Part shown: positions 1 to 64,000 of the stretch, one piece after another | Numbering within the stretch: the first letter of the stretch is position 1 | Layout: each line of letters starts with the position of its first letter | NCBI GenBank assembly: GCA_910575615.1 | Contig: CAJTEX010000008.1 | Coordinates: 1-64,000 of the forward strand | Direction: 5' to 3' | From: Bacteroidales bacterium | Lineage (GTDB): Bacteria; Bacteroidota; Bacteroidia; Bacteroidales; Muribaculaceae | Length of the DNA: 64,000 bases | Translations under genes and position numbers: made by a program | The notes under the pieces: model-generated | The model's input: only the letters and a program-made list of their open reading frames with translations | Databases searched by the model: none | Told to the model about the DNA's origin: nothing

Positions 1-216
1 GTTCATACGCTAAGATTTTTATAATGAACGCTTTGGCGATTCAGTTGTATTTGACAATTCGATATATTAACTTAAGTTTCAACTACTTCGGTAATTTTTA
101 CCGAATCATTGAGTTACAACTTCACTCTTAAAATTCCGCTTGCGCAGATTTTTTTGATGATTGCGGCTGTGATGTCGTCAGGGCCGTGTGCGGTGGTGTC
201 TCGCCGGGGTCTCGCG
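1..216. other. Window edge without a confident gene
   Basis: This stretch is AT-rich up to about position 130 and shows no open frame with a credible start. A short minus-strand frame overlapping the end of the next gene (about 121-216) has protein-like composition but no acceptable start, so it is not called. A small palindrome (GGTAATTTTTACC) lies near position 90. It is probably the tail and spacer of a gene lying outside the window. Confidence 0.4.
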
Positions 217-873
217 TCATTCCAGGGTCAGCAGGGCGAAGCAGTCGGGCCGGTGGAAATCGGGATGGGCCGAGTCGATCGGAGACCATGACAGGTAGTG
301 GGGCTGGGAGGTCGATGAGGCGCATTTGTTGAAGTTGGCTTTCAGCTCGATGGCCTCCCCTTTGTAGCTGATCCCGAGCAGCTCGATGGGTATCGCGACG
401 GTCACGCTCCAGATGAAAGAGCCTTCCACCTCCTGGAATGGACGGGTGCCGACCGACGGATAGACCTTGACCTGCGACAGTTCTTCGGGGGTGAGGAAGC
501 GTGATGTCGCCCCGTCGCGCCATTTGGCCCTTGTGGTGCCGATGCAGTTGAAGCAGAAGCTCCAGTACGCGTCGGGATTGCCGGGCGCAGAGACGAAGAA
601 CTCCACGCATGAGTCTTCGCTGACCGGAGAGTTGGGGGTGTAGTTCTCGGCGCGCAGGTAGTTGCACCTGACAAAGAAATCCAGGAATATGTGTTTCCCG
701 GAGTGGGCCGCGGATACAACGGTCAGCGGGCGGTAGGGAAACTCCTCGGGCCAGTTGAGCGACTCGACCGAGAGGCGTGTGCCGACCTCCTCGAGCATTC
801 CGGCGATTTCGGGGAGTGAATGCTCTTCGAGCGCGGGGGCGTAAGGCAGCGAGGCCGATATTTCTCTTTTCAT
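217..873 (-). CDS. CBM9/DOMON-like carbohydrate-binding family protein
   Basis: This 218-residue protein has no clear signal peptide. Its pattern resembles the Bacteroidetes group related to the family 9 carbohydrate-binding fold: an opening like PYRPLTVVSAAHSGKHIFLDF, then a central SCVEFFVSAPGNPDAYWSF segment with an aromatic cluster, then IWSVTVAIPIELLG, and an ending in LSWSPIDSAHPDFHRP. Such proteins are usually annotated only by fold, and no catalytic motif is visible. The ATG at 871-873 is chosen because the reading frame begins naturally there. The gene is separated from the LysE gene by about 50 bases on the same strand, so the two may be co-transcribed. The exact ligand is unknown. 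Confidence 0.7.
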   Translation of the reverse strand: MKREISASLPYAPALEEHSLPEIAGMLEEVGTRLSVESLNWPEEFPYRPLTVVSAAHSGKHIFLDFFVRCNYLRAENYTPNSPVSEDSCVEFFVSAPGNPDAYWSFCFNCIGTTRAKWRDGATSRFLTPEELSQVKVYPSVGTRPFQEVEGSFIWSVTVAIPIELLGISYKGEAIELKANFNKCASSTSQPHYLSWSPIDSAHPDFHRPDCFALLTLE

Positions 874-924
874 TGTCGGTTGGCTTTAGTGGATTGGTGT
901 GGGGGCGTCAGTTTGTGAGAGCTG

Positions 925-1578
925 TCAGATAGTGGGGAGATTGAGATATACATCCAGCCCGCTGTACAGGCCGTATAGGGCCATTATGGCGAGTATGCCG
1001 GCGATTATGCGGTTGAAAATCCATAGCGAGCGCATGTTGAAGTGGGTTCTCACCTTGTTGACGAAGTAGGTGATTACCCACCACCAGAGCAACGCGCCGG
1101 CGAATATCGACACATACCCCAGCACGTAATGGTAATATCTGAACTCAGGCAGGATGAAGTTGAACCGGGCGAAGAGGCCGATTATGAAGAACAGTATCAG
1201 GGGGTTGGCGAAGGTGAACAGGAAGCCTGTCACGAAGTCTTTCCAGAAACTGTTGGGGACATCCTCGGGCTTTTTCAGGGCTATGGTGGGGTTTTTCTTG
1301 AACAGGTAGAAGGCGAATGCCAGCAGCACGAGGCTTCCGAGAATCTGGAGTAGCATCTCGTTGGCGGTGATGAAATCGGTGACGAACGATAGCCCCAGCC
1401 CGGTCAGCAGGCTGTAGGTCAGGTCAGACAGCGCGGCCCCGATTCCGGTGAACAGCGCGGGGCGCCGCCCCTTGTTGAGGGTGCGCTGTATCACGAGCAT
1501 ACCGATCGGGCCCATCGGCGCTGAAACGAAGATGCCGATGAGAAGCCCGCTGGTCAATATGTGGAAGAAAATATCCAT
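925..1578 (-). CDS. LysE-family amino-acid/metabolite exporter
   Basis: This 217-residue inner-membrane protein has about six hydrophobic segments. The N-terminal LLIGIFVSAPMGPIGMLVIQR with its conserved PxGP-type turn is the LysE/RhtB hallmark, followed by GIGAALSDLTYSL and a second repeat with TGFLFTFANPLILFF. These carriers export amino acids or related metabolites with proton exchange; the substrate here cannot be read. The frame extends further upstream, but the ATG at 1576-1578 is preferred because it starts directly at MDIFFHIL and a strong promoter-like signal lies just upstream. The gene is divergent from the EamA transporter. Confidence 0.85.
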   Translation of the reverse strand: MDIFFHILTSGLLIGIFVSAPMGPIGMLVIQRTLNKGRRPALFTGIGAALSDLTYSLLTGLGLSFVTDFITANEMLLQILGSLVLLAFAFYLFKKNPTIALKKPEDVPNSFWKDFVTGFLFTFANPLILFFIIGLFARFNFILPEFRYYHYVLGYVSIFAGALLWWWVITYFVNKVRTHFNMRSLWIFNRIIAGILAIMALYGLYSGLDVYLNLPTI

Positions 1579-1586
1579 CCGACTTG

Positions 1587-1620
1587 CAAAGTTAACTAAA
1601 CTGCCCCAAGCTTCCAAAAA
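1587..1620 (-). promoter_or_regulatory. Bacteroidetes-type promoter for the LysE gene
   Basis: On the minus strand, a TTTTTG box (1620-1615) is followed after 20 bases by TAACTTTG (1594-1587), a close match to the Bacteroidetes -33/-7 promoter. The -7 box ends 8 bases before the chosen ATG, so the transcript would be nearly leaderless. Confidence 0.6.
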
Positions 1621-1731
1621 AATATTGACTTTGGGTGTGGAGTTGACGCGGGGAAAGATTACCTTTGCATAAAACATTTGTCGTTGGCCTGCGGTTTCCA
1701 GGCATAAAGATCATATTCATTCCGCTGAATC

Positions 1732-2664
1732 ATGAAGAATAACATCAAAGGATACGCGCTCGGCGTGATTGCGGCGGCCAGCTACGGCACCAACCCGCTG
1801 TTTGCCATCCCGCTGTATGAAGCCGGCCTGACACCGGATTCGGTATTGTTTCTCCGTTACCTCGTGGCGTTGCCGGTGGTGGCGGCGATGATACTGTTGC
1901 GCGGACGCGGCTTCAGTGTGTCGCGTCGCCAGTTGCTGACGCTGGTCGTGCTGGGGTTGCTTGTGGCGTTGTCGTCGCTGACGCTGTTCATGAGCTACAA
2001 TTATATGGATGTTGGCATCGCCTCGACCATACTTTTCGTGTACCCAATCATGGTGGCTGTCATTATGGCGGCGTTTTATCGGGAGAAAACAGGGTGGATG
2101 ACCATTTTCTGCATCGCCCTGGCCACTGTCGGCATTGGGCTGCTAATGAGGAATCCGGGAGGAGGATTTGTGAGTGTCACCGGCACATTGCTCGTCACGG
2201 CCTCGGCGCTCACCTATGCCATATACATCGTGGCTGTCAACAAGACCTCGCTGGCGAGGGTGGCTACCTTGACAGTGACATTTTATGCGCTGCTCTTCGG
2301 GCTGAGCCTGTTCCTTGTCAGGCTGCTCGCTGCCGGCGAGCATCTTTTCCCGGTGTTGCCCGACTGGCGGCTGTGGGGTTGTGTGGCCGGCCTGGCGATA
2401 TTCCCCACCGCGTTGTCGTTTGGCTGCACCAACGGGGCGATACAGGCGATAGGCTCCACGCCGACGGCCATCCTGGGGGCGTTCGAGCCGGTGACGGCTG
2501 TTGTCATCGGGGTCTTCGCCTTCGGGGAGATGGTGACTCCGCGTGTCTTCTGCGGACTGATGCTCATAATGGTGGCGGTGATTCTTGTCATAGCCGGTCC
2601 CGGCATCTCGGGGCCGTTGATTCGTGTCCGCAAGATGTTTCCGCGCTTGAGACGGAGGCGTTGA
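1732..2664 (+). CDS. EamA/DMT-superfamily transporter
   Basis: This 310-residue protein has ten predicted hydrophobic helices arranged as two EamA repeats. The first covers about residues 8-140 (start AAASYGTNPLFAIPLY, then VLFLRYLVALPVVAAMILL). The second covers about 150-295 (LTYAIYIVAVNKTS, then GSTPTAILGAFEPVTAVVIGVFAFGE). The family moves drugs or metabolites across the inner membrane, and this protein's substrate is unknown. A basic tail (RVRKMFPRLRRRR) fits a cytosolic C-terminus. A TACCTTTG sequence at 1660-1667 could serve as its -7 box, but no good -33 partner is visible. It is followed by a bidirectional hairpin. Confidence 0.85.
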   Translation: MKNNIKGYALGVIAAASYGTNPLFAIPLYEAGLTPDSVLFLRYLVALPVVAAMILLRGRGFSVSRRQLLTLVVLGLLVALSSLTLFMSYNYMDVGIASTILFVYPIMVAVIMAAFYREKTGWMTIFCIALATVGIGLLMRNPGGGFVSVTGTLLVTASALTYAIYIVAVNKTSLARVATLTVTFYALLFGLSLFLVRLLAAGEHLFPVLPDWRLWGCVAGLAIFPTALSFGCTNGAIQAIGSTPTAILGAFEPVTAVVIGVFAFGEMVTPRVFCGLMLIMVAVILVIAGPGISGPLIRVRKMFPRLRRRR

Positions 2665-2690
2665 CCCTCGTTTCGGAGCAGTGATGACAC

Positions 2691-2734
2691 AGACGCGGCG
2701 GCAACCTGGGGAATCCATGGTTGCCGCCGCGTCT
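2691..2734. terminator. Bidirectional hairpin terminator
   Basis: A perfect 16-base stem (AGACGCGGCGGCAACC with its complement) encloses a 12-base loop between the convergent EamA and lipoprotein genes. There is no strong T-run, so function as a terminator is inferred from position and stem strength. Confidence 0.6.
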
Positions 2735-2776
2735 GTCATAAGCATGGGAGCGTTTGCCGCCGTATGCCAAATATTG

Positions 2777-3238
2777 TCACTTCTCGCGTATCACGCCGGG
2801 AAGTATGGCCGTCTCGGGTTCGCCCGGAAGCGCTGACGCGTCCTCCACGATCTGGAGAGGGAAGCTGAACGCGCCGAAGCAGATTGGGTAGTCGACCACA
2901 TATACCGGCATCTCGGCAGTCAGCACATGGTTGCCGACGGGGAGATTGTCGGTGAAGAACTCGAAGCGGTAGGGGGCTACGAGCGACTGCCCGGCTCCTA
3001 CGCCGTCGATGTAATAGTTGACCACTCCGATTGCTGCGTCTTTGCCGGTGTGGTTGACAATCTGCATCTGTTCAATCACGAGTGGCTCGCCCTGTACGAC
3101 ATAGATTGTGTTGTTGTCAACAACACCGCCCGACAGGGTGGCCTGCACGCCGACATCCGGCACCTTGTTGTCGTCATCGCATGATGCGGAGACCAGTCCC
3201 AGAGGGAGCAGCAGAAGCAGGTAAAGAAACTTTTTCAT
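2777..3238 (-). CDS. Small lipoprotein, beta-sandwich-like
   Basis: This 153-residue protein begins with a lipoprotein signal peptide: MKKF, a Leu-rich core, then LVSAS before Cys20. The mature part (DDDNKVPDVGVQATLSGG... YVVQGEPLVIEQMQIVNHTG) reads as an all-beta domain with an Ile/Val alternation similar to Ig-like modules. It contains FFTDNLPVGNHVLTAEM, a pattern seen in chaperone-like or cell-surface beta-sandwich domains. It is likely anchored to the outer membrane. No enzymatic motif is visible. It stands alone between ClpB, which is transcribed in the same direction upstream, and a hairpin at 2.7 kb. Confidence 0.7.
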   Translation of the reverse strand: MKKFLYLLLLLPLGLVSASCDDDNKVPDVGVQATLSGGVVDNNTIYVVQGEPLVIEQMQIVNHTGKDAAIGVVNYYIDGVGAGQSLVAPYRFEFFTDNLPVGNHVLTAEMPVYVVDYPICFGAFSFPLQIVEDASALPGEPETAILPGVIREK

Positions 3239-3439
3239 AGTTGTCGTGGATTGGAAGTTAGTGTTGGGTTAGTGTTTGTGAGTCAGTAATGTCACGCTGT
3301 TGGGACTGCCCTCCAGGGCGCGGCTCGGGCGGTTGTCGGCAACGCTTCCTCGCCAAGGCAAGCTATGCGGGCTGACCGTTCGGGCCGCGGCCCTGACACG
3401 GAGGTGTCCGGTGTGTGCTATCAAAGTAAGGATTGTATG

Positions 3440-6028
3440 TCAGTTGGTGAAGACCAGGTCGCCCTCCTTGACATCGATGATGATGGGGCGGCTCTTGTCG
3501 ACAGTCTGCGCCAGTATGTCTTTCGACAGGCGGTTGAGTATCAGGCGGTGGATGACCCTCTTGACCGGACGGGCGCCAAACTCGGGGTCGTAGCCCTCCT
3601 CGGCCAGGAAGTGGAGCGCGGCGGGAGTCACCTCGAGGGTGATGCCGTTGGCCGACAGCATTTTCTTGACACTCTTGACCTGCAGGCCCACGATTTCCTC
3701 GATTTCCTTCTCGTTGAGGGGGGTGAACATGATGGTCTCATCGATGCGGTTGAGGAATTCCGGGCGGATGGTCTGTTTGAGCATGTCAAGCACCTCCTGC
3801 TTGGTTTTCTCCACGGTTTCATCTTTGTTCTCGGGGGTCATCTTGGCGAAGTTGTCGCGGATGACCGACGAGCCCATGTTGGAGGTCATTATGATGATGG
3901 TGTTCTTGAAGTTGACCATACGGCCCTTGTTGTCGGTGAGGCGGCCGTCGTCAAGCACCTGAAGCAGGATGTTGAACACGTCGGGATGGGCTTTCTCGAT
4001 TTCGTCGAACAGCACCACGGAGTAAGGCTTGCGTCGGACGGCCTCTGTCAGCTGGCCCCCCTCGTCATATCCAACATATCCCGGAGGCGCTCCCACGAGG
4101 CGGCTGACGGCATGTTTCTCCTGATACTCGCTCATGTCGATTCGGGTCATCATGTTTTCGTCGTCAAAGAGGTATTCGGCCAGTGCCTTGGCCAGCTCGG
4201 TCTTTCCGACTCCGGTTGTGCCGAGGAAGATGAATGATCCGATGGGGCGGCGCGGGTCGTTCAGGCCGGCGCGGGATCGGCGCACGGCATCGGCTATGGC
4301 GCGGATGGCCTCGTCTTGTCCGACAACGCGGTCGTGAAGTTCCTCCTCAAGATGGAGGAGCTTCTCCTTCTCGCTCTGCACCATCTTGTTGACAGGGATT
4401 CCGGTCCATCTCGACACCACATCGGCGATGTCCTCGGAGTCGACCTCCTCTTTGATGAGGGCTTTCTCACCCTGCATCATCTTGAGCTGCTCCTGGATTG
4501 TCTTGTTCTCCTCCTCTTTCTGCTGTATGCGCGAATAGCGGATTTCGGCCACTTTGGCGTAGTCGCCCTCGCGCTCAGCCTTGTCGGCCTCGAAGTTGAG
4601 CTGCTCAATGTCGATTTTGTTTTGCTGCACCTTGTCGATAAGCTCTTTCTCGGCCTTCCACTTGGCGGTGAACTCCTTCTCGTCCTCGCGCATCTGGGCG
4701 AGGTCTTTCTCGATTTCCTTCACCTTCTCCTTGTCGCCCTCGCGCTTTATGGCCTCGCGCTCGATTTCTTTCTGGGCGATCATGCGGGAAATCTCGTCAA
4801 GGGCCTGCGGCACGGAATCCATCTCCAGGCGGAGCTTGGAGGCGGCCTCGTCGACCAGGTCGATGGCCTTGTCGGGGAGGAAGCGGTCGGTGATGTATCG
4901 TTCGGAGAGGGTCACGGCGGCGATAATCGCCTCGTCGCGGATGCGCACCTTGTGGTGGTTCTCGTAGCGTTCTTTCAGCCCGCGGAGTATGGCTATGGCC
5001 GAGGCCTCGTCAGGCTCGTTGACCATCACTTTCTGGAAGCGGCGTTCGAGGGCCTTGTCTTTCTCGAAATATTTCTGGTACTCGTCAAGGGTGGTCGCGC
5101 CGATTGAGCGCAGTTCGCCTCGGGCGAGGGCCGGTTTGAGGATGTTGGCGGCATCCATCGCCCCCTCACCCTTTCCGGCTCCGACGAGTGTGTGGATTTC
5201 ATCAATGAAGAGGATGATTTCCCCGTCGCTCTGGGTGACCTCGTTGACGATTGCCTTCAGGCGCTCCTCAAACTCACCCTTGTATTTCGCTCCGGCCACC
5301 AGCGCGCCCATGTCGAGCGAGAAAATCTGCTTTGTCCGCAGGTTTTCAGGCACGTCTCCGCGCACTATTCGCTGGGCCAGCCCCTCGGCGATCGCTGTCT
5401 TTCCGGTTCCCGGCTCGCCGATGAGCATCGGGTTGTTCTTGGTGCGTCGGCTCAGGATCTGCAATACACGGCGAATCTCGTCGTCGCGTCCGATCACCGG
5501 GTCGAGCTTGCCGCTTCGCGCGCGTTCGTTGAGGTTGATGGCATACTTGTTGAGCGAATTATAGGTGTCTTCTGCGCTCTGGTCTGTGGCTTTTTTCCCC
5601 TTGCGCAGCTCGTCAATCGCGCTTTCCAGCTCTTTCTCGCTCAGGCCAGCGTCTTTGAGGATTGTCGATGCCGGGGAGCTTGTCTGGAAGAGCGCCAGTA
5701 GCATGGCCTCGAGGGTTACATATTCGTCGCCGCGCTTCTTGGCTATGTCTAACGCTTTCTGCAACACATCGTTTGAGGTGCGGCTCAGGTAAGGTTCGCC
5801 TCCCGACACTTTCGGCAGGGCGGAAATCTCCCGGTCGGTCTGCTGCATAGCAATGGCCTGGTTGGCCCCCACCTTCTGGAAAATGAACTTCACAAGGGAC
5901 TCTCCCTCGAGCATTATGGCTTTCAGCAGGTGGACAGGCTCGATTTGCTGCTGTCCGGCCCCGCGAGTGAGTTCGAGGGCTTTCTGGATAGCCTCCTGCG
6001 ACTTGATAGTGAAACTGTTGAAATTCAT
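3440..6028 (-). CDS. clpB: ATP-dependent disaggregase ClpB
   Basis: This 862-residue cytosolic AAA+ disaggregase works with DnaK/DnaJ to pull apart aggregated proteins. The full architecture is visible. The N-domain covers residues 1-145. The first ATPase has Walker A GEPGTGKT at about 204-211 and Walker [15 protein letters not shown]. The coiled-coil middle domain covers roughly 400-520, rich in Glu/Lys and containing WTGIPV afterwards. The second ATPase has [12 protein letters not shown] and [15 protein letters not shown]-terminal D2-small domain ends the protein. Length and order match the family. It is monocistronic. The upstream 300 bases should hold its promoter, but no clear TAnnTTTG element was found on this strand. 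Confidence 0.97.
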
Positions 6029-6243
6029 ATCTGTGGTTTGAAACTGTTTTTATTTCTTTATCTAATTTTAAAACAAACTCCGTGCCAAATGGTTGAGTGG
6101 GCCAGCATCCCGGGCGGCAAACGTGATGTTTTCTTGATGGTGGTGTCGCAGGCTTGACAGTGGCCGAAGGGCATATATGGAGATGCTTATGCAGTGCATA
6201 GTTGGTTAAAAATAGTTAAATGAGGCGAATGTGTCACAATAAA

Positions 6244-6275
6244 TTTTGCAATTCGCTGGCTATTAGCTAGCTTTG
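6244..6275 (+). promoter_or_regulatory. Promoter of the fimbria-like operon
   Basis: TTTTG at 6244-6248, a 19-base spacer and TAGCTTTG at 6268-6275 match the Bacteroidetes promoter consensus. It leaves a 5' leader of about 75 bases before the OmpA-like gene. The rest of 6029-6355 contains no gene that can be supported. Confidence 0.65.
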
Positions 6276-6355
6276 CAGCATAACAATGATGTTATATACC
6301 GCACTAACCCGGTGTTTGTCTTTAACCTTCTGTTGATTCCTTATAACTAAACCAT

Positions 6356-7003
6356 ATGTATCCCTCTCTCTGCCGCTACAAGGGCCGTCTGTGGCTGCCT
6401 GGGCTTGCCAAGGCTTTGGCGGTGAATCTGTTGTTTTTGCTGGCCGTGCAGGACGGGGTGGCAGCCGCTCCCGTCAGGGGCGCGTATGCGGGATTGCGCA
6501 CGGAGATTTCAGTGGATTTTGACATAAACCGCTGGAACATAGATTGCGGCCTCGCGTCCAACGCCGAGGCTTTGGCCGAGATAAAACGCCAGCTTGTGGA
6601 AATAGCCGGCGACACATCGCTGGTTGTGGAGTCGGTGACAGTGCGCGGCGCGGCCTCGCCCGACGGGGGCACGCGTCTGAACAACGAGCTTTCCAGGCGG
6701 CGTATGGAATCGCTTATGGAGTATGTCAACCGCGAGACCGGCCTACCTGACAGTCTCCTCGCCAGCGGGGTGGCGGTGATTCCCTGGGACACTTTCCGCG
6801 CCCTTGTGAGCCGTGGCGGCTATCCATGGCAGGAGGCGGTGCTTGAGGTGATAGGGGAGGGGGATGATGATTCACCCGCCGATGTCAATCGCAGACTCCG
6901 CGCGTTGAAGCGTATGGAGTCAGGGCGCGTGTGGCACATTCTGGCAAAAGAGGTCTTCCCCGGTATGCGCAAGGCATATCGGTGGTTGTCACGGCGGCGA
7001 TGA
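6356..7003 (+). CDS. OmpA-like periplasmic domain protein of a fimbrial operon
   Basis: This 215-residue protein has a signal segment (AKALAVNLLFLLAVQDGVAAA) and then an OmpA/MotB-like fold: ISVDFDINRWNID, a helix with LAEIKRQLVEIAGD, VTVRGAASPDGGTRLNNELSRRRMESLMEYV, and an ending of VWHILAKEVFPGMRKA. This architecture accompanies FimB/Mfa2 operons in Bacteroidales. The frame stops right after the domain. An acidic linker and the DUF3575 barrel resume in another frame 10 bases later, so it may be the front half of one broken gene. First gene of the operon, behind the promoter at 6.25 kb. Confidence 0.75.
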   Translation: MYPSLCRYKGRLWLPGLAKALAVNLLFLLAVQDGVAAAPVRGAYAGLRTEISVDFDINRWNIDCGLASNAEALAEIKRQLVEIAGDTSLVVESVTVRGAASPDGGTRLNNELSRRRMESLMEYVNRETGLPDSLLASGVAVIPWDTFRALVSRGGYPWQEAVLEVIGEGDDDSPADVNRRLRALKRMESGRVWHILAKEVFPGMRKAYRWLSRRR

Positions 7004-7013
7004 GGAGCCGCCT

Positions 7014-7622
7014 GTGGTTGAAGCGGAGCCAGAGACGGCCTCTGTTGCCGCCATTGATGTCGAGCCTTCGGGCGATGCGCCCTCTCTGCCCGCGTGTGGC
7101 TCAGGCAGCTGGCGCGTCAAGACGTCGCTTCCGGCTTGGGCCGCCGCCGTGGCCAACATCGCCGGGGAATGGGATTTCGCCTGCCGTTGGTCGCTCGGTC
7201 TTGATGTGGCCTATTCGGCCTGGGATTATGGCAAGGCCACCCGGAAGTTCCGTACTTTCCAGCTACGTCCCGAGGCCAGGTACTGGTTTGCTGACGGTCA
7301 TAAAGGATGGTTTGTGGAGGCGCATCTCGCAATGATATCATACAACGTGGCGCTCCCGGGCTGGGAATGGCGCATACAGGACACCGACGGCACCAACCCC
7401 GCGCTGGGTGGAGGCTTCGGAGTGGGCTACCGTCTGCCGCTGTCGCGCGACAACCGCTGGCATGCGGAGTGCGCCGTGGGCGCGGGTGTCTATTCCCTCC
7501 GTTATGACCGCTTTGACAACCGCCGTGACGGACGTCTCCATGACTCGGTCAGCCGTATCTGGGGCGGTATCGACCATGTCTCGCTTTCAGTAGTTTACAC
7601 CTTTAACCTTGACCCGAGATGA
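7014..7622 (+). CDS. DUF3575-family outer-membrane barrel, possibly the back half of a split gene
   Basis: The C-terminal 150 residues match DUF3575: SWRVKTSLPAWAAAVANIAGEW, then LRPEARYWFADGHKGWFVEAHL, NPALGGGFGVGYRLPL and a terminal beta strand HVSLSVVYTFNLD. The family is a small predicted outer-membrane barrel found beside Mfa/Fim genes. It lacks any signal peptide: the only start near the front is a GTG at 7014, and the open frame extends upstream through HGGDEEPPVVEAEPE with no start codon. That, together with the adjoining signal-bearing OmpA-like gene in another frame, suggests one ancestral protein of about 415 residues. Its stop overlaps the ATG of the next gene (ATGA). Confidence 0.75.
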   Translation: MVEAEPETASVAAIDVEPSGDAPSLPACGSGSWRVKTSLPAWAAAVANIAGEWDFACRWSLGLDVAYSAWDYGKATRKFRTFQLRPEARYWFADGHKGWFVEAHLAMISYNVALPGWEWRIQDTDGTNPALGGGFGVGYRLPLSRDNRWHAECAVGAGVYSLRYDRFDNRRDGRLHDSVSRIWGGIDHVSLSVVYTFNLDPR

Positions 7623-8731
7623 AGACTGTGGAATCTGATGTTTATGGCCGTCGTCTCGGAAAGAGACTGCTGGGCTATGGCGCGTGGCTGTCGCTGCTGA
7701 TGGCGACCGCCTGTGATGTCCACGAGTTTCCGGAGGATGGGCCTCCCGCGCCACCGGCGGCCGAGGAGCCGGTGTGTGTCATCGACCTTCATTTCCTCAC
7801 AGGCGACATGCCCCTTTACACGACGGTCGTGTATGACCCGTCATCGCCGGGCGGCCTGCAGCCCCGTGGAAATGTAGACCGCTCCCATGATTTCAGGTAC
7901 AGTGTGGATATATACTCCATGCCCTCCTCCGACTCCAGAGGGGAGTCTGGAACCCTGTTCCGCTCGATGGTGCTGACCACCTCCGACATTGAGGATCTCG
8001 ACAGGTCTTTGGAGACGCGGCTTCCTGCCGGGGATTACAAAGTGCTTGTGTGGGGTGATTATGTTGTCAGGGGAGGGGAATCCGACCTTTATTACGACAC
8101 TTCTGATTTCCGTCATATATCCCTGGTGTCGTGCGACGACGGCTGCCATCCGGGCAACCGCGAAGCCAGGGACGCGTTCCGCGGCGAGGCTCCGCTGACT
8201 GTCGCTGCGCCGGATGGCGGCCACGCTTACGTTGAGATGAAACGTCCGCTGGCCCGTTTCAGGTTTGTGACCACCGACGTCGGCGAGTTTCTGAGCCGCC
8301 GCGAGGGGATGGGTCTCTCCGGGCCTCTTCCCGTGCGCCCCGAGGGGGTGACGGCGGCGTTGGGTGATTACCGCATCGTGGTCAGATACACCGGTTACAT
8401 GCCCTCGGTCTACAACGCCGTCACCGACAAGCCGATTGACTCGTCGGTGGGCCGTTGGTTTGACGGGGTGGTGAAAGGCATCGACACATCGACCGCCGAA
8501 CTTGCGTTTGACCATGTGTTTGTCAACGGCAGCCAGACCTCGGTGCAGGTCGCCCTCGATGTCTACTCCCGGCATGACAACACAAAAATCGCCTCCACAG
8601 TCCCCATCGAGGTGCCTGTGGTCAGGGGGAAGCTGACCGAGATCAGAGGCCCGTTCCTGACCTCAGAGGCCGCCGGAGGTGTGGGCATCCATCCCGGATT
8701 CGACGGCGACTTCAACATCGAGATAAAGTGA
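7619..8731 (+). CDS. FimB/Mfa2-family fimbrial lipoprotein
   Basis: This 370-residue protein has a lipoprotein signal (YGAWLSLLMATAC, Cys32). The body shows the FimB/Mfa2 pattern: YSVDIYSMPSSDSRGESGTLFRSMVLTTSDIEDLDRSLETRLPAG, YKVLVWGDYV, YYDTSDFRHISL and EMKRPLARFRFVTTD. Family members anchor or cap short fimbriae at the outer membrane and regulate fibre length. Here it follows the DUF3575 gene with a 4-base overlap and precedes the DUF6562 surface protein, so the set forms one operon. The protein probably anchors that neighbour, which is inference from operon order. Confidence 0.85.
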   Translation: MKTVESDVYGRRLGKRLLGYGAWLSLLMATACDVHEFPEDGPPAPPAAEEPVCVIDLHFLTGDMPLYTTVVYDPSSPGGLQPRGNVDRSHDFRYSVDIYSMPSSDSRGESGTLFRSMVLTTSDIEDLDRSLETRLPAGDYKVLVWGDYVVRGGESDLYYDTSDFRHISLVSCDDGCHPGNREARDAFRGEAPLTVAAPDGGHAYVEMKRPLARFRFVTTDVGEFLSRREGMGLSGPLPVRPEGVTAALGDYRIVVRYTGYMPSVYNAVTDKPIDSSVGRWFDGVVKGIDTSTAELAFDHVFVNGSQTSVQVALDVYSRHDNTKIASTVPIEVPVVRGKLTEIRGPFLTSEAAGGVGIHPGFDGDFNIEIK

Positions 8732-8804
8732 CACTATACAATAATAACCAACGATAAACAAGAATAACCAACAATCAATCTTTTATCCAATCAAAACAAA
8801 TCTT

Positions 8805-9575
8805 ATGAAGAAAAACCTGTTTGCTATCCTGGCATTGCCGGCACTGGTGGCGGTGTCATGCTCCAATGAGGAGCCGATTTCGCTTGAGGGTTCCTCGGAG
8901 GGTAATGTCACCTTCGTGGCCCAGCTCCCCGGCGGCATCAATTCGCGTAGCTTTGCCGACGGCACAACGGCCACACGCCTCTCTTACGCGGTCTATGAGA
9001 CCGGCACTACCACTCCGCTGCTCAAGAGCGGCGATCCCGGCGCGCCTGCTGCCACATTCACCGGCCTGCAGACCCAGCTTTCGCTCAACCTCGCCCAGGG
9101 CAAGAGCTATGACATCATCTTCTGGGCCGACCAGCCCGGCAACAGCGCCTACACCTTCGACGCTACCACCCAGAGCGTGACCGTCAACTACCAGGGGCTG
9201 AAAAGCAACGACGAGACCCGCGACGCGTTCTTCCAGGTGGAGAAGGGCCTCGCGGTCAATGGCCCTGTGCAGAAGACCATCAGCCTTTACCGTCCGTTCG
9301 CCCAGATCAATGTCGGCACCAACGACCTCTCAGCCGCCGGTGTCTCCCTCGGCGAGACCAGGCTGACCGTCGACAATGTCTACTCCAAGCTCAACCTCTT
9401 AACCGGTGTCGCTTCCGACCCTGTCGAGGTGATTTATGACTTCGCCACGCTTCCCGAGGGGGAGACATTCCCCGTGGCAGGCTACGAGTATCTGTCGATG
9501 AACTACATCCTCTCCGGCACCGAGGTGCTTGACGGCAATGTCAACACTACCCAGAAACACGGCTCTTTCATTTAA
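8805..9575 (+). CDS. DUF6562-type fimbrillin-like surface lipoprotein, N-terminal part cut by an inserted element
   Basis: The first 251 codons belong to a lipoprotein (LALPALVAVSC, Cys19) with a DUF6562-like beta domain: NVTFVAQLPGGINSRSFADG, YDIIFWADQPGNSAYTFD, KSNDETRDAFFQVEKGLAV and ISLYRPFAQINVGTNDL. At codon 252 the 178-base element intrudes and ends the frame after HGSFI. Taking out the element and one copy of the 9-base duplication restores TTQKELVNCSFEV in frame with 9745-11502, giving an original protein of about 836 residues. As it stands only a truncated lipoprotein can be made. It lies 73 bases after the FimB/Mfa2 gene. Confidence 0.85.
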   Translation: MKKNLFAILALPALVAVSCSNEEPISLEGSSEGNVTFVAQLPGGINSRSFADGTTATRLSYAVYETGTTTPLLKSGDPGAPAATFTGLQTQLSLNLAQGKSYDIIFWADQPGNSAYTFDATTQSVTVNYQGLKSNDETRDAFFQVEKGLAVNGPVQKTISLYRPFAQINVGTNDLSAAGVSLGETRLTVDNVYSKLNLLTGVASDPVEVIYDFATLPEGETFPVAGYEYLSMNYILSGTEVLDGNVNTTQKHGSFI

Positions 9576-9735
9576 CTTTGATGCTACAATGCGCCACTGT
9601 TAATCAAGTAGTTATATGTGGCAGTTACGCAATGGCTGTGTTAATCTCATTTTGGATAAAAGGGTTAATGGCTTTTAACTAACTATCAGTCATGCACTTT
9701 GAAAATTCCAAGCATTTTTAAATGAAAGAGCCGTG
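9558..9735 (+). mobile_element. 178-base MITE-like element, copy 1 (inside the DUF6562 gene)
   Basis: The element runs from CACGGCTCTTTCATTTAA (9558-9575) to its exact reverse complement (9718-9735). The flanks carry a perfect 9-base duplication, ACCCAGAAA, at 9549-9557 and 9736-9744, so the insertion is recent in sequence terms. The interior has no gene and is AT-rich. A copy of identical length lies at 24917-25094 in the opposite orientation. The size, inverted ends and target duplication identify a non-autonomous transposable element; the transposase that moves it is not in the window. Its TAACTTTG (9572-9579) resembles a -7 box but has no matching -33. Confidence 0.93.
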
Positions 9736-11502
9736 ACCCAGAAAGAGCTTGTCAACTGCTCATTTGAGGTGGTCGACGCCAACGGACAGCCCGTCAACAC
9801 ACTTACCCTCAGCAACCTCCCCGTGCAGCGCAATTACCGCACCAACATCTACGGCGCGCTTCTCACCTCACAGGTCGACTACACTATCGAAATCAAACCC
9901 GGATTCAACGAGCCCGGTTTCGACCACGAGGTCGTCGACATCCCCGCCGGCAAGATCATGATGGGCGGCCAGCTCTTCGAGACCATCGGTGACGCGCTCG
10001 CCGCAGTTTCCGGCACCGACGCTGAGCTGATGCTCGGTGAAGGCACATTCATCCTCCCGGCGACATTCAACGCCCTCGCTTCTGTCTCCATCGACGGCGC
10101 AGGCGTGGCCAAGGTGGTGTATCCCGAAGGTGTGGCCAACATCGACGCTACCGGTGCTGCCGTGACCCTGAAGAATGTCACATTCAGCACCCCGGCCATT
10201 GCCGGGTCTAATTTCCCCGGTTTCAGCAACGCGAAAACCGAGACCTATGACAACGTGAACTTCGTCGACGGCTGTCTTGCCCCGCTTTGCGAGGAGCTGG
10301 TAATCCGCAACTCGACATTCACCGTCAATCCCGAGGCCAACCTCGACACTCAGTACAAATATGCCCTCAGCTTCCGTTACCGCAACGGCGGCAAGGTGCA
10401 GAAAGGTACCATCACCGACACTGAGTTCATAACCCATATGGGCACCGCCGTTACCGCCTACAACTGCGCCACAGACCTGACCTTTGAAGGCTGCCGCTTC
10501 ACCAACACCTTCTCAGGCGACGCTCTCAAGGATGCCCAGTCGGCAGTGGTCTATGCCAACGCCCAGGCCACAGGCGAGTTCAAGCACACACTGGTGATGA
10601 ACAACTGCTCGCAGACCGGTTTCCTCGGCCATTACCTCTCCGACAGCAAGCTCTGGGCTGCCAAGACGGGCCAGATGCTCTCAGTGACCATCGACGGAGT
10701 GGAGCAGGTGCAGCCGGTTGTGACTACAGACCGCAAGAATTTCACCCTCCATTCACCCGCCGCCCTCGGCATCATCGCCAAGATGGTCAACGAGGGATAC
10801 TGGCGAGACGGAGTCTTCGCTGCTGACCGCATGTCGGGCTGCACCGTCAAGCTCGCCGCTGACATCGACATGGCCGGAGTGGCGTTCACCCCCATCGGCG
10901 TTAACATCAACGCTTATCCCAGCAAGCATTTCGCCGGGACTTTCGACGGACAGGGCCACACCATCAGCAACCTCACCGCCTCTGACAACACCTCCAACTA
11001 TGCCGCTGCCGGGCTTTTCGGCGGCCTTGTCGGAAAGGTGAGTAATGTGATACTGCGCGATGTCAACATCTCCAGCACCCATTATGCCGGCGGCATCGCG
11101 GGATATGTCGACAATGAGACCGGTTCGGTCATCTCCGACTGCCAGGTGATTGGCGGTACCATCACCTCCACCACCGAGCTGGTTGGCGGTTCATGGGACA
11201 ACGGTGACAAGGCCGGTGGCATCCTCGGCTACGGCTGCGTCAACAAAGACGCTGTCACAGGCTGCCACGTAGAGAATGTGACCATCAAGGCATACCGCCA
11301 TTTCGCTCCCATCGTGGGCTACGCAGGCACCCCGGCCAACGTCACCGGCAACACCGCCGCCAATGTGACCCTCGTATGGGACGGCACCAACGATTACAAG
11401 AACTTCGGCACTGTCGACAATGTGCCTTTCGGTGAAATCGTGGGCAATGTCAAGGGCGCTCTTGCCGGCAACACCGCCACATCGATTACACTTCCCCAGT
11501 AA
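9733..11502 (+). pseudogene. C-terminal part of the split DUF6562/GLUG surface protein
   Basis: About 586 codons continue the interrupted gene. No proper start remains: the open frame can begin only with a GTG that is the last three bases of the element. Visible parts are the end of the DUF6562 domain (PVNTLTLSNLPVQRNYRTNIYG), a region of short beta repeats resembling a right-handed helix (about 9.95-10.6 kb), and two or three GLUG-like motifs near the end (FAGTFDGQGHTISNLTA, GLFGGLVGKVSNVILRDVNI, YAGGIAGYVDNETG). Such proteins are large surface adhesins or fibre tips. The gene is intact apart from the insertion. A hairpin terminator follows. Confidence 0.85.
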
Positions 11503-11582
11503 ACTATGTGATGCACACACGCCAACGTGGTATTCAGGAGGCAGCTTCTGACTGATGATGCCACCTGAATATCTATCCACCA

Positions 11583-11616
11583 GAGGGGACGCGGCGACGC
11601 GTCCCCTCAATTTTTT
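11583..11616 (+). terminator. Terminator of the fimbria-like operon
   Basis: GAGGGGACGCG pairs with CGCGTCCCCTC around a short loop and is followed by CAATTTTTT, a classic intrinsic terminator located about 80 bases after the surface-protein gene. Confidence 0.8.
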
Positions 11617-11810
11617 CAGGCGTATGTCCCTCTCTATAATATGCTGGTATGAATATATTAGTGTGTGGGATGGAATGAGAGCATTTTTGTGTATTCTTGA
11701 TATGAGGATTGTAATCGATTTTATTACAGCGGGATATGAATGAAAACGAATTTCGAGAGGTGTCTTGTCGGAACTTTTCTGAAGATTTTTTTGAAAAAAG
11801 TTGCCAAAAA

Positions 11811-11842
11811 TTTTGGTAGTTCGGAAAAAGTGCGTACCTTTG
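11811..11842 (+). promoter_or_regulatory. Promoter of tRNA-Glu
   Basis: TTTTG at 11811-11815, 19 bases, then TACCTTTG at 11835-11842. The spacing and boxes match the Bacteroidetes consensus and the promoters of the other two tRNAs in the window. Confidence 0.7.
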
Positions 11843-11881
11843 CAACGTCGAAAGGGAAACACCTCCCTGATGACCGCTAAC

Positions 11882-11954
11882 GGCGATTTAGTGTAGTGGC
11901 CTAGCACGCCACCCTCTCACGGTGGAGACCCGGGTTCGATTCCCGGATTCGCTA
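11882..11954 (+). tRNA. tRNA-Glu (anticodon CTC)
   Basis: This is a 73-base cloverleaf. The anticodon stem is CCACC/GGTGG with loop CTCTCAC, so the anticodon is CTC and it reads GAG. The T arm is CCGGGTTCGATTCCCGG. The acceptor pairs GGCGATT with ATTCGCT, including one G-T pair and one T-T mismatch at the sixth pair, slightly unusual. CCA is not encoded. A strong terminator follows. Confidence 0.9.
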
Positions 11955-11965
11955 CAAGACCCGTT

Positions 11966-12001
11966 AAAAGAGGCTTCCCGAAAACCGGGAAGCCTCTTTT
12001 G
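11966..12001 (+). terminator. Terminator after tRNA-Glu
   Basis: AAAAGAGGCTTCCCG pairs with CGGGAAGCCTCTTTT around a short loop; the A and T ends make it work in both directions. Confidence 0.85.
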
Positions 12002-12133
12002 TCATAAGCATCATTGAGTTGTTTGTGACAAGAACCATCTGGTCGCAATTATGTGGTTTATGATTCCATTTTTCTGAATCAGGTCATAAGCCATGTCAGG
12101 CCCAGTCGGTAATCCTTTTTTTGATTTAAACCT

Positions 12134-12829
12134 ATGTCAGGCGAAAAAAGAAAAAACGATGTGACTCCAGACTCTGCCGCGCCGGGCAGGGAGAAGGGGA
12201 TATATATGAAGCTGTTCAGCACATTCGCGCGAATCGGGGCGTTTACCTTCGGTGGCGGATGGGCGATGATTTCCCTGATAGAGAGGGAAGTGGTGGAGAA
12301 ACGTCAGTGGATTCCGCGTGAGGAGTTTCTTGATCTTCTCGCTGTGGCCCAGTCGTTGCCAGGCATCCTGGCGGTGAACATATCCGTGGCGGTCGGCGAC
12401 CGTCTCAGGGGTATGCGCGGTAGCGTTGCCGCCGCTCTCGGCACTATCTTGCCCTGTTTCCTGATAATACTCGCCATTGCAGTGTTCCTTACCCCCGACC
12501 TGATTCAGAACAACCGCGTGGTCTCGGCCATCTTCAGCGGGATACGCCCCGCGGTTGTGGCGCTGATTGTCGCCCCGGTGATCACCTCGGGCAAAGCCGC
12601 GCGTATCGGCTGGAAGACGGTGTGGATTCCGGTGGTGGCCGCGTTGCTCATATGGTCGAAATGGCCGGTTGTGTCCAACCCCATACTGTATGTGATACTG
12701 GGCGGCCTCGGAGGCTACCTCTGGTTGCGCCGTCAGGAAAAACGCCTGCATGTCGCCAAGGGAGGCCGCCTGGAGGATGACACCGACATCGAGAAACTTG
12801 ATGAAAAAGAGAAGGAGGAGGGGCTATGA
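12134..12829 (+). CDS. Chromate transporter family protein, first half
   Basis: This 231-residue protein holds one CHR domain: FARIGAFTFGGGWAMISLIEREVVEKRQWI, then EFLDLLAVAQSLPGILAVNIS, and GIRPAVVALIVAPVI. It is a half-size chromate-transporter protein that works with its partner encoded directly downstream. The two genes overlap by four bases, typical of translational coupling. The C-terminus is charged (DDTDIEKLDEKEKEEG). The family carries chromate or related anions across the inner membrane, and the physiological substrate in gut bacteria is uncertain. A longer N-terminus of about 24 polar residues precedes the domain. Confidence 0.88.
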   Translation: MSGEKRKNDVTPDSAAPGREKGIYMKLFSTFARIGAFTFGGGWAMISLIEREVVEKRQWIPREEFLDLLAVAQSLPGILAVNISVAVGDRLRGMRGSVAAALGTILPCFLIILAIAVFLTPDLIQNNRVVSAIFSGIRPAVVALIVAPVITSGKAARIGWKTVWIPVVAALLIWSKWPVVSNPILYVILGGLGGYLWLRRQEKRLHVAKGGRLEDDTDIEKLDEKEKEEGL

Positions 12830-13392
12830 TATATCTAAAACTCATATGGAGCTATCTTAAAATCGGCCTCTTCGGCTTCGGAGGCGGATACGCCATGCTG
12901 TCTCTGATAGAGAGGGAGATTGTGGGCCCGGGATGGATCACTCCCAAGATGTTCACCGACATAGTGGCCATATCCCAGATGACCCCCGGCCCGATAGGCA
13001 TCAACTCGGCCACATACATCGGGTATGCCGCGCCGATCCATGCCGGATTCGACAACCCGCTCTGGGGGCTGCTCGGTTCGCTGGTCTGCACCCTCGTTGT
13101 GGTGCTACCCTCCTTCCTCCTGGTCTCCTACACCAGCCATTTCATATCGCGCCACAAGGAGAGTGTCCTCATCCGGGGCATATTCGCCGGGCTGCGTCCG
13201 GTGGTCATCGGCCTCATCGCCTCGGCTGCGCTGCTGCTGATGAACGGGGAGAATTTCGGCACCTCGACATCCGAGATACTCATATCGACAATCATAGCTG
13301 TCGGCGCGCTCGCCACGGTGTTGCTCACAAGAATACATCCCATCCTGGTCATCATAGCCGCCGGAGTGGCCGGTCTGGTGATTTACTATTGA
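12826..13392 (+). CDS. Chromate transporter family protein, second half
   Basis: This 188-residue partner half has the same motifs: LKIGLFGFGGGYAMLSLIEREIV, then DIVAISQMTPGPIGINSATYIGY with the PGPxGxN element, and GIFAGLRPVVIGLIASAALLL. The GFGGGYAM sequence and the paired arrangement identify the short-chain CHR type in which two homologous half-proteins make the carrier. Its start overlaps the stop of the previous gene. It is followed after 40 bases by folC, so all three may share a transcript. Confidence 0.9.
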   Translation: MIYLKLIWSYLKIGLFGFGGGYAMLSLIEREIVGPGWITPKMFTDIVAISQMTPGPIGINSATYIGYAAPIHAGFDNPLWGLLGSLVCTLVVVLPSFLLVSYTSHFISRHKESVLIRGIFAGLRPVVIGLIASAALLLMNGENFGTSTSEILISTIIAVGALATVLLTRIHPILVIIAAGVAGLVIYY

Positions 13393-13432
13393 ATCCACTC
13401 CCAACGTATGGCCTGACCTCATCCAGCATATC

Positions 13433-14767
13433 ATGTCAACCTACCGCGAAACCATAGATTTCCTTTACAGCCAGACACCCCAGTTCCAGCAGATAGGCGC
13501 GGCAGCCTACAAGCCGGGGCTTGACACGGTGACACGTCTATCAGGCGCTTTCGGCAATCCTCATCGCCGCCTGCGGGCCATTCATGTCGCCGGCACCAAC
13601 GGCAAGGGCTCGACCGCCCACTCGATTGCCGCCGTGTTGCAGTCGGCCGGCCATCGTGTCGGGCTGTTCACCTCCCCCCATCTGATTGATTTCCGGGAGC
13701 GCATCAAAATCAATGGCGTGATGATTCCCGAAGAGGAGGTCACAGGGTTTGTCGACCGCTTCAGGGGGCTGGCGACCCAGGCACGGGAACGGGGAGAGAA
13801 GCTCGAACCCTCGTTTTTCGAGCTTACCACGGTGATGGCATTCGACTGGTTTGCCCGTGAGGGGGTCGACTACGCCGTCATAGAGGTGGGGCTGGGGGGC
13901 CGTCTCGACTCCACCAACATCCTCACTCCGATGCTCTCGGTCATCACCAACATATCATTAGACCACACCGCGCAGCTTGGCGACACCCTCGCGGCGATTG
14001 CCTATGAGAAAGCCGGGATAATCAAGCCCGGAGTGGCGTGTGTGGCCGGAGAGTCGGCCGGGGAGGTGCGTCGGGTTTTCGAGGAGAAAGCGCGGGCGGC
14101 CGGGAGCCGGCTGCTCCACGCCGATGACGAGCGGCCGGCCCGCGACATGGTAAGAAGCGGAGACCACATCGCCGCCATGACCCCGATGGGGGGCGTGGAA
14201 TACGGCCTGACCGGATATTGCCAGGAAAACAACCTGCAGACCATACTTACCTCGCTGCTTGAGCTGCGCCGTCTCGGGGTAGCAATCCCCGACAGCGCCG
14301 TGGCCGCCGGACTGCGCGATGTCGTGTCGCTCACCGGGCTTTCAGGCCGTTGGATGAAAGTGGGGGAGAACCCCGCGGTGGTCTGCGACACCGGCCATAA
14401 CGAAGGGGGGTGGCGGTATATATCGCGCCAGCTCGAGACCCACCGTGGCCCGCTGGTGATGGTCCTCGGTTTCGTCAACGACAAAGACATCTCCCACATA
14501 CTGCCGATGGTGCCTGCCCGGGCCGAAATCATCTACACCCGGGCCTCTGTCCCCCGCGCTTTGCCCGAGGACAAGCTTGCCGAGATTGGACGGCAGGGGG
14601 GGCGGCCCGGCATGACGGCTCCGACGGTGGCCCTGGCCATGGAGACGGCGCGCCTGCGCGCCGCCGAGCTCGCGGAGGGATGCGTCCATGACGAGTCTCC
14701 TCTGATATTTGTCGGAGGGTCGACATTCGTGGTCGCCGACCTGCTGGCTGCCCTCCCCCAGGATTGA
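13433..14767 (+). CDS. folC: Bifunctional folylpolyglutamate/dihydrofolate synthase
   Basis: This 444-residue Mur-ligase-type enzyme joins glutamate to dihydropteroate or folates using ATP. Motifs in order are IHVAGTNGKGSTAHSIAAVL (P-loop, about residues 50-69), TSPHLIDFRERI, FFELTTVMAFDWFA, VGLGGRLDSTNI, SLDHTAQLGDTLAAIAYEKAGI and CDTGHNEGGWRYI in the C-terminal domain, with LVMVLGFVNDKDI. The length is normal and all catalytic elements are present. It follows the chromate transporter pair. The sequence between it and ureA (about 95 bases) holds a weak TAACTTTA box. Confidence 0.94.
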   Translation: MSTYRETIDFLYSQTPQFQQIGAAAYKPGLDTVTRLSGAFGNPHRRLRAIHVAGTNGKGSTAHSIAAVLQSAGHRVGLFTSPHLIDFRERIKINGVMIPEEEVTGFVDRFRGLATQARERGEKLEPSFFELTTVMAFDWFAREGVDYAVIEVGLGGRLDSTNILTPMLSVITNISLDHTAQLGDTLAAIAYEKAGIIKPGVACVAGESAGEVRRVFEEKARAAGSRLLHADDERPARDMVRSGDHIAAMTPMGGVEYGLTGYCQENNLQTILTSLLELRRLGVAIPDSAVAAGLRDVVSLTGLSGRWMKVGENPAVVCDTGHNEGGWRYISRQLETHRGPLVMVLGFVNDKDISHILPMVPARAEIIYTRASVPRALPEDKLAEIGRQGGRPGMTAPTVALAMETARLRAAELAEGCVHDESPLIFVGGSTFVVADLLAALPQD

Positions 14768-14863
14768 TGTAATGGAAATTAACCAGGTCGCGGATAACTT
14801 TAGCGACAACCGGGGCATTAAAAAGATGTTAAGTTTTTACGGAACATCCAAAACGCCTGAACC

Positions 14864-15166
14864 ATGCATCTAACACCCAAAGAGCTTGACAAGCTCAAAC
14901 TGCTGTCGCTTGGAATGATTGCCGAGCGCAGACTCAACAAGGGATTGAAACTCAATTATCCCGAATAGGTAGCGTATATCACATCCTGTGCCCTCGAGGG
15001 CGCCAGGGAGGGGAAAACAGTAGAGGAGGTGATGCACGACGCCGCCAATGTCCTGAAAAAAGAGCAGGTCATGGAGGGTGTAGCCGACATGATCGACCTC
15101 CTGCAGGTCGAGGCTGTCTTCACCGACGGCTCCCGCCTTGTCAGCATCCACCATCCCATCAAGTGA
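14864..15166 (+). pseudogene. ureA: Urease gamma subunit UreA, interrupted by an amber codon
   Basis: The frame begins [21 protein letters not shown] and reads through KLNYPE, then TAG at 14966-14968, then [22 protein letters not shown] and [17 protein letters not shown], stopping at TGA. Reading the TAG as a residue gives the normal length of 100 residues, and both sides match UreA closely. Codon 35 is normally Ala or Ser in this position; TCG to TAG would be a single change. The gene therefore cannot give a full subunit unless the stop is suppressed. First gene of the urease locus. Confidence 0.9.
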
Positions 15167-15222
15167 CACGGAGCGATTATCCGCATCAGACCTTTGAAAA
15201 GTAACCAAGAATTCAAAAAGCA

Positions 15223-15801
15223 ATGAGCAACAACGACAATTCCGCGAAGGCTCCCGCAACCGCTCCGAAAGCATCCGACAGTTACGGTACACCTATGGGT
15301 GTTTTCCATGGTAAACCCCAGATCGCATATCCCAGCACTCCGGGCTTCACCCCCAAGGAGTATGTGCCGGTCGGCGGCGTGATTCTCGCCGACACCCCGA
15401 TAGAGTACAATACCAACCGCCGCACAATCACCCTAAAGGTGCGCAACACAGGCGACCGACCCATACAGGTAGGTTCGCATTACCATTTCTTCGAGGTCAA
15501 CCGTTACCTTGAGTTCGACCGTCCGAAGGCCTACGGCTATCATCTCAACATACCCGCCACCACTGCCATCCGTTTCGAACCAGGCGACGAGAAGGAGGTG
15601 GAACTGGTGACATACTGGGGCAAACGCCGCGTGATAGGTTTCAACAACCTCGTCGACGGTTACACAGGCGGGGAGGACTTTCCGACCTATTATCCCAAGT
15701 ATCTCCGCGCCGTCGGGCTGATGAAGGAGTATCAGTTCAAATCAACTCCCGAAGAGACCGACGCCCCGCAGTTCACCGCCGGAGACAGCCCCAAGAATTG
15801 A
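15223..15801 (+). CDS. ureB: Urease beta subunit UreB with extended ends
   Basis: This 192-residue protein has the UreB core at about residues 45-150: [79 protein letters not shown] and [16 protein letters not shown]. Extra polar stretches at both ends make it longer than the usual 100-110 residues. The frame is open and undamaged. UreB is a structural subunit of the (alpha beta gamma)3 nickel enzyme that hydrolyses urea to ammonia and carbamate. With UreA and UreC broken here it has no working partner. It is separated from ureC by a palindromic element. Confidence 0.92.
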
Positions 15802-15816
15802 TTGCGGGGTGAGTCA

Positions 15817-16002
15817 TAAGTAAGTGTTCAAATTTAAACGATAGTAAGTGGAAGGAAATCTTTTATACACTCTGCGGCTTCTTTTTTGCCGCTTCCGGCT
15901 TGTCGCTCAGTCGCATAGCCCGCTATGCTCCATCGCTCCGCACCGGAATCGCCTAAAAAACAAGCTCGCATATTGTATAAATTAAATTCGAACACTTACT
16001 TA
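15817..16002. mobile_element. 186-base palindromic MITE-like element between ureB and ureC
   Basis: The ends form an inverted repeat of 21 bases with one mismatch (left AAGTGTTCAAATTTAA, right TTAAATTCGAACACTT). The inner arms also pair: TTTATACACTCTGCGGCTTC on the left resembles the complement of the right arm near 15935-15980. The centre is GCATAGC/GCTATGC, so the whole unit can fold into one long hairpin. TA dinucleotides at both edges are compatible with a TA target duplication, as in IS630/Tc1-type elements, but this is inference. It sits in the operon spacer, so it breaks no gene but may alter transcription into ureC. Confidence 0.75.
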
Positions 16003-16035
16003 CCGCTTCTCAACAACCTTAAACCAGAAAACGAA

Positions 16036-17208
16036 ATGGCAACTATATCAAGACAAGAGAACAACAATCTGTTTGGCCCGACAGTGGGTGACAAGATCCG
16101 TCTTGCCAATACCGACCTCTACATACAGATTGAAAAAGACCTCCGCGTCTACGGCGACGAGACCGTTTACGGCGGCGGCAAGACCCTGCGCGACGGCATG
16201 GGGACAGCCAATGAGATAACCTCCGATGCCGGGTCGCTCGACCTGGTGATCACCAATGTCACCATCCTCGACCCGATACTCGGAGTCATCAAGGCGGATG
16301 TCGGGGTCAAGGATGGCAAAATCGCCGGTATCGGCAAGGCCGGCAACCCCAACATCATGAAGGTGGCCTCGATGAGCAATGTGCTGCCATCATCCACCAA
16401 CCCCACGCTCCCTTACGGCATCAACTCCCAGGCCGAGCTGTTTGACATGATCATGGTCTGCCACAACCTGAATCCCTCGATTCCCTCTGACGTGGCATTC
16501 GCCGAGAGCCGTGTCCGCCCCGAGACCCAGGCCGCCGAGAACATCTTCCATGACCTCGGCATCATATCTATGGTTTCGTCTGACTCACAGGCGATGGGCC
16601 GAGTGGGAGAGTCGTTCATGCGCACGTTCCAGATGGCTTCCTACATGAAGCAGGTGCGTGGCAGGCTTCCCGAGGACTCCACCGAGAATGACAACTTCCG
16701 TGTCCTCCGCTATCTCGCCCAGATAACCCTCAACCCCGCCATCACCTATGGCATCTCTGATGTCCTTGGTTCAATCGCAGTCGGTAAGATGGCCGACCTC
16801 GTGCTGTGGGAGCCGGCTTTCTTCGGCACCAAGCCCAAAATGGTCATCAAAGGGGGATTCATCAACTGGGCCGACATGGGCGACCCCAACGCCTCGCTGC
16901 CTACTCCCCAGCCCAAGATCATGCGCCCGATGTATGGCGGTTTCGGCAAGGCAATGCCCCAGACCTGCCTGCGCTTTGTCTCCAGGGCCGGATATGAAAA
17001 CGGCGTGAAAGAGTGTGTCGCCACCGACAACATCTTCTACCCCGTCCATGGCATCCGCCAGATTACCAAGGCCGATATGGTGCTTAACGGAGCCATGCCC
17101 CAGATCGAGGTTGACCCCGAGACCTTCAATGTCTACGTCGACGGCGTTCTGGCAACAGTGCCTCCCGCCAAAGAGCTGTCGCTCGGCCAGCTTTACTGGT
17201 TCAGCTGA
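16036..17208 (+). pseudogene. ureC: Urease alpha subunit UreC lacking the nickel-centre region
   Basis: The start at 16036 gives MATISRQENNNLFGPTVGDKI; an upstream in-frame start within the palindromic element is less credible. The front (to GKIAGIGKAGNPN) and back (VLPSSTNPTLPYGINSQAEL to the end LGQLYWFS) match UreC well. Between them the family normally has about 160 residues that carry the metal-ligand histidines, the carbamylated lysine and the HIH motif. Here IMKVASMS joins the two sides directly and in frame. The product would be about 390 residues instead of 570 and cannot hold the bimetallic site. Confidence 0.9.
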
Positions 17209-17232
17209 CAGACACGCCATAAAAATGTTTAT

Positions 17233-17268
17233 CACGGAGATGGGCCTTCATGGCCCATCTCCGTGTTT
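17233..17268 (+). terminator. Terminator after ureC
   Basis: CACGGAGATGGGCC pairs perfectly with GGCCCATCTCCGTG around a short TTCAT loop, followed by TTT. It separates ureABC from the large repeat protein and the accessory genes. Confidence 0.8.
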
Positions 17269-17662
17269 GCTGTCATTGGTGTCTGACATCGAATCCATCC
17301 GCGAATCCTACGGATTCGTGGGCGAAGCGCACAAAGGGGGGATGCTTCCGTGGATATTTCATTATGATTTCCCCGAGGACACTTTGCTTGGATTTCTTTG
17401 GGAACAGACAGCTAAACACTTTTACCAGACACCAATAGTTTGCTGTATGCCTGAAACGATGTTTCGGAGGGGAATGGAGGAAGAGCCACATTAGGTTTAT
17501 TTATCGTTGATTAAGGCTTTCGGGGAGTTACATATGCCAAAAAGGCTACAATTATTAACAAGAATTAACAAATGGGGGGGTAAATAGGGGGATTTTTACG
17601 AAATTTGTGCCGCAATTTACAAATAGGACTTTCTGTCAATATAATTTAATCAACAGTTATCT
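17269..17662. other. Spacer with an unrecognised short coding-like stretch
   Basis: From about 17282 to 17494 on the plus strand a frame reads SDIESIRESYGFVGEAHKG and LLGFLWEQTAKHFYQ before its stop. The composition is protein-like, but there is no start of its own and no family is recognised, so it may be a gene remnant. The following 150 bases are AT-rich and should contain the start region of the large secreted protein, although no clean promoter was found. Confidence 0.35.
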
Positions 17663-20650
17663 ATGAGCAAATGGATGATAACGTTGGCCGCGTCTATATG
17701 CGCGGTCAGTCCGCTTTGCGCGCAAGACGGAATCGACATTTCAAACATCTATCCTGGACTTTTTGATGATCCCACTGTTGTCGGCTCGCTTGACAAACGC
17801 CGCACAATCTATCAGGATCTTGACCAGACAATCGACGGGGTGACCACCCCCGATGGCTTCACCGTCAGGTATCTCTCCAACTCACATGCTTTCACAGGCG
17901 ACGGATGCTTTGTCAACCGCCTTATCAACAGTGTCGGTGTGGCCAACGCCTATGTCGACATGGAGAATATCGTCGATGACGACCTCACCAATGTGGCTAC
18001 TATCGCCAAAGGTGTGGCCGTCAAGGTTACAGTCGACCCTCTGGTGACCATCCGCGACTCCCGCAATTATTACGCCAAGGGAACGACAGCCGGTTTCTAC
18101 CTGGTTGCCAGTGGTTCATCCACCCTTTCGCTCAGCATTGTGAAAGCCATGGCAATCGGTTTCTACCGCGACGGCCAGCTGATAACCACCGTCCCTGTCA
18201 AGGAGGGACAGGATGCGTCGGGCCTCAACCTCTCGCTCGTAAACATCGGCACTGAGGATGGTGTGATGACCCTCACCGCCGAGGCTCCCGAGATTTTCGA
18301 CGAAATATCCCTCAATATGGCCGGAGGTGTGCAGCTTGAGGTGACAAGCGACCTGATGGTTAAATACGCTTTCGCAGGCGCTCCCGCCCGCCACTTCATG
18401 AACCGCGACTATACCAGGGACAATGTGGAGTATGAAGGTGGCATAACCAAGTACAACCGGCTTACAGGGCGCGACCTTTCGCTTGATTACTGCGAGGTAA
18501 TGGGATCGATTCCTACAACACAAAATTATCTCAATTTCATAGAGGATCCTGAAAAGGGGGCCGTGACTGCGGCCATCCTGGCGATAGGAAGCAAAGGTTC
18601 GGCTGAATTCCATGTGGTAGACGGCAATGCTAAAGAGGAAGAGGTCTTCCCCGCCGGCACCGAAGTGGGTTTTGATGTCCGTTCCAAAGGGCTTTTGTCG
18701 CTTGGGGCCGGCAGCGGAAGCTACATTGAGTTCTATTGCCTTGACTATAAGGACAAGCTCTTAAGCAACAAACGTGAATATGTGGCTACCGAGAGGGTGA
18801 CGCTCAATGCCGGTGTGCTTGATGTAAGTCTCGTCGGAGGCAAGGAGCAATGGCTCTCGGCAGTGGCGACAAAGCCGTTTTCCGGGGCTAAACTGTTTAT
18901 GGGTACGGGACTTAATGTCAATGTTGGGGGCACCACCATCAATTACGCCTACATAAAGGAGCCTCCGACGCAGAACCACCGTTGCGACATCGCCTACTCC
19001 TCTGACATCTACCTGGCTCGCGGGACTGCTTCCCACCAGATTTCGTTTGACAATCCGCTCGACCTCCCCGTCGAGTGGGTGCTGGAGGAGATGCCCGAGG
19101 GCTCCGGCGCTGAACTCTATGACGACGGCCTGCTGTATGGCATCGACAAGAAGGGTGTCTATGTGGCGCGCCTCAAAGTGCTGGGAGAAGGACATGAGGA
19201 TTGCGGCGGCATTGTCAGAATCCACTATGACGAGTATGCCGACACCGACAACCCCGGTCAGGAGGGTTGCGCCGACCCGCTGGTCAACGCTCCCGGAGAG
19301 AACCGTTTCGTAGTTTCCGACAAGGTTTATGATTCAAGCGGCTCGCTGTTGTCGATCAGCGACATCAAAGACATCGCCAACCTGGTTGACAATGACATAA
19401 ACAACTACGCCACATATGTCGGCGGCCTCTCGATTGCCGACAATATCTGCATCACCGGTGTTAAATGCGCAGACAGCGAGGATGTCATCAGCGACGGCAC
19501 AGCCGCCAGCCGTATGGGCTTCGTGGTGGAGGAGAGTGTCGACGGCTTGAATGTAAAGGCCCTCGAGTTCCTCCAGATACGTTGCTATTACAAGGGCGAG
19601 GAGGTCTACCGCCATATCGTCGATGAGTCAAACACCGTGTCGGTGCAGGCCATCGGCACCAGCAAGACCACCAAGATGCGTTACTCCATCGAGGTGCCTG
19701 CCGGTCATATGGTCGATGAAATCCAGCTCTGGACCAGCGGTGTGCTGAAGCTCAACATCTCCAACATCAAGATTTTCTATCCCTTCGTGGGTGAGGCCGA
19801 CTCCCCCTGCAACTCCCTGCTGGGATGCAACGGCGAGCTTGTCAACGTCCATGCCTCGGCGGTTCCTCTCCAGGCCGGTGCGGTGAATGTCGCCCAGTTT
19901 GTCAACAACCTCAGCTACCTTGTAGATGACAACTACGACAGCTACATGGCTGTGCAGAACACCGTGTCGGTGGGCAACGGCGTGAAGGTGCTTGTCGACC
20001 TCGGCCGTCGTGTCCACACCTCCAACCATGTCGGCATCATCGTCGACGCGCGCACCCTCCTGGCCGGAATCAAGGCCGGTGACTGGCTGACCGTGCGTCT
20101 CCACGACTCCACTCTTGCCCCGGCAACCATGGCCCTCGACGCCGAGGCCCAGGCCGACGACTCTACGGTCACCGATGAGTTCGCCAACTGGGGTGTCGCC
20201 GATGTCAAGGTGGCCGGTTCGGGCGAAAAGCGTGCGCTTTATTTCTCCCCCACAAAACCGTTTGACCAGATCGAGCTTGAAATCGCCGGAATCGCCGGGG
20301 TGGCCGACACCCAGAAGTTCTACGGTATCTGCACACGCGGCGACGCCGACAACAATGGTGTGCCCGACTGCATGGAGACTTACGTCGACCCGACCGTGTC
20401 GGGCGTGGACACCCCCGCGCTTGCCGACAAGGCTCTCGTTGTGACCGTCAACGGCGGCCTGGTGACCGCGAGCTGTCCCGGGGCATCCATCTCGCGTCTG
20501 CTCGTGTATGACCTGCAAGGCAACGCAGTCGACGGGGCCGACGGCCTGGGGCTTTCAGAAGCCTCAATGCGTCTGGAGCCGGGCATCCACATCTTCGAGG
20601 TGGTCTTTGCCGACGGCACCGCCCGCGCGCTGAAGGTTTCCATCCGATAA
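17663..20650 (+). CDS. Large secreted protein with four internal repeats and a type IX-like tail
   Basis: This 995-residue protein has a signal peptide (MITLAASICAVSPLCAQ). Four diverged repeats of about 145 residues are visible at roughly 100-240, 288-432, 570-715 and 750-895. Each opens with a (L/I)VDDDxxNxAT-type segment, has GTxxGFxV in the middle and closes with xFDxIxLxxAG. A separate beta domain lies at 440-520. Residues 920-995 look like a type IX sorting tail (RLLVYDLQGNAV... LEPGIHIFEVVFADGTARALKVSIR). It may be a surface adhesin or binding protein. Its position between ureC and ureE suggests insertion into an older operon. Function unknown. Confidence 0.75.
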   Translation: MSKWMITLAASICAVSPLCAQDGIDISNIYPGLFDDPTVVGSLDKRRTIYQDLDQTIDGVTTPDGFTVRYLSNSHAFTGDGCFVNRLINSVGVANAYVDMENIVDDDLTNVATIAKGVAVKVTVDPLVTIRDSRNYYAKGTTAGFYLVASGSSTLSLSIVKAMAIGFYRDGQLITTVPVKEGQDASGLNLSLVNIGTEDGVMTLTAEAPEIFDEISLNMAGGVQLEVTSDLMVKYAFAGAPARHFMNRDYTRDNVEYEGGITKYNRLTGRDLSLDYCEVMGSIPTTQNYLNFIEDPEKGAVTAAILAIGSKGSAEFHVVDGNAKEEEVFPAGTEVGFDVRSKGLLSLGAGSGSYIEFYCLDYKDKLLSNKREYVATERVTLNAGVLDVSLVGGKEQWLSAVATKPFSGAKLFMGTGLNVNVGGTTINYAYIKEPPTQNHRCDIAYSSDIYLARGTASHQISFDNPLDLPVEWVLEEMPEGSGAELYDDGLLYGIDKKGVYVARLKVLGEGHEDCGGIVRIHYDEYADTDNPGQEGCADPLVNAPGENRFVVSDKVYDSSGSLLSISDIKDIANLVDNDINNYATYVGGLSIADNICITGVKCADSEDVISDGTAASRMGFVVEESVDGLNVKALEFLQIRCYYKGEEVYRHIVDESNTVSVQAIGTSKTTKMRYSIEVPAGHMVDEIQLWTSGVLKLNISNIKIFYPFVGEADSPCNSLLGCNGELVNVHASAVPLQAGAVNVAQFVNNLSYLVDDNYDSYMAVQNTVSVGNGVKVLVDLGRRVHTSNHVGIIVDARTLLAGIKAGDWLTVRLHDSTLAPATMALDAEAQADDSTVTDEFANWGVADVKVAGSGEKRALYFSPTKPFDQIELEIAGIAGVADTQKFYGICTRGDADNNGVPDCMETYVDPTVSGVDTPALADKALVVTVNGGLVTASCPGASISRLLVYDLQGNAVDGADGLGLSEASMRLEPGIHIFEVVFADGTARALKVSIR

Positions 20651-20676
20651 CCCACAGTTAATCCATAAGACCCTAG

Positions 20677-20710
20677 GAGGCCATCCGGGATTTTCCCGGG
20701 TGGCCTCTTT
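20677..20710 (+). terminator. Terminator after the repeat protein
   Basis: GAGGCCATCCGGGA pairs with CCCGGGTGGCCTC around TTTT, with one mismatch, and ends in TTT. Confidence 0.8.
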
Positions 20711-20846
20711 GTATGTCGGCGGCGGGGCTGGAAGATTGCGTGGCGGTCTCAACTATTTTGCCGTGGAGTTGTTTTAACATTGAACATACGGGGGCTCTCC
20801 GCTGACAATGATTTTTCAACTGTTTATTTACCCAAATAGATAAGAA

Positions 20847-21425
20847 ATGGATGTTATAACAGAAGTGATCGGCAATATCCATCAGCCTGAATGGGCCGCC
20901 CGTGTCGATGACTGCCATATCGAGACGGTTTTCCTCGACCAGTGGACGGCACAGAAAAGCCGTTTCCTTGCCAAGGGTGACCACGGCAACGAGTATCCGG
21001 TGGCACTCACCCGAGGCTCGCGTATCGCCGATGGCGACATCATCGCCTATGACCCCGAGGCGCGCCGTGCCGCCGTTTTGCGCCTCGACCTCAACAATGT
21101 CTTGGTGATTGACCTGTCGAAGTTGTCGTCGCTTTCCCCCGAGGATATCATACGCGTCAGTGTGGAGCTGGGCCATGCCATCGGCAACCAGCTCTGGCCC
21201 GCTGTGGTAAAGGGGACAAAAGTCTATGTGCCGCTTACCGTCGACAAGAAGGTGATGCTGTCCGTGATGGAGACCCACAACATCGACAACATCACCTATG
21301 AGTTCCAGGAGGGGAAGGACATCATCCCGTTTCTTGCCCCGGTCGAGCTGCGCCGTCTCTTCGGAGGGGCGGGGCATAACAACACCGACCTTGAACACCC
21401 CCACCATCACCACCATCATCATTGA
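20847..21425 (+). CDS. ureE: Urease accessory nickel chaperone UreE with His-rich tail
   Basis: This 192-residue protein has a UreE N-terminal domain (IGNIHQPEWAARVDDCHIETVFLDQW... RFLAKGDHGNEYPVAL) and a C-terminal metal-binding domain (SVELGHAIGNQLWPAVVKGTKVYVPLTVDKKVMLSVM). The tail ends GHNNTDLEHP plus seven histidines, a common nickel-binding tail in this family. UreE delivers nickel to the UreDFG complex. The frame is undamaged and of normal length. It is transcribed with ureF, ureG and ureD. It probably starts its own transcript after the terminator at 20.7 kb. Confidence 0.9.
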   Translation: MDVITEVIGNIHQPEWAARVDDCHIETVFLDQWTAQKSRFLAKGDHGNEYPVALTRGSRIADGDIIAYDPEARRAAVLRLDLNNVLVIDLSKLSSLSPEDIIRVSVELGHAIGNQLWPAVVKGTKVYVPLTVDKKVMLSVMETHNIDNITYEFQEGKDIIPFLAPVELRRLFGGAGHNNTDLEHPHHHHHHH

Positions 21426-21528
21426 CCCAAAAACCACAATCCGCAATCGCCGCTCGTTCGCGGCCACCCGTGAATTGCCTTTGCCCTGGTCGCGCCACGG
21501 GGCGGTTGCGGATTCAATACTGTAAGTT

Positions 21529-22209
21529 ATGAAAGTAATGCGCCTGCTGCAGATGACCGACTCCACCTTCCCCGTCGGCACCTTCTCGTTTTCCAACGGA
21601 CTCGAGACTGCCGCTTATGAGGGGATGGTAAACGACGCGGCCTCGCTTGAGCAATATGCCAGATCGGTGGCTCTCCAGGGAGCTTTCTCCGACGGCGTGG
21701 CCGCCCTTCTTGCCTACCGCGAGGCGATGAAGAACAACTTGCGCGGAGTCGAGGAGGTCGACAGCCAGCTGATGCTCTTCAAGATGAACGACGAGGCCCG
21801 CACTATGCTTCAGCGCATGGGGCGCAAGATGGCCGAGTTGTCGGAGCGGTTCTACCCCGACAACCGCATCATATCGCTCTGGCACCGTGACATCAAGGAG
21901 GAGCTTACGCCGGGCAGTTTCCCTGTGGCGCAAGGGCTTGCTTTCGCCGCCGAGGGGCTGAGCGAGGAGGAGCTTTTCGCCTCCCACCAGTATGGAGTGA
22001 TAAACATGGTGCTGGGAGCGGCCCTGCGCTGCGTGAGGGTGTCTCATTTCGACACCCAGGAAATTCTTTTCCGCCTGTCGGAGGATGTGCCCAGGCTTTA
22101 CGAGAAGGCGCGCCTGATGAGGGTGGACGACATGAACTCTTTCGTCCCCGAGGCCGACATCTTCGCCTCGCTCCACGAGAAGGGGAATATGAGAATGTTC
22201 ATGAGCTGA
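21529..22209 (+). CDS. ureF: Urease accessory protein UreF
   Basis: This 226-residue helical protein is recognised by [29 protein letters not shown] at the front, [46 protein letters not shown] and [21 protein letters not shown]. UreF binds UreD and UreG and controls the GTPase step of nickel insertion. The length is normal and no damage is visible. It lies about 100 bases after ureE and 32 bases before ureG. It is one of three intact genes left in a locus whose catalytic subunit is destroyed. Confidence 0.92.
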
Positions 22210-22241
22210 GTTTTTTACCGTTGATTTGCGACACAACCAAT

Positions 22242-22859
22242 ATGAGTACTTGTAGAATCGGTATCGGAGGACCCGTTGGTTCGGGAAAGACCTCCTTGAT
22301 TGAAGCCATAACCCCGCGTCTTATCGACAAGGGTTACAAGGTGTTGATCATCACAAACGACATCGTCACCACGGAGGACGCCGAGCATGTCCGCAAAATC
22401 CTGAAGGGGGTGCTGGCCGAAGACCGCATCATCGGTGTGGAGACCGGCGCGTGTCCCCACACGGCTGTCCGCGAAGACCCGTCTATGAACATCGCGGCTG
22501 TCGAGGAGATGGAGGCCAAGTTTCCTGATGCCGACATCGTGTGCATCGAGTAGGGAGGCGACAACCTGACGCTTACCTTCTCTCCCGCGCTGGTCGACTT
22601 CTTCATCTATGTGATTGATGTGGCCGCCGGCGACAAGATTCCGCGCAAGGATGGCCCGGGCATCTCGCAGAGCGACATACTTGTAATCAACAAGACCGAC
22701 CTCGCGCCTTATGTGGGGGCCTCGCTTGAGGTCATGGACCATGATTCCAAGCTGATGCGTCCCGGCAAGCCTTTTGTCTTCACCAATTCCATGACCGGTG
22801 AGGGGATTGACGAGCTGATCGGGCTTATCCACAAGATGGCGCTTTTCGACAAGAAGTAA
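22242..22859 (+). pseudogene. ureG: Urease accessory GTPase UreG, interrupted by an amber codon
   Basis: Reading from ATG 22242 gives [20 protein letters not shown] (P-loop), [32 protein letters not shown], then VCIE followed by TAG at 22551-22553, then [32 protein letters not shown] and [11 protein letters not shown] (guanine-specificity NKxD). The family has ESGGDNL here, so a Ser codon has become TAG. Reading through would give the normal 205 residues. The stop removes the base-recognition motif and the effector regions, so the GTPase is dead unless suppressed. Confidence 0.92.
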
Positions 22860-22879
22860 ACTCCATAACATCATCCCCC

Positions 22880-23701
22880 ATGAAGGAAACGAGAATATTC
22901 CGACATTCCGGTCGTAAGTTTCGACGACGCGCCTGAGATGGCTCCCTACCTTGCGCCGCCACGGGCGATGTATGTGGGCGCGCCGGGCAAACATGGTTAC
23001 CTCAATCTCGGTTTCGAGCTTGACGCGTCGGGCAAGTCGATATTGCGCGAGCTCGACCGCCGCGCCCCGCTGATTGTCCAGCAGGAGCTGTATTTCGACG
23101 AGGAACTGCCTGGGATGCCATGCGTCTACATCCTTTCGTCGGGCGGCCCCAACATCGACGGCGACCGTTACACCCAGAATATCACTGTCGGCAAGGGCGC
23201 GATGGTCTTTGTCTCCACCGGGGCCGCTACGAAGCTGGCTGAGATGAAAGACAACTATTCGGGGCTGTCGCAGGTGATTTACGTGGAGGAGGGGGATACC
23301 TTGAGTTCCTTCCCGAGCCTGTGATTCCCTGTCGCCACACGCGTTTCATATCAGACACCAGGATGATTGTCCATCCGTCGGCCGCGGTGTTTTATTCCGA
23401 GATTTTCATGGGTGGCCGCAAATATTACAGCGAGGGGGAGATGTTTTGCTACGACATCCTGTCGGTATGCACCCATGGCGAACGTCCCGACGGCCGTCAG
23501 CTCTTCCGTGAGAAGTTCATAATCGATCCTGACAATTGCCGCCTGCGTGATGTGGGGATTATGCACGGCTATGATATCTTTGCCAATGTGGTGGTGCTTG
23601 CGCCCCCCGAGAAAGCCAAGGAGATTTATGACGAGACTGCGGCGTTTATCAACCGCGACACCTATGTCTCGGCCGGAATCACCCTCACATATGCGAGGGT
23701 C
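22880..23701 (+). pseudogene. ureD: Urease accessory protein UreD, with two frameshifts and a lost C-terminus
   Basis: From ATG 22880 (MKETRIF) an extra C at 22900/22901 shifts the frame; skipping it gives DIPVVSFDDAPEMAPYLAPP. The frame then runs through YLNLGFELDASGKSILRELD and GMPCVYILSSGGPNIDGDRYTQNI. It breaks again at 23303/23304, where one G is missing: TLSSFPS in the present frame, TLEFLPEPVIPCRHTRF when restored. The rest (MIVHPSAAVFYSEIFMGGRKYYSEGE) ends at SAGITLTYA, where the family should continue for some tens of residues. UreD is the scaffold of the nickel-insertion complex. Confidence 0.88.
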
Positions 23702-24700
23702 TTTCGCAAGTCGCTGGTCACATTGCCCTTCATACTGCTCATCGGGGTCATGAACCCGGTGTTTGACCATAGGGTTGCGATGACGGTTTGCGGGGTGGAT
23801 GTCTGGGCCGGATGGATATCGTTCATTTCGATAGTAGTCCGCGGACTGTTGTCGGTCCAGGCGGCGTTGTTGCTGGTGTATGTCTGCGGCTTCAACGGAG
23901 TCTGCCGCGCGCTGGGGCGGCTCGGGTTGCCGTCAGTGATGGTGACGCAGCTGCTGATGGTCAGCCGCTACATGCAGACCCTGGGGGAGGAGGCGGTGAC
24001 GATGCACCGCGCCCGCCAGTCGCGCGGGTATGGCCGCCGAAATTATCCGATACGGGAATGGGGCCCGTTATTCTCTATCGACAAGGGGGAGAAGGTGGCG
24101 CTGCTGGGATTGAACGGTGCTGGCAAGTCGACGCTGCTGTTGCAGACCAATGGCCTGCTGTCGCCAGCCTCTGGAAGAGTCGATGTCGACGGTGTCGCGC
24201 TGACAAAGAAAACCGTGACGCTGGCCCGTCAGAAGGTCGGCATGGTGTTTCAGAACGCCGATGACCAGCTTTTCTCGCCGACAGTCTACGCTGATGTCGC
24301 CTTCGGACCTCAGATGATGAAGCTTCCGGCTGATGAGGTTGACCGCCGGGTACGCGAGGCGCTTGAGGGGATAGGCGCGTCACGACTGATTGACCGTCAG
24401 GCCACAAGGCTTTCGGGAGGCGAACGCCGTATGGTGGCCATTGCGACGGTCTTGTCAATGCGTCCTTCAATACTCGTCCTTGACGAACCGACATCTTATC
24501 TCGACTTGCGTGCCAGGAATGCCCTTTGCTCACTGTTGAGGCGGCTCCCGCAGGCGATGTTGCTTGCCACTCATAATCTCGACCTCGCGCGCGACATATG
24601 TTCCCGCTCGATTCTCCTCGACCGGGGATGTGTGGTTTTCGACGGACCCACCGATGAGGCTGTCGACCGCCTGGTATCTCTCGCAGGCGAGAACGGCTGA
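23321..24700 (+). CDS. Open frame welding UreD, CbiQ and CbiO fragments
   Basis: This 459-codon frame joins three fragments without a stop: the back of UreD (codons 1-126), a piece of the CbiQ-type membrane component (about 127-251) and most of a CbiO-type ATPase (about 252-459). Each junction keeps the frame. It most likely results from deletions in a nickel ECF transporter cluster that followed ureD. A stable product is doubtful because UreD lacks its start and CbiQ both ends. Component details are in the separate entries. Confidence 0.7.
   Translation: MIPCRHTRFISDTRMIVHPSAAVFYSEIFMGGRKYYSEGEMFCYDILSVCTHGERPDGRQLFREKFIIDPDNCRLRDVGIMHGYDIFANVVVLAPPEKAKEIYDETAAFINRDTYVSAGITLTYARVFRKSLVTLPFILLIGVMNPVFDHRVAMTVCGVDVWAGWISFISIVVRGLLSVQAALLLVYVCGFNGVCRALGRLGLPSVMVTQLLMVSRYMQTLGEEAVTMHRARQSRGYGRRNYPIREWGPLFSIDKGEKVALLGLNGAGKSTLLLQTNGLLSPASGRVDVDGVALTKKTVTLARQKVGMVFQNADDQLFSPTVYADVAFGPQMMKLPADEVDRRVREALEGIGASRLIDRQATRLSGGERRMVAIATVLSMRPSILVLDEPTSYLDLRARNALCSLLRRLPQAMLLATHNLDLARDICSRSILLDRGCVVFDGPTDEAVDRLVSLAGENG
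23702..24073 (+). pseudogene. cbiQ: Internal fragment of an ECF transporter T component (CbiQ-like)
   Basis: About 124 codons, FRKSLVTLPFILLIGVMNPVFD through LSVQAALLLVYVCGFNGVCRAL to LLMVSRYMQTLGEEAVTMHRARQSRGYG, match the middle of CbiQ/NikQ. They include the A-R-x-S-R-G-type coupling motif that touches the ATPase. The first membrane region and the last roughly 50 residues are absent. The protein normally forms the membrane coupling unit of a cobalt or nickel importer. Its place after urease genes points to nickel supply for urease, now lost. No CbiM substrate-binding gene is present in the window. Confidence 0.8.
24074..24700 (+). pseudogene. cbiO: ECF transporter ATPase (CbiO-like) lacking its N-terminus
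   Basis: The fragment starts inside the first beta region (SIDKGEKVALLGLNGAGKSTLL, containing Walker A) and carries the Q loop (GMVFQNADDQLFSPTVYADV), the LSGGE signature, Walker B (SILVLDEPTSYLDL) and the His switch (LLATHNL). About 25-30 residues including the usual start and the A-loop aromatic are missing and are replaced by the CbiQ fragment. The ATPase core is otherwise complete. It would have powered a nickel or cobalt ECF importer together with CbiQ. A gene-free AT-rich spacer with a promoter follows. Confidence 0.8.
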
Positions 24701-24808
24701 AAATCGTTGTTTCGTGTTTATTGCGTATATAGGAAGGTTGGTTATGATATGATGTTTTACCCCCCGGAGTGTTGGATTTTTGTTGATGAAATATTTGTTG
24801 GTTTTTAA

Positions 24809-24839
24809 TTGGAAATGTATGCCCGATTGCGTAACTTTG
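24809..24839 (+). promoter_or_regulatory. Promoter of the TonB-linked barrel gene
   Basis: ATTG (ending at 24811), a 20-base spacer and TAACTTTG at 24832-24839 match the consensus. The original ATG of the downstream gene lies about 50 bases later at 24890, before the inserted element. Confidence 0.65.
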
Positions 24840-24916
24840 CGCCGAAATAAAGAGACAGGTTGTTTCTTACAGACCAATCAGACATATTTATGCGATTTTC
24901 ACAAAGGATTTTCATA

Positions 24917-25094
24917 CACGGCTCTTTCATTTAAAAATGCTTGGAATTTTCAAAGTGCATGACTGATAGTTAGTTAAAAGCCATTAACCCTTTTATCCAA
25001 AATGAGATTAACACAGCCATTGCGTAACTGCCACATATAACTACTTGATTAACAGTGGCGCATTGTAGCATCAAAGTTAAATGAAAGAGCCGTG
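24917..25094 (-). mobile_element. 178-base MITE-like element, copy 2 (in a receptor signal peptide)
   Basis: Reverse-complement copy of the element at 9558-9735, equal in length and apparently identical in sequence, with the same 18-base ends. It is flanked by a perfect 10-base duplication, GATTTTCATA, at 24907-24916 and 25095-25104. It interrupts the receptor gene after its ninth codon: the old frame now reads MRFSQRIFIHGSFI and stops. The right end reads ATGAAAGAGCCGTG, supplying a new start in frame with the rest of the gene. Confidence 0.93.
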
Positions 25095-27393
25095 GATTTT
25101 CATATTGGCGGGATTTGCCATAATCCCGTTGCTGACTTTCGCGCAGGCTGTCAGCGGAAAGGTTGTCGAGGCATCATCGGGTGAGCCATTGCCGTTTGCC
25201 AATGTGGTGTTGATGCGAGACAGCGTTTATATCGACGGCGTGGTGAGCGGCGACGACGGCTGTTTCTTTTTCGGGAAAGCCCCGGCAGGGGCCGACCGCG
25301 TGAAGATAACGATGGTGGGATATGGCGATTTCATCGGGAATATCCCGCCTACGGGTGATTTCGGGGTGATTGCGCTTGAGGAGTCGTCGGTGATGCTCGG
25401 CGAGGTCGTGGTCAAGGCCGACCTCCCGGCCACGAGGCTGACCGGAAACGTGATGGTGACCACAGTAGCGGGGAGCGTGCTGTCAAAGGCCGGGACGGCA
25501 AATGATGTCCTCGCCAAAATACCCCTCGTCACCGGAGGGGATGGCAATTTCAAGGTCTTCGGACGTGGCGCACCGGTGATATATATCAATGGCCGCAAAG
25601 TGACGGATGCGTCATCGCTTGAGCAGCTCAGCTCGGAAGACATCAAGTCGGTGGAGGTAATCAGCAATCCGGGCCCGCAGTATCCGGCTGATGTCAATGC
25701 CGTGATACGCATAAAGACGCTCCCGCCGAAGGGTGAGGGATTCAGCCTGTCGGCCTACAGCAACACAATGCTGGCCACTTTTGCGCGCAACTCCGAGAAC
25801 CTTGACCTGAAATACCGCGTGGGTGGTCTGGAGGTCTTTGCCAACGGTTATTTCTATGGTGGCAAATGGAGGTTTCACGATATCAGTGCGCTCACAACTT
25901 ATGGCCCGCAGGTTTTCGACCAGCAGGTGGAAGCCTACACCACGCCGGTTTCGCGCAACCTGTATGGGAAATTGGGCTTCAATTACCAGGCTGGCCAGAA
26001 CCACTCGTTTGGCGCGTATTACCAGGCAGGGAAATCCCGGGTTTCGCTCAAGGGCACGGTTGACACTCGAGTGACATCAGACGGGGCTCCGTATGAGTCG
26101 CTGTGGCAGTGGAATGACGGAGATGAGACCGAGCTCCCTGACCATAATGCCAATGTGTATTACAACGGGTCGTTCGGCAAGCTCTCGGTCGACTTCAATG
26201 GCGATTTCCTGCAGACCGAGACAAGCAAGTCAAGCACCAAGGTTGAGACCGGGGGACTCGCCCCCGACCAGGTGGTGCTTACCGACGCTGTCAACCGTAG
26301 CCGCATGTGGGCCGAGAAGCTGGTGTTGTCTTATCCGTTGTGGAAAGGCTCGATTGAGGTGGGAGAGGAGTTCACTGACTCCAGGGTTTCATACAACTCG
26401 GTTTACCATGGAGCCGGAATCTCCGGGGGCGACACGGAAATCAAGGAGAGCGGCATAGCCGCGTTCGCCGAGATGTCGCAGTCGTTCGGGCCGGTGCAGC
26501 TCGGCGTGGGATTGCGATACGAGCATGTGCGTTACCGCTATTTCGAGGGTGGGATGCTCGACAATGACCTGAGCCGCACATATGACAACTGGTTTCCGTC
26601 GCTGACAGCGTCGGCCCAGGCCGGGCAGGTGGGATTGTCGTTCAACTTTACCAGCCGCACGCGCCGCCCCTCTTACCGTCAGCTCGACGGCACCGTGGAG
26701 TATATCAACCGTTACAGCTATCAGGCAGGCAATCCGGCCCTGAAACCAACGAGGATGTACACCGCCCAGCTCATGGCCCAGTGGCGTTACTTCTTCGCCC
26801 AGGCCATATACAACCATGAGAACAACTCGGTGTTCTATACCACCGAGCGTTATGAGAACGACCCGCTGGTGAAGCTCGTGATATTTGAGAATGTGCCTCT
26901 TTACAGGCAATTCCAGTTTGCCGTCGGAGCGCAGCCCACAGTCGGATGCTGGTCGACACAGCCCACCGTGGGAATCTTCTGCAGTTTCTACACCACTGAG
27001 TTCCTTGGACGTGAGAAGAGACTCGACAAGCCGTTTCTGTATCTCAACTGGAGCAACACGGTGACGTTGCCGAAAGGGTGGACGGTTGACGCTGACTTTA
27101 TGGCACAGACTGCCGGACATGGGCAGAACTGCTACATCAAGGCCACGAGCTATCTCAATATCGGGGTCTCCAAAAGATTCTTCAACGACTCTTTCTCCGT
27201 CAAGCTTGAGGCCCGCGACATATTCGACACCGCCAATGAGCGTGTGACAATGTATAATGGCGACATTCTTGTCTCCATGGCCAACTACCAGGGGTCGCGC
27301 AACCTGCGCCTGACCTTGCGATACAGGCTGAACGCATCCCGGTCGAAATACCGTGGCACCGGTGCCGGCTCGTCAGAGAAAGACCGCCTCTGA
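25081..27393 (+). CDS. TonB-dependent-receptor-type outer-membrane barrel with element-derived start
   Basis: The present 770-residue frame starts MKEPWIFILAGFAI, of which the first codons come from the inserted element; before insertion it read MRFSQRIFILAG from ATG 24890. The signal peptide remains usable and ends near FAQA. A carboxypeptidase-regulatory-like beta domain follows at about 25-105 (SGKVVEASSGEPLPFANVVLM), then a plug (VLAKIPLVTGGDGNFKVFGRGAPVIYINGRKV) and a long beta barrel (SFNFTSRTRRPSYRQLDGTVEYINRYSYQAGNPALKP). It fits the outer-membrane beta-barrel family related to TonB receptors; the ligand is unknown. A perfect terminator follows. Confidence 0.88.
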   Translation: MKEPWIFILAGFAIIPLLTFAQAVSGKVVEASSGEPLPFANVVLMRDSVYIDGVVSGDDGCFFFGKAPAGADRVKITMVGYGDFIGNIPPTGDFGVIALEESSVMLGEVVVKADLPATRLTGNVMVTTVAGSVLSKAGTANDVLAKIPLVTGGDGNFKVFGRGAPVIYINGRKVTDASSLEQLSSEDIKSVEVISNPGPQYPADVNAVIRIKTLPPKGEGFSLSAYSNTMLATFARNSENLDLKYRVGGLEVFANGYFYGGKWRFHDISALTTYGPQVFDQQVEAYTTPVSRNLYGKLGFNYQAGQNHSFGAYYQAGKSRVSLKGTVDTRVTSDGAPYESLWQWNDGDETELPDHNANVYYNGSFGKLSVDFNGDFLQTETSKSSTKVETGGLAPDQVVLTDAVNRSRMWAEKLVLSYPLWKGSIEVGEEFTDSRVSYNSVYHGAGISGGDTEIKESGIAAFAEMSQSFGPVQLGVGLRYEHVRYRYFEGGMLDNDLSRTYDNWFPSLTASAQAGQVGLSFNFTSRTRRPSYRQLDGTVEYINRYSYQAGNPALKPTRMYTAQLMAQWRYFFAQAIYNHENNSVFYTTERYENDPLVKLVIFENVPLYRQFQFAVGAQPTVGCWSTQPTVGIFCSFYTTEFLGREKRLDKPFLYLNWSNTVTLPKGWTVDADFMAQTAGHGQNCYIKATSYLNIGVSKRFFNDSFSVKLEARDIFDTANERVTMYNGDILVSMANYQGSRNLRLTLRYRLNASRSKYRGTGAGSSEKDRL

Positions 27394-27434
27394 GCCCCGG
27401 AGCATAGATGCGGAGATTAATCTCATAACAATAT

Positions 27435-27484
27435 GACGCCATCCTGACGGAGGAGGCTTGTGAGTCCTCCGTCAGGATGGCGTC
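27435..27484 (+). terminator. Terminator after the receptor gene
   Basis: A perfect 20-base stem begins GACGCCATCCTGACGG and closes with its complement at 27465-27484; the loop has 10 bases. Confidence 0.8.
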
Positions 27485-27510
27485 TGTATTGATTGCGAGA
27501 CCTTTGCTGG

Positions 27511-27660
27511 TTATTTCACCTTGACGGTCTGGCGCAGCAGGATGTCGGCCGATGAGTTGCCGACAAGTATTTCAGCAGCGGCGGTGCCACCCTCCTGGCC
27601 GGGATACCAGAGATATGATGGTATGTTAATTTTATTCGATTCGAGGTAAAACGGGTGTCG
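27511..27660 (-). pseudogene. Remnant of a glycoside hydrolase, C-terminal tail
   Basis: On the minus strand a frame reads SYLWYPGQEGGTAAAEILVG, then NSSADILLRQTVKVK and a TAA stop at 27513-27511. WYPGQEGGTA is characteristic of family 3 beta-glucosidases. Upstream of about 27660 the sequence loses protein character and there is no start. It is a decayed fragment of fewer than 50 codons. The neighbouring direct repeats suggest an insertion or deletion removed the rest. Assignment to family 3 rests on one motif. Confidence 0.5.
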
Positions 27661-27725
27661 GATTTGGTTTCGACGATGCAAAGATATGTATATTCAACGC
27701 TTGATTTTCAGATTTTATCGAAAAA

Positions 27726-27779
27726 ATTAACGGGGACGTTTCCAATCGGAGAGTCTGGATTAACGGGGACGTTTCCAAT
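27726..27779. repeat. Two direct copies of a 20-base motif, period 33
   Basis: TTAACGGGGACGTTTCCAAT occurs exactly at 27727-27746 and 27760-27779, 13 bases apart. The spacing suggests a remnant of a repeat-bearing mobile element or a short REP-like array. No transposase is adjacent. The surrounding 27394-27874 region has no intact gene. Confidence 0.7.
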
Positions 27780-27874
27780 GAGTTGCGTGCCTGTCGACGG
27801 TATGATGACACCGCCCGGCCGAGGGGTTTCGGCCGGGCGGCGGTGTCGTGTCCCGGATGTGTGGGAGGATGGGG

Positions 27875-28411
27875 TCAGATGAGCTTTTTTTGAAACAGGA
27901 TGGAGGCGACAAACCGGTCTCCACGGCGGAACCATGAGGGGCGTGTGCCGACACGCGTAAACCCGGCTTTCTCTTCGAAGAGCGTTATGGACGGGGAATT
28001 GTCGGCGGCCACCTCGGAGGCGAGCGTTGCCAGGCCGAGTGTGTCGCGGCAATATTCCCCGGCAAGCGTCAGGGCGCGTGTGGCGATTCCATGGCCGCGC
28101 CATTGCGGCGCTACCATTATCCCGACCATCGCCCTGGAGTTGACCGGGTCGATGTCGTAAAGGTCGAGCGTGCCGCAAGGCTCGGTCGCGTCCTCGGTGG
28201 CGGTCTCGATGATCAGCCTGAGCTGGCCGGCCGAGAATGGGTTGGCGTCGTAATTGTTGGCGTACTCCCAAAGCTGGTGTCTTGATATCGGCGCGCGCGT
28301 GCCCCCGAACGGCCATATGCTCCGGTCGTTTTCCCACAGATACATACGGTCGACATCTCCAGGCTCCATGGCCCTAAGCCTCACCTCTGTTTTCTCCAGT
28401 CTTTCACCCAT
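27875..28411 (-). CDS. GNAT-family N-acetyltransferase
   Basis: This 178-residue enzyme has the GNAT fold: VRLRAMEPGDVDRMYLWEND at the front, CGTLDLYDIDPVNSRAMVGIMVAPQWRGHGIATRAL carrying the acetyl-CoA-binding Q/R-x-x-G-x-G/A loop, and NSPSITLFEEKAGFTRVGTRP at the end. The type resembles SpeG/RimJ-like acetyltransferases, which act on polyamines, ribosomal proteins or antibiotics; the acceptor cannot be read. It lies 16 bases after recR and reads in the same direction, so the two are probably co-transcribed. Confidence 0.88.
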   Translation of the reverse strand: MGERLEKTEVRLRAMEPGDVDRMYLWENDRSIWPFGGTRAPISRHQLWEYANNYDANPFSAGQLRLIIETATEDATEPCGTLDLYDIDPVNSRAMVGIMVAPQWRGHGIATRALTLAGEYCRDTLGLATLASEVAADNSPSITLFEEKAGFTRVGTRPSWFRRGDRFVASILFQKKLI

Positions 28412-28427
28412 GGCTGTGTCTGTTTTC

Positions 28428-29054
28428 CTACGCCTTGATGGAGTCAGCGAACAGGGTGCGGTTGGTCAGCGAGCGGCCAAGGGTCAGCTCGTCGGTGTAC
28501 TCGATTTCGTTGCCGAGGGCCACGCCCCGGGCAAGCTGGGTCACTTTCACCTCTGCGTGCGGGGCGAGGCGGCGGTAGATGTAATATCCGGTGGTGTCAC
28601 CTTCCATAGTGGCTCCGAGCGCGAGAATCACCTCAGAGATGCCACCCTCGCCGACCCGGGCTATCAGGGAGTCGATTTCAAGCTGGTCGGGGCTGACACC
28701 GTCGATGGGGGAGATGACCCCGCCGAGGACGTGATACAGGCCGTTGAACTGGCCGGTGCTTTCGAGAATCATCACATCCTTCACCGATTCCACCACGCAT
28801 ATGGTGGCGCGGTCGCGACGCTGGTCGGCGCATATCGGGCAAAGCTCGGTCTCGGAGATGTTGTGGCATACCTTGCAATATGTGATGCCTTTGCGCATGT
28901 CGATGATGGCGTTCCCCAGGGCGTTGGCCGTCCCCTCCTCCTGGCGCAAGAGGTGGAGGGCCAGGCGCAGCGCGGTCTTGCGGCCTATTCCGGGAAGCCG
29001 CGATATCTCGGTGACGCAGTTTTCAAGCAGTGTGGATTCAAATTCCTGTCTCAT
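28428..29054 (-). CDS. recR: Recombination protein RecR
   Basis: This 208-residue protein acts with RecF/RecO to load RecA on gapped DNA. Order: helix-hairpin-helix [20 protein letters not shown] (about 17-36), zinc finger [16 protein letters not shown] (about 60-75), Toprim [19 protein letters not shown] with its Glu, and [17 protein letters not shown]. Length and motifs are normal. The stop is TAG, showing that amber is an ordinary terminator in this genome. It is divergent from panC, and the two share an 80-base spacer. Confidence 0.96.
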
Positions 29055-29115
29055 ATGAATGTCTCCATCCCTTGTCGGGTCGAAAAGAGTTGCAAAGTTA
29101 CGGGATTTGTCGGGA

Positions 29116-29152
29116 TTTTTGGCGGTAGATGTTGAAAAAAAACGTAACTTTG
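29116..29152 (+). promoter_or_regulatory. Likely promoter of panC
   Basis: TTTTTG at 29116-29121 and TAACTTTG at 29145-29152 are separated by 23 bases, somewhat long for the consensus. A CAAAGTTA (29093-29100) on the other strand gives recR its own -7-like box. Confidence 0.5.
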
Positions 29153-29181
29153 CACCCGTAAAAATTCCTGACTGTTAACAA

Positions 29182-30033
29182 ATGGAAATAATAAGAAGTG
29201 TCAGCGGGCTCAAGGAAGCTGTGGCCCGCTTCAAGGCCGATGGCCGCTCGGTAGGGCTGGTGCCCACGATGGGTGCCCTTCATGCCGGACATATCTCACT
29301 GGTCGACCGCGCGCGCCGCGAAAACGGGGCGGTGGTGGTCAGTGTCTTCGTGAATCCCACCCAGTTCAACAATGCCGCCGACCTGGCGACCTATCCCCGC
29401 ACAGAGGAGGCCGACTGCGCCAAGCTCCGTGAGGCGGGTGTCGACATCGCTTTCATCCCGACTGTCGAGGAGATATATCCCACCGAGGACACCAGGGTGT
29501 TTGACCTCGGCGAGGTGGCGGCCGTGATGGAGGGCCCTATGCGCCCTGGCCATTTCAACGGGGTCGCGCAGGTGGTGAGCAAGCTCTTCAGCTTTGTGGA
29601 GCCTGACCGCGCCTATTTCGGCGAGAAGGATTTCCAGCAGATTGCCGTGATACGCCGCATGGTCGAGCTTGAGAAATTCCCTATAGAGATAATCGACTGC
29701 CCGATATGCCGCGAGGATGACGGGCTTGCCATGAGCAGCCGCAATGTCAGGCTGACCGCCGAGAACCGCGCCGTCGCCCCGGCTATCCACCGCATACTCA
29801 AGAAGAGTGTCGAGTGGGCGCGTGACCACAGCCTCGACGACACCCGCCGCCTGGTGGTAGAGGAGCTTGACGCTTACCCCCAGATGGAAGTGGAGTATTA
29901 CGAGATTGTCGACCCCCTCACGATGCAGCCGCTGAAGGAGTGGTCAACTCCCCACAACGGCCAGGCCGTGGGATGCATCACTTGCTATTGCGGGGATGTG
30001 CGCCTGATTGACAACATTAAATATGAACGCTGA
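29182..30033 (+). CDS. panC: Pantothenate synthetase
   Basis: This 283-residue enzyme joins pantoate and beta-alanine with ATP to make pantothenate. The HxGH nucleotide motif is in [19 protein letters not shown], followed by [48 protein letters not shown] and the MSSRN (KMSKS-like) loop in [13 protein letters not shown]. Length and residues are normal. Its stop lies inside the start region of panD, so the two genes of the same pathway are translationally coupled. Confidence 0.96.
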
Positions 30034-30034
30034 C

Positions 30035-30385
30035 ATGAACGTTGAAATACTGAAATCGAAAATCCACAGGGTGACCGTCACCGAGGCGAATCTCGACTAT
30101 ATCGGGAGCATCACAATAGACGAAGACCTCATGGATGCCGCCGACATCCTTCCGGGCGAGCATGTCTACATCGTCGACAACAACAACGGCGAGCGCCTGG
30201 AGACATATGCCATCCCGGGTGAACGCGGTTCGGGGGTTATCTGCCTCAACGGCGCGGCGGCCCGCAAGGTGCAGCCCGGCGACATAGTGATCATCATGGC
30301 TTACGCCTCGATGCCCTACGAGGAGGCACGCGGATTCAGGCCCTCGATTGTCTTCCCCGACACAGCCTCCAACCGTCTCCTCTAA
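30035..30385 (+). CDS. panD: Aspartate 1-decarboxylase proenzyme
   Basis: This protein of about 116 residues is a pyruvoyl enzyme that converts aspartate to beta-alanine, the partner substrate for PanC. The self-cleavage site is Gly-Ser in [12 protein letters not shown], with [33 protein letters not shown] and [20 protein letters not shown] following. ATG 30035 ([11 protein letters not shown]) gives the usual family length; ATG 30023 is an alternative. The gene overlaps or abuts the end of panC. ffh starts about 30 bases later. Confidence 0.94.
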
Positions 30386-30416
30386 CCAATTTTAAAGGAA
30401 AAAACATTCCCGACAT

Positions 30417-31748
30417 ATGTTTGAGAATCTTAGCGAGAAACTTGAAAGAAGTTTCAAAATACTTAAAGGCCAAGGTAAGATTACCGAAATCAATGTGGCC
30501 GAAACCCTCAAGGATGTGCGCCGCGCGCTCCTTGATGCCGACGTAAACTACAAGGTGGCCAAGAGCTTCACCGACACTGTGAAGCAGAAAGCCCTCGGCC
30601 AGAATGTGATAAACGCCATCAAGCCCCAGGAGCTGATGGTGAAGATTGTCCATGACGAGCTGGCTGCCCTGATGGGTGGCGAGACCGCCCAGGTCAACCT
30701 CTCGGGCAATCCCACTGTCATCCTGATGTCGGGTCTCCAGGGTTCGGGTAAGACCACTTTCTCTGGCAAGCTCGCCCGCAAGCTCAAGAGCGAGAAGGGG
30801 AAACGCCCCCTGCTTGTCGCCTGTGACGTCTACCGTCCCGCCGCCATCGAGCAGCTCAAGGTGCTGGCCTCCCAGATTGAGGTGCCGGTCTACACCGAGG
30901 AGGGCAACAAGAACCCTGTCGAGATCGCGAAGAACGCCATCGCCTATGCGAAGCAGAACCATCTCGACCTGGTGATTGTCGACACCGCCGGCCGTCTGGC
31001 CGTCGACGAGCAGATGATGGATGAAATCGAGGCCATCAAGAATGCCATCAAGCCCCAGGAGACGCTGTTTGTGGTTGACTCGATGACCGGTCAGGACGCG
31101 GTCAACACTGCCAAGGAGTTCAACGACCGTCTCGACTTCGACGGTGTCGTGCTTACAAAGCTCGACGGTGACACCCGTGGCGGTGCGGCCCTGTCGATAC
31201 GCACAGTGGTCACCAAGCCCATCAAGTTTGTCGGGACCGGCGAGAAGCTCGACGCGCTCGACCTCTTCCACCCCTCCCGAATGGCCGACCGTATCCTCGG
31301 CATGGGTGACATCGTGTCGCTGGTGGAGAAGGCCCAGGCTCAGTTTGACGAGAAGCAGGCGTTGGAAATCCAGCGCAAACTCGCCCGCAACCAGTTTAAC
31401 TTCAACGATTTCCTGGCCCAGATTCAGCAGATCAAGAAGATGGGTAACCTCAAGGACCTGGCATCGATGATTCCCGGTCTCGGAAAGGCGATAAAGGATG
31501 TCGACATCGATGACAACGCTTTCAAGAGCATTGAGGCCATAATCAGCTCTATGACCGCCAAGGAGCGCACCAATCCCGAAATCATTAACGGCAGCCGCCG
31601 CAAGCGCATCGCCGCCGGTTCGGGCACTTCGCTGCAGGAGGTCAACCGCCTGCTCACCCAGTTTGAGCAGACCCGCAAGATGATGAAGGCCGCCACCGCG
31701 ATGAAGAATCCTATGAAGATGATGCGCGCCATGCGCGGACGCCGATAA
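30417..31748 (+). CDS. ffh: Signal recognition particle protein Ffh
   Basis: This 443-residue GTPase binds signal sequences and the SRP RNA. The N domain is followed by the G domain with [63 protein letters not shown] and [13 protein letters not shown], then the methionine-rich M domain ([44 protein letters not shown]). The architecture and length are normal. It is followed closely by folD (25 bases), so they likely share a transcript from the pan genes onward. Confidence 0.97.
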
Positions 31749-31773
31749 CCCCACATCCCACACTGATACCCCC

Positions 31774-32655
31774 ATGATTAAGATCGACGGAAAAGAGACG
31801 GCCGCCAAGATCAAGGCCGAGATAGCCGCCGAGGTTGCCGATATGGTGGCCCGCGGAGAGAAACGTCCCCATCTGGCCGCCATACTTGTCGGCCACGACG
31901 GCGGCAGTGAGACTTACGTCGCCTCCAAGGTGAAAGCCTGCGAGGAGTGTGGCTTCAAGTCGACCCTCATCCGCTTTGAGGATGACATCGACGAGGCGAC
32001 ATTGCTTGAAGCCGTGGACAAGCTCAACCGCGACGAGGATGTCGACGGCTTCATCGTGCAGCTTCCCCTGCCCAAGCATATCTCCGAGCAGAAGGTGATC
32101 GAGTCCATCGACTACCGGAAGGATGTCGACGGTTTCCACCCCATCAATGTGGGCCGTCAGTCAATCGGTCTGCCTTGTTTCCACAGCGCGACCCCGGCCG
32201 GAATCATGACCCTGCTCGAACGTTATGAAATCCCCACCAAAGGGGCCAATTGCGTTGTCCTTGGTCGCAGCAACATCGTCGGCAAGCCTGTGGCCACGCT
32301 GATGATGCAGAAAGGCTATCCCGGCGACGCAACCGTGACGGTGTGTCACCGCGCTACCCGCGATCTGAAAGAAATCTGCCGCAACGCCGACATCATAATA
32401 GCTGCGATGGGTGTGCCCGGATTCGTCACCGCCGACATGGTGAAGGAGGGTGCGACGGTCATCGACGTGGGCACCACCCGTGTCCCCGACGCGACCCGCA
32501 AGAGCGGCTTCCGCCTGCGCGGCGATGTGGAATTTGACGAGGTCGCGCCCAAATGCGGCCACATCACGCCGGTTCCAGGCGGTGTCGGCCCGATGACCAT
32601 CGTGTCACTGATGCGCAACACCCTCCTGGCCGGAAAGAAAGCAATATACCAATAA
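31774..32655 (+). CDS. folD: Bifunctional methylenetetrahydrofolate dehydrogenase/cyclohydrolase
   Basis: This 293-residue enzyme interconverts one-carbon folates in the cytosol using NADP. Motifs are [26 protein letters not shown] with the catalytic Lys, [60 protein letters not shown] (dinucleotide binding), and [20 protein letters not shown]-type ending seen here as [12 protein letters not shown]. Length and motifs are normal. A strong hairpin follows, closing the pan-ffh-folD group. Confidence 0.96.
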
Positions 32656-32674
32656 ACATATCTCTTTGACCACA

Positions 32675-32704
32675 CCGGAGAGCCGTGTCATCGCGGCTCT
32701 CCGG
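32675..32704 (+). terminator. Terminator after folD
   Basis: CCGGAGAGCCG pairs with CGGCTCTCCGG around an 8-base loop. Confidence 0.75.
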
Positions 32705-32741
32705 CCTGGTTAAGGGGGATGCCTAATACTTTAACACTACC

Positions 32742-33860
32742 GTGATGGAAAGTCTGCTGGCTGCTGCCGCCGCGTTAGTCCTCTCACTGGCCTCAGCCGG
32801 GGAGATAGACATTGTGTTTGCCGGTGACGCGATGATGCACACCGGCCAGCTTGAGGCGGCCAAGCGTGGCGACAAGGGATATGACTATTCGGCTTGCTTC
32901 TCTGCGATTGCCCCTTATGTCAGTGATGCCGACTACGCGGTGGTGAATCTCGAGACCCCGGTGGCCGGTGGAGCATATTCGGGTTACCCGCAGTTCAACG
33001 CTCCCGCGAGCTATGTCGATGCTCTCGCGGCGGCAGGCTTCGACCTGTTCCTGACGGCCAACAACCATACCCTCGACCGTCGGGAGAGGGGGCTTAAACA
33101 GACTGTGGCCCTGCTCGACTCGCTCGGCCTGGCCCATCTCGGCACATACGCCGATGCCGCGCAGCGCGACAGCCGCATCCCTTTCATTGCCGACATCAAT
33201 GGCTTCAAGGTGGGGTTTGTGAATTACACCTATGGCACCAACGGCTTCACCGTGAGCGGAGACGCTGTGGTGGATTACATAGACGCGGAGACGATATGCG
33301 CCGACATAGCGAAGACCCGCAATGCCGGGGCGGAGATAATCGTGGCGGCGATGCACTGGGGTGAGGAGTACACCCTGACCCCGGTGAGGTCTGAGAAGCA
33401 ATGGGCGCGTTTCCTGGAGAATGAGGGGGTTGACATAATAATGGGAGGTCATCCCCATGTGGTGCAGCCTATGGAGCTGCGCGACAACGCCAAGACCGGC
33501 AAACCTATGTTCCTGGCTTATTCCCATGGCAATTTCATCTCAAACATGATGACGCGCGACACGCGCGGCGGCCTTGTGACGCGTGTCACCATCGCCCGCG
33601 ACAGTGTGGGAAACGCATATGTCAAGGATGCCGCATACAGGCTTGTGTTCACGGTGCCTCCGGTCGACGGGGCGTTCAAGCCGGAGCCGTCATCCACCAC
33701 CGCGCCGGTAGGGAAGAGGTATGGGTTCGTGAGGGAGAATTATATGGTGATGCCTGTCGACTCCGTTCCAGAGGCTTGGCGCGGCCGGGCACGGGATTTC
33801 GCCGGGGCTGCCCGATCATTGTTCCGCAGCTCGAATGTGGGGGATATCACTGAGGAGTGA
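32742..33860 (+). CDS. CapA-family metallophosphoesterase-like protein
   Basis: This 372-residue protein has a signal segment (LLAAAAALVLSLASAG) and the CapA/PgsA fold: IDIVFAGDAMMHTGQLEAAKRG, DADYAVVNLETPVAGGAYSGYPQFNAP, GFDLFLTANNHTLDRRERGL, IIVAAMHWGEEYTLTP and DIIMGGHPHVVQPMEL. These are the metal-dependent-phosphatase-like motifs (DxM, NLE, NNH, HWG, GHxH). Family members are linked to capsule or poly-gamma-glutamate assembly; here there is no capsule gene nearby, so the exact role is unknown. It stands alone between terminators. Confidence 0.88.
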   Translation: MMESLLAAAAALVLSLASAGEIDIVFAGDAMMHTGQLEAAKRGDKGYDYSACFSAIAPYVSDADYAVVNLETPVAGGAYSGYPQFNAPASYVDALAAAGFDLFLTANNHTLDRRERGLKQTVALLDSLGLAHLGTYADAAQRDSRIPFIADINGFKVGFVNYTYGTNGFTVSGDAVVDYIDAETICADIAKTRNAGAEIIVAAMHWGEEYTLTPVRSEKQWARFLENEGVDIIMGGHPHVVQPMELRDNAKTGKPMFLAYSHGNFISNMMTRDTRGGLVTRVTIARDSVGNAYVKDAAYRLVFTVPPVDGAFKPEPSSTTAPVGKRYGFVRENYMVMPVDSVPEAWRGRARDFAGAARSLFRSSNVGDITEE

Positions 33861-33945
33861 CATCAGAATCCTTGAGGATTGCCCCAAACCTCCGGAAATT
33901 TACTCCGGAAATTTACAGCCAGAGAAAAAAATATGGCCCAAACGC

Positions 33946-33975
33946 TTGCGGAATCAAAAAATTGTTGTACCTTTG
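33946..33975 (+). promoter_or_regulatory. Promoter of tRNA-His
   Basis: TTG at 33946-33948, 19 bases, TACCTTTG at 33968-33975. The rest of 33861-34026 shows no gene; a direct repeat of CTCCGGAAATTTAC occurs near 33890-33917. Confidence 0.65.
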
Positions 33976-34026
33976 CACCGTCTTAAGGAACAAGCCGCTT
34001 TGCCGGGGTACCGGAAGATGAAAAAT

Positions 34027-34101
<75 letters not shown>

Positions 34102-34132
34102 CCGGAAGCTGCCTTAATCGGTCAGCGAAAAG

Positions 34133-34162
34133 AAAGACATCCCGCAAGGATGTCTTTTTTTG
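34133..34162 (+). terminator. Terminator after tRNA-His
   Basis: AAAGACATCC pairs with GGATGTCTTT around CGCAA and continues into a T-run. Confidence 0.85.
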
Positions 34163-34170
34163 TTGCTATT

Positions 34171-34203
34171 TTTTGGCGGATTGCAATCAAAAGTCTATTT
34201 TTG
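34171..34203 (+). promoter_or_regulatory. Promoter of the TM2 protein gene
   Basis: TTTTG at 34171-34175, 20 bases, TATTTTTG at 34196-34203. The start codon lies 29 bases downstream. Confidence 0.65.
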
Positions 34204-34232
34204 CAGTCAAAGAGTAAAAAGCAACTTTTCAT

Positions 34233-34709
34233 ATGAATTCCAACCAATCTTACCAGCCTGGCCAGCAACCCGGCCAGGGCTACCAGCAACAGGGCTACGG
34301 CCAGCAGCAGTCTTACAACCAAGGGTACCAGCAGCAGGGTTACCAGCAGGGCTACCAGCAACAAGGCTATCAGCAGGGTTACCAGCAGCAAGGTTACCAT
34401 CAGGGCTACCAGCAGCCGATGCGCCCCTATGTCGAGACCACATCCAACAACGCTTTCAACTGCGGGCCGGAAGGCAAATGCCGAGGCGTGTATGCCATTT
34501 TCGCCCTGATGCTCGGCTCTATCGGTCTTCATTATTTCTACATCAACAAGGTGGGGGCCGGAATCCTGACAATCCTCCTGGTGTGCATCACATGCGGAGC
34601 CTGGGCGATTCTGCCTGTCATCCAGGGCATACTCGCGTTCTGGAATATGACCAACGAGGAGTTTGACCGCAAGTTTGTTGCCTCCAACTCATTCTTCCCC
34701 TTCTTCTGA
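34233..34709 (+). CDS. TM2-domain protein with Gly-Tyr-Gln repeat tail
   Basis: This 158-residue protein begins with about 60 residues of low-complexity sequence built from GYQQ units (QGYQQQGYQQGYQQQ and variants), then a linker. A TM2 domain follows at about 78-145: GVYAIFALMLGSIGLHYFYINKVGAGILTILLVCITCGAWAILPVIQGIL, two hydrophobic helices with the LHxFY turn. TM2 proteins are small inner-membrane proteins of poorly known role. The Gln/Tyr-rich front is prion-like and probably disordered in the cytosol. It has its own promoter and a hairpin after it. Confidence 0.88.
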   Translation: MNSNQSYQPGQQPGQGYQQQGYGQQQSYNQGYQQQGYQQGYQQQGYQQGYQQQGYHQGYQQPMRPYVETTSNNAFNCGPEGKCRGVYAIFALMLGSIGLHYFYINKVGAGILTILLVCITCGAWAILPVIQGILAFWNMTNEEFDRKFVASNSFFPFF

Positions 34710-34757
34710 CATTGCCATGAGGCCGTGAGGTATTGCGGGCCTTTCAGGCAAATAATA

Positions 34758-34812
34758 ATCGCTTCGCGGTGTCAGCCGGAATCTCTTCCGGTCAGGCATC
34801 GCGAAGCGATTT
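34758..34812. terminator. Hairpin between the TM2 gene and the sigma-factor operon
   Basis: ATCGCTTCGCG at 34758-34768 pairs with CGCGAAGCGAT at 34800-34810, with an inner CCGGAA/TTCCGG stem in the loop. It lies between convergent genes. Confidence 0.65.
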
Positions 34813-34830
34813 GTATGTCGGCGGGTGTTG

Positions 34831-35223
34831 TCAGGCAGGCTGTTGCCGGGTGGAGAGCTGAGAGGATGCGATTTCGTAGGTGTTGTAGGCAATGGTTGCC
34901 GATATGGCGGCGGTCGCAATCCATACGATAAGCCCGGGATCGATGGCGACAGTGGTTACTGACGGTATTGAGATTGTGAAATCGAGTCCGCCCAGCCACT
35001 TGAATATATATGGCTGCAGTATGGTCATCACGATTCCCGCCACGAATCCCGCAAGGGCGGCCCACACGATAGCGCGTTTGCTGCGGCGGTGGGTTTCGGC
35101 ATTCTGGTGTTTGACAATCTCGACAGCCTTCATGCTCCTTTCGAGCCGCGACATGAAATCGCTGTCTGACGACAGGTCGGGATTGAAATCCTTGAAAATA
35201 TCTTTGAGCTTGTCCTCTTCCAT
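34831..35223 (-). CDS. Small membrane protein downstream of the sigma factor
   Basis: This 130-residue protein has a soluble N-terminus (EEDKLKDIFKDFNPDLSSDSDFMSRLERSMKAVEIVKHQ, rich in charged residues) and two or three hydrophobic segments (AIVWAALAGFVAGIVMTIL, VTTVAIDPGLIVWIATAAISATIAY). It is the third gene after a sigma factor and a DUF6249-like protein, with short spacing. The arrangement suggests an anti-sigma or signalling partner, but no zinc-binding anti-sigma motif is visible, so this remains inference. Sequence alone does not identify a family. Confidence 0.7.
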   Translation of the reverse strand: MEEDKLKDIFKDFNPDLSSDSDFMSRLERSMKAVEIVKHQNAETHRRSKRAIVWAALAGFVAGIVMTILQPYIFKWLGGLDFTISIPSVTTVAIDPGLIVWIATAAISATIAYNTYEIASSQLSTRQQPA

Positions 35224-35237
35224 GGTTGAAGCAGTTA

Positions 35238-35720
35238 TTAGTAGGGTGAGACCAGCAGGCCGCGCAAGTGTGTGCGCCCCCGCGAGAGGTGTTGCTTTAC
35301 CGCGTCCTCTGATGACTCTGTGATGACGGCTATCTCCTTGATGGAGTAGCCCTCCATGTAATGGAGCAAGACAGAGGTGCGCTCCTTTCCGGGTAGCCGG
35401 TTGAGGGCCGCGTACAGCGCCTGGTACCTGAATGATGAGTCCGCGCTGTCGCTTCCTGAAATGGCCGTGGCCTCCTCGTAGCCGGTTGTGAACTGCTGAG
35501 ACCGCCTGTGGTTCAGGAATGTGTTGTAGGCTATGCGGTATATCCAGGCGTTGAACTTGTCGGGATTTTTGAATCCGTCACACGAGAGGTAGGCCTTTAT
35601 CAGGGTCTCCTGGGCGATGTCGTCGGCGAGCGCGGCGTCACCGCAGCAAAGGGCCACAAGAAAGCGCCTGAGCGCTTTCTGTGAACCCTTCACGTGGGAT
35701 ATGAATTGCTCGCGGTCCAT
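35238..35720 (-). CDS. ECF-type RNA polymerase sigma factor
   Basis: This 160-residue protein starts at ATG 35720 (MDREQFISHVKGSQKAL); a longer upstream frame overlaps the previous gene and is rejected. Region 2 is FLVALCCGDAALADDIAQETLIKAYLSCDGF, with NAWIYRIAYNTFLNHRRS. Region 4 is ALNRLPGKERTSVLLHYMEGYSIKEIAVITESSEDAVKQHLSRGRTHL, a standard helix-turn-helix that reads the -33 box. The start comes three bases after the stop of the DUF6249 gene. It directs RNA polymerase to a specific regulon; the signal is unknown. Confidence 0.92.
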   Translation of the reverse strand: MDREQFISHVKGSQKALRRFLVALCCGDAALADDIAQETLIKAYLSCDGFKNPDKFNAWIYRIAYNTFLNHRRSQQFTTGYEEATAISGSDSADSSFRYQALYAALNRLPGKERTSVLLHYMEGYSIKEIAVITESSEDAVKQHLSRGRTHLRGLLVSPY

Positions 35721-35722
35721 CG

Positions 35723-36139
35723 TTATTTCTCTGAGGCGGCGTTGACCTGCTTGCGGGTTACGAAGTAGACGATGAGGTAGCTGGCCCCGATCGCAAGAGG
35801 TACGCTTCCGATAAGCATCGGGAAGACGATGTTGTCGGGGTGGAACTCCTCGATGTTGGCCAATATGGAGGTGGCGAAGAATCCGAGGCCGATCAGCGAG
35901 AAGATGCATCCGCGCAGCAGGCGGAGATTGAGGATTTCGCGGGCTGTCTTGCGGGGTTTCCCGAGGGCGTCGGCGAGCCTGTCGGCATCTATGCCGTTGT
36001 TTGCCTCGATTGCCTTTATAAGCACTTCGGCGCGTTTGTTGTCGTTGTTCATCGTAGCGCGGAAAACAATCCATACGATGAGGACGGGAAGCACGACACA
36101 AATGAAGATGGGAATCAAAACGGCTATGATACTTTCCAT
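35723..36139 (-). CDS. DUF6249-like membrane protein
   Basis: This 138-residue protein has an N-terminal helix (IIAVLIPIFICVVLPVLIVWIVF), a short soluble stretch (DNKRAEVLIKAIEANNGIDADRLADAL), and two C-terminal hydrophobic segments (RGCIFSLIGLGFFATSIL, VFPMLIGSVPLAIGASYLIVYF). The layout matches DUF6249 proteins that precede ECF sigma factors in Bacteroidales. It leads a three-gene operon with the sigma factor and a small membrane protein. It may sense or sequester the sigma factor, which is inference. Confidence 0.8.
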   Translation of the reverse strand: MESIIAVLIPIFICVVLPVLIVWIVFRATMNNDNKRAEVLIKAIEANNGIDADRLADALGKPRKTAREILNLRLLRGCIFSLIGLGFFATSILANIEEFHPDNIVFPMLIGSVPLAIGASYLIVYFVTRKQVNAASEK

Positions 36140-36265
36140 AATTCTATCAAGTTAAGCGGTGTTGTTGTTATTGTTGTTTAATGTTGTTTCTGAGACATCT
36201 CGTAATAAAGACACATCCCGTGGCGGAAAGGTGACATGGCCGTGGCAATTTTTTTTGAAAAAAAT

Positions 36266-36299
36266 AGAGAGGCATGCTTTCAGTGAAAGATGCCTCTCT
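36266..36299 (-). terminator. Terminator after fabG
   Basis: On the minus strand AGAGAGGCAT pairs with ATGCCTCTCT around a 14-base loop and runs into ATTTTTTT. Confidence 0.8.
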
Positions 36300-36338
36300 G
36301 ATTCATAGTTGTTTATGTTGGTCTGTGGTGACGCGTCA

Positions 36339-37085
36339 TCACATGTTCATACCGCCGTCGACCTGGATTACCTGGCCGGTGACGTAAGATGACATGTCTG
36401 AGGCGAGGAAGGTTGCCACATCGGCGATGTCTTCCACCTTTCCGGCGCGACGCAGGGGTATCTTCATGGCCCACTCCTTGCGCACATCGTCGGGGAGGGC
36501 GGCGGTCATCGCTGTCTCGATGAATCCGGGGGCGATGGCGTTGGCGCGGATGCCGCGTGAACCCACCTCCTGGGCGATGCTCTTGGCCAGGGCGATGAGG
36601 CCGGCCTTTGACGCGGCGTAGTTGCTCTGGCCGGCGTTGCCGTGAACACCGACAACTGAGGCCATGTTGATGATGGAGCCGCTACGCTGACGGAGCATGA
36701 TGGGCAGCACGGCGTGGATGAAGTTGAAGGCGCTCTTGAGGTTGACGGCGATGACAGCGTCCCACTGGGCCTCGGTCATGCGCATCATGAGGCCGTCCTT
36801 GGTGATGCCGGCGTTGTTGACCAGGATGTCAATCGAGCCGAAATCCTTGTGTACCTCTTTTACGACCTCTTCGGTCTGGGCGAAGTCGGCGGCGTTTGAG
36901 GCGTAACCCTTCACTTTCACGCCGAGGGCGGCGATTTCCTCCTCGGTCTTCTTGCCGTTCTCGTCGATCACGAGGTCGGTGAATGCTATGTTGGCTCCTT
37001 CTTTGGCAAAGCGGACGGCGATTTCCTTGCCGATTCCGCGGGCTGCGCCGGTGATGAGCGCGGTTTTTCCTTCGAGTAATTTCAT
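36339..37085 (-). CDS. fabG: 3-oxoacyl-[acyl-carrier-protein] reductase
   Basis: This 248-residue short-chain dehydrogenase carries out the NADPH-dependent keto reduction of fatty-acid elongation. It has the Rossmann motif ALITGAARGIGKEIAVRFA (TGxxxGIG), LVNNAGITKDGL (NNAG), the Ser-Tyr-Lys triad in INMASVVGVHGNAGQSNYAASKAGLIAL, and an IETxMT loop. ATG 37085 (MKLLEGKTAL) is chosen; an upstream in-frame start adds 21 residues that do not fit the family. A TetR regulator lies directly upstream in the same direction. Confidence 0.95.
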   Translation of the reverse strand: MKLLEGKTALITGAARGIGKEIAVRFAKEGANIAFTDLVIDENGKKTEEEIAALGVKVKGYASNAADFAQTEEVVKEVHKDFGSIDILVNNAGITKDGLMMRMTEAQWDAVIAVNLKSAFNFIHAVLPIMLRQRSGSIINMASVVGVHGNAGQSNYAASKAGLIALAKSIAQEVGSRGIRANAIAPGFIETAMTAALPDDVRKEWAMKIPLRRAGKVEDIADVATFLASDMSSYVTGQVIQVDGGMNM

Positions 37086-37144
37086 GATGGTGATATATGA
37101 AAGTTTATCGTTTGGTTGTGCGGTGGTGGGTTGGCGTGGCAACC

Positions 37145-37750
37145 TCAAGTGGTGGTTACGCGGGGCGCGATGCCGGCGATGACGAAGTCGATGATGTCGC
37201 GCCGCGCCTGCTCGAGGTCGGTATTGGCATCTTCAAGGTTGAGTGGCAGCCCCGGAGCGTCGGCTCCTTTCATCAGGGTTATTATCATCGCGAGCGCCCG
37301 GTCGGCCTGCGGGGCCGAGAACTCTCCGAGGCGTTTCCCCTCCTCGAGGATTTCGGTCAGGATCTCAATCTCCTTCCTGGCCGCCAGGCGGCGGGTCTTC
37401 TCGGCGCGGGTGACATCGAGGCGCATCAGCAGCGGGACGGTGTCCTGTCGTTCGCGACGCCCTGTGGGGCATATCAGTATCTGGAACCGGGCCTCCATGA
37501 ACTGCCGCAGCTTGCGGGTGCATGATTCCTCCGACTCAAGAATCTGCCGCTGCCGGCTGACAATCTGCTCGCTTTCGCGCTCGATCACCGCCTGGTGTAT
37601 CTCGCGCTTGTTCTTGAAATAAGTGTAGATTGTGCGGCGCCCCTTCTCCGACGCGTTGGCGATGTCGAGCATGGTGGTGTTCTCCACACCCTTGTGGGCG
37701 AAGAGCTGACGGGCAACTTCGATAAGTTTGTCGCGGGTTTTGAGTGCCAT
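37145..37750 (-). CDS. TetR/AcrR-family transcriptional regulator
   Basis: This 201-residue protein begins at MALKTRDKLIEVARQLFAHKGVENTTMLDIANASEKGRRTIYTYFKNKREI, the TetR helix-turn-helix. The ligand-binding C-terminal half (MEARFQILICPTGRRERQDTVPLLMRLDVTRAEKTRRLAARKEI...) is helical and specific to this protein. ATG 37750 is preferred because the helix-turn-helix then starts near residue 8; an upstream start adds 13 polar residues. It reads into fabG after about 60 bases and may control that gene. The effector is unknown. Confidence 0.9.
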   Translation of the reverse strand: MALKTRDKLIEVARQLFAHKGVENTTMLDIANASEKGRRTIYTYFKNKREIHQAVIERESEQIVSRQRQILESEESCTRKLRQFMEARFQILICPTGRRERQDTVPLLMRLDVTRAEKTRRLAARKEIEILTEILEEGKRLGEFSAPQADRALAMIITLMKGADAPGLPLNLEDANTDLEQARRDIIDFVIAGIAPRVTTT

Positions 37751-37919
37751 GCGGTCGGGGCCTTGACGGCCGGTGTTGGGGGTTGACAATTACTGGAGAG
37801 AGCTTGCGGCAGAGAGGCTGATTCAATCGGCGAAGTTACGAAAAAAATGGGAGAAAAAGCTGGTTGCGTGCGAAAAAACGTTGAATTTGGCATCGGTTAA
37901 GGTGTTTTGGCCTTAAAAG

Positions 37920-37951
37920 TTTGTGTAAAGATGGATTGTTTAGTAAATTCG
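37920..37951 (+). promoter_or_regulatory. Promoter of the PBP4-type carboxypeptidase operon
   Basis: TTTG at 37920-37923, 20 bases, TAAATTCG at 37944-37951, one base off the TAnnTTTG consensus. The start codon lies 9 bases further. Confidence 0.5.
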
Positions 37952-37960
37952 TAGGCAGAA

Positions 37961-39196
37961 ATGAAGACAAAAGACAACAACACATCATACCGAGGGAAAA
38001 GGCTTGAATGCCTGTGTCGGGCGTTTTTCGCCTTGATTATGCTTGCCGCCGTGTTGCCGGTGGCTGCCGAGTCTGTGATATCGTTCTCGCGCGACCGGGC
38101 CTCATCGGTGGCTGTGATTGTCCGCGACCTCGCCACGGGCCGCGATGTCGTCAGCCAGAATCCCCACAAGGCCATGTTGCCTGCCAGCACGATGAAATGC
38201 CTGACCGCCGCGGCCGCCATTGAGGCCGGGCTCGACACGGCCCGCTTCGAGACCAGGGTCTACACCCGTGGCAAGATTGAAGACGGAGTGTTGCTCGGAG
38301 ACCTCGTGATAGAGGGAGCCGGCGACCCTACGATAGAGAGCGCGCAGTTTCAAGGCAATCCCTCATTCATCGGCGAGATTCTCAGGGCCGTGAAAGGAAT
38401 GGGGATAAAATCAATCGAGGGGGAAATCCAGGTTGATGCCTCCACCTTTCCTGACAACGGCCCTTGCGACCGATGGGAGCTGTCGGATGTCAGATACGAG
38501 TATGGCGCAGGACTGTACGCCCTCAATTACCGCGACAACAAGATGGGCGACAAGGCAATGGAGGAACCTGCCGAGGCTTTCGGCGAAACGCTCGAGAACC
38601 GGCTGGCAGCCGAGGGAATAGCCGTCTGCTGGCAGACGGTAGACACCGAGGGGGAGCCGATGACCGAGATTCTGGTCCATCGCTCGCCGCGCGGCGCCGA
38701 GATTCTTGGCAATCTAATGAGCCGGTCAGACAACCTTTTCGCCGAAGGAATGTTAAGACTGTTGACACCCGGCCTGCCTCGGTCGGCAGCCATCGCCCGC
38801 GAGCGCAGGCTGCTTTCGTCGCGCGGGCTGGATTTCGACATTACTGACATCCATGACGGCTCGGGGCTTTCGCGCAACAACCGTGTGACCGCCCGCGTCA
38901 TGGCCGACCTGCTTGAGAAAATGGCCCACAGGAGTGGCGGGGCGGTCTCATATGTCTCGCTTTTCCCCCTTGTCGGTAAGGAGGGCACAGTGAAGTCGCT
39001 CCTGAAAGGCTCCCCGCTTCAAGGACGGCTCGCCCTGAAGAGCGGCAGTATGAATGGTGTGCATTGTTACGCCGGATACAAGCTCGACAATGATGGCAAT
39101 CCCACCCACGCCGTGGTGATTCTCGTCAATGATTTCTTCTGCAAGAGGGCAGAGGTGCGTGACGCGATAGCCCGTTTCCTACGACAGCAATTCTGA
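37961..39196 (+). CDS. dacB: D-alanyl-D-alanine carboxypeptidase/endopeptidase, PBP4 type
   Basis: This 411-residue periplasmic enzyme trims peptidoglycan stem peptides. An N-terminal helix (AFFALIMLAAVLPVAAES) acts as signal. The serine centre is SxxK at about 76-79 (LPASTMKCLTAAAA). The SxN element is in NLMSRSDNLFAEGM, and KSG is in GRLALKSGSMNGV. The class C PBP (DacB) pattern FLGDLVIEGAGDPTI-like (LLGDLVIEGAGDPTIES) is visible. It leads an operon with an acidic protein, RsmI and a lipoprotein. Confidence 0.92.
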   Translation: MKTKDNNTSYRGKRLECLCRAFFALIMLAAVLPVAAESVISFSRDRASSVAVIVRDLATGRDVVSQNPHKAMLPASTMKCLTAAAAIEAGLDTARFETRVYTRGKIEDGVLLGDLVIEGAGDPTIESAQFQGNPSFIGEILRAVKGMGIKSIEGEIQVDASTFPDNGPCDRWELSDVRYEYGAGLYALNYRDNKMGDKAMEEPAEAFGETLENRLAAEGIAVCWQTVDTEGEPMTEILVHRSPRGAEILGNLMSRSDNLFAEGMLRLLTPGLPRSAAIARERRLLSSRGLDFDITDIHDGSGLSRNNRVTARVMADLLEKMAHRSGGAVSYVSLFPLVGKEGTVKSLLKGSPLQGRLALKSGSMNGVHCYAGYKLDNDGNPTHAVVILVNDFFCKRAEVRDAIARFLRQQF

Positions 39197-39218
39197 CTCC
39201 ATTAGATCACATCCACAT

Positions 39219-40046
39219 ATGAATCCAGTAATAGACCAAATGCTCGCCCTGACGGCGGATATCGCTGAAGAACTGCTCCTTATAAAGGATGCGGAACGTG
39301 ACACCCTGCCCGACGGCCTGAAACTCAAGATAATTTCGTTGGCCGAACTGGCCGCCACAGTAGATGCGCCCGAATCAGCCTATACGTCTGACGAGGGTGA
39401 AACATCCGTGCCACCTGCGGTCGACATCGTTACCCCTGAGGCGGAGATGGCAGAGGCCCTGGAGGAGCCATGCCGGCATGAAGCCACGCAGCCCCAGCCT
39501 GCTGAAGAGGAAGCCGAAAGCGCGGAATTCGAGGAGGAGGCTGACGCATGCCCGATGGAAGAGGAGGTGCTGCCCGCCAAAGAAGAGGCTGTTGATGTCG
39601 GTGACGGAATCGATGAGGAGGAGAGTCTTGAACCTGAGCCTGCAGCCGATGTCGACGATGACGAGGTGAGCGAGGTATCGGGAGATGAAAACTCCGATGA
39701 TTCCGGGAATTTGGCAGACGATGCCGCCTGTGACGGACAGGCCGGGGGGCAGGATGAGGCCGTGGCCGAAGAGGCTGTGGAGCCTGAAATGCCGGAGCAA
39801 CCGGAGCAATACCGCCGGCATGTCACCCCCGACGACCTATACCGCGCTTTCTCCATAAACGACGCATTTTTCTTCCGTCGTGAGATTTTCGGCGGCTCAA
39901 AACCCCAGATGATGGAGGCATTGGTCAGGATTTCGATGTTGCCCGACAAAAAGGCCTTGCAGGAATACCTCGTGGAGCGTCTTGCCCTTGACCTCGACGA
40001 GACCCCCGGCAAGGAGTTTTATCAATCATTGGCCGCGTTGCTGTAA
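39219..40046 (+). CDS. Acidic disordered protein with C-terminal Bacteroidales domain
   Basis: This 275-residue protein has a short helical front (QMLALTADIAEELLLIKDAERD), then about 140 residues dominated by Glu and Asp (EEEAESAEFEEEADACPMEEE and similar). It ends in a conserved domain (VTPDDLYRAFSINDAFFFRREIFGG, EALVRISMLPDKKALQEYL). The last domain recurs in Bacteroidales proteins of unknown function. There is no signal peptide, so it is cytosolic. It sits 22 bases after dacB and 14 bases before rsmI. Confidence 0.8.
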   Translation: MNPVIDQMLALTADIAEELLLIKDAERDTLPDGLKLKIISLAELAATVDAPESAYTSDEGETSVPPAVDIVTPEAEMAEALEEPCRHEATQPQPAEEEAESAEFEEEADACPMEEEVLPAKEEAVDVGDGIDEEESLEPEPAADVDDDEVSEVSGDENSDDSGNLADDAACDGQAGGQDEAVAEEAVEPEMPEQPEQYRRHVTPDDLYRAFSINDAFFFRREIFGGSKPQMMEALVRISMLPDKKALQEYLVERLALDLDETPGKEFYQSLAALL

Positions 40047-40060
40047 GAAAAGTTTCTGTT

Positions 40061-40816
40061 ATGAGTGAGAAAATCAAAGGCGCAGGCAAACTGTTTGTGG
40101 TGCCTACCCCGGTGGGAAACCTTGGCGACATGGCTCCCCGGGCAGTGGAGACGCTGCGTGAAGCCAACCTGATACTGGCCGAGGACACCCGCACCTCGGC
40201 TGTGATTACCCGCCACTTCGACATACAGACCCCGCTCGCATCGCATCACAAGTTCAATGAACATGACACCGTGAAGCCGCTTGTCGACCGCATGCTTGGC
40301 GGTGAGGTGATGGCCCTGGTGTCGGATGCCGGCACCCCCGCCATCTCCGACCCCGGTTTCATGCTTGTCAGGGAATGCCGCCAGGCAGGGGTCGAGGTTG
40401 AGACCTTGCCGGGGCCTACCGCGTTTGTGCCCGCGCTGGTCAACTCCGGGCTGCCCTGTGAGAGATTCTGTTTCGAAGGGTTTCTCCCTCCCAAGAAGGG
40501 GAGGGCCACCCGCCTGGCCCAGTTGGCGGCCGATGAGCGCACGTTTATTATATATGAGTCGCCGTTGCGCCTGGTCAAGACCCTGCGCGAGCTGGCCGAG
40601 GTGTGTGGTGCAGACCGCGACGCCTCCGTGTCGCGCGAAATCTCAAAGCTCCATAACACCACCCATAACGCTACCCTCGGCGAACTTGCAGATTATTTTT
40701 CCAAGAACAATCCGAGGGGGGAGATTGTTATAGTGGTGTCGGGCAACCGGACAAGCCGCGAGGAACGCAAGGTCCACCGCAACAAGTACCGTCCTGACAC
40801 CTCCGACGGCGAATGA
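40061..40816 (+). CDS. rsmI: 16S rRNA 2'-O-ribose methyltransferase RsmI
   Basis: This 251-residue enzyme methylates C1402 of 16S rRNA using SAM. It shows KLFVVPTPVGNLGDMAPRAVETLREANLILAEDTRTS, MALVSDAGTPAISDPGFMLVRECRQAG, LPGPTAFVPALVNSGLPCERFCFEGFLP and FIIYESPLRLVKTLRELAEV. All are typical of the SAM-dependent TP-methylase fold of RsmI. It lacks most of the C-terminal extension, normal for the shorter forms. Part of the dacB operon. Confidence 0.94.
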   Translation: MSEKIKGAGKLFVVPTPVGNLGDMAPRAVETLREANLILAEDTRTSAVITRHFDIQTPLASHHKFNEHDTVKPLVDRMLGGEVMALVSDAGTPAISDPGFMLVRECRQAGVEVETLPGPTAFVPALVNSGLPCERFCFEGFLPPKKGRATRLAQLAADERTFIIYESPLRLVKTLRELAEVCGADRDASVSREISKLHNTTHNATLGELADYFSKNNPRGEIVIVVSGNRTSREERKVHRNKYRPDTSDGE

Positions 40817-40872
40817 CACGCCGCGCAGTGTTTACAATTAAGAAAATTAATCCACGTTTTAACTGTTCGATT

Positions 40873-41754
40873 ATGAAAATCATGAAATTAGGCTTTGTGG
40901 CCGTTGCGGCCCTGGCTATGCTGGCAGCTTGCCAGAACAAGGATGGAAACCAGGCCGGACGCCCGACCGCTTCTGATTCTCTTCATGTGGCCCTGGCTAA
41001 CCAGGATTCTCTTCTTGTGATTCTTAACGACATCACCGAGGGTATGAACCAGATCAAGCAGATGGAGAACATCCTCAGTTCGGGGGGAGTCGGCGCTGAG
41101 ACCCCCGACAAGCGCCGTCAGATACGAGAGGATATGGAACATATCCAGGCCGCCCTGGAGCAACGCCGCCAGCGCCTGGAGCAGCTTGAGCAGCAGCTCG
41201 CCGCCAGCAACCAGAACAATGCGACCCTACAGCGTGCCGTCGCCAACCTCAAGGCCCAGATTGCCGACCAGGAGAAGACCATAGAGGGGCTGCGCACACA
41301 GCTCGCCGACGCAAACATACAGATTGAAGGTCTCAACCGCTCAGTAGACCAGCTCGGCCAGCAGAAAGACTCTCTCACCACAGTGGTCGAGGCAGAGTCG
41401 ACCGCCCGCCAGGATGCCGAGCGCAGGGCCGTCGAGCTTAACAACGAGATGAACCTCTGCTACTACGCCATCGGCACAGGCAAGGAGCTCAAAGACCACA
41501 ACCTGATGGAGTCGGGCTTCCTCCGCAAGACCAAAATCATGCCTGAGAATTTCGACCAGAGCTATTTCACCACCGGCGACAAGCGCTCGCTGCGCACCAT
41601 CAACCTCGGCTCAAAGAAAGCGAAGGTGATGACCAACCAGCCATCTGACTCATATGAAATCGTCGAGGGGGCAAACGGGATGAAGATTCTCAAAATCACC
41701 AACCCCACACGCTTCTGGAACCAGTCGAATTTCCTGATTGTGAAAACAGATTGA
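40873..41754 (+). CDS. Coiled-coil lipoprotein
   Basis: This 293-residue protein starts at ATG 40873 with a lipoprotein signal (KLGFVAVAALAMLAAC, Cys20). Residues 80-190 form a long coiled coil with heptads of Leu, Ile and Gln (LEQRRQRLEQLEQQLAASNQNNATLQRAVANLKAQI). The C-terminal region (LNNEMNLCYYAIGTGKELKDHNLMESGFLRKTKIM) is a compact domain seen in Bacteroidetes envelope proteins. It is likely a periplasmic or outer-membrane spacer or scaffold. The 60-residue spacing from rsmI and the hairpin after it suggest it closes the operon. Confidence 0.82.
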   Translation: MKIMKLGFVAVAALAMLAACQNKDGNQAGRPTASDSLHVALANQDSLLVILNDITEGMNQIKQMENILSSGGVGAETPDKRRQIREDMEHIQAALEQRRQRLEQLEQQLAASNQNNATLQRAVANLKAQIADQEKTIEGLRTQLADANIQIEGLNRSVDQLGQQKDSLTTVVEAESTARQDAERRAVELNNEMNLCYYAIGTGKELKDHNLMESGFLRKTKIMPENFDQSYFTTGDKRSLRTINLGSKKAKVMTNQPSDSYEIVEGANGMKILKITNPTRFWNQSNFLIVKTD

Positions 41755-41780
41755 GAAATACATACAATATGATATAAATG

Positions 41781-41812
41781 ATGACAGCCACCCGGCCCGG
41801 TGGCTGTCATTA
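41781..41812 (+). terminator. Terminator after the coiled-coil lipoprotein
   Basis: ATGACAGCCACC pairs perfectly with GGTGGCTGTCAT around a short loop and runs into TATTTATT. The remaining spacer to 42059 contains a promoter and no gene. Confidence 0.85.
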
Positions 41813-41929
41813 TTTATTATGGACGCCTTGCGGCCAATGCAAAATATTGCAATATGCTGGGCGGCCTTGGCGAAATGCCGTCAAATGATGGGAAATGATG
41901 GCAGATTGCGAAATATTCCCTGAAGAGGC

Positions 41930-41960
41930 TTGGATATATCAAAAACTTAATGTATATTTG
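41930..41960 (+). promoter_or_regulatory. Promoter of the exported CxxC operon
   Basis: TTG at 41930-41932, a 20-base spacer and TATATTTG at 41953-41960 match the consensus, leaving a leader of about 95 bases. Confidence 0.65.
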
Positions 41961-42059
41961 CGGCGTGAACCACACAATCTCATTTGTCACCGCCCTCTTT
42001 AACTGAAATAGTCGGGGATAGTCTTATCCCTTTTTTATAATCTTAATTCATCTGCTGAT

Positions 42060-43391
42060 ATGAGGAAATTTTTACCTGGCGCCACATTACTTGGTCTCAT
42101 GGCCCTGTCTGCTCCTTTGTCTATCGCCTCAGTTGACATGTCAATGATTGCTTTCGGCACCACTTACGCCGAGCCCGGTCAGGAGTACCAATTCTACAAC
42201 CTGGTCACCAACAAGGGCACAGAGGAAATCACCTCCCTCACATACACCCAGACTATGGAGGGTTATGAAGACCGCAGCTTCACAGTAGAGTTTTCTCCCA
42301 TCGAAGCAGGGGCAAAACGATACGTGGCCCTCACTGCAGTCGCGCCTGACGAACTCGATGTCACCGTGTCTGCCAAGCTGCAGGTGACGGCTATCAACGG
42401 GGAGACAGTAAACAAAAACGCCGTGTCGGGCAAAATATCCACTTTGCCCTTCGTGCCGGTTCACCGCCCGCTGATAGAGGACTATACCGGCACATGGTGT
42501 CAGTTCTGTCCCAGAGGCTATGTGGCGATTGAAGGTGTTCATCGCGATTATCCAGACCAAGTGTTATGCATCGCGTATCACAATAGCGACCCTATGGCCG
42601 TTTCGACCTACGCCGATCCCCAGACTATCGGGAGATGGCCGACATTGAAAATGAACAGAGCCTCGACCGACGCGTCGGCTTCGTCGGTGGGAATCAATGC
42701 CATCCGCACCTATAACTCAGTGGCAACCGCATCTGTGACATTGGATGCCTGCGAATGGCTCGATGCCGATCACAGCGAGGCATACGCCAAAGCCACTGTG
42801 GAATTCGCCAATCTTGTCTCAAACGGGGAGTGCAAAATCGAGTTCGTGCTGATTCAGGACGGCCTCACCGGAGAGACTGCTTCCTGGAAACAGGAAAACA
42901 ACTTCTCCGGGCGGAGTGCAGAGTGGACAGACCCTCTGTGGGATACATTCACAAAAGGAGCCTCCAAGGTGGCTGGCCTGGAATTCAATGATGTGTGTAT
43001 GGCCAACACCCTGAAAACCGGAAGCGGCTTCACTGCGTCAATCCCCGAGACCACAGGCCGCACCCCGATTTCGTTTGAGTACACGTTCAGCAACGTCAAT
43101 AAAATCAAGGAATACGGCAGCGCGTCGCGATACCTGCTGCAAAACCCTGACAAGTGTCGCATAGCTGCAATCCTGTCCAACAGGTCGTCAAAGGCTGTGA
43201 TCAATTGCGACTGGGCACCTATCGCAGAGGCTTCCGGTGTGACTGATGTGAATGCCGACTCAATCGACGACGCGTCTGCTGAAAAAGAATATTTCACCAT
43301 CGAAGGCATAAAGGTGTCTTCCGACAACCTCACGCCGGGCCTTTACATACTGCGTCAGGGCAAGAAGGCCTCCAAAGTCGTAATCCGCTAA
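42060..43391 (+). CDS. Secreted Omp28-like protein with CxxC motif and type IX tail
   Basis: This 443-residue protein has a signal peptide (LGLMALSAPLSIAS). It carries a beta domain (residues 25-130), then a thioredoxin-like/Omp28 segment starting RPLIEDYTGTWCQFCPRGYVAIEGV with CQFC. It ends with a type IX sorting tail (EYFTIEGIKVSSDNLTPGLYILRQGKKASKVVIR). It is likely exported by the type IX system and held at the surface. The redox motif suggests disulphide chemistry outside the cell. It is the first gene of the operon at 42-47 kb. Confidence 0.82.
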   Translation: MRKFLPGATLLGLMALSAPLSIASVDMSMIAFGTTYAEPGQEYQFYNLVTNKGTEEITSLTYTQTMEGYEDRSFTVEFSPIEAGAKRYVALTAVAPDELDVTVSAKLQVTAINGETVNKNAVSGKISTLPFVPVHRPLIEDYTGTWCQFCPRGYVAIEGVHRDYPDQVLCIAYHNSDPMAVSTYADPQTIGRWPTLKMNRASTDASASSVGINAIRTYNSVATASVTLDACEWLDADHSEAYAKATVEFANLVSNGECKIEFVLIQDGLTGETASWKQENNFSGRSAEWTDPLWDTFTKGASKVAGLEFNDVCMANTLKTGSGFTASIPETTGRTPISFEYTFSNVNKIKEYGSASRYLLQNPDKCRIAAILSNRSSKAVINCDWAPIAEASGVTDVNADSIDDASAEKEYFTIEGIKVSSDNLTPGLYILRQGKKASKVVIR

Positions 43392-43403
43392 CAAGAATAC
43401 CAT

Positions 43404-43895
43404 ATGAAAGTCAAAAACCTAATTTTGTCTGCGGTGCTGGCCTTCTCCTCATTGTCGGCTTCAGCCGCGTTGCCCTCTGTGCCTCTGCAGAATCTTGACG
43501 GGGACGCTGTGAATGCCGCGACACTCGGCACAGAAGGGAAACCTGTGATTGTGAGCTTTTTCGCGACTTGGTGCAAGCCCTGTATGAGAGAGCTTGCCGC
43601 GATAGAGCAGGTGTATGACGACTGGCAGGATGAGACCGGAGTAGAGCTTGTCGCCGTATCCATCGACAAGGCCCAGGATGCCGACAAGGTGCGTTCGCTT
43701 GTGGCTTCCCACGACTGGCCCTACACGGTGCTGCTCGACTCAAACAGCGAGCTGGCCCGAGGAGTCGGAGTGCAAGCCGTCCCCCACGTTCTCGTGATCG
43801 ATGGCGCAGGCAATGTCGTGTATTCCCATTCAGGCTATCATGATGGCGCCGAGACAGAGCTTTACGAGCATGTGAAGGGTGCCGCGAAAGAATAA
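43404..43895 (+). CDS. TlpA-like thioredoxin domain protein
   Basis: This 163-residue protein has a signal peptide (ILSAVLAFSSLSASAA) and a thioredoxin fold with active site CKPC in VIVSFFATWCKPCMRELAAIEQV. The body (DWPYTVLLDSNSELARGVGVQAVPHVLVIDGAGNVVYSHSGY) includes the cis-proline VPH. It acts in the periplasm as a thiol-disulphide oxidoreductase. It is the second gene, 12 bases after the Omp28-like gene, and is presumably the redox partner of the other CxxC proteins around it. Confidence 0.9.
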   Translation: MKVKNLILSAVLAFSSLSASAALPSVPLQNLDGDAVNAATLGTEGKPVIVSFFATWCKPCMRELAAIEQVYDDWQDETGVELVAVSIDKAQDADKVRSLVASHDWPYTVLLDSNSELARGVGVQAVPHVLVIDGAGNVVYSHSGYHDGAETELYEHVKGAAKE

Positions 43896-43932
43896 CAGAA
43901 AGGAGTAGGCAACCAAATTTGTCAGATTTGCA

Positions 43933-45608
43933 ATGAAGAGTCTCGCCAATCCAAGACTGACGAAAAGAATCATAGCCGCCACAAGCTGTGTCGCGCTGAC
44001 ATTCCCTATGTGGAATGCCGGGGCGATAGAGCTTTGGCCCGGCAAACTGTCGCTCCATGGCTCTTTCCAGACCGACATACTCATACCGGAGAATGACGAC
44101 AAGATAGGTTCGACCACTGACGACGGGAAATTCAACACAAACACATATCTCGACCTGTGGCTCCAAGGTAGCGTTTCTCGGCTGGAGCGAGATTTGAGTA
44201 TCTCGACCATCCACTGCCTGGGTTCGAGTCCGGTTTCAAAGGATGGGGTGTACCCTATTTCTATGCAAAAGGGGAGCCGGTCAAGGGGCTTGAGCTTACC
44301 GCTGGTGATTTTTACGAGCAGTTTGGTTCCGGACTGATATTCCGGGCTTATGAAGACCGCGCCCTGGGCATAGACAATGCTGTCAGGGGAGGGCGTGTGC
44401 GCTGGACATCTGTCGAAGGCCTGACATTGAAAGCCCTCGGAGGTGTGCAGCGACGTTACTGGCACTGGGACACCGGCTCATGGATTACCGGGGCCGATGT
44501 CGAAGGGGATATTTCCCGCTGGTGGTCGCGTCTGCGTGAGTCAGGATGGGGTTGGAAACTCGGAGCCGGCTGGATTCTCCACCGCGAGGATGACCATGAC
44601 ATAATGGTCCCCGGTAAAGACCTGCGTCTCAACCTCCCACGGACGGTCAATGCCTTGGATGCCCGCACCCGTCTGAGCTACAAGTCTTTCGCGCTCTACG
44701 GAGAATTCGCATGGAAAGGGCAGGACCCGAGTTTTGACAACGGATACACCTACAAGCACGGCAATGCCGCTATGTTGTCGCTGTCATGGATGAAGTCGGG
44801 CAAGAGCTTGATGATACAGGCCCGAAGGGCTGACAACATGGTGTTCCGTCAGGATCGCACCATCAGCGGCAACTCTGGCTTCATCAACAATCTCGCGCCT
44901 TTCACCACACAGCACTCATATACCCTGCCGTCGTTTTATCCATATGCGACGCAGCTGGCGGGGGAGTGGGCTTACCAGGCTGAGGCTGCCATAAACTTCA
45001 AACGAGGCACTGCGATGGGTGGCCGTTACGGCACACGTTTCCGCCTCAATGCCTCGCTGTCTTACTCGCTGCCTCGTCCCGACAAGTCCATGCCCATGGG
45101 GTCTGACGGTGTGACTTGCCCCTTCTTCGAGGCTGGCAAGCTGCTCTACCGCGATGTCAATGTCATGATGGAGAAACGCCTGACTAAGCCGTTCACCCTG
45201 ACGCTGATGTATATGAACCAATTCTTCGACAAGGCTGCCATACAGGGTGAAGGAGACAAGGTCAACGCCAACATATTCGTGGCCGAAGGGCGCTGGACAA
45301 TCACCCCGCGCACAATCCTCAGAGGTGAGCTGCAATACCTGACCACGAACGATGACGAGGGCGACTGGCTTTATGCGATGGCTGAGCTGACACTGACACC
45401 TCACTGGTCTTTCGCTGTAAGCGACCTCTGGAACTGCGGCGAGACAAAGATTCATTATTATCAGGCCGGAGTCACCGGCTCATACGGCGCGAACCGCTTC
45501 AATGTCTCATACGGGAGAACACGCGCGGGCTACAACTGCTCGGGCGGCGTGTGCCGCTGGGTTCCCGCCACACGCGGCCTGACACTATCTTACAATTATT
45601 CATTCTGA
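43933..45608 (+). pseudogene. DUF6029-family outer-membrane protein with a frameshift
   Basis: The front (MKSLANPRLTKRIIAATSCVALTF..., signal peptide; SFQTDILIPENDDKIGSTTDDGKFNTNTYLDLWLQGSV) is open to 44337. The back, from about 44180 (EYLDHPLPGFESGFKGWGVPYFYAKGEPVKGLELTAGDFYEQFGSG) to 45608, is in another frame. A doubled TC at 44176-44179 causes it: with two bases removed the reading is continuous, GSVSAGARFEYLDH, and gives about 557 residues, the usual length. DUF6029 proteins are predicted barrels near exported cargo genes. A sequencing slip is possible. Confidence 0.8.
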
Positions 45609-45638
45609 TTGATACCTCTCTCTTATCTATAACCAGAA

Positions 45639-46463
45639 ATGAAAAAGTCAAGCAAAATATCAATGTTGTTTGCCATTGCCGCCGCGAGCATCGGTATCAT
45701 TGGTTGCAACGACATCGACAGCGACGAGCGATTCATCGAGTTGCCTCCGATCGAAGGCAACAGGGTGGTGTTGCTCGAGGATTACACCGGACAAAGTTGT
45801 CCCAACTGCCCCGAAGGGCATAGGGTCATAGAGCAGCTTGTCGAGCAATATCCGGGCAACGTCGTGGCCGTCAGCATCCATGCGGGGGAATTCGCCATAC
45901 CGGCCACAAACCCCACTTATGTGGGGCTGAAACCCGCTTTCGGCGACGCGATGAGCGCCGACCGGGGAGTCAGCGAGTACCCGGCCGGGGTTATTGACGG
46001 GAAAGGCCCGAGCCTGCAAGCCAACTGGGCTACCGCTGTGCGTGACGCCCTGCAGATGGCGGCCCTCTGCGAGATTGAGATAGACGGGTTCTCGTATGAT
46101 GAGGCTACCTGCAACCTCGGCGGCACAGTTACTGTTCTTTCTGGGAAGTCAGCCTCCGCCGCCCTTGGAATATGGATTATAGAGGATGGCATCGTGGCGC
46201 GCCAGTACAACGTGGACGGCAATCATACCTGGGACCGCAATTACATTCATGACCATGTGTTGCGCTCATATGCGACATCCTCAGTCTGGGGCGACCCCCT
46301 CACGCTTGTGAGGGATGAAGAGTCCTCGCGCGATTTCTCCGTCATCCTTGACCCCACCTGGAATGTCGACAACATCTCGGTTGTGGCATTCGTCACCGAC
46401 ATGGCGACAGGGGAGTATCTCCAGACAACTTGCGCCCATGTGAATCTTTCCAACAAAGAATAA
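45639..46463 (+). CDS. Omp28-family outer-membrane lipoprotein with CxxC motif
   Basis: This 274-residue protein has a lipoprotein signal (SIGIIGC, Cys23). The Omp28-like front carries VVLLEDYTGQSCPNCPEGHRVIEQLVEQYPGNVVAVSIHAGEF with CPNC, then domains rich in beta strands (LGIWIIEDGIVARQYNVDGNHTWDRNYIHDHVLRSYA). It resembles the first operon gene in its central motif but is anchored by lipid rather than a type IX tail. It is likely a surface-side thiol protein or adhesin-like partner. Fourth gene of the operon. Confidence 0.85.
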   Translation: MKKSSKISMLFAIAAASIGIIGCNDIDSDERFIELPPIEGNRVVLLEDYTGQSCPNCPEGHRVIEQLVEQYPGNVVAVSIHAGEFAIPATNPTYVGLKPAFGDAMSADRGVSEYPAGVIDGKGPSLQANWATAVRDALQMAALCEIEIDGFSYDEATCNLGGTVTVLSGKSASAALGIWIIEDGIVARQYNVDGNHTWDRNYIHDHVLRSYATSSVWGDPLTLVRDEESSRDFSVILDPTWNVDNISVVAFVTDMATGEYLQTTCAHVNLSNKE

Positions 46464-46472
46464 ACATATCCT

Positions 46473-47171
46473 ATGAATAAGATTTTTACTTTACTTTCTG
46501 CGGCAGTGGTCGCAATGTCTGCATCAGCCGTGGAACTCACAGTGTCGACACAAGACGGAGTCATGCTTCCTGACGGCAATGTGCTTTTCAACAATCCCGA
46601 TCCTGAATGGCTCGCCGATGGGGAAATCTGGATCTCCGGCAAGGTTGAAATCGGCTCGGATGTGTCGGTGTCGGCGGAAGTGACCGCTACACTGGTCTCC
46701 GGATTCGAGAAGTATGGAATATGCTTCGATAGTTGCGTGCCTGTCGCAGTCGGCGGCTCAACCAAAGCGTCGGCCACCATCGCCCCCGGCAATCCGTTTC
46801 ATATCTCAGTTGAGTCGATCATGGTCTCGGAGCCCTGGACCCCCGATGTGGTGCGAACATTCAACATCGATGTGAAAGTGACCTCCGGCGCGGAGACCCT
46901 GAAGACCTTTTCCATCATCGTCACCAATGATGAGAACGCGCTGGTGGAGAGTGTGGGTATGGATGACACAGGTTTCACCGTGTCGGGCCGTTACATCTAC
47001 TGGAATCTACCCAAGGCTCCGGGTATTATGAGCGTCTATACCCCGGACGGACGACTCGTTGACCAGAAGCGCCTTTCGACAGCAGCCGGCTCAACATCCC
47101 TCTCGCTCCCTGCCGGGCTTTACATCTGGGCTACTCCCTCCAATTCAGGCAAAATCCTGCTCCGCGACTGA
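46473..47171 (+). CDS. Secreted protein with type IX sorting tail
   Basis: This 232-residue protein has a signal peptide (LLSAAVVAMSASA). The body is beta-rich with no known catalytic motif (TVSTQDGVMLPDGNVLFNNPDPEW... FNIDVKVTSGAETLKTFSIIVTND). The tail (IMSVYTPDGRLVDQKRL... LSLPAGLYIWATPSNSGKILLRD) matches the type IX sorting pattern. It lies 9 bases after the Omp28 gene and closes the operon. It may be a structural or accessory surface protein. Confidence 0.8.
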   Translation: MNKIFTLLSAAVVAMSASAVELTVSTQDGVMLPDGNVLFNNPDPEWLADGEIWISGKVEIGSDVSVSAEVTATLVSGFEKYGICFDSCVPVAVGGSTKASATIAPGNPFHISVESIMVSEPWTPDVVRTFNIDVKVTSGAETLKTFSIIVTNDENALVESVGMDDTGFTVSGRYIYWNLPKAPGIMSVYTPDGRLVDQKRLSTAAGSTSLSLPAGLYIWATPSNSGKILLRD

Positions 47172-47221
47172 CATCCCGGCAGGCACTCCGCAGAGCCATG
47201 GCTCTATTTCCCGGCAGGTGA

Positions 47222-47254
47222 TTGTAGGGAATTGAAAAACTTTTGGTAACTTTG
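47222..47254 (+). promoter_or_regulatory. Promoter of the exonuclease gene
   Basis: TTG at 47222-47224, 22 bases, TAACTTTG at 47247-47254. The ATG follows only 4 bases after the -7 box, so the transcript would be leaderless, or the start is elsewhere. Confidence 0.5.
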
Positions 47255-47258
47255 CGGA

Positions 47259-48401
47259 ATGTTAGGAATATCTAAAGAAACAGTACACAACCTTCCTGAG
47301 GTGCATTACCCCGGGAGGGTTGTTCTTATAGATTCCGCCGCCAAGGCGCGCGATGCCGTCGCCTATCTGCTGAAACAGCCTCAGATTGGTTTCGACACCG
47401 AGACACGGCCTAGTTTCCAGAAAAACCACCGCTACAAGGTGTCACTGGTGCAGCTTTCTGTGCCAGGCGAGTGCTTCCTTTTCCGCCTGAAGCAGATAGG
47501 GAGCCTCGACGGGCTGATGTCGATTTTCGAGAACCCCGCGATACAGAAAATCGGGCTTTCTCTGAAAGATGACTTCCATTCGCTGGCAAAGCTTTGTGAA
47601 TTCACCCCTGCCGGTTTCGTCGAGTTGCAGACATTCGTCAAGGAATATGAGATTGCCGACAACAGCCTCCAGAAGATATTTGCCCTGATTTTCGGACAAC
47701 GCATATCCAAGAACCAGCGGCTCACCAACTGGGAGGCCGCCGAGCTGACTCCAGGCCAGCAGAGCTATGCGGCCATTGACGCGTGGGCCTGCGTGGAGAT
47801 ATACAACCATCTGCTTGCCGGGAAATTTCATCCCGAGGAGTGTCCTTACAAGATTGACGATGATACGGCCAAGATGCTGCAGAGCTCTGTGGGCATTCAT
47901 CTTCCTTTGAAGAATGCCGATGGAGACACTTCTGGCTCCCCCTCCATGGCCATCGCTGAGTCGACTGCCATTAACGGCACTCCTGTGAAACGACGCAGAC
48001 GAAGTCCGTCAAAAGCCGCGAAGCCAGCCAACCCCAAAGCCAAGTCTGGCAAGTCGGCCGCAAAAACCGGCTCAGATGCCGCTTCGGCTGCTAAACGGAG
48101 ACGGTCGAAGGCTGCCGCAGCGACAAAAAGCGTATCTGCCTCCGACACACCGGAGGAAAAGAAAACCAAGGAGGCGAAACAAGTGGTAAAGACAAAGTCA
48201 ACGCCGCATAAGGCTCCAAAAGCTGAAAAGACGACCAAGACCGCGAAGATCGCGAAAGACAAGGCTTCCACGGCAAAGAGGACTGTCTCGCGGGCCAAGA
48301 CTGCCTCCAAGACAGCTCCCAAAACCGCATCCAAGGTTGCCTCCCCGGCAAAGCGGAAGAAGACCGCTTCGAAAACAACAGCAAAGCCAGCCGACAAATG
48401 A
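47259..48401 (+). CDS. 3'-5' exonuclease-like protein with histone-H1-like tail
   Basis: The first 200 residues are a DEDD exonuclease domain: VLIDSAAKARDAVAYLLKQPQIGFDTETRPSFQKNHRYKVSLVQLSV, with DTE, NW-type Exo II elements (GLSLKDDFHSLAKL) and YAAIDAWACVEIY (Exo III). It resembles RNase D and the WRN-type domain. Residues 230-380 are a repetitive Lys/Ala/Pro/Ser tail (KRRRRSPSKAAKPANPKAK, KTAPKTASKVASPAKRKKTASK) similar to histone H1, suited to binding nucleic acid. The tail is not a known part of the family. The next gene overlaps by four bases. Confidence 0.85.
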   Translation: MLGISKETVHNLPEVHYPGRVVLIDSAAKARDAVAYLLKQPQIGFDTETRPSFQKNHRYKVSLVQLSVPGECFLFRLKQIGSLDGLMSIFENPAIQKIGLSLKDDFHSLAKLCEFTPAGFVELQTFVKEYEIADNSLQKIFALIFGQRISKNQRLTNWEAAELTPGQQSYAAIDAWACVEIYNHLLAGKFHPEECPYKIDDDTAKMLQSSVGIHLPLKNADGDTSGSPSMAIAESTAINGTPVKRRRRSPSKAAKPANPKAKSGKSAAKTGSDAASAAKRRRSKAAAATKSVSASDTPEEKKTKEAKQVVKTKSTPHKAPKAEKTTKTAKIAKDKASTAKRTVSRAKTASKTAPKTASKVASPAKRKKTASKTTAKPADK

Positions 48402-48610
48402 GAAGAGTTTTGCGCAAATCTGTATGGATACCAGCCCTCCTGGCTTTGTATCTGATTGTGTTCGTGGTGCTGGGGTGGAGGTCGTTTGTCGCCGGACTTA
48501 CTTCGCCACTGTTGTATCTCGGTGGCACGGCGGTGGTGGCGATAAGCATCGCGTTGCTTCACTTCCACTTGAAAAAGCGGGAGTCAGACCATCAGAAAGA
48601 GAGTCGATAA
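48398..48610 (+). CDS. Small two-helix membrane protein
   Basis: This 70-residue protein overlaps the exonuclease stop (ATGA) and ends 17 bases before the prolyl oligopeptidase start. Two hydrophobic stretches are visible (WIPALLALYLIVFVVLG and LLYLGGTAVVAISIALLHF), with a charged tail (HLKKRESDHQKESR). No family is recognised. Tight coupling supports it as a real gene despite the size. Confidence 0.65.
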   Translation: MRRVLRKSVWIPALLALYLIVFVVLGWRSFVAGLTSPLLYLGGTAVVAISIALLHFHLKKRESDHQKESR

Positions 48611-48627
48611 CATTTATACTGACCATC

Positions 48628-50799
48628 ATGAAAAAACTTGCAAAGCTGCCCGCAGCATCGCTGGCATTGTTTTCCATAGCTATGGCGACATCATCAGACA
48701 TGGCGGCCTCCGGTAAACTCACATATCCCCAGGCTCCCACAGAGACAGTGGTTGACGATTACTTCGGCATGAAAGTCGCCGACCCTTACCGTCCACTTGA
48801 AAATGACACGGCTGCCGCCACCCTTGCCTGGGTCGACGCAGAGAATGCCGTGACCAATTCTTATCTATCCGCTATCCCGTTCCGCCCCATGTTGCGCAAG
48901 CAGATTGAGGCGTTCAACAATTACACCAAGCAGGGCGCGCCTTTCCGCTGGAAAGATGGCAAGTATTACTTCTACCGCAACGACGGGCTGAAAAACCAGT
49001 CGGTGCTTTACCGTATGGACTCCCTCGGAGGAGAGCCTATGGTGGTGCTTGACCCCAACGCCCTTTCCGACGACGGCACTGTGGCCCTCACCGGCATATC
49101 GATGTCGAAGGATGGGAAGCACATAGCTTACACCATCTCGCGAAGCGGCTCTGACTGGACCGAAATCTATGTCATGGATGCCGAGACACTCAAGCCGCTC
49201 GACGACCATATCGAATGGGCCAAGTTCACCGGCGCGTCATGGCGTGAGAAAGGGATTGACGGTGCGAAGGGATTCTTTTACAGCGCGTATCCCCGTCCCA
49301 AGGCAGGCAAGGAGTTCTCAAATGCCAATGAGTTCCACAACATCTATTTCCACAAGCTCGGGACTCCGCAGAGCGAGGACACCCTGGTGTTCACCGACAA
49401 GGAGCATCCGCTGCATTTCCATTCAGTTGGGCTGACCGACGACGAGCGCTACCTGATGATTTCTGTGGGCGGCCAGGGCTTCGGCAACGGCCTTATGATG
49501 AAAGACCTGGAGAATCCCTCGGCGGAATGGGTGGTGATAGAGCCTTCCCAGGAGTATGAGGTAGGTGTGATTGATGTCATCGGCGACTCGTTGCTGATCC
49601 AGACATCATACAACGCTCCCAAAAACCGCATCGTCACAGCCCCGCTGTCGGCTCCGACCAAGGAGAACTGGAAAGACCTTATTCCTGAGAACCCTGATGC
49701 GGTGCTGACCGGTTGCGCCCTGATTTACGGCGACCGCCTTTTCCTCAACTATGAGAAGGACGCAGCCGACCATCCGGCCCTTTACAGGCTCGACGGCTCG
49801 AAGATTCGCGACATTAAGCTGCCCACCTTCGGTTCGGCCGGGTTCAGCCTCTCCAAGGAATATCCCGACGCATTCTACACATTCACCTCTTTCCTTTATC
49901 CGTCCACGGTCTTCTCATATGACCTTGACACGGATGAGAGCAGCCTTTACTTCTCCCCCGATATCAAGGGATTCAACGCCGATGACTATGTGACCGAGCA
50001 GGTGTTCTATCCATCGGCAGACGGCACAATGGTGCCGATGTTCCTTACCTATCGCAAGGACCTGAAACGCGACGGCTCAAATCCTGTCTACCTTTATGGC
50101 TACGGCGGCTTCAATGTGTCGCTGACCCCGGGTTTCTCGCCCAACCGTCTGGTATGGCTCGATAACGGAGGCATCTACGCCCAGACCAACCTGCGAGGCG
50201 GGTCGGAGTATGGCGAGGCATGGCACGAGGCCGGCACCAAAATGAAGAAGCTCAATGTCTTCAACGACTTCATCGCCGCCGCCGAGTATATGATCGGCCA
50301 GGGATGGACATCGCCTGAGCATCTGGTTATCGAGGGTGGCAGCAATGGCGGCCTCCTCGTGGGGGCTGTGACCAACATGCGCCCCGACCTCTTCAAGGTG
50401 GCCATACCGCGGGTCGGAGTGATGGACATGATGCGCTATCACCTGTTCACCATCGGATGGAACTGGGCTTCTGACTATGGCACATCGGCCGATTCCCCCG
50501 AGATGGCGAAATACCTGGTAGAGTACTCACCGCTGCATACTATTCGTGATGACGGCACACCGTATCCGGCCATCATGGTCACCACCGCCGACCATGACGA
50601 CCGTGTCGTGCCTGCCCACTCGTTCAAATACGCCGCCGCTCTCCAGGCCGCCGACACCGGTGACGCTCCCAAGCTCATCCGTATCGACTCCAAGGCCGGC
50701 CATGGCGCCGGCAAGCCCGTCGCCAAGGTGATTGACGAGTATGCCGACATCTATTCATTCATCTTCCACAACCTGGGAATGACCCCCAAGGCTGAATGA
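48628..50799 (+). CDS. Prolyl oligopeptidase family serine peptidase
   Basis: This 723-residue protein has a signal peptide (LAKLPAASLALFSIAMATSS). The beta-propeller front (YPQAPTETVVDDYFGMKVADPYRPLEND) and the alpha/beta hydrolase back carry the Ser centre in EGGSNGGLLVGAV, the Asp in TADHDDRVVPAHS and the His in KAGHGAGKP. Members cut short peptides after proline and act in the periplasm here. ATG 48628 is chosen since the upstream frame lacks a signal. The following gene starts at its stop (ATGA overlap). Confidence 0.93.
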   Translation: MKKLAKLPAASLALFSIAMATSSDMAASGKLTYPQAPTETVVDDYFGMKVADPYRPLENDTAAATLAWVDAENAVTNSYLSAIPFRPMLRKQIEAFNNYTKQGAPFRWKDGKYYFYRNDGLKNQSVLYRMDSLGGEPMVVLDPNALSDDGTVALTGISMSKDGKHIAYTISRSGSDWTEIYVMDAETLKPLDDHIEWAKFTGASWREKGIDGAKGFFYSAYPRPKAGKEFSNANEFHNIYFHKLGTPQSEDTLVFTDKEHPLHFHSVGLTDDERYLMISVGGQGFGNGLMMKDLENPSAEWVVIEPSQEYEVGVIDVIGDSLLIQTSYNAPKNRIVTAPLSAPTKENWKDLIPENPDAVLTGCALIYGDRLFLNYEKDAADHPALYRLDGSKIRDIKLPTFGSAGFSLSKEYPDAFYTFTSFLYPSTVFSYDLDTDESSLYFSPDIKGFNADDYVTEQVFYPSADGTMVPMFLTYRKDLKRDGSNPVYLYGYGGFNVSLTPGFSPNRLVWLDNGGIYAQTNLRGGSEYGEAWHEAGTKMKKLNVFNDFIAAAEYMIGQGWTSPEHLVIEGGSNGGLLVGAVTNMRPDLFKVAIPRVGVMDMMRYHLFTIGWNWASDYGTSADSPEMAKYLVEYSPLHTIRDDGTPYPAIMVTTADHDDRVVPAHSFKYAAALQAADTGDAPKLIRIDSKAGHGAGKPVAKVIDEYADIYSFIFHNLGMTPKAE

Positions 50800-51788
50800 G
50801 ACTGAAAAGAAACATCTGTCACAACGGATGGCTGACAGGAACCCCTTGCGGGGTTCTTGCGGCCATCCTGCTTTTCTGTGGGGCGTTTCTGCTGCAGGGA
50901 TGCTTCACCGGTATCGAATCCACTCCGAAAATCACCTACAAGGATGTCAGGAAGCAGAATGCCGACGGGTCGCAGGAAGGTGAGTTTTCTGGAAGGCTCA
51001 GGCCGGTGCCTTTCAGTGAATGGATCCCGGGACGCAGGTTCCTGATGGCTGACGCTAAAGGCGCGCTGACATATTCAGCCCCCGCCGGGAAGGTGGTGGT
51101 GGCTGAGGCTGGCGACACAATCGTCTTCCGTGGGACGCGCGAAGCCGTGGCCATCACCGGGGGGAAGGTGGCGGAACTTGTGTTCACGCTTTTGTCATCA
51201 CCCGCGGACACCCTTTTGTACCGTCCCGGTGGAGACCGTGACGCGCTGATGAGGCGCGGCAATCTGCGTCTGCCGTTTCTTGTCGACCTTGAGCGTGTAG
51301 GCGACGCGGCGGCCATGCTGGCTGGCAAAACGCTTTTCACCCGCACTGACCGGTGGCTTGACGCTGACGGCTCCCAGCACAAGGGACGCAAATTCCTCGC
51401 AGTGAGAGTCACAGGCGTTGAGGCTGGCAACGAGGACTATCCTTTCCTGGTTTATTTCGTCTCCATGGAGAATCCTGATGAGAAAGGGGCCTTGGCCATG
51501 TCGACCACTGAGGCCGAGGGTATGCCGGCCCTGCGGGGATTCGACAACCTTTTCCTGACAACGGATCCGCGTGACAGTTATCCGCAGATTTCCGACGCCA
51601 GCTGGGAGCTGATACGGCAGGGGAAAGTGGCCGAAGGGATGACCTCCCAGGAGGTGACCCTCGCGCTCGGATCGCCCCGCGATGTCGACCGCCGTCATGA
51701 CCAGTCGATGATGTATGAGCGATGGAGCTACCCGGGAGGGGTGTATGTGATATTCGAGAATGGATTGCTGGTGAGATACAACCAGTGA
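50796..51788 (+). CDS. Lipoprotein with C-terminal BamE-like fold
   Basis: This 330-residue protein has a lipoprotein signal (LAAILLFCGAFLLQGC, Cys36). The middle (SEWIPGRRFLMADAKGALTYSAPAGKVVVAEAGD, then LRLPFLVDLERVGDAAAML) has no recognised family. The end (SWELIRQGKVAEGMTSQEVTLALGSPRDVDRRHDQSMMYERWSYPGGVYVIFENGLLVRY) has the SmpA/BamE pattern of a small two-layer fold. It may be an outer-membrane assembly helper. It overlaps the peptidase gene by four bases. Confidence 0.75.
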   Translation: MRLKRNICHNGWLTGTPCGVLAAILLFCGAFLLQGCFTGIESTPKITYKDVRKQNADGSQEGEFSGRLRPVPFSEWIPGRRFLMADAKGALTYSAPAGKVVVAEAGDTIVFRGTREAVAITGGKVAELVFTLLSSPADTLLYRPGGDRDALMRRGNLRLPFLVDLERVGDAAAMLAGKTLFTRTDRWLDADGSQHKGRKFLAVRVTGVEAGNEDYPFLVYFVSMENPDEKGALAMSTTEAEGMPALRGFDNLFLTTDPRDSYPQISDASWELIRQGKVAEGMTSQEVTLALGSPRDVDRRHDQSMMYERWSYPGGVYVIFENGLLVRYNQ

Positions 51789-51819
51789 GCCATCGCTGAC
51801 TGAGAATTGTTTGACTGAT

Positions 51820-52617
51820 ATGGAACTGACTTTTTTGGGAACTGGGACATCCACCGGGGTGCCGCAACTCAGATGCGGATGTCCGACATGCACATCTTCC
51901 GATCCGCGTGACAGACGTTCGCGGGCGTCTGCGCTCGTGGAGGTCGCAGGCAAAAGGATTCTGATTGACTGCGGGCCGGATTTCCACCGGCAGATGCTCC
52001 GCCACGGGACACGTTCGCGTGAGGACCGCCTTGACGCGCTGCTTGTGACCCACCAGCATTATGACCATGTCGGCGGGATTGACGACCTGCGCCCTTACTG
52101 CCATCAGGCAGACATGGAGGCCGACGGCTTCCCGGTCTATTGCCAGCGCGATGTCGCCCGCGACCTGCGCGAGAGGATGCCTTACTCTTTCAAGGCCGAC
52201 CCTTATCCCGGTGTGCCGAGGTTTGATTTGCGCGAGATAGAGGCAGGCAAACCGTTTCGGGCCGCCGGGGTCGATGTGCTTCCTGTCAGGATCAACCACT
52301 ATATGCTCGACATACTTGGCTTCAGGATAGGGGGGCTGGGGTATGTCACCGACGCGAAACGGATGCCTGACGAGACGGTCGAGGCCCTGCGCGGGGTCGA
52401 CACCCTGGTGATAAACGCCTTGCGCCGCAAGCCCCATCTCTCCCACATAACTCTCGACGAGGCGCTGGAGCTGGTGGGTCGTATCGGGCCGAGGGTGGCT
52501 TATCTCACCCATATCAGCCATGACATGGGGCGGTATGCCGATGTGGCCCCGTCGCTGCCGGGCAATGTGTTTCTTGCTGTCGACGACCAGAAAATAGAGA
52601 TTCCCGATGGCCAGTGA
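51820..52617 (+). CDS. MBL-fold metallo-hydrolase, PhnP-like
   Basis: This protein of about 265 residues starts at ATG 51820 (MELTFLGTGTSTGVPQLRCGCPTCTSSD). HxHxDH is in LLVTHQHYDHVGGIDDLRPY, with the later ligands in YVTDAKRMPDE and LTHISHDMG. The CxCxxC-rich front is as in PhnP-type cyclic phosphodiesterases. The enzyme acts on phosphoesters in the cytosol; the natural substrate is unknown. Its end overlaps the start of priA by 11 bases. Confidence 0.9.
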   Translation: MELTFLGTGTSTGVPQLRCGCPTCTSSDPRDRRSRASALVEVAGKRILIDCGPDFHRQMLRHGTRSREDRLDALLVTHQHYDHVGGIDDLRPYCHQADMEADGFPVYCQRDVARDLRERMPYSFKADPYPGVPRFDLREIEAGKPFRAAGVDVLPVRINHYMLDILGFRIGGLGYVTDAKRMPDETVEALRGVDTLVINALRRKPHLSHITLDEALELVGRIGPRVAYLTHISHDMGRYADVAPSLPGNVFLAVDDQKIEIPDGQ

Positions 52618-55084
52618 ATTTGTCGAGGTGGTGCTGCCCCTGCCGTTGCAGACCACATTCACCTACCGAGTCCCCCCTGAGATGCGTGCCCAGCCGATAG
52701 GGGTGGGGTACAGGGTCATTGTGCCTTTCGGACGCAAGAAATTCTACACCGGGATTGTAGTAGGGCTGCCGATGTCGGCCCCCGTCGGATATGAGATAAA
52801 GGAGATAGCGATGGTGATTGACGATTCACCTGTGGTCAGGAATCCGCAGCTCAGGTTATGGGATTGGGTGGCCGATTATTACCTGTGTTCGTCGGGCGAT
52901 GTCTACCGTGCGGCGGTGCCGTCGGGCATGAAAATCGAGAGCGAGACCTTTGTGGAGGTGAATCCTGATTTTGATTTCGCCACATTCCCGCTTAAGAATG
53001 AACTGGAAAATGAGATATACCAGCTTGTCGACCACCAGGAGCAGGCATCTGTCTCTGAAATCGTGAAGAAGACTGACCGGCGCGGCACTGCCGCCACGGT
53101 CAACCGCCTTGTCTCGCGGGGAGTGCTGATTGTGGCCGAAAAACTTGTCGAGAGGTATGTGGCCAAAAAGCAGGCTTGTGTGAGGCTTGCGCCCGGATTG
53201 TCTGAGGCGGAGGCGTTCTCGCTTGTGGGGTCGGCCCGCAAACAGGAGACCCTGCTGCTGGCGTTGCTCGACCTGTCACGGCAGGCGGCTCAGGCGGCGG
53301 GGCTGGAGGGGATGGCCACCGACATACCAAAAGACAGGCTTATGGAGCGGGCCGGGGTCAGCCCGGCTATCCTCTCGGCGATGGCCAAGAAGGGCATAAT
53401 CGAGCAATACACCATAGAAATCAACCGCTTCAGGTATGACGGGCGTCCGTTGAAGGGGCTGCCCACGCTGTCTGGACCGCAACAGGACGCGTTGGAGAAG
53501 ATTCACCTGCTCTGGAAAGAGAAAGATGTCAACCTGCTCCACGGGGTCACCTCCTCGGGCAAGACCGAGATTTACATACACCTGATAAACCATGTGCTGC
53601 GCCGTGGCGACCAGGTTTTGTATCTTGTGCCTGAAATCGCCCTGACGGCACAGCTTACCCGCAGGCTCCAGGAGGTCTTCGGCGAGAAGGTGGTGGTCTA
53701 TCACTCGAAGTTCTCCGACAACGAACGTGTCGACATATGGAAAAAGCTACTCACAAGCCATGAGCCCCTGGTGATACTCGGGGCGAGGTCGTCGGTGTTT
53801 CTTCCCTTCGCGCGCCTCGGGCTGGTGATTGTCGACGAGGAGCATGAAAGCTCATACAAGCAGTATGATCCCGCGCCGCGTTACAACGCCCGTGACGTGG
53901 CGATGGTGCTTGCCCGGTTCCACGGGGCTAAGACATTGCTCGGGTCTGCCACCCCAGCGGTCGAGACCTATTACAAGGCCAGCGAGGGGAAATTCGGGCT
54001 GGTGACCCTCTCCACCCGTTATGGTGATGTCGAGCTGCCGGAGATAGAGGTGGTTGACATGCGCCAGGCCCGCGACTCCAAGGAACTCCACGGGGCTTTC
54101 GCGCAAAAGACTATACGCCGGGCAAACGAGGCCCTGGCCGACGGCAAGCAGGTGATATTCTTCCAGAACAAGCGTGGCTACGCCCCGATGGTCAGGTGCC
54201 GGCAATGCGCGTGGGTGCCACGTTGCGAGAACTGCGATGTCTCGCTGACCTACCACCGCTCGATGCGTCAGCTCCAGTGTCACTATTGCGGGGCGGTCTA
54301 CTCGGTGCCGCAGGTGTGTCCGCAATGCAAGGAACCCGCGATTGAGGAAATCGGCTACGGCACAGAGAGGGTGGAGGATGAGCTGGCAGGTCTGTTGCCT
54401 GGTGTCACAATGTTGAGGATGGATCTCGATTCCACACGCAACAAGCATTCTCACGAGCAGATCATAGAGGCTTTCTCCGAGGGGAAAGCCGATGTGCTTG
54501 TTGGCACACAGATGGTCACCAAGGGGCTGGACTTCAAGGATGTGGAGATGGTGGGGGTGCTTAACGCCGACTCTGTCATCAATTTCCCCGACTTCCGGTC
54601 GGTCGAACGTGGGTTCAACATGCTCGAACAGGTGTCGGGACGAGCCGGCCGCAGTGATGGCCGCAAAGGGAGGGTGGTGGTGCAGACCTATGAGCCGTCT
54701 CACCTGATACTCCGCTATGTGGCCGCCCATGACTATGCCGGCTTCTACGGCTATGAAATCGAGGAGCGCAGGAAACATTTCTATCCGCCGTTCGTGAGGC
54801 TGATATATGTCTATATGAAACATCGCGACAGAGGGGTGCTGGCCAGGCTCGCCGACAACTACGCCTCTCGGTTGAGGCAGTTGCTCGGGGGACGGGTGTT
54901 CGGGCCAGACGAGCCTTCGGTGGCAAGGGTGCAGAACCTCTACATAAGGCGCCTTATGTTGAAAATCGAGGTAAACGCGTCAATATCGAAAATCAAGGAA
55001 CTGTTGCGCCAGACCTACCTTGAGCTACATTCCGACCCGGAGATGCGCCGGGCCATATTGTATTATGATGTCGACCCGCAATGA
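52607..55084 (+). CDS. priA: Primosomal helicase PriA
   Basis: This 825-residue helicase restarts stalled replication forks. The DNA-binding front (VVLPLPLQTTFTYRVPPEM, GYRVIVPFGRKKFYTGIV) is followed by helicase motifs LLHGVTSSGKTEIYIHLI (Walker A), LVIVDEEHESSYKQYDPAPRYNARDVAM (DEEH) and FFQNKRGYAPMVRCRQCAWVPRC. The zinc-binding cysteines are in CENCDVSLTYH, CHYCGAVYSVPQVCPQC. The helicase C-part includes GTQMVTKGLDFKDV. It starts within the end of the previous gene. Confidence 0.96.
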   Translation: MASEFVEVVLPLPLQTTFTYRVPPEMRAQPIGVGYRVIVPFGRKKFYTGIVVGLPMSAPVGYEIKEIAMVIDDSPVVRNPQLRLWDWVADYYLCSSGDVYRAAVPSGMKIESETFVEVNPDFDFATFPLKNELENEIYQLVDHQEQASVSEIVKKTDRRGTAATVNRLVSRGVLIVAEKLVERYVAKKQACVRLAPGLSEAEAFSLVGSARKQETLLLALLDLSRQAAQAAGLEGMATDIPKDRLMERAGVSPAILSAMAKKGIIEQYTIEINRFRYDGRPLKGLPTLSGPQQDALEKIHLLWKEKDVNLLHGVTSSGKTEIYIHLINHVLRRGDQVLYLVPEIALTAQLTRRLQEVFGEKVVVYHSKFSDNERVDIWKKLLTSHEPLVILGARSSVFLPFARLGLVIVDEEHESSYKQYDPAPRYNARDVAMVLARFHGAKTLLGSATPAVETYYKASEGKFGLVTLSTRYGDVELPEIEVVDMRQARDSKELHGAFAQKTIRRANEALADGKQVIFFQNKRGYAPMVRCRQCAWVPRCENCDVSLTYHRSMRQLQCHYCGAVYSVPQVCPQCKEPAIEEIGYGTERVEDELAGLLPGVTMLRMDLDSTRNKHSHEQIIEAFSEGKADVLVGTQMVTKGLDFKDVEMVGVLNADSVINFPDFRSVERGFNMLEQVSGRAGRSDGRKGRVVVQTYEPSHLILRYVAAHDYAGFYGYEIEERRKHFYPPFVRLIYVYMKHRDRGVLARLADNYASRLRQLLGGRVFGPDEPSVARVQNLYIRRLMLKIEVNASISKIKELLRQTYLELHSDPEMRRAILYYDVDPQ

Positions 55085-55224
55085 TAAGGTAGGCGCGCCA
55101 AATGGCAAGTATCGCCAGCAAGGTGATGAGTGAAAAAAAGTTGTTATGGATGGCTCTTTTTTTCGTGGCGAAGCGTGAAATCTTGCTTGAATTTGTTAAT
55201 TTTGTAGCAGAATTGTCTCCGACG

Positions 55225-56082
55225 ATGAAAGTGAATGGATTGAAACGGCTCCTGTTGGTCGCGGCGGTCGCCCTTGCCGGGGTGTTGTCGCCCTGCGACG
55301 TGTCCCCGAAATCTGTCGGGAAATCCGGAGAAAAGAAATTCACCCTGTGTCTCGACCCGGGTCACGGAGGAAAGGACTTTGGTTGCATCGGGTCCAAGAC
55401 CAATGAGAAGACAATCGTGCTGAGGGTGGCCACAAGGGTCAAGAAACTTGTGGAGAAGCATCTGGCCGATTATGCCGATGTGGTGATGACACGCGACGGT
55501 GATTACTTCGTCACCCTGCAGGGGCGCGCCGACATCGCCAACCAGGCCCACAGCGACCTGTTTGTCTCCATCCATGTCAACTCGGTGGCCAAGAGCAACA
55601 AGCGGCGCAAGACCATAGCCGGAAGCCAGGTCTACACTCTCGGGCTCCACAAGACGGCAGAGAACCTCGCCGTGGCAAAGCGCGAGAACGCGGCTATGGA
55701 CTTCGAGCCTGACAACAAGGCCAATTACGCCGGTTTCAACCCCAACTCTCTCGAAGGTGACATACTTTTCGAGCTGACCCAGAGCCGCCGTATGGACCAG
55801 AGCATCGAGCTTGCCGACGCCATCCACCACAACCTGTCGGTGAAAGCCTCGCGCAAGCAGATGGGTGTCAGGCAGGCCGGATTCTGGGTGCTTTGGGCCA
55901 CCTCTATGCCGGCTGTGCTTGTAGAGCTTGACTTCATATGCAACCCCGACAGCGAGGCGTTCCTTGCCTCTGACAAAGGGTGTGACCAGATGGCCGAGGC
56001 CATCTACAATGCCTTCAGCTGTTACCTCAACACATATGGGCCTGCTCTCCTCGACAGGGATGTGAAGGCCCGGATTCTATGA
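55225..56082 (+). CDS. N-acetylmuramoyl-L-alanine amidase (AmiC type)
   Basis: ATG 55225 is preferred: it begins a signal sequence (LKRLLLVAAVALAGVLSPC). A -7 box-like TAATTTTG at 55197-55204 also lies upstream of it, which rules out the longer frame from 55102. The catalytic part carries LCLDPGHGGKDFGCIG (His), KTIVLRVATRVKKLVEKHL, ANQAHSDLFVSIHVNSV (His), RENAAMDFEPD and VLVELDFICNPDSEAFL (Glu), the Zn-amidase pattern. It splits the bond between muramic acid and peptide during septation. About 285 residues. Followed by the MlaD gene. Confidence 0.9.
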   Translation: MKVNGLKRLLLVAAVALAGVLSPCDVSPKSVGKSGEKKFTLCLDPGHGGKDFGCIGSKTNEKTIVLRVATRVKKLVEKHLADYADVVMTRDGDYFVTLQGRADIANQAHSDLFVSIHVNSVAKSNKRRKTIAGSQVYTLGLHKTAENLAVAKRENAAMDFEPDNKANYAGFNPNSLEGDILFELTQSRRMDQSIELADAIHHNLSVKASRKQMGVRQAGFWVLWATSMPAVLVELDFICNPDSEAFLASDKGCDQMAEAIYNAFSCYLNTYGPALLDRDVKARIL

Positions 56083-56149
56083 AACGGGGCGCGGTACGGA
56101 ATAAACGACCTAACCTCAGCCCAACTAAAACGAACAAGTAGAAAAGACA

Positions 56150-57046
56150 ATGAACAACGTAAAGAAAGAAGTGACGATAGGCTTGTGTGCCGTGGTGGCG
56201 CTCGCCGTTCTCTTTTTCGGAATTGAATTCCTTAAGGGCGTGAATGTGTTCAAGCCCGCTAATTTCTATACCGCGTCATACACCAATGTCGCCGGCCTGC
56301 AGGTGTCGGCTCCTGTTACCCTCAACGGCCTGAAAATAGGCCAGGTGAGGGAAATCAGGTATGAATATGACAATCCCGGCCATGTGGCTGTGGAGCTGAG
56401 CCTCGACAAAGAGCTGCGTGTGCCCGTCGGCTCCAAGGCTGTGATCGAGCAGGACCTGCTCGGCACATCCACCGTGGCCCTCCACCTGTCAGACTCCAAA
56501 GAGTTCCACAAAGTCGGAAACAAGCTGATTGGCGAGACCGCCGCCGGAATGCTCGACGGGGTTTCGGGCGACCTTATGCCCAAGCTCAACGCCATGTTGC
56601 CCAAGGTAGACACATTGCTGACCAACATCAACCGCCTCGTGGCCAATCCGGCCTTGCAGACCTCAATCACCCGCCTGGATGACATCACACTGCAGCTCGA
56701 CGGCACAATGAGGTCTGTCAACCGCACTGTTGGGCAACTCCCCCCGGTGGTAAGGAATGTCGAAGGCATCACCACCAACGTCAACACAATCACCGCCGAC
56801 CTGGCTGTGCTTTCCGGCCAGCTTAAGACACTCCCGGTCGACTCGCTGCTCGACAACATGATGGTGGTGTCGGAAAACCTCAAGGCACTCTCCGCCGAGC
56901 TTGACAACCCCAACTCAACTCTCGGCGCGCTGACCCACGACCGTCAGCTATACGACAATCTCTCCGCCGCGTCAGCCTCTCTCGACTCGCTGCTTATCGA
57001 TGTCAAGCGCAATCCAAAACGCTATATCTCGATAAAGCTGCTGTGA
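56150..57046 (+). CDS. mlaD: MlaD-family (MCE domain) protein
   Basis: This 298-residue protein has an N-terminal membrane helix (VTIGLCAVVALAVLFFGIEFL) and an MCE domain (YTNVAGLQVSAPVTLNGLKIGQVREIRYEYDNPGHVAVELSL... KAVIEQDLLGTSTVAL). A coiled and helical C-part follows (LMPKLNAMLPKVDTLLTNINRLVANPALQTSITRLDD). MlaD shuttles phospholipids between membranes with an ABC complex. The usual MlaE/MlaF neighbours are not in this window. Confidence 0.9.
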   Translation: MNNVKKEVTIGLCAVVALAVLFFGIEFLKGVNVFKPANFYTASYTNVAGLQVSAPVTLNGLKIGQVREIRYEYDNPGHVAVELSLDKELRVPVGSKAVIEQDLLGTSTVALHLSDSKEFHKVGNKLIGETAAGMLDGVSGDLMPKLNAMLPKVDTLLTNINRLVANPALQTSITRLDDITLQLDGTMRSVNRTVGQLPPVVRNVEGITTNVNTITADLAVLSGQLKTLPVDSLLDNMMVVSENLKALSAELDNPNSTLGALTHDRQLYDNLSAASASLDSLLIDVKRNPKRYISIKLL

Positions 57047-57105
57047 CCACGACAATCTGAAAAAATATATCTTACTCACATAATACCGACCAATAATCGA
57101 TACCT

Positions 57106-59784
57106 ATGATCCTTTCATTTAATGTCGACTACCGCACAAACTGGGGTGAGGCCCTCTACCTGACGGCTGACATACCCCAGCTCGGCAATGGCGACCACGC
57201 GAAAGCCATAAAGCTTGAATTATACGGCGAGCAGACCTGGAAAGCCCAGGTAGAGATCCCCGATGACACTCCCGATTTCAAATACGCTTACTTCGTGAAG
57301 CATGAAAACGGGTATGAGAAAAACGAGTGGGGCCATGGCCATCTTTTCCGTTCAGGCGAAGGGGTCAAGTCCTATGAAATCTTCGACCGATGGCAAGACC
57401 AGCCCTGGGACAAGCCTTTCTACTCGGTGGTGTTCACCGATTGCGTGTGCCGTCGCGAAGGCCGCGCGATGCCTCCCAAGGTTGAGGCCGCCGCGATGCT
57501 GCTGAGCTGCGACGCTCCTATGGTGGCCCCCGACGAGGTGCTGGCTGTTTCTGGCGGATGCGACGCCATGGGCAACTGGGATCCCGCCAAAGCTGTCGTG
57601 ATGAGCGACGCATTCTTCCCCACATGGAGCTGCTCGCTTCCCCTCGACCAATTCCCCGAAGAGGTTGAATACAAGTTCCTTATCCTCAAGAAGAATAGCG
57701 GCAATGTCGTATGCTGGGAGGGTTGCGACAATCGCCGGATGATTGTCGAACCCGCCACAAAGGGTGAGTGCATGACAGTGGCCGGCATAAGGTTTGTCAA
57801 CCCCAAGACCCCGTGGCGCGGAGCCGGTGTGGCCATACCGGTGTTCTCCCTCAGGTCGGAGGAAGACTTCGGCGTAGGTGAATTTTACGACATCAAGATG
57901 CTTGTCGACTGGGCTGCCAAGACCGGCCAGCGGTTCATCCAGATGCTCCCCATCAATGACACCACGATGACCCATACCTGGACCGACTCGTATCCCTACA
58001 AGGCCAACTCCATTTTCGCCCTCCATCCGATGTATCTTCGTCTCAAGGAGATGGGGACACTCTCTGACAAGGAGCGCCAGGCTTACTACGACAATCTTGC
58101 CAAGGAGCTTAACGCCCTTGAGGAGGTCGACTATGAAAGGGTCAACAACGCCAAGATCGCCTACACCCGCGAGTTGTTTGCCGAAGTAGGAGAGAAATCG
58201 TGCAAGGCCCCGATGTTCCGCAAGTTCGTCAAGGAGAATGCCTCATGGCTGATTCCCTATGCGGCTTTCTGTGTGTTGCGCGACCGCAACGGCTCTGCCG
58301 ACTTCTCGAAATGGGGCGAGTACGCCGAGTATGACGAGACCGCCGTGGCGGACTTCGTCAAGGAGAACCAGTGCGACATCAACTATGTATGCTGGATTCA
58401 GTATCACCTCGACAAGCAGATGCGCGCGGTTCGCGACTATGCCCATGCCCACGGGGTGGCCATAAAGGGCGACATCCCCATCGGCATCTCCCGCAACAGT
58501 GTCGACGCGTGGATTTCCCCCCGCCTGTTCAACCTCGACTGCCAGGCCGGCGCGCCGCCGGATGATTTCTCTGTGCTTGGCCAGAACTGGGGACTCCCGA
58601 CATACAACTGGGAGGAGATGAACCGCGACGGCTTCGCCTGGTGGAAGGCCCGTTTCCGCAAGATGGCCGAGTATTTCGACGTTTACCGCATCGACCATGT
58701 GCTTGGATTCTTCCGCATATGGCAGATTCCCATAGACCAGCTCCACGGTCTGCTCGGTGTGTTCAACCCCGCTCTCCCGTTCCATCCCGACGAGCTCCGC
58801 AACAGCTACGACTTTTGGCTGGATGTCGACCTGCAGACCACGCCCTACATAATGGACTACTTCCTGAATGATTTCTTCGGGGAGTACACCGACGAGGCCC
58901 GCGACCGCTTCCTGGTTGATGCCGGTTACGGACGCTACCGTCTGCGTCCTGAGTTCGCGACCCAGCGCCAGGTGGCCGACTACTTCGCCACTCAGCCTGC
59001 CGACGACAAGAACGCCCGCCTGTGCAATGCCCTGCAAGGGCTTATCGACCAGGTGCTGTTTGTCGAAGACCCGTATGAGAAGGGGAAATACCATCCGCGC
59101 ATCTCGGCCCAGTACACTTACATCTACCGCTCGCTGACCGATTATGAGCGCTGGTGTTTCGACCGCCTCTACAATGACTTCTACTACCACCGTCACAACG
59201 ACTTCTGGTATGGCAAGGCAATGTGGAAGCTTCCCCCCATCATCGACGCTACCGACATGCTCACCTGCGCCGAAGACCTCGGCATGATTCCCGATTGCGT
59301 GCCCGCCGTCATGAGTGCCCTTGAGATTCTGACACTTGACATACAGCGCATGCCCAAGAACCCCCGCGAGGAGTTCGGCAATCCGGCCCACTATCCCTAT
59401 TACACTGTCTGCACGACTTCGACACATGACATGTCGGGCATCCGCCAGTGGTGGGAGGCTGACCGCGACGCGACCCGGCGTTTCTACAACAACATCCTCC
59501 ATGAGGGGGGTGAGGCTCCGTTCTTCGCTGAGCCTTGGGTGTGTGAGAAGATAGTGGAAAGCCATCTCAATTCCCCCGCGATGCTCTGCATCCTCCCGCT
59601 GCAAGACTGGCTGTCGATTGACGGCACCGTGCGCCGCGAGAATCCCTACAAGGAGCAGATCAACGAACCCGCCAGGAACCCCCATTACTGGCGTTACCGT
59701 ATGCACCTCACCCTTGAGGATCTCCTTGGTGAGGAGCTTTACAACCGTCGGGTGGAGAATCTTGTGACCTCTTCCGGCCGATAA
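57106..59784 (+). CDS. malQ: 4-alpha-glucanotransferase with two starch-binding modules
   Basis: This 892-residue enzyme rearranges maltodextrins. The front 270 residues hold two CBM20-like modules (ILSFNVDYRTNWGEALYLTADIPQLGNGDHAKAI, then LLSCDAPMVAPDEVLAVSGGCDAMGNWDPAKAV). The GH77 part has GVAIPVFSLRSEEDFGVGEFYDIKMLVDWAAKTGQRFIQMLPINDT, GDIPIGISRNSVDAW, VYRIDHVLGFFRIW (Asp nucleophile in RIDHVLG) and EDLGMIPDCVPAVM (acid Glu). The C-terminus (EDLLGEELYNRRVENLV) is intact and overlaps the ClC gene by 77 bases. Confidence 0.94.
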   Translation: MILSFNVDYRTNWGEALYLTADIPQLGNGDHAKAIKLELYGEQTWKAQVEIPDDTPDFKYAYFVKHENGYEKNEWGHGHLFRSGEGVKSYEIFDRWQDQPWDKPFYSVVFTDCVCRREGRAMPPKVEAAAMLLSCDAPMVAPDEVLAVSGGCDAMGNWDPAKAVVMSDAFFPTWSCSLPLDQFPEEVEYKFLILKKNSGNVVCWEGCDNRRMIVEPATKGECMTVAGIRFVNPKTPWRGAGVAIPVFSLRSEEDFGVGEFYDIKMLVDWAAKTGQRFIQMLPINDTTMTHTWTDSYPYKANSIFALHPMYLRLKEMGTLSDKERQAYYDNLAKELNALEEVDYERVNNAKIAYTRELFAEVGEKSCKAPMFRKFVKENASWLIPYAAFCVLRDRNGSADFSKWGEYAEYDETAVADFVKENQCDINYVCWIQYHLDKQMRAVRDYAHAHGVAIKGDIPIGISRNSVDAWISPRLFNLDCQAGAPPDDFSVLGQNWGLPTYNWEEMNRDGFAWWKARFRKMAEYFDVYRIDHVLGFFRIWQIPIDQLHGLLGVFNPALPFHPDELRNSYDFWLDVDLQTTPYIMDYFLNDFFGEYTDEARDRFLVDAGYGRYRLRPEFATQRQVADYFATQPADDKNARLCNALQGLIDQVLFVEDPYEKGKYHPRISAQYTYIYRSLTDYERWCFDRLYNDFYYHRHNDFWYGKAMWKLPPIIDATDMLTCAEDLGMIPDCVPAVMSALEILTLDIQRMPKNPREEFGNPAHYPYYTVCTTSTHDMSGIRQWWEADRDATRRFYNNILHEGGEAPFFAEPWVCEKIVESHLNSPAMLCILPLQDWLSIDGTVRRENPYKEQINEPARNPHYWRYRMHLTLEDLLGEELYNRRVENLVTSSGR

Positions 59785-61234
59785 ATTTCACCGTACATAC
59801 CGTAAGGTAGGATATGCTGGCGACTATGGCCACGGGCATGAACTGTCCGTAGCCGATAGTCGCCATTTCTGTGACAAGGAACATAGCCATCAGCGGGGCC
59901 CTGACGGCTCCGGCGAGTATTCCGGCCATCCCCATGAACACATAGTCGGGCACATCGAGGGCCACACCGCAATAGCTGTCGAGCATATAGGCGTAAAAGA
60001 ACCCGATCACACTGCCAATCATGATTGTGGGCGCGAAGTCGCCTGCCACCCCTCCTCCGTCGTTGGTCGCGGCTGTGGCGAAACTTTTCACGGCCATTAT
60101 GCAGAACGCACCGATGAGAAGCACGGACGGGGTCGGATGTGAACCGCTCAGCATGCCTCCGGCCAGCAGCTTGTCCCAGTCTCCGCCGAGGAGGTCGGCC
60201 CCGAGCCCGTAGCCCTCGCCATACAGCGGAGGAAAAAGAAATATCAGGCAACCGACCGAGAGGCCTGCGACAATGTTTTTCAGCCACGGATTGTGGATTT
60301 TCCCGAGCCATCCGGCTACCGCCTCCATTGTCGACGCGTAATATGACGAGTATAGCCCGCATATTACACCGAAAAGCAACAACAGAGGGAAGTAGTCGAA
60401 AGAGAGTGGGGCAGCGTCATTGAAAGGGATGTCGGCTGTGCCCCCAGACAGCAGGTAGGCGGTAGTGGTTGAGGCGATGCTCGCCACAAACAGGGCGGCG
60501 ACAGCAGAGGTGGTCAGCTCTATGCCTATCACTTCGATTGAGAAAAGCACGCCGCCTACCGGAGCCTTGAATATGCCGGCGATTCCGGCCCCGGCTCCGA
60601 TGGCGGTGAGCATCCTTACCTTGTCCGGGGAAATCCTGAACAGTGAGCCGATGTTGCTCCCTATCGCCGCCCCGGAATAGGCGACCGGGCCTTCCGAGCC
60701 GGCAGAGCCTCCGAAACCAAGAGTTATGATGCAGGCCAGTATCGGGTTGTAGGTGATTGACAACGGCAGGTAGCAGCGGTCGCGCAGGAAATCCTGTCGC
60801 AGACGGTCATCACCGTGGGAAATTTCCTGGTGGATGACATATCGCTGGTATATGCCTACCAGTATGAGTCCGGCAACGGGGAGGAGTATCAGCCACCAGT
60901 TTAGACTGTCGGCCTTGAAGCAACCTGTGACGAATTTGCTGAATGTGGCTATGCCCCATTTGAGCAGATAGGCGGCCACACCGGTCAATATGCCTGTCAG
61001 CAGGGCCACTGCCATCATGGTGGCAGATCCCGGGTCGCGTGTGTCAAGCGCCTGTATTTCCTCGGAGGTGATGGAAGGGTGGCGTTGTGTGATGGTCTGG
61101 CCGTAGCCGGTCACATCGTCGCGTTTGACGGGTGGATACAGGAATTTCTGCAGGAAACGCGCGATGCCTTTTCCTCCTTTGAATCCGCCACAGGTTCGGT
61201 GGTCTGTTTGCCGGTTTCTGCGTTCATCCCTCAT
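59708..61234 (-). CDS. ClC-family chloride channel or H+/Cl- exchanger
   Basis: This 508-residue membrane protein has many helices. The gating-glutamate motif is FGGSAGSEGPVAYSGAAIGSNIG, with VRMLTAIGAGAGIAGIFKAPVGGVLFSIEVIG and FATAATNDGGGVAGDFAPTIMIGSVIGFFYAYML (GxFxP). The first GSGIP motif is not apparent. There is no CBS domain at the end. It moves chloride, with or without protons, across the inner membrane. The 3' end overlaps the 3' end of malQ on the opposite strand, a convergent overlap of 77 bases. Confidence 0.9.
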   Translation of the reverse strand: MRDERRNRQTDHRTCGGFKGGKGIARFLQKFLYPPVKRDDVTGYGQTITQRHPSITSEEIQALDTRDPGSATMMAVALLTGILTGVAAYLLKWGIATFSKFVTGCFKADSLNWWLILLPVAGLILVGIYQRYVIHQEISHGDDRLRQDFLRDRCYLPLSITYNPILACIITLGFGGSAGSEGPVAYSGAAIGSNIGSLFRISPDKVRMLTAIGAGAGIAGIFKAPVGGVLFSIEVIGIELTTSAVAALFVASIASTTTAYLLSGGTADIPFNDAAPLSFDYFPLLLLFGVICGLYSSYYASTMEAVAGWLGKIHNPWLKNIVAGLSVGCLIFLFPPLYGEGYGLGADLLGGDWDKLLAGGMLSGSHPTPSVLLIGAFCIMAVKSFATAATNDGGGVAGDFAPTIMIGSVIGFFYAYMLDSYCGVALDVPDYVFMGMAGILAGAVRAPLMAMFLVTEMATIGYGQFMPVAIVASISYLTVCTVKFIGRKRSQDSPPDGCKAPHQGDPQG

Positions 61235-61264
61235 AGTATTATTAACCCGCCAGCGGGTAAATGG

Positions 61265-61337
61265 TTTTCCCAGGCGTGGCGGTTGCCTGGGAAAAAAAGA
61301 ACCTGTCGCCCGGCTGACACCAGGTGGCAGGTTTTTC
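61265..61337. terminator. Two tandem hairpins between the ClC and thioredoxin-like genes
   Basis: TTTTCCCAGGC/GCCTGGGAAAA at 61265-61295, then AACCTG...CAGGTT at 61310-61333 with a T-run on either side. Confidence 0.7.
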
Positions 61338-61365
61338 TGTTGGGAATGAATGTACGTCTGTTTTG

Positions 61366-61944
61366 TCAGATGGACGCGAGGAGCATGCGCAGCGTGTCCT
61401 CGTCAGGGTCAGCCATCACAAGTTTCCCTTCCGGGTCGATTATGAATGCCCTGAGTCCGTTGTTCATTTCAAAAGCGTCGCAAAGGCGTTTTATTTCCTC
61501 TTTGGATTTTACCCTCGTCTGCGAGCTCTCAAGAAGATTGTCAATGCTGACTATCTCACTCATCAGCGGTTCGGACTGGTCGAAATTGACCGACAATACT
61601 TCTACTTTGGTTTTGTTGCCGAGAGAATAGACTCCGGCAGGAGTCTTGAATTCAATTTCAGCGTCATCGCCGCGATTGCCATCGGAGTTGTCGCCATTGC
61701 CTGATTTCACAATCGAGGCGATCTTGTTCTGGGTAAGACGCGACACGGGGTCGGTGGTCGACCAGAAAGACAGCACAACCCATTTACCTCGCATGGCTTC
61801 GAGAGCCTGGCTGGCTCCATGCCGTTCCACGACGACTGCGGGAGCCTCTTTTCCATAGGCGGCCACACGTCGGTCATCGACTGCAGCCGAGAGCGAGGTA
61901 AACAAAATGGCGAAGGCGGCAATGAGAATCATTGTCTTCTTCAT
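61366..61944 (-). CDS. Thioredoxin-like protein lacking both active-site cysteines
   Basis: This 192-residue protein has a signal peptide (ILIAAFAILFTSLSAA) and the scaffold of a TlpA-type domain: KEAPAVVVERHGASQALEAMRGKWVVLSFWSTTDPVSRLTQNKI, then KVEVLSVNFDQSEPLMSEIV, and GLRAFIIDPEGKLVMADPD. Where CxxC would sit the sequence is WSTTDPVS, so it cannot act as a redox enzyme. It may be a binding or chaperone form. A strong promoter lies upstream at 62.1 kb. Confidence 0.75.
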   Translation of the reverse strand: MKKTMILIAAFAILFTSLSAAVDDRRVAAYGKEAPAVVVERHGASQALEAMRGKWVVLSFWSTTDPVSRLTQNKIASIVKSGNGDNSDGNRGDDAEIEFKTPAGVYSLGNKTKVEVLSVNFDQSEPLMSEIVSIDNLLESSQTRVKSKEEIKRLCDAFEMNNGLRAFIIDPEGKLVMADPDEDTLRMLLASI

Positions 61945-62081
61945 TACATTTTGTTGAGGTTCATAATTAAGGAAACCATCATGCGGGTGGCATTTTTACT
62001 GGGTATGACCCTCGGGTTTCCTTGCCGATTTTCGGCACGGATGACACCTCTGTGGCATCCACTTATTTACTCTTTCGTTTG

Positions 62082-62114
62082 CAAAGTTACGAAAATAACA
62101 CGAGATGGCCAAAA
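62082..62114 (-). promoter_or_regulatory. Promoter of the thioredoxin-like gene
   Basis: On the minus strand TTTTG (62114-62110), 20 bases, then TAACTTTG (62089-62082), a full consensus match with about 140 bases of leader. Confidence 0.65.
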
Positions 62115-62156
62115 TTAGTTCATTAGCAATCACGCAATTACGGTTTTTTAGCAATT

Positions 62157-62192
62157 AAAATCGCCCTTCTGTACCATCAGGAGGGCGATTTT
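62157..62192 (-). terminator. Hairpin after the truncated TonB receptor
   Basis: AAAATCGCCCTTCTG pairs with a complement ending in CGATTTT (one mismatch), with A/T ends on both sides. On the minus strand it lies after the receptor fragment. Confidence 0.75.
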
Positions 62193-62246
62193 GAAGGTAA
62201 TGTTAAAATGGGTTAATACGGCATCGTGAAGGGGTTGAAACATATG

Positions 62247-62984
62247 TTAAAGAGCATGTTTTTCAGAACTTGAAAGCCATTGATTGAACCGCTTGAAATC
62301 CTGGGGATTGTCGAAAAATCTTTTGTCGGTAAGAAACGAACCTGAGGCGTAAAACGACATATCGCGCCTGTTGATGAATGACAACGACGCGGTGTATCGC
62401 TGGTAGTTGTGCATGCCGATTTCCACGCCGACGGCATTGGGCATTCGGTCCTTGGTCTTGAATGACACATATCCGGCGTTGGCAAGGTCGCCATACATCA
62501 TATTGTAGTTGCCCTTCTCAAGCTCCACATTCTCGATGAGTTCGGGCTGGAGGAAGTGGAGGTCGGCATAACCTTGGCTATGGGCGTGGCTGACCATATT
62601 GACCGGCATGCCATCGACCCACAGGCTGATGTCGGTGTCGTGGTCGAGGTCAAATCCTCGCAAGAACATCTGCTCGGCCTTACCTCCCCCCGCGTGCTGG
62701 GCGATGAACAGTCCCGGGACAGTGCGCAATACCTCCTGGGAAGATATGACGGGATTTTTGTCAATGTCGATTTTCGCCACCTCGATGAATGAGTTGCGGC
62801 GGTTGGCTACCACTGACACCTCTTTCAACGACACCTCGGGCAGCGAGTCGCCCACTGCTGGCAGAGGGCCTTTGCCATGTTGCGAAGGGTCATGGGCTGA
62901 AGATGTCATAAAAGACGCGGCAACGGACAGGATTACCGATAATGCCACCGGCCTCGACCGTAGTGGGGATATGCCTTGATTCAT
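62247..62984 (-). pseudogene. TonB-dependent receptor, truncated after the plug
   Basis: This 245-residue frame has a signal peptide (ALSVILSVAASFMTSSA), then a plug domain: VSLKEVSVVANRRNSF, ISSQEVLRTVPGLFIAQHAGGGKAEQMFLRGFDLDHDTDISLWVDGMPVNMVSHAHSQGYADLHFLQPE, and LEKGNYNMMYGDLANAGYVSFKTKD. It stops soon after entering the barrel (SSSEKHAL). Full receptors of this type have 600-750 residues, so two thirds are missing. The remaining plug would not span the membrane. A hairpin lies just downstream. Confidence 0.85.
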
Positions 62985-63079
62985 TGAATATCCGGGTTAA
63001 ATAGTTGAAAAATTGATTACGTTCTTTTAACATCGCAAGTGAATTTGAGGTTCAGCCAAAGAAAAAAATCGCCAAAAGC

Positions 63080-63110
63080 TTGCGAAATCCAAACATTATT
63101 CTTAACTTTG
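63080..63110 (+). promoter_or_regulatory. Promoter of tRNA-Ser
   Basis: TTG at 63080-63082, 20 bases, TAACTTTG at 63103-63110. Confidence 0.65.
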
Positions 63111-63125
63111 CACCGCATTTGACCC

Positions 63126-63212
63126 GGAAGGGTGGGTGAGTGGCTGAAACCACCAGTTTGCTAAACTGACGTAGGAGCAATCCTACCACGAGTTCGAATC
63201 TCGTCCCTTCCG
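63126..63212 (+). tRNA. tRNA-Ser (anticodon GCT)
   Basis: This class II tRNA of 87 bases has a long variable arm (GTAGGAGCAATCCTAC) and anticodon stem CAGTT/AACTG with loop TTGCTAA, reading AGC/AGU. The acceptor GGAAGGG pairs with CCCTTCC, and the T arm is CGAGTTCGAATCTCG. CCA is not encoded. Confidence 0.93.
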
Positions 63213-63219
63213 CACCGAT

Positions 63220-63257
63220 AGAAAAGGCCGCAACCTCCACAAGTCGCGGCCTTTTCT
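63220..63257 (+). terminator. Terminator after tRNA-Ser
   Basis: AGAAAAGGCCGC pairs with GCGGCCTTTTCT around a 14-base loop. Confidence 0.8.
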
Positions 63258-63338
63258 GTCTCTGTTCGTATGGGTGTGTCAGGCTGCCGTGGCCGCAAAC
63301 GCGGCTGTCAGTTGTTGTAAGGCTCGATTCCGGCAGGT

Positions 63339-63710
63339 TTACTTTGACTTCTTTTTTTTCTTGGCGATGGTCTCTTCAGTTATCGAGGCGATAATCTCGC
63401 GGGTCCGATGAACCACAAGACGTTTGTATGGCGGGCATACCACCCCGACGTTGAACATCATCGTGTATCCGCAGTTGTTGCATATTCCCATGACGCATGA
63501 TTTACCATAGCCTTCCTGGCTTAAAGGCCATGGCTCTTGTGTCTTGTCCCAGTCATAGTGCATCACGAAGAATGGATCATCGATGAAAGTGATGCCATCT
63601 TCCGCATGGCATATAGGGCAGTGGAAATGGTCTAATTTCTCGCTTAACCGTCTCAAGGCTTTTTCAAATTCGCCTTGCACATTGTCTGGTTCTTCAACGG
63701 AGTTTTTCAT
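63339..63710 (-). CDS. Zinc-ribbon-like hypothetical protein
   Basis: This 123-residue protein has two Cys pairs, CPIC (LDHFHCPICHAEDG) and CNNC (CVMGICNNCGYTMMF), forming a likely zinc ribbon. The tail is Lys-rich (EETIAKKKKKSK). No signal peptide or known enzymatic motif is visible. It may bind nucleic acid or protein through the ribbon, by inference. Not further assigned. Confidence 0.7.
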   Translation of the reverse strand: MKNSVEEPDNVQGEFEKALRRLSEKLDHFHCPICHAEDGITFIDDPFFVMHYDWDKTQEPWPLSQEGYGKSCVMGICNNCGYTMMFNVGVVCPPYKRLVVHRTREIIASITEETIAKKKKKSK

Positions 63711-64000
63711 AAATGTCTGTTTTTGTTATAAACACGCCGCGGAGGGGCTATGTTTACCAAAAATTTCACTCTTATCAAATACGACATCATCGATTTTGAC
63801 CCTTGCAACTCCCATAAAGTAAGGTCCTATAAGGTCATCTTGCCAAAGAGAACTATTCCGTCACCTTATCGCTCATATCACCATTTATCATCTTTCTTCT
63901 CAGAAATATCCGATTATCAGTATTTTATTTCGAGTAGAATGGGATTATTGGTGCTGGCAGCACAGTCCTTGATTATCTCTGCTTTGATAATTTGAGGCAC
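63711..64000. other. Window end without a confident gene
   Basis: AT-rich. A plus-strand frame of 81 codons (from 63750) has no recognisable features. On the minus strand a frame reading in from the edge (PQIIKAEIIKDCAAST..., stop near 63914) might be the end of a gene beyond the window, but this cannot be shown. Confidence 0.4.

Follow-up and report, generated by a model that had tools for sequence, protein, structure and literature searches.

An interrupted urease and nickel-uptake gene cluster in a Muribaculaceae genome, probably pseudogenised very recently

The urease locus and its lesions

The window, the whole stretch of 64,000 nucleotides analysed here, belongs to a genome of a Bacteroidales bacterium (Muribaculaceae) of 3.13 Mb in 89 contigs, 99.75% complete, and the lesions described below are known from this one assembly and one strain. 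The nearest relatives of this genome are MAGs, and its urease cluster can be read against those of three urease-bearing congeners, G013 (locus L009), G012 (L010) and G004 (L011), of which G012 is the sister species. In L009 and L011 the order of genes is chrA1, chrA2, folC, ureA, ureB, ureC, ureE, ureF, ureG, ureD, transporters, nikQ, nikO and a GNAT gene, with a urea transporter (PF03253), an MFS transporter and nikM (CbiM plus PDGLE) filling the stretch between ureD and nikQ. L010 has the same order with an additional 996-aa gene between ureC and ureE; its urease contig stops inside an open nikM, and neither nikQ nor nikO adjoins the GNAT gene in G012. The window follows its congeners in gene order, with lesions, and its gene content and order are those of clusters that are open in relatives, as is to be found in a pseudogenised urease operon.

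The first gene of the cluster, ureA (14864-15166, plus strand, as are the other genes of the cluster), is interrupted by an amber TAG at codon 35 (14966-14968), a site that encodes S, A or T in 74 of the 80 loci where it is readable, among the best 80 of 340 related loci. The following ureB (15223-15801) is open, with 192 aa and a Pfam Urease_beta match. Between ureB and ureC lies a MITE-like element of 186 bp (15817-16002), with 21-bp inverted repeats and the ends TAAGTAAGTGTTC, which is absent from the ureB-ureC gap of G012. The element is short, is bounded by terminal inverted repeats and has no coding capacity, and it recurs at the same length in three copies in G009 that are 87-88% identical to it over all 186 bp, which are among the features expected of a MITE. 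The end pattern occurs in 3 of the 14 genomes of the genus, with G009 accounting for 14 of the 17 matches, and the window's own genome holds one copy of the element and one partial match of 39 bp.

The ureC gene (16036-17208) is open, but is 182 codons shorter than its counterparts and encodes 390 aa, versus 572 in the three congeners. The difference is an in-frame deletion of 546 bp near 16354, corresponding to residues 107-288 of the sister protein, and in L010, where this segment is present, its two ends share an imperfect direct repeat, short at about nine bases. Four of the six nickel-site motifs of UreC are absent (H-x-H, K-x-H and two further His motifs), and the two later motifs, which carry the catalytic His and the Asp ligand, are retained. 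The missing part comprises motifs with five of the six residues that we take to be the nickel ligands. The complete UreC nickel site of a working urease (EC 3.5.1.5) is accordingly not found in the window. About 200 bp of extra sequence, compared with G012, lie downstream of ureC at 17210-17535. They are followed by an open gene of 995 aa (17663-20650), situated inside the cluster between ureC and ureE, which is not a urease gene and has no Pfam match. Among the three congeners it is shared only with L010, where it also lies inside an open urease cluster, and dN/dS between the window and G012 is 0.123.

Of the accessory genes, ureE (20847-21425; Pfam UreE_N and UreE_C) and ureF (21529-22209; Pfam UreF) are open, and ureG (22242-22859) is interrupted by an amber TAG at codon 104 (22551-22553), where serine is found in all 70 loci with a readable site among the best 80 of 340. 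The gap between ureG and ureD measures 9 bp in L009, 240 bp in L010 and about 20 bp in the window; a deletion in the window, suspected by comparison with G012, was dropped, as relatives on the G009 side show that it is the G012 gap that is longer. The ureD remnant (22880-23683) carries two frameshifts, near 22885 and 23290, and has lost its 3' end. Directly behind it, and in frame with it, stands a remnant of nikQ, or cbiQ (23684-24050), lacking N- and C-terminal parts, and in frame with this a remnant of nikO, or cbiO (24071-24700), lacking its start. The three pieces form a fusion ORF of 459 aa (23321-24700) with Pfam matches to UreD, CbiQ and ABC_tran. Sized against L009 and L011 only, the loss between ureD and nikQ amounts to about 3.87 kb (3,872 bp and 3,876 bp, respectively) and removes the urea transporter, the MFS transporter, nikM and the start of nikQ, and a further 328-340 bp are missing at the nikQ-nikO junction. 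All three large deletions (16354; 23684; 24050-24071) preserve the reading frame.

A preliminary description of the locus had reported amber codons in ureA and ureG, in-frame loss of the nickel centre in ureC, two frameshifts in ureD, truncated and fused cbiQ and cbiO, and open ureB, ureE and ureF. Each of these is borne out, and every lesion named is present when the window is compared with the three congeners' clusters, and disabling lesions lie in essential genes; the losses of the urea transporter, MFS transporter and NikM, the MITE-like element and the open 995-aa gene are additions to that account. Since relatives mostly have serine at both amber sites, it could be asked whether the amber codons are read as sense, which would leave ureA and ureG unbroken. 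Such recoding would leave the ureC active site incomplete, the ureD frame broken and the transporters missing, and the three tRNAs found within the window, for Glu, His and Ser, have ordinary anticodons. It is exceedingly improbable and was rejected, because the other lesions remain.

Confinement of the damage and history of the cluster

One question raised by so many lesions is whether they end where the cluster ends. ORFs of at least 100 aa were taken from five G012 loci and retained if they matched the window at more than 45% identity, ORFs without a match being left out of the count. Of the 38 matched ORFs that lie outside the urease genes, 34 have an open frame across more than 85% of their length. 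Three of the four flagged are artefacts, over-long or antisense ORF calls that lie over open window genes, and the fourth is L131:11098-11502. Inside the cluster the same test flagged ureC, ureG and ureD and found ureE and ureF open; ureA and ureB were masked by antisense ORFs and were judged by the separate comparison with congeners. The damage ends at the edges of the urease-nickel cluster.

Breakage of this kind is rare in related clusters. In the best 80 of 340 related loci, with genes at locus edges counted as open, neither stops nor splits turned up in ureA (76 judged), ureC (80), ureE (75), ureF (72), ureG (70) or ureD (66), and ureB was open in 72 of 76, short in three and split in one (L025). 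In L025 both ureB (9442-9955) and the urea transporter (15125-16070) are split over two frames, possibly a second decaying cluster or else a sequence error. Stops at gene ends, in the urea transporter of L014, nikM of L021 and L024 and nikO of L021, were dropped as alignment effects.

A second complete urease cluster elsewhere in the genome had been named in the preliminary description as an observation that would overturn it. In the window's own genome (89 contigs, 99.75% complete) the sole UreC match is the broken one. CbiM/NikM was not found there either, in a search whose controls matched in three genomes, nor was a urea transporter, in a search that does detect the copies of G012, G013, G004 and G005. 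The broken genes are thus not backed by a functional urease copy elsewhere in the genome, as expected of a pseudogenised urease operon. The copy in G005 (C7:8346-9221; PF03253) lies in a congener where no UreC was found.

It is conceivable that the lesions are assembly artefacts, arising for example from a mixed-strain bin, and that the living species has a working urease. The division of the genome into 89 contigs would fit such an origin, as would the lack of clear drift in the surviving codons described below. However, the damage ends at the cluster border (34 of the 38 flank ORFs being open, and three of the four flagged being artefacts), the 995-aa gene inside the cluster is open, and NikM/CbiM and the urea transporter are not found elsewhere in the own genome. 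Furthermore, errors of base calling do not account for a 546-bp deletion flanked by short imperfect repeats, for a loss of 3.9 kb or for a complete MITE-like element. An artefact is therefore judged unlikely. Real loss, as the preliminary description had argued, is the better reading, because the lesions differ in kind, including three large losses and a mobile element, and are confined to the cluster, and there is no second UreC in the own genome.

UreC is present in 4 of the 14 genomes of the genus, and the four species that bear it form one clade with support of 1.000 (folC) and 0.999 (GNAT). Within the clade, the window and G012 are sisters with support of 0.972 by folC but only 0.458 by GNAT. 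The immediate upstream neighbour of ureA is folC in only three of the 57 loci whose upstream sequence is long enough, and these are L009, L010 and L011. The single clade, together with the folC-adjacent site in congeners, points to a cluster present at the same site in the clade ancestor. Nine of the genomes that lack UreC have retained chrA1-chrA2-folC, and the stretches compared from them, several of which are short, contain no urease remnant; the tenth, G011, which is 71% complete, yielded no close folC match. The window lineage is the only one of the four clade members that lost urease.

Selection and the age of the loss

Branch models were fitted with the three congeners, dS being high or saturated for the outer species. 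The pooled urease genes (1,565 codons) have a background omega of 0.023; the window branch has 0.031 (p = 0.15) and the sister branch 0.024. The surviving codons thus still appear to be under selection, and omega = 1 over the whole window branch is rejected (2 delta lnL 92), although it is not rejected for ureB alone or ureE alone. Relaxation is no stronger in the broken genes (omega 0.024) than in the open ones (0.044). A raised value is seen in ureE alone (0.093, p = 0.006), and likewise in folC alone (0.128, p = 0.002). On the same branch the flank control of chrA1, chrA2 and folC rises more than the pooled urease genes do (0.077 against 0.028, p = 0.002), so that the rise of ureE is not telling. 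At the protein level, UreA is identical to its sister at all 98 compared codons, UreG is 98.0% identical and UreF 96.0%.

A two-phase model places the neutral share at 0.5-1% of the branch from the sister species, with an upper limit of about 2% and zero allowed, zero neutral time lying 0.9 log units below the best value; this corresponds to 13-25 neutral substitutions since the loss, and at most about 45. Because the flank control scores higher, with a best neutral share of 3% though its genes are open, the method cannot distinguish the urease share from zero. Given this near-equal fit of zero and the p of 0.15, the codon data alone do not show that selection has ceased. What they do exclude is an older, gradual decay, which was rejected because omega = 1 on the branch is excluded and raising the neutral share to 3% worsens the fit by 4.7 log units for the urease genes. 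Of the preliminary claim that the locus is decaying, real loss is therefore upheld and long decay is not: the surviving coding sequence shows almost no drift, which argues for a very recent loss. With 2.7% of random changes giving stops, a fraction that assumes a transition weight of 2 (fitted value 1.23), the expectation is 0.4-1.2 stops, compared with two in the locus. For 13-25 neutral substitutions, a yield of two stops together with several deletions is near the upper limit.

Low omega also invites the thought that the open genes (ureB, ureE, ureF and the ureD-nikQ-nikO fusion) have been retained in some other role, nickel handling for instance. In ureF omega is low at 0.017, and three deletions that are all in frame would occur by chance about 1 time in 27, if each has a one-third chance. 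Low omega, however, is also what a recent loss predicts, and no drift signal separates open (0.044) from broken (0.024) genes. The GTPase partner UreG is interrupted, NikM has been lost and the urease subunits are dead, and a retained function is held to be very improbable.

The explanation that best accounts for the locus, with a probability of roughly 0.86 judging from the sequence comparisons, is a urease and nickel-uptake cluster that the four-species clade had from its ancestor and that was very recently pseudogenised in the window lineage. Urease would have ceased to be needed in this lineage. The ureC deletion, the ureG stop and the ureD frameshifts would each suffice to destroy activity, and more substitutions and deletions, together with the insertion of a mobile element, would then have accumulated unselected. 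As a doubtful extension, the loss may have been rapid and perhaps favoured, removing urease and the uptake of urea and of nickel as a single unit; the build-up of at least eight separate lesions over a neutral stretch that amounts to about 1%, and to no more than about 2%, of the branch would, just as tentatively, suggest such haste.

Urease loss in Muribaculaceae

Patchiness of urease is familiar in this family. For Muribaculaceae (S24-7), Ormerod et al. (2016; PMC4936053) describe urease clusters in twelve genomes and infer that urease was gained laterally once, by the ancestor of the family, and later lost from a subset. Lagkouvardos et al. (2019; PMC6381624) list ureases in 8 of 34 species, full ureolysis genes are reported from an abundant koala S24-7 genome (PMC5697889), and ureases are again noted in the family in PMC11356848. 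The clusters of the first two papers come from the same family and have the same gene set as the window's cluster, but these papers infer loss from absence, whereas in the window the broken cluster itself is still present. Among the titles and opening lines of abstracts covered, none concerns urease decay in Muribaculaceae. Outside the family, Yersinia pestis (PMC4658026) likewise lost urease recently with its structural genes otherwise preserved, by a single ureD frameshift as opposed to several lesions across the cluster and the nickel and urea transporters. Staphylococcus saccharolyticus subclade 2 (PMC6423177) likewise represents loss within a lineage by a small mutation, an insertion in ureB, but with one lesion and about 300 pseudogenes in the genome, unlike the window, where no flank decay is seen. 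Loss of urease has already been inferred for the family, and the locus appears to be a good example of a known process, ordinary in kind but unusually fresh.

The organism is predicted from its gene content to be urease-negative, as it should be if the lesions are real. Homology-based annotation could nevertheless score the genome as urease-positive, because pieces of UreA, UreB, UreC, UreE, UreF, UreG and UreD still match. Urease is patchy in what is a dominant mouse-gut family, a patchiness that published work ascribes to repeated loss, and loss of the enzyme may bear on nitrogen use in the host gut. The window species and G012, one of the close relatives that keep the cluster at this site, make a natural pair for asking what urea use is worth in the gut.
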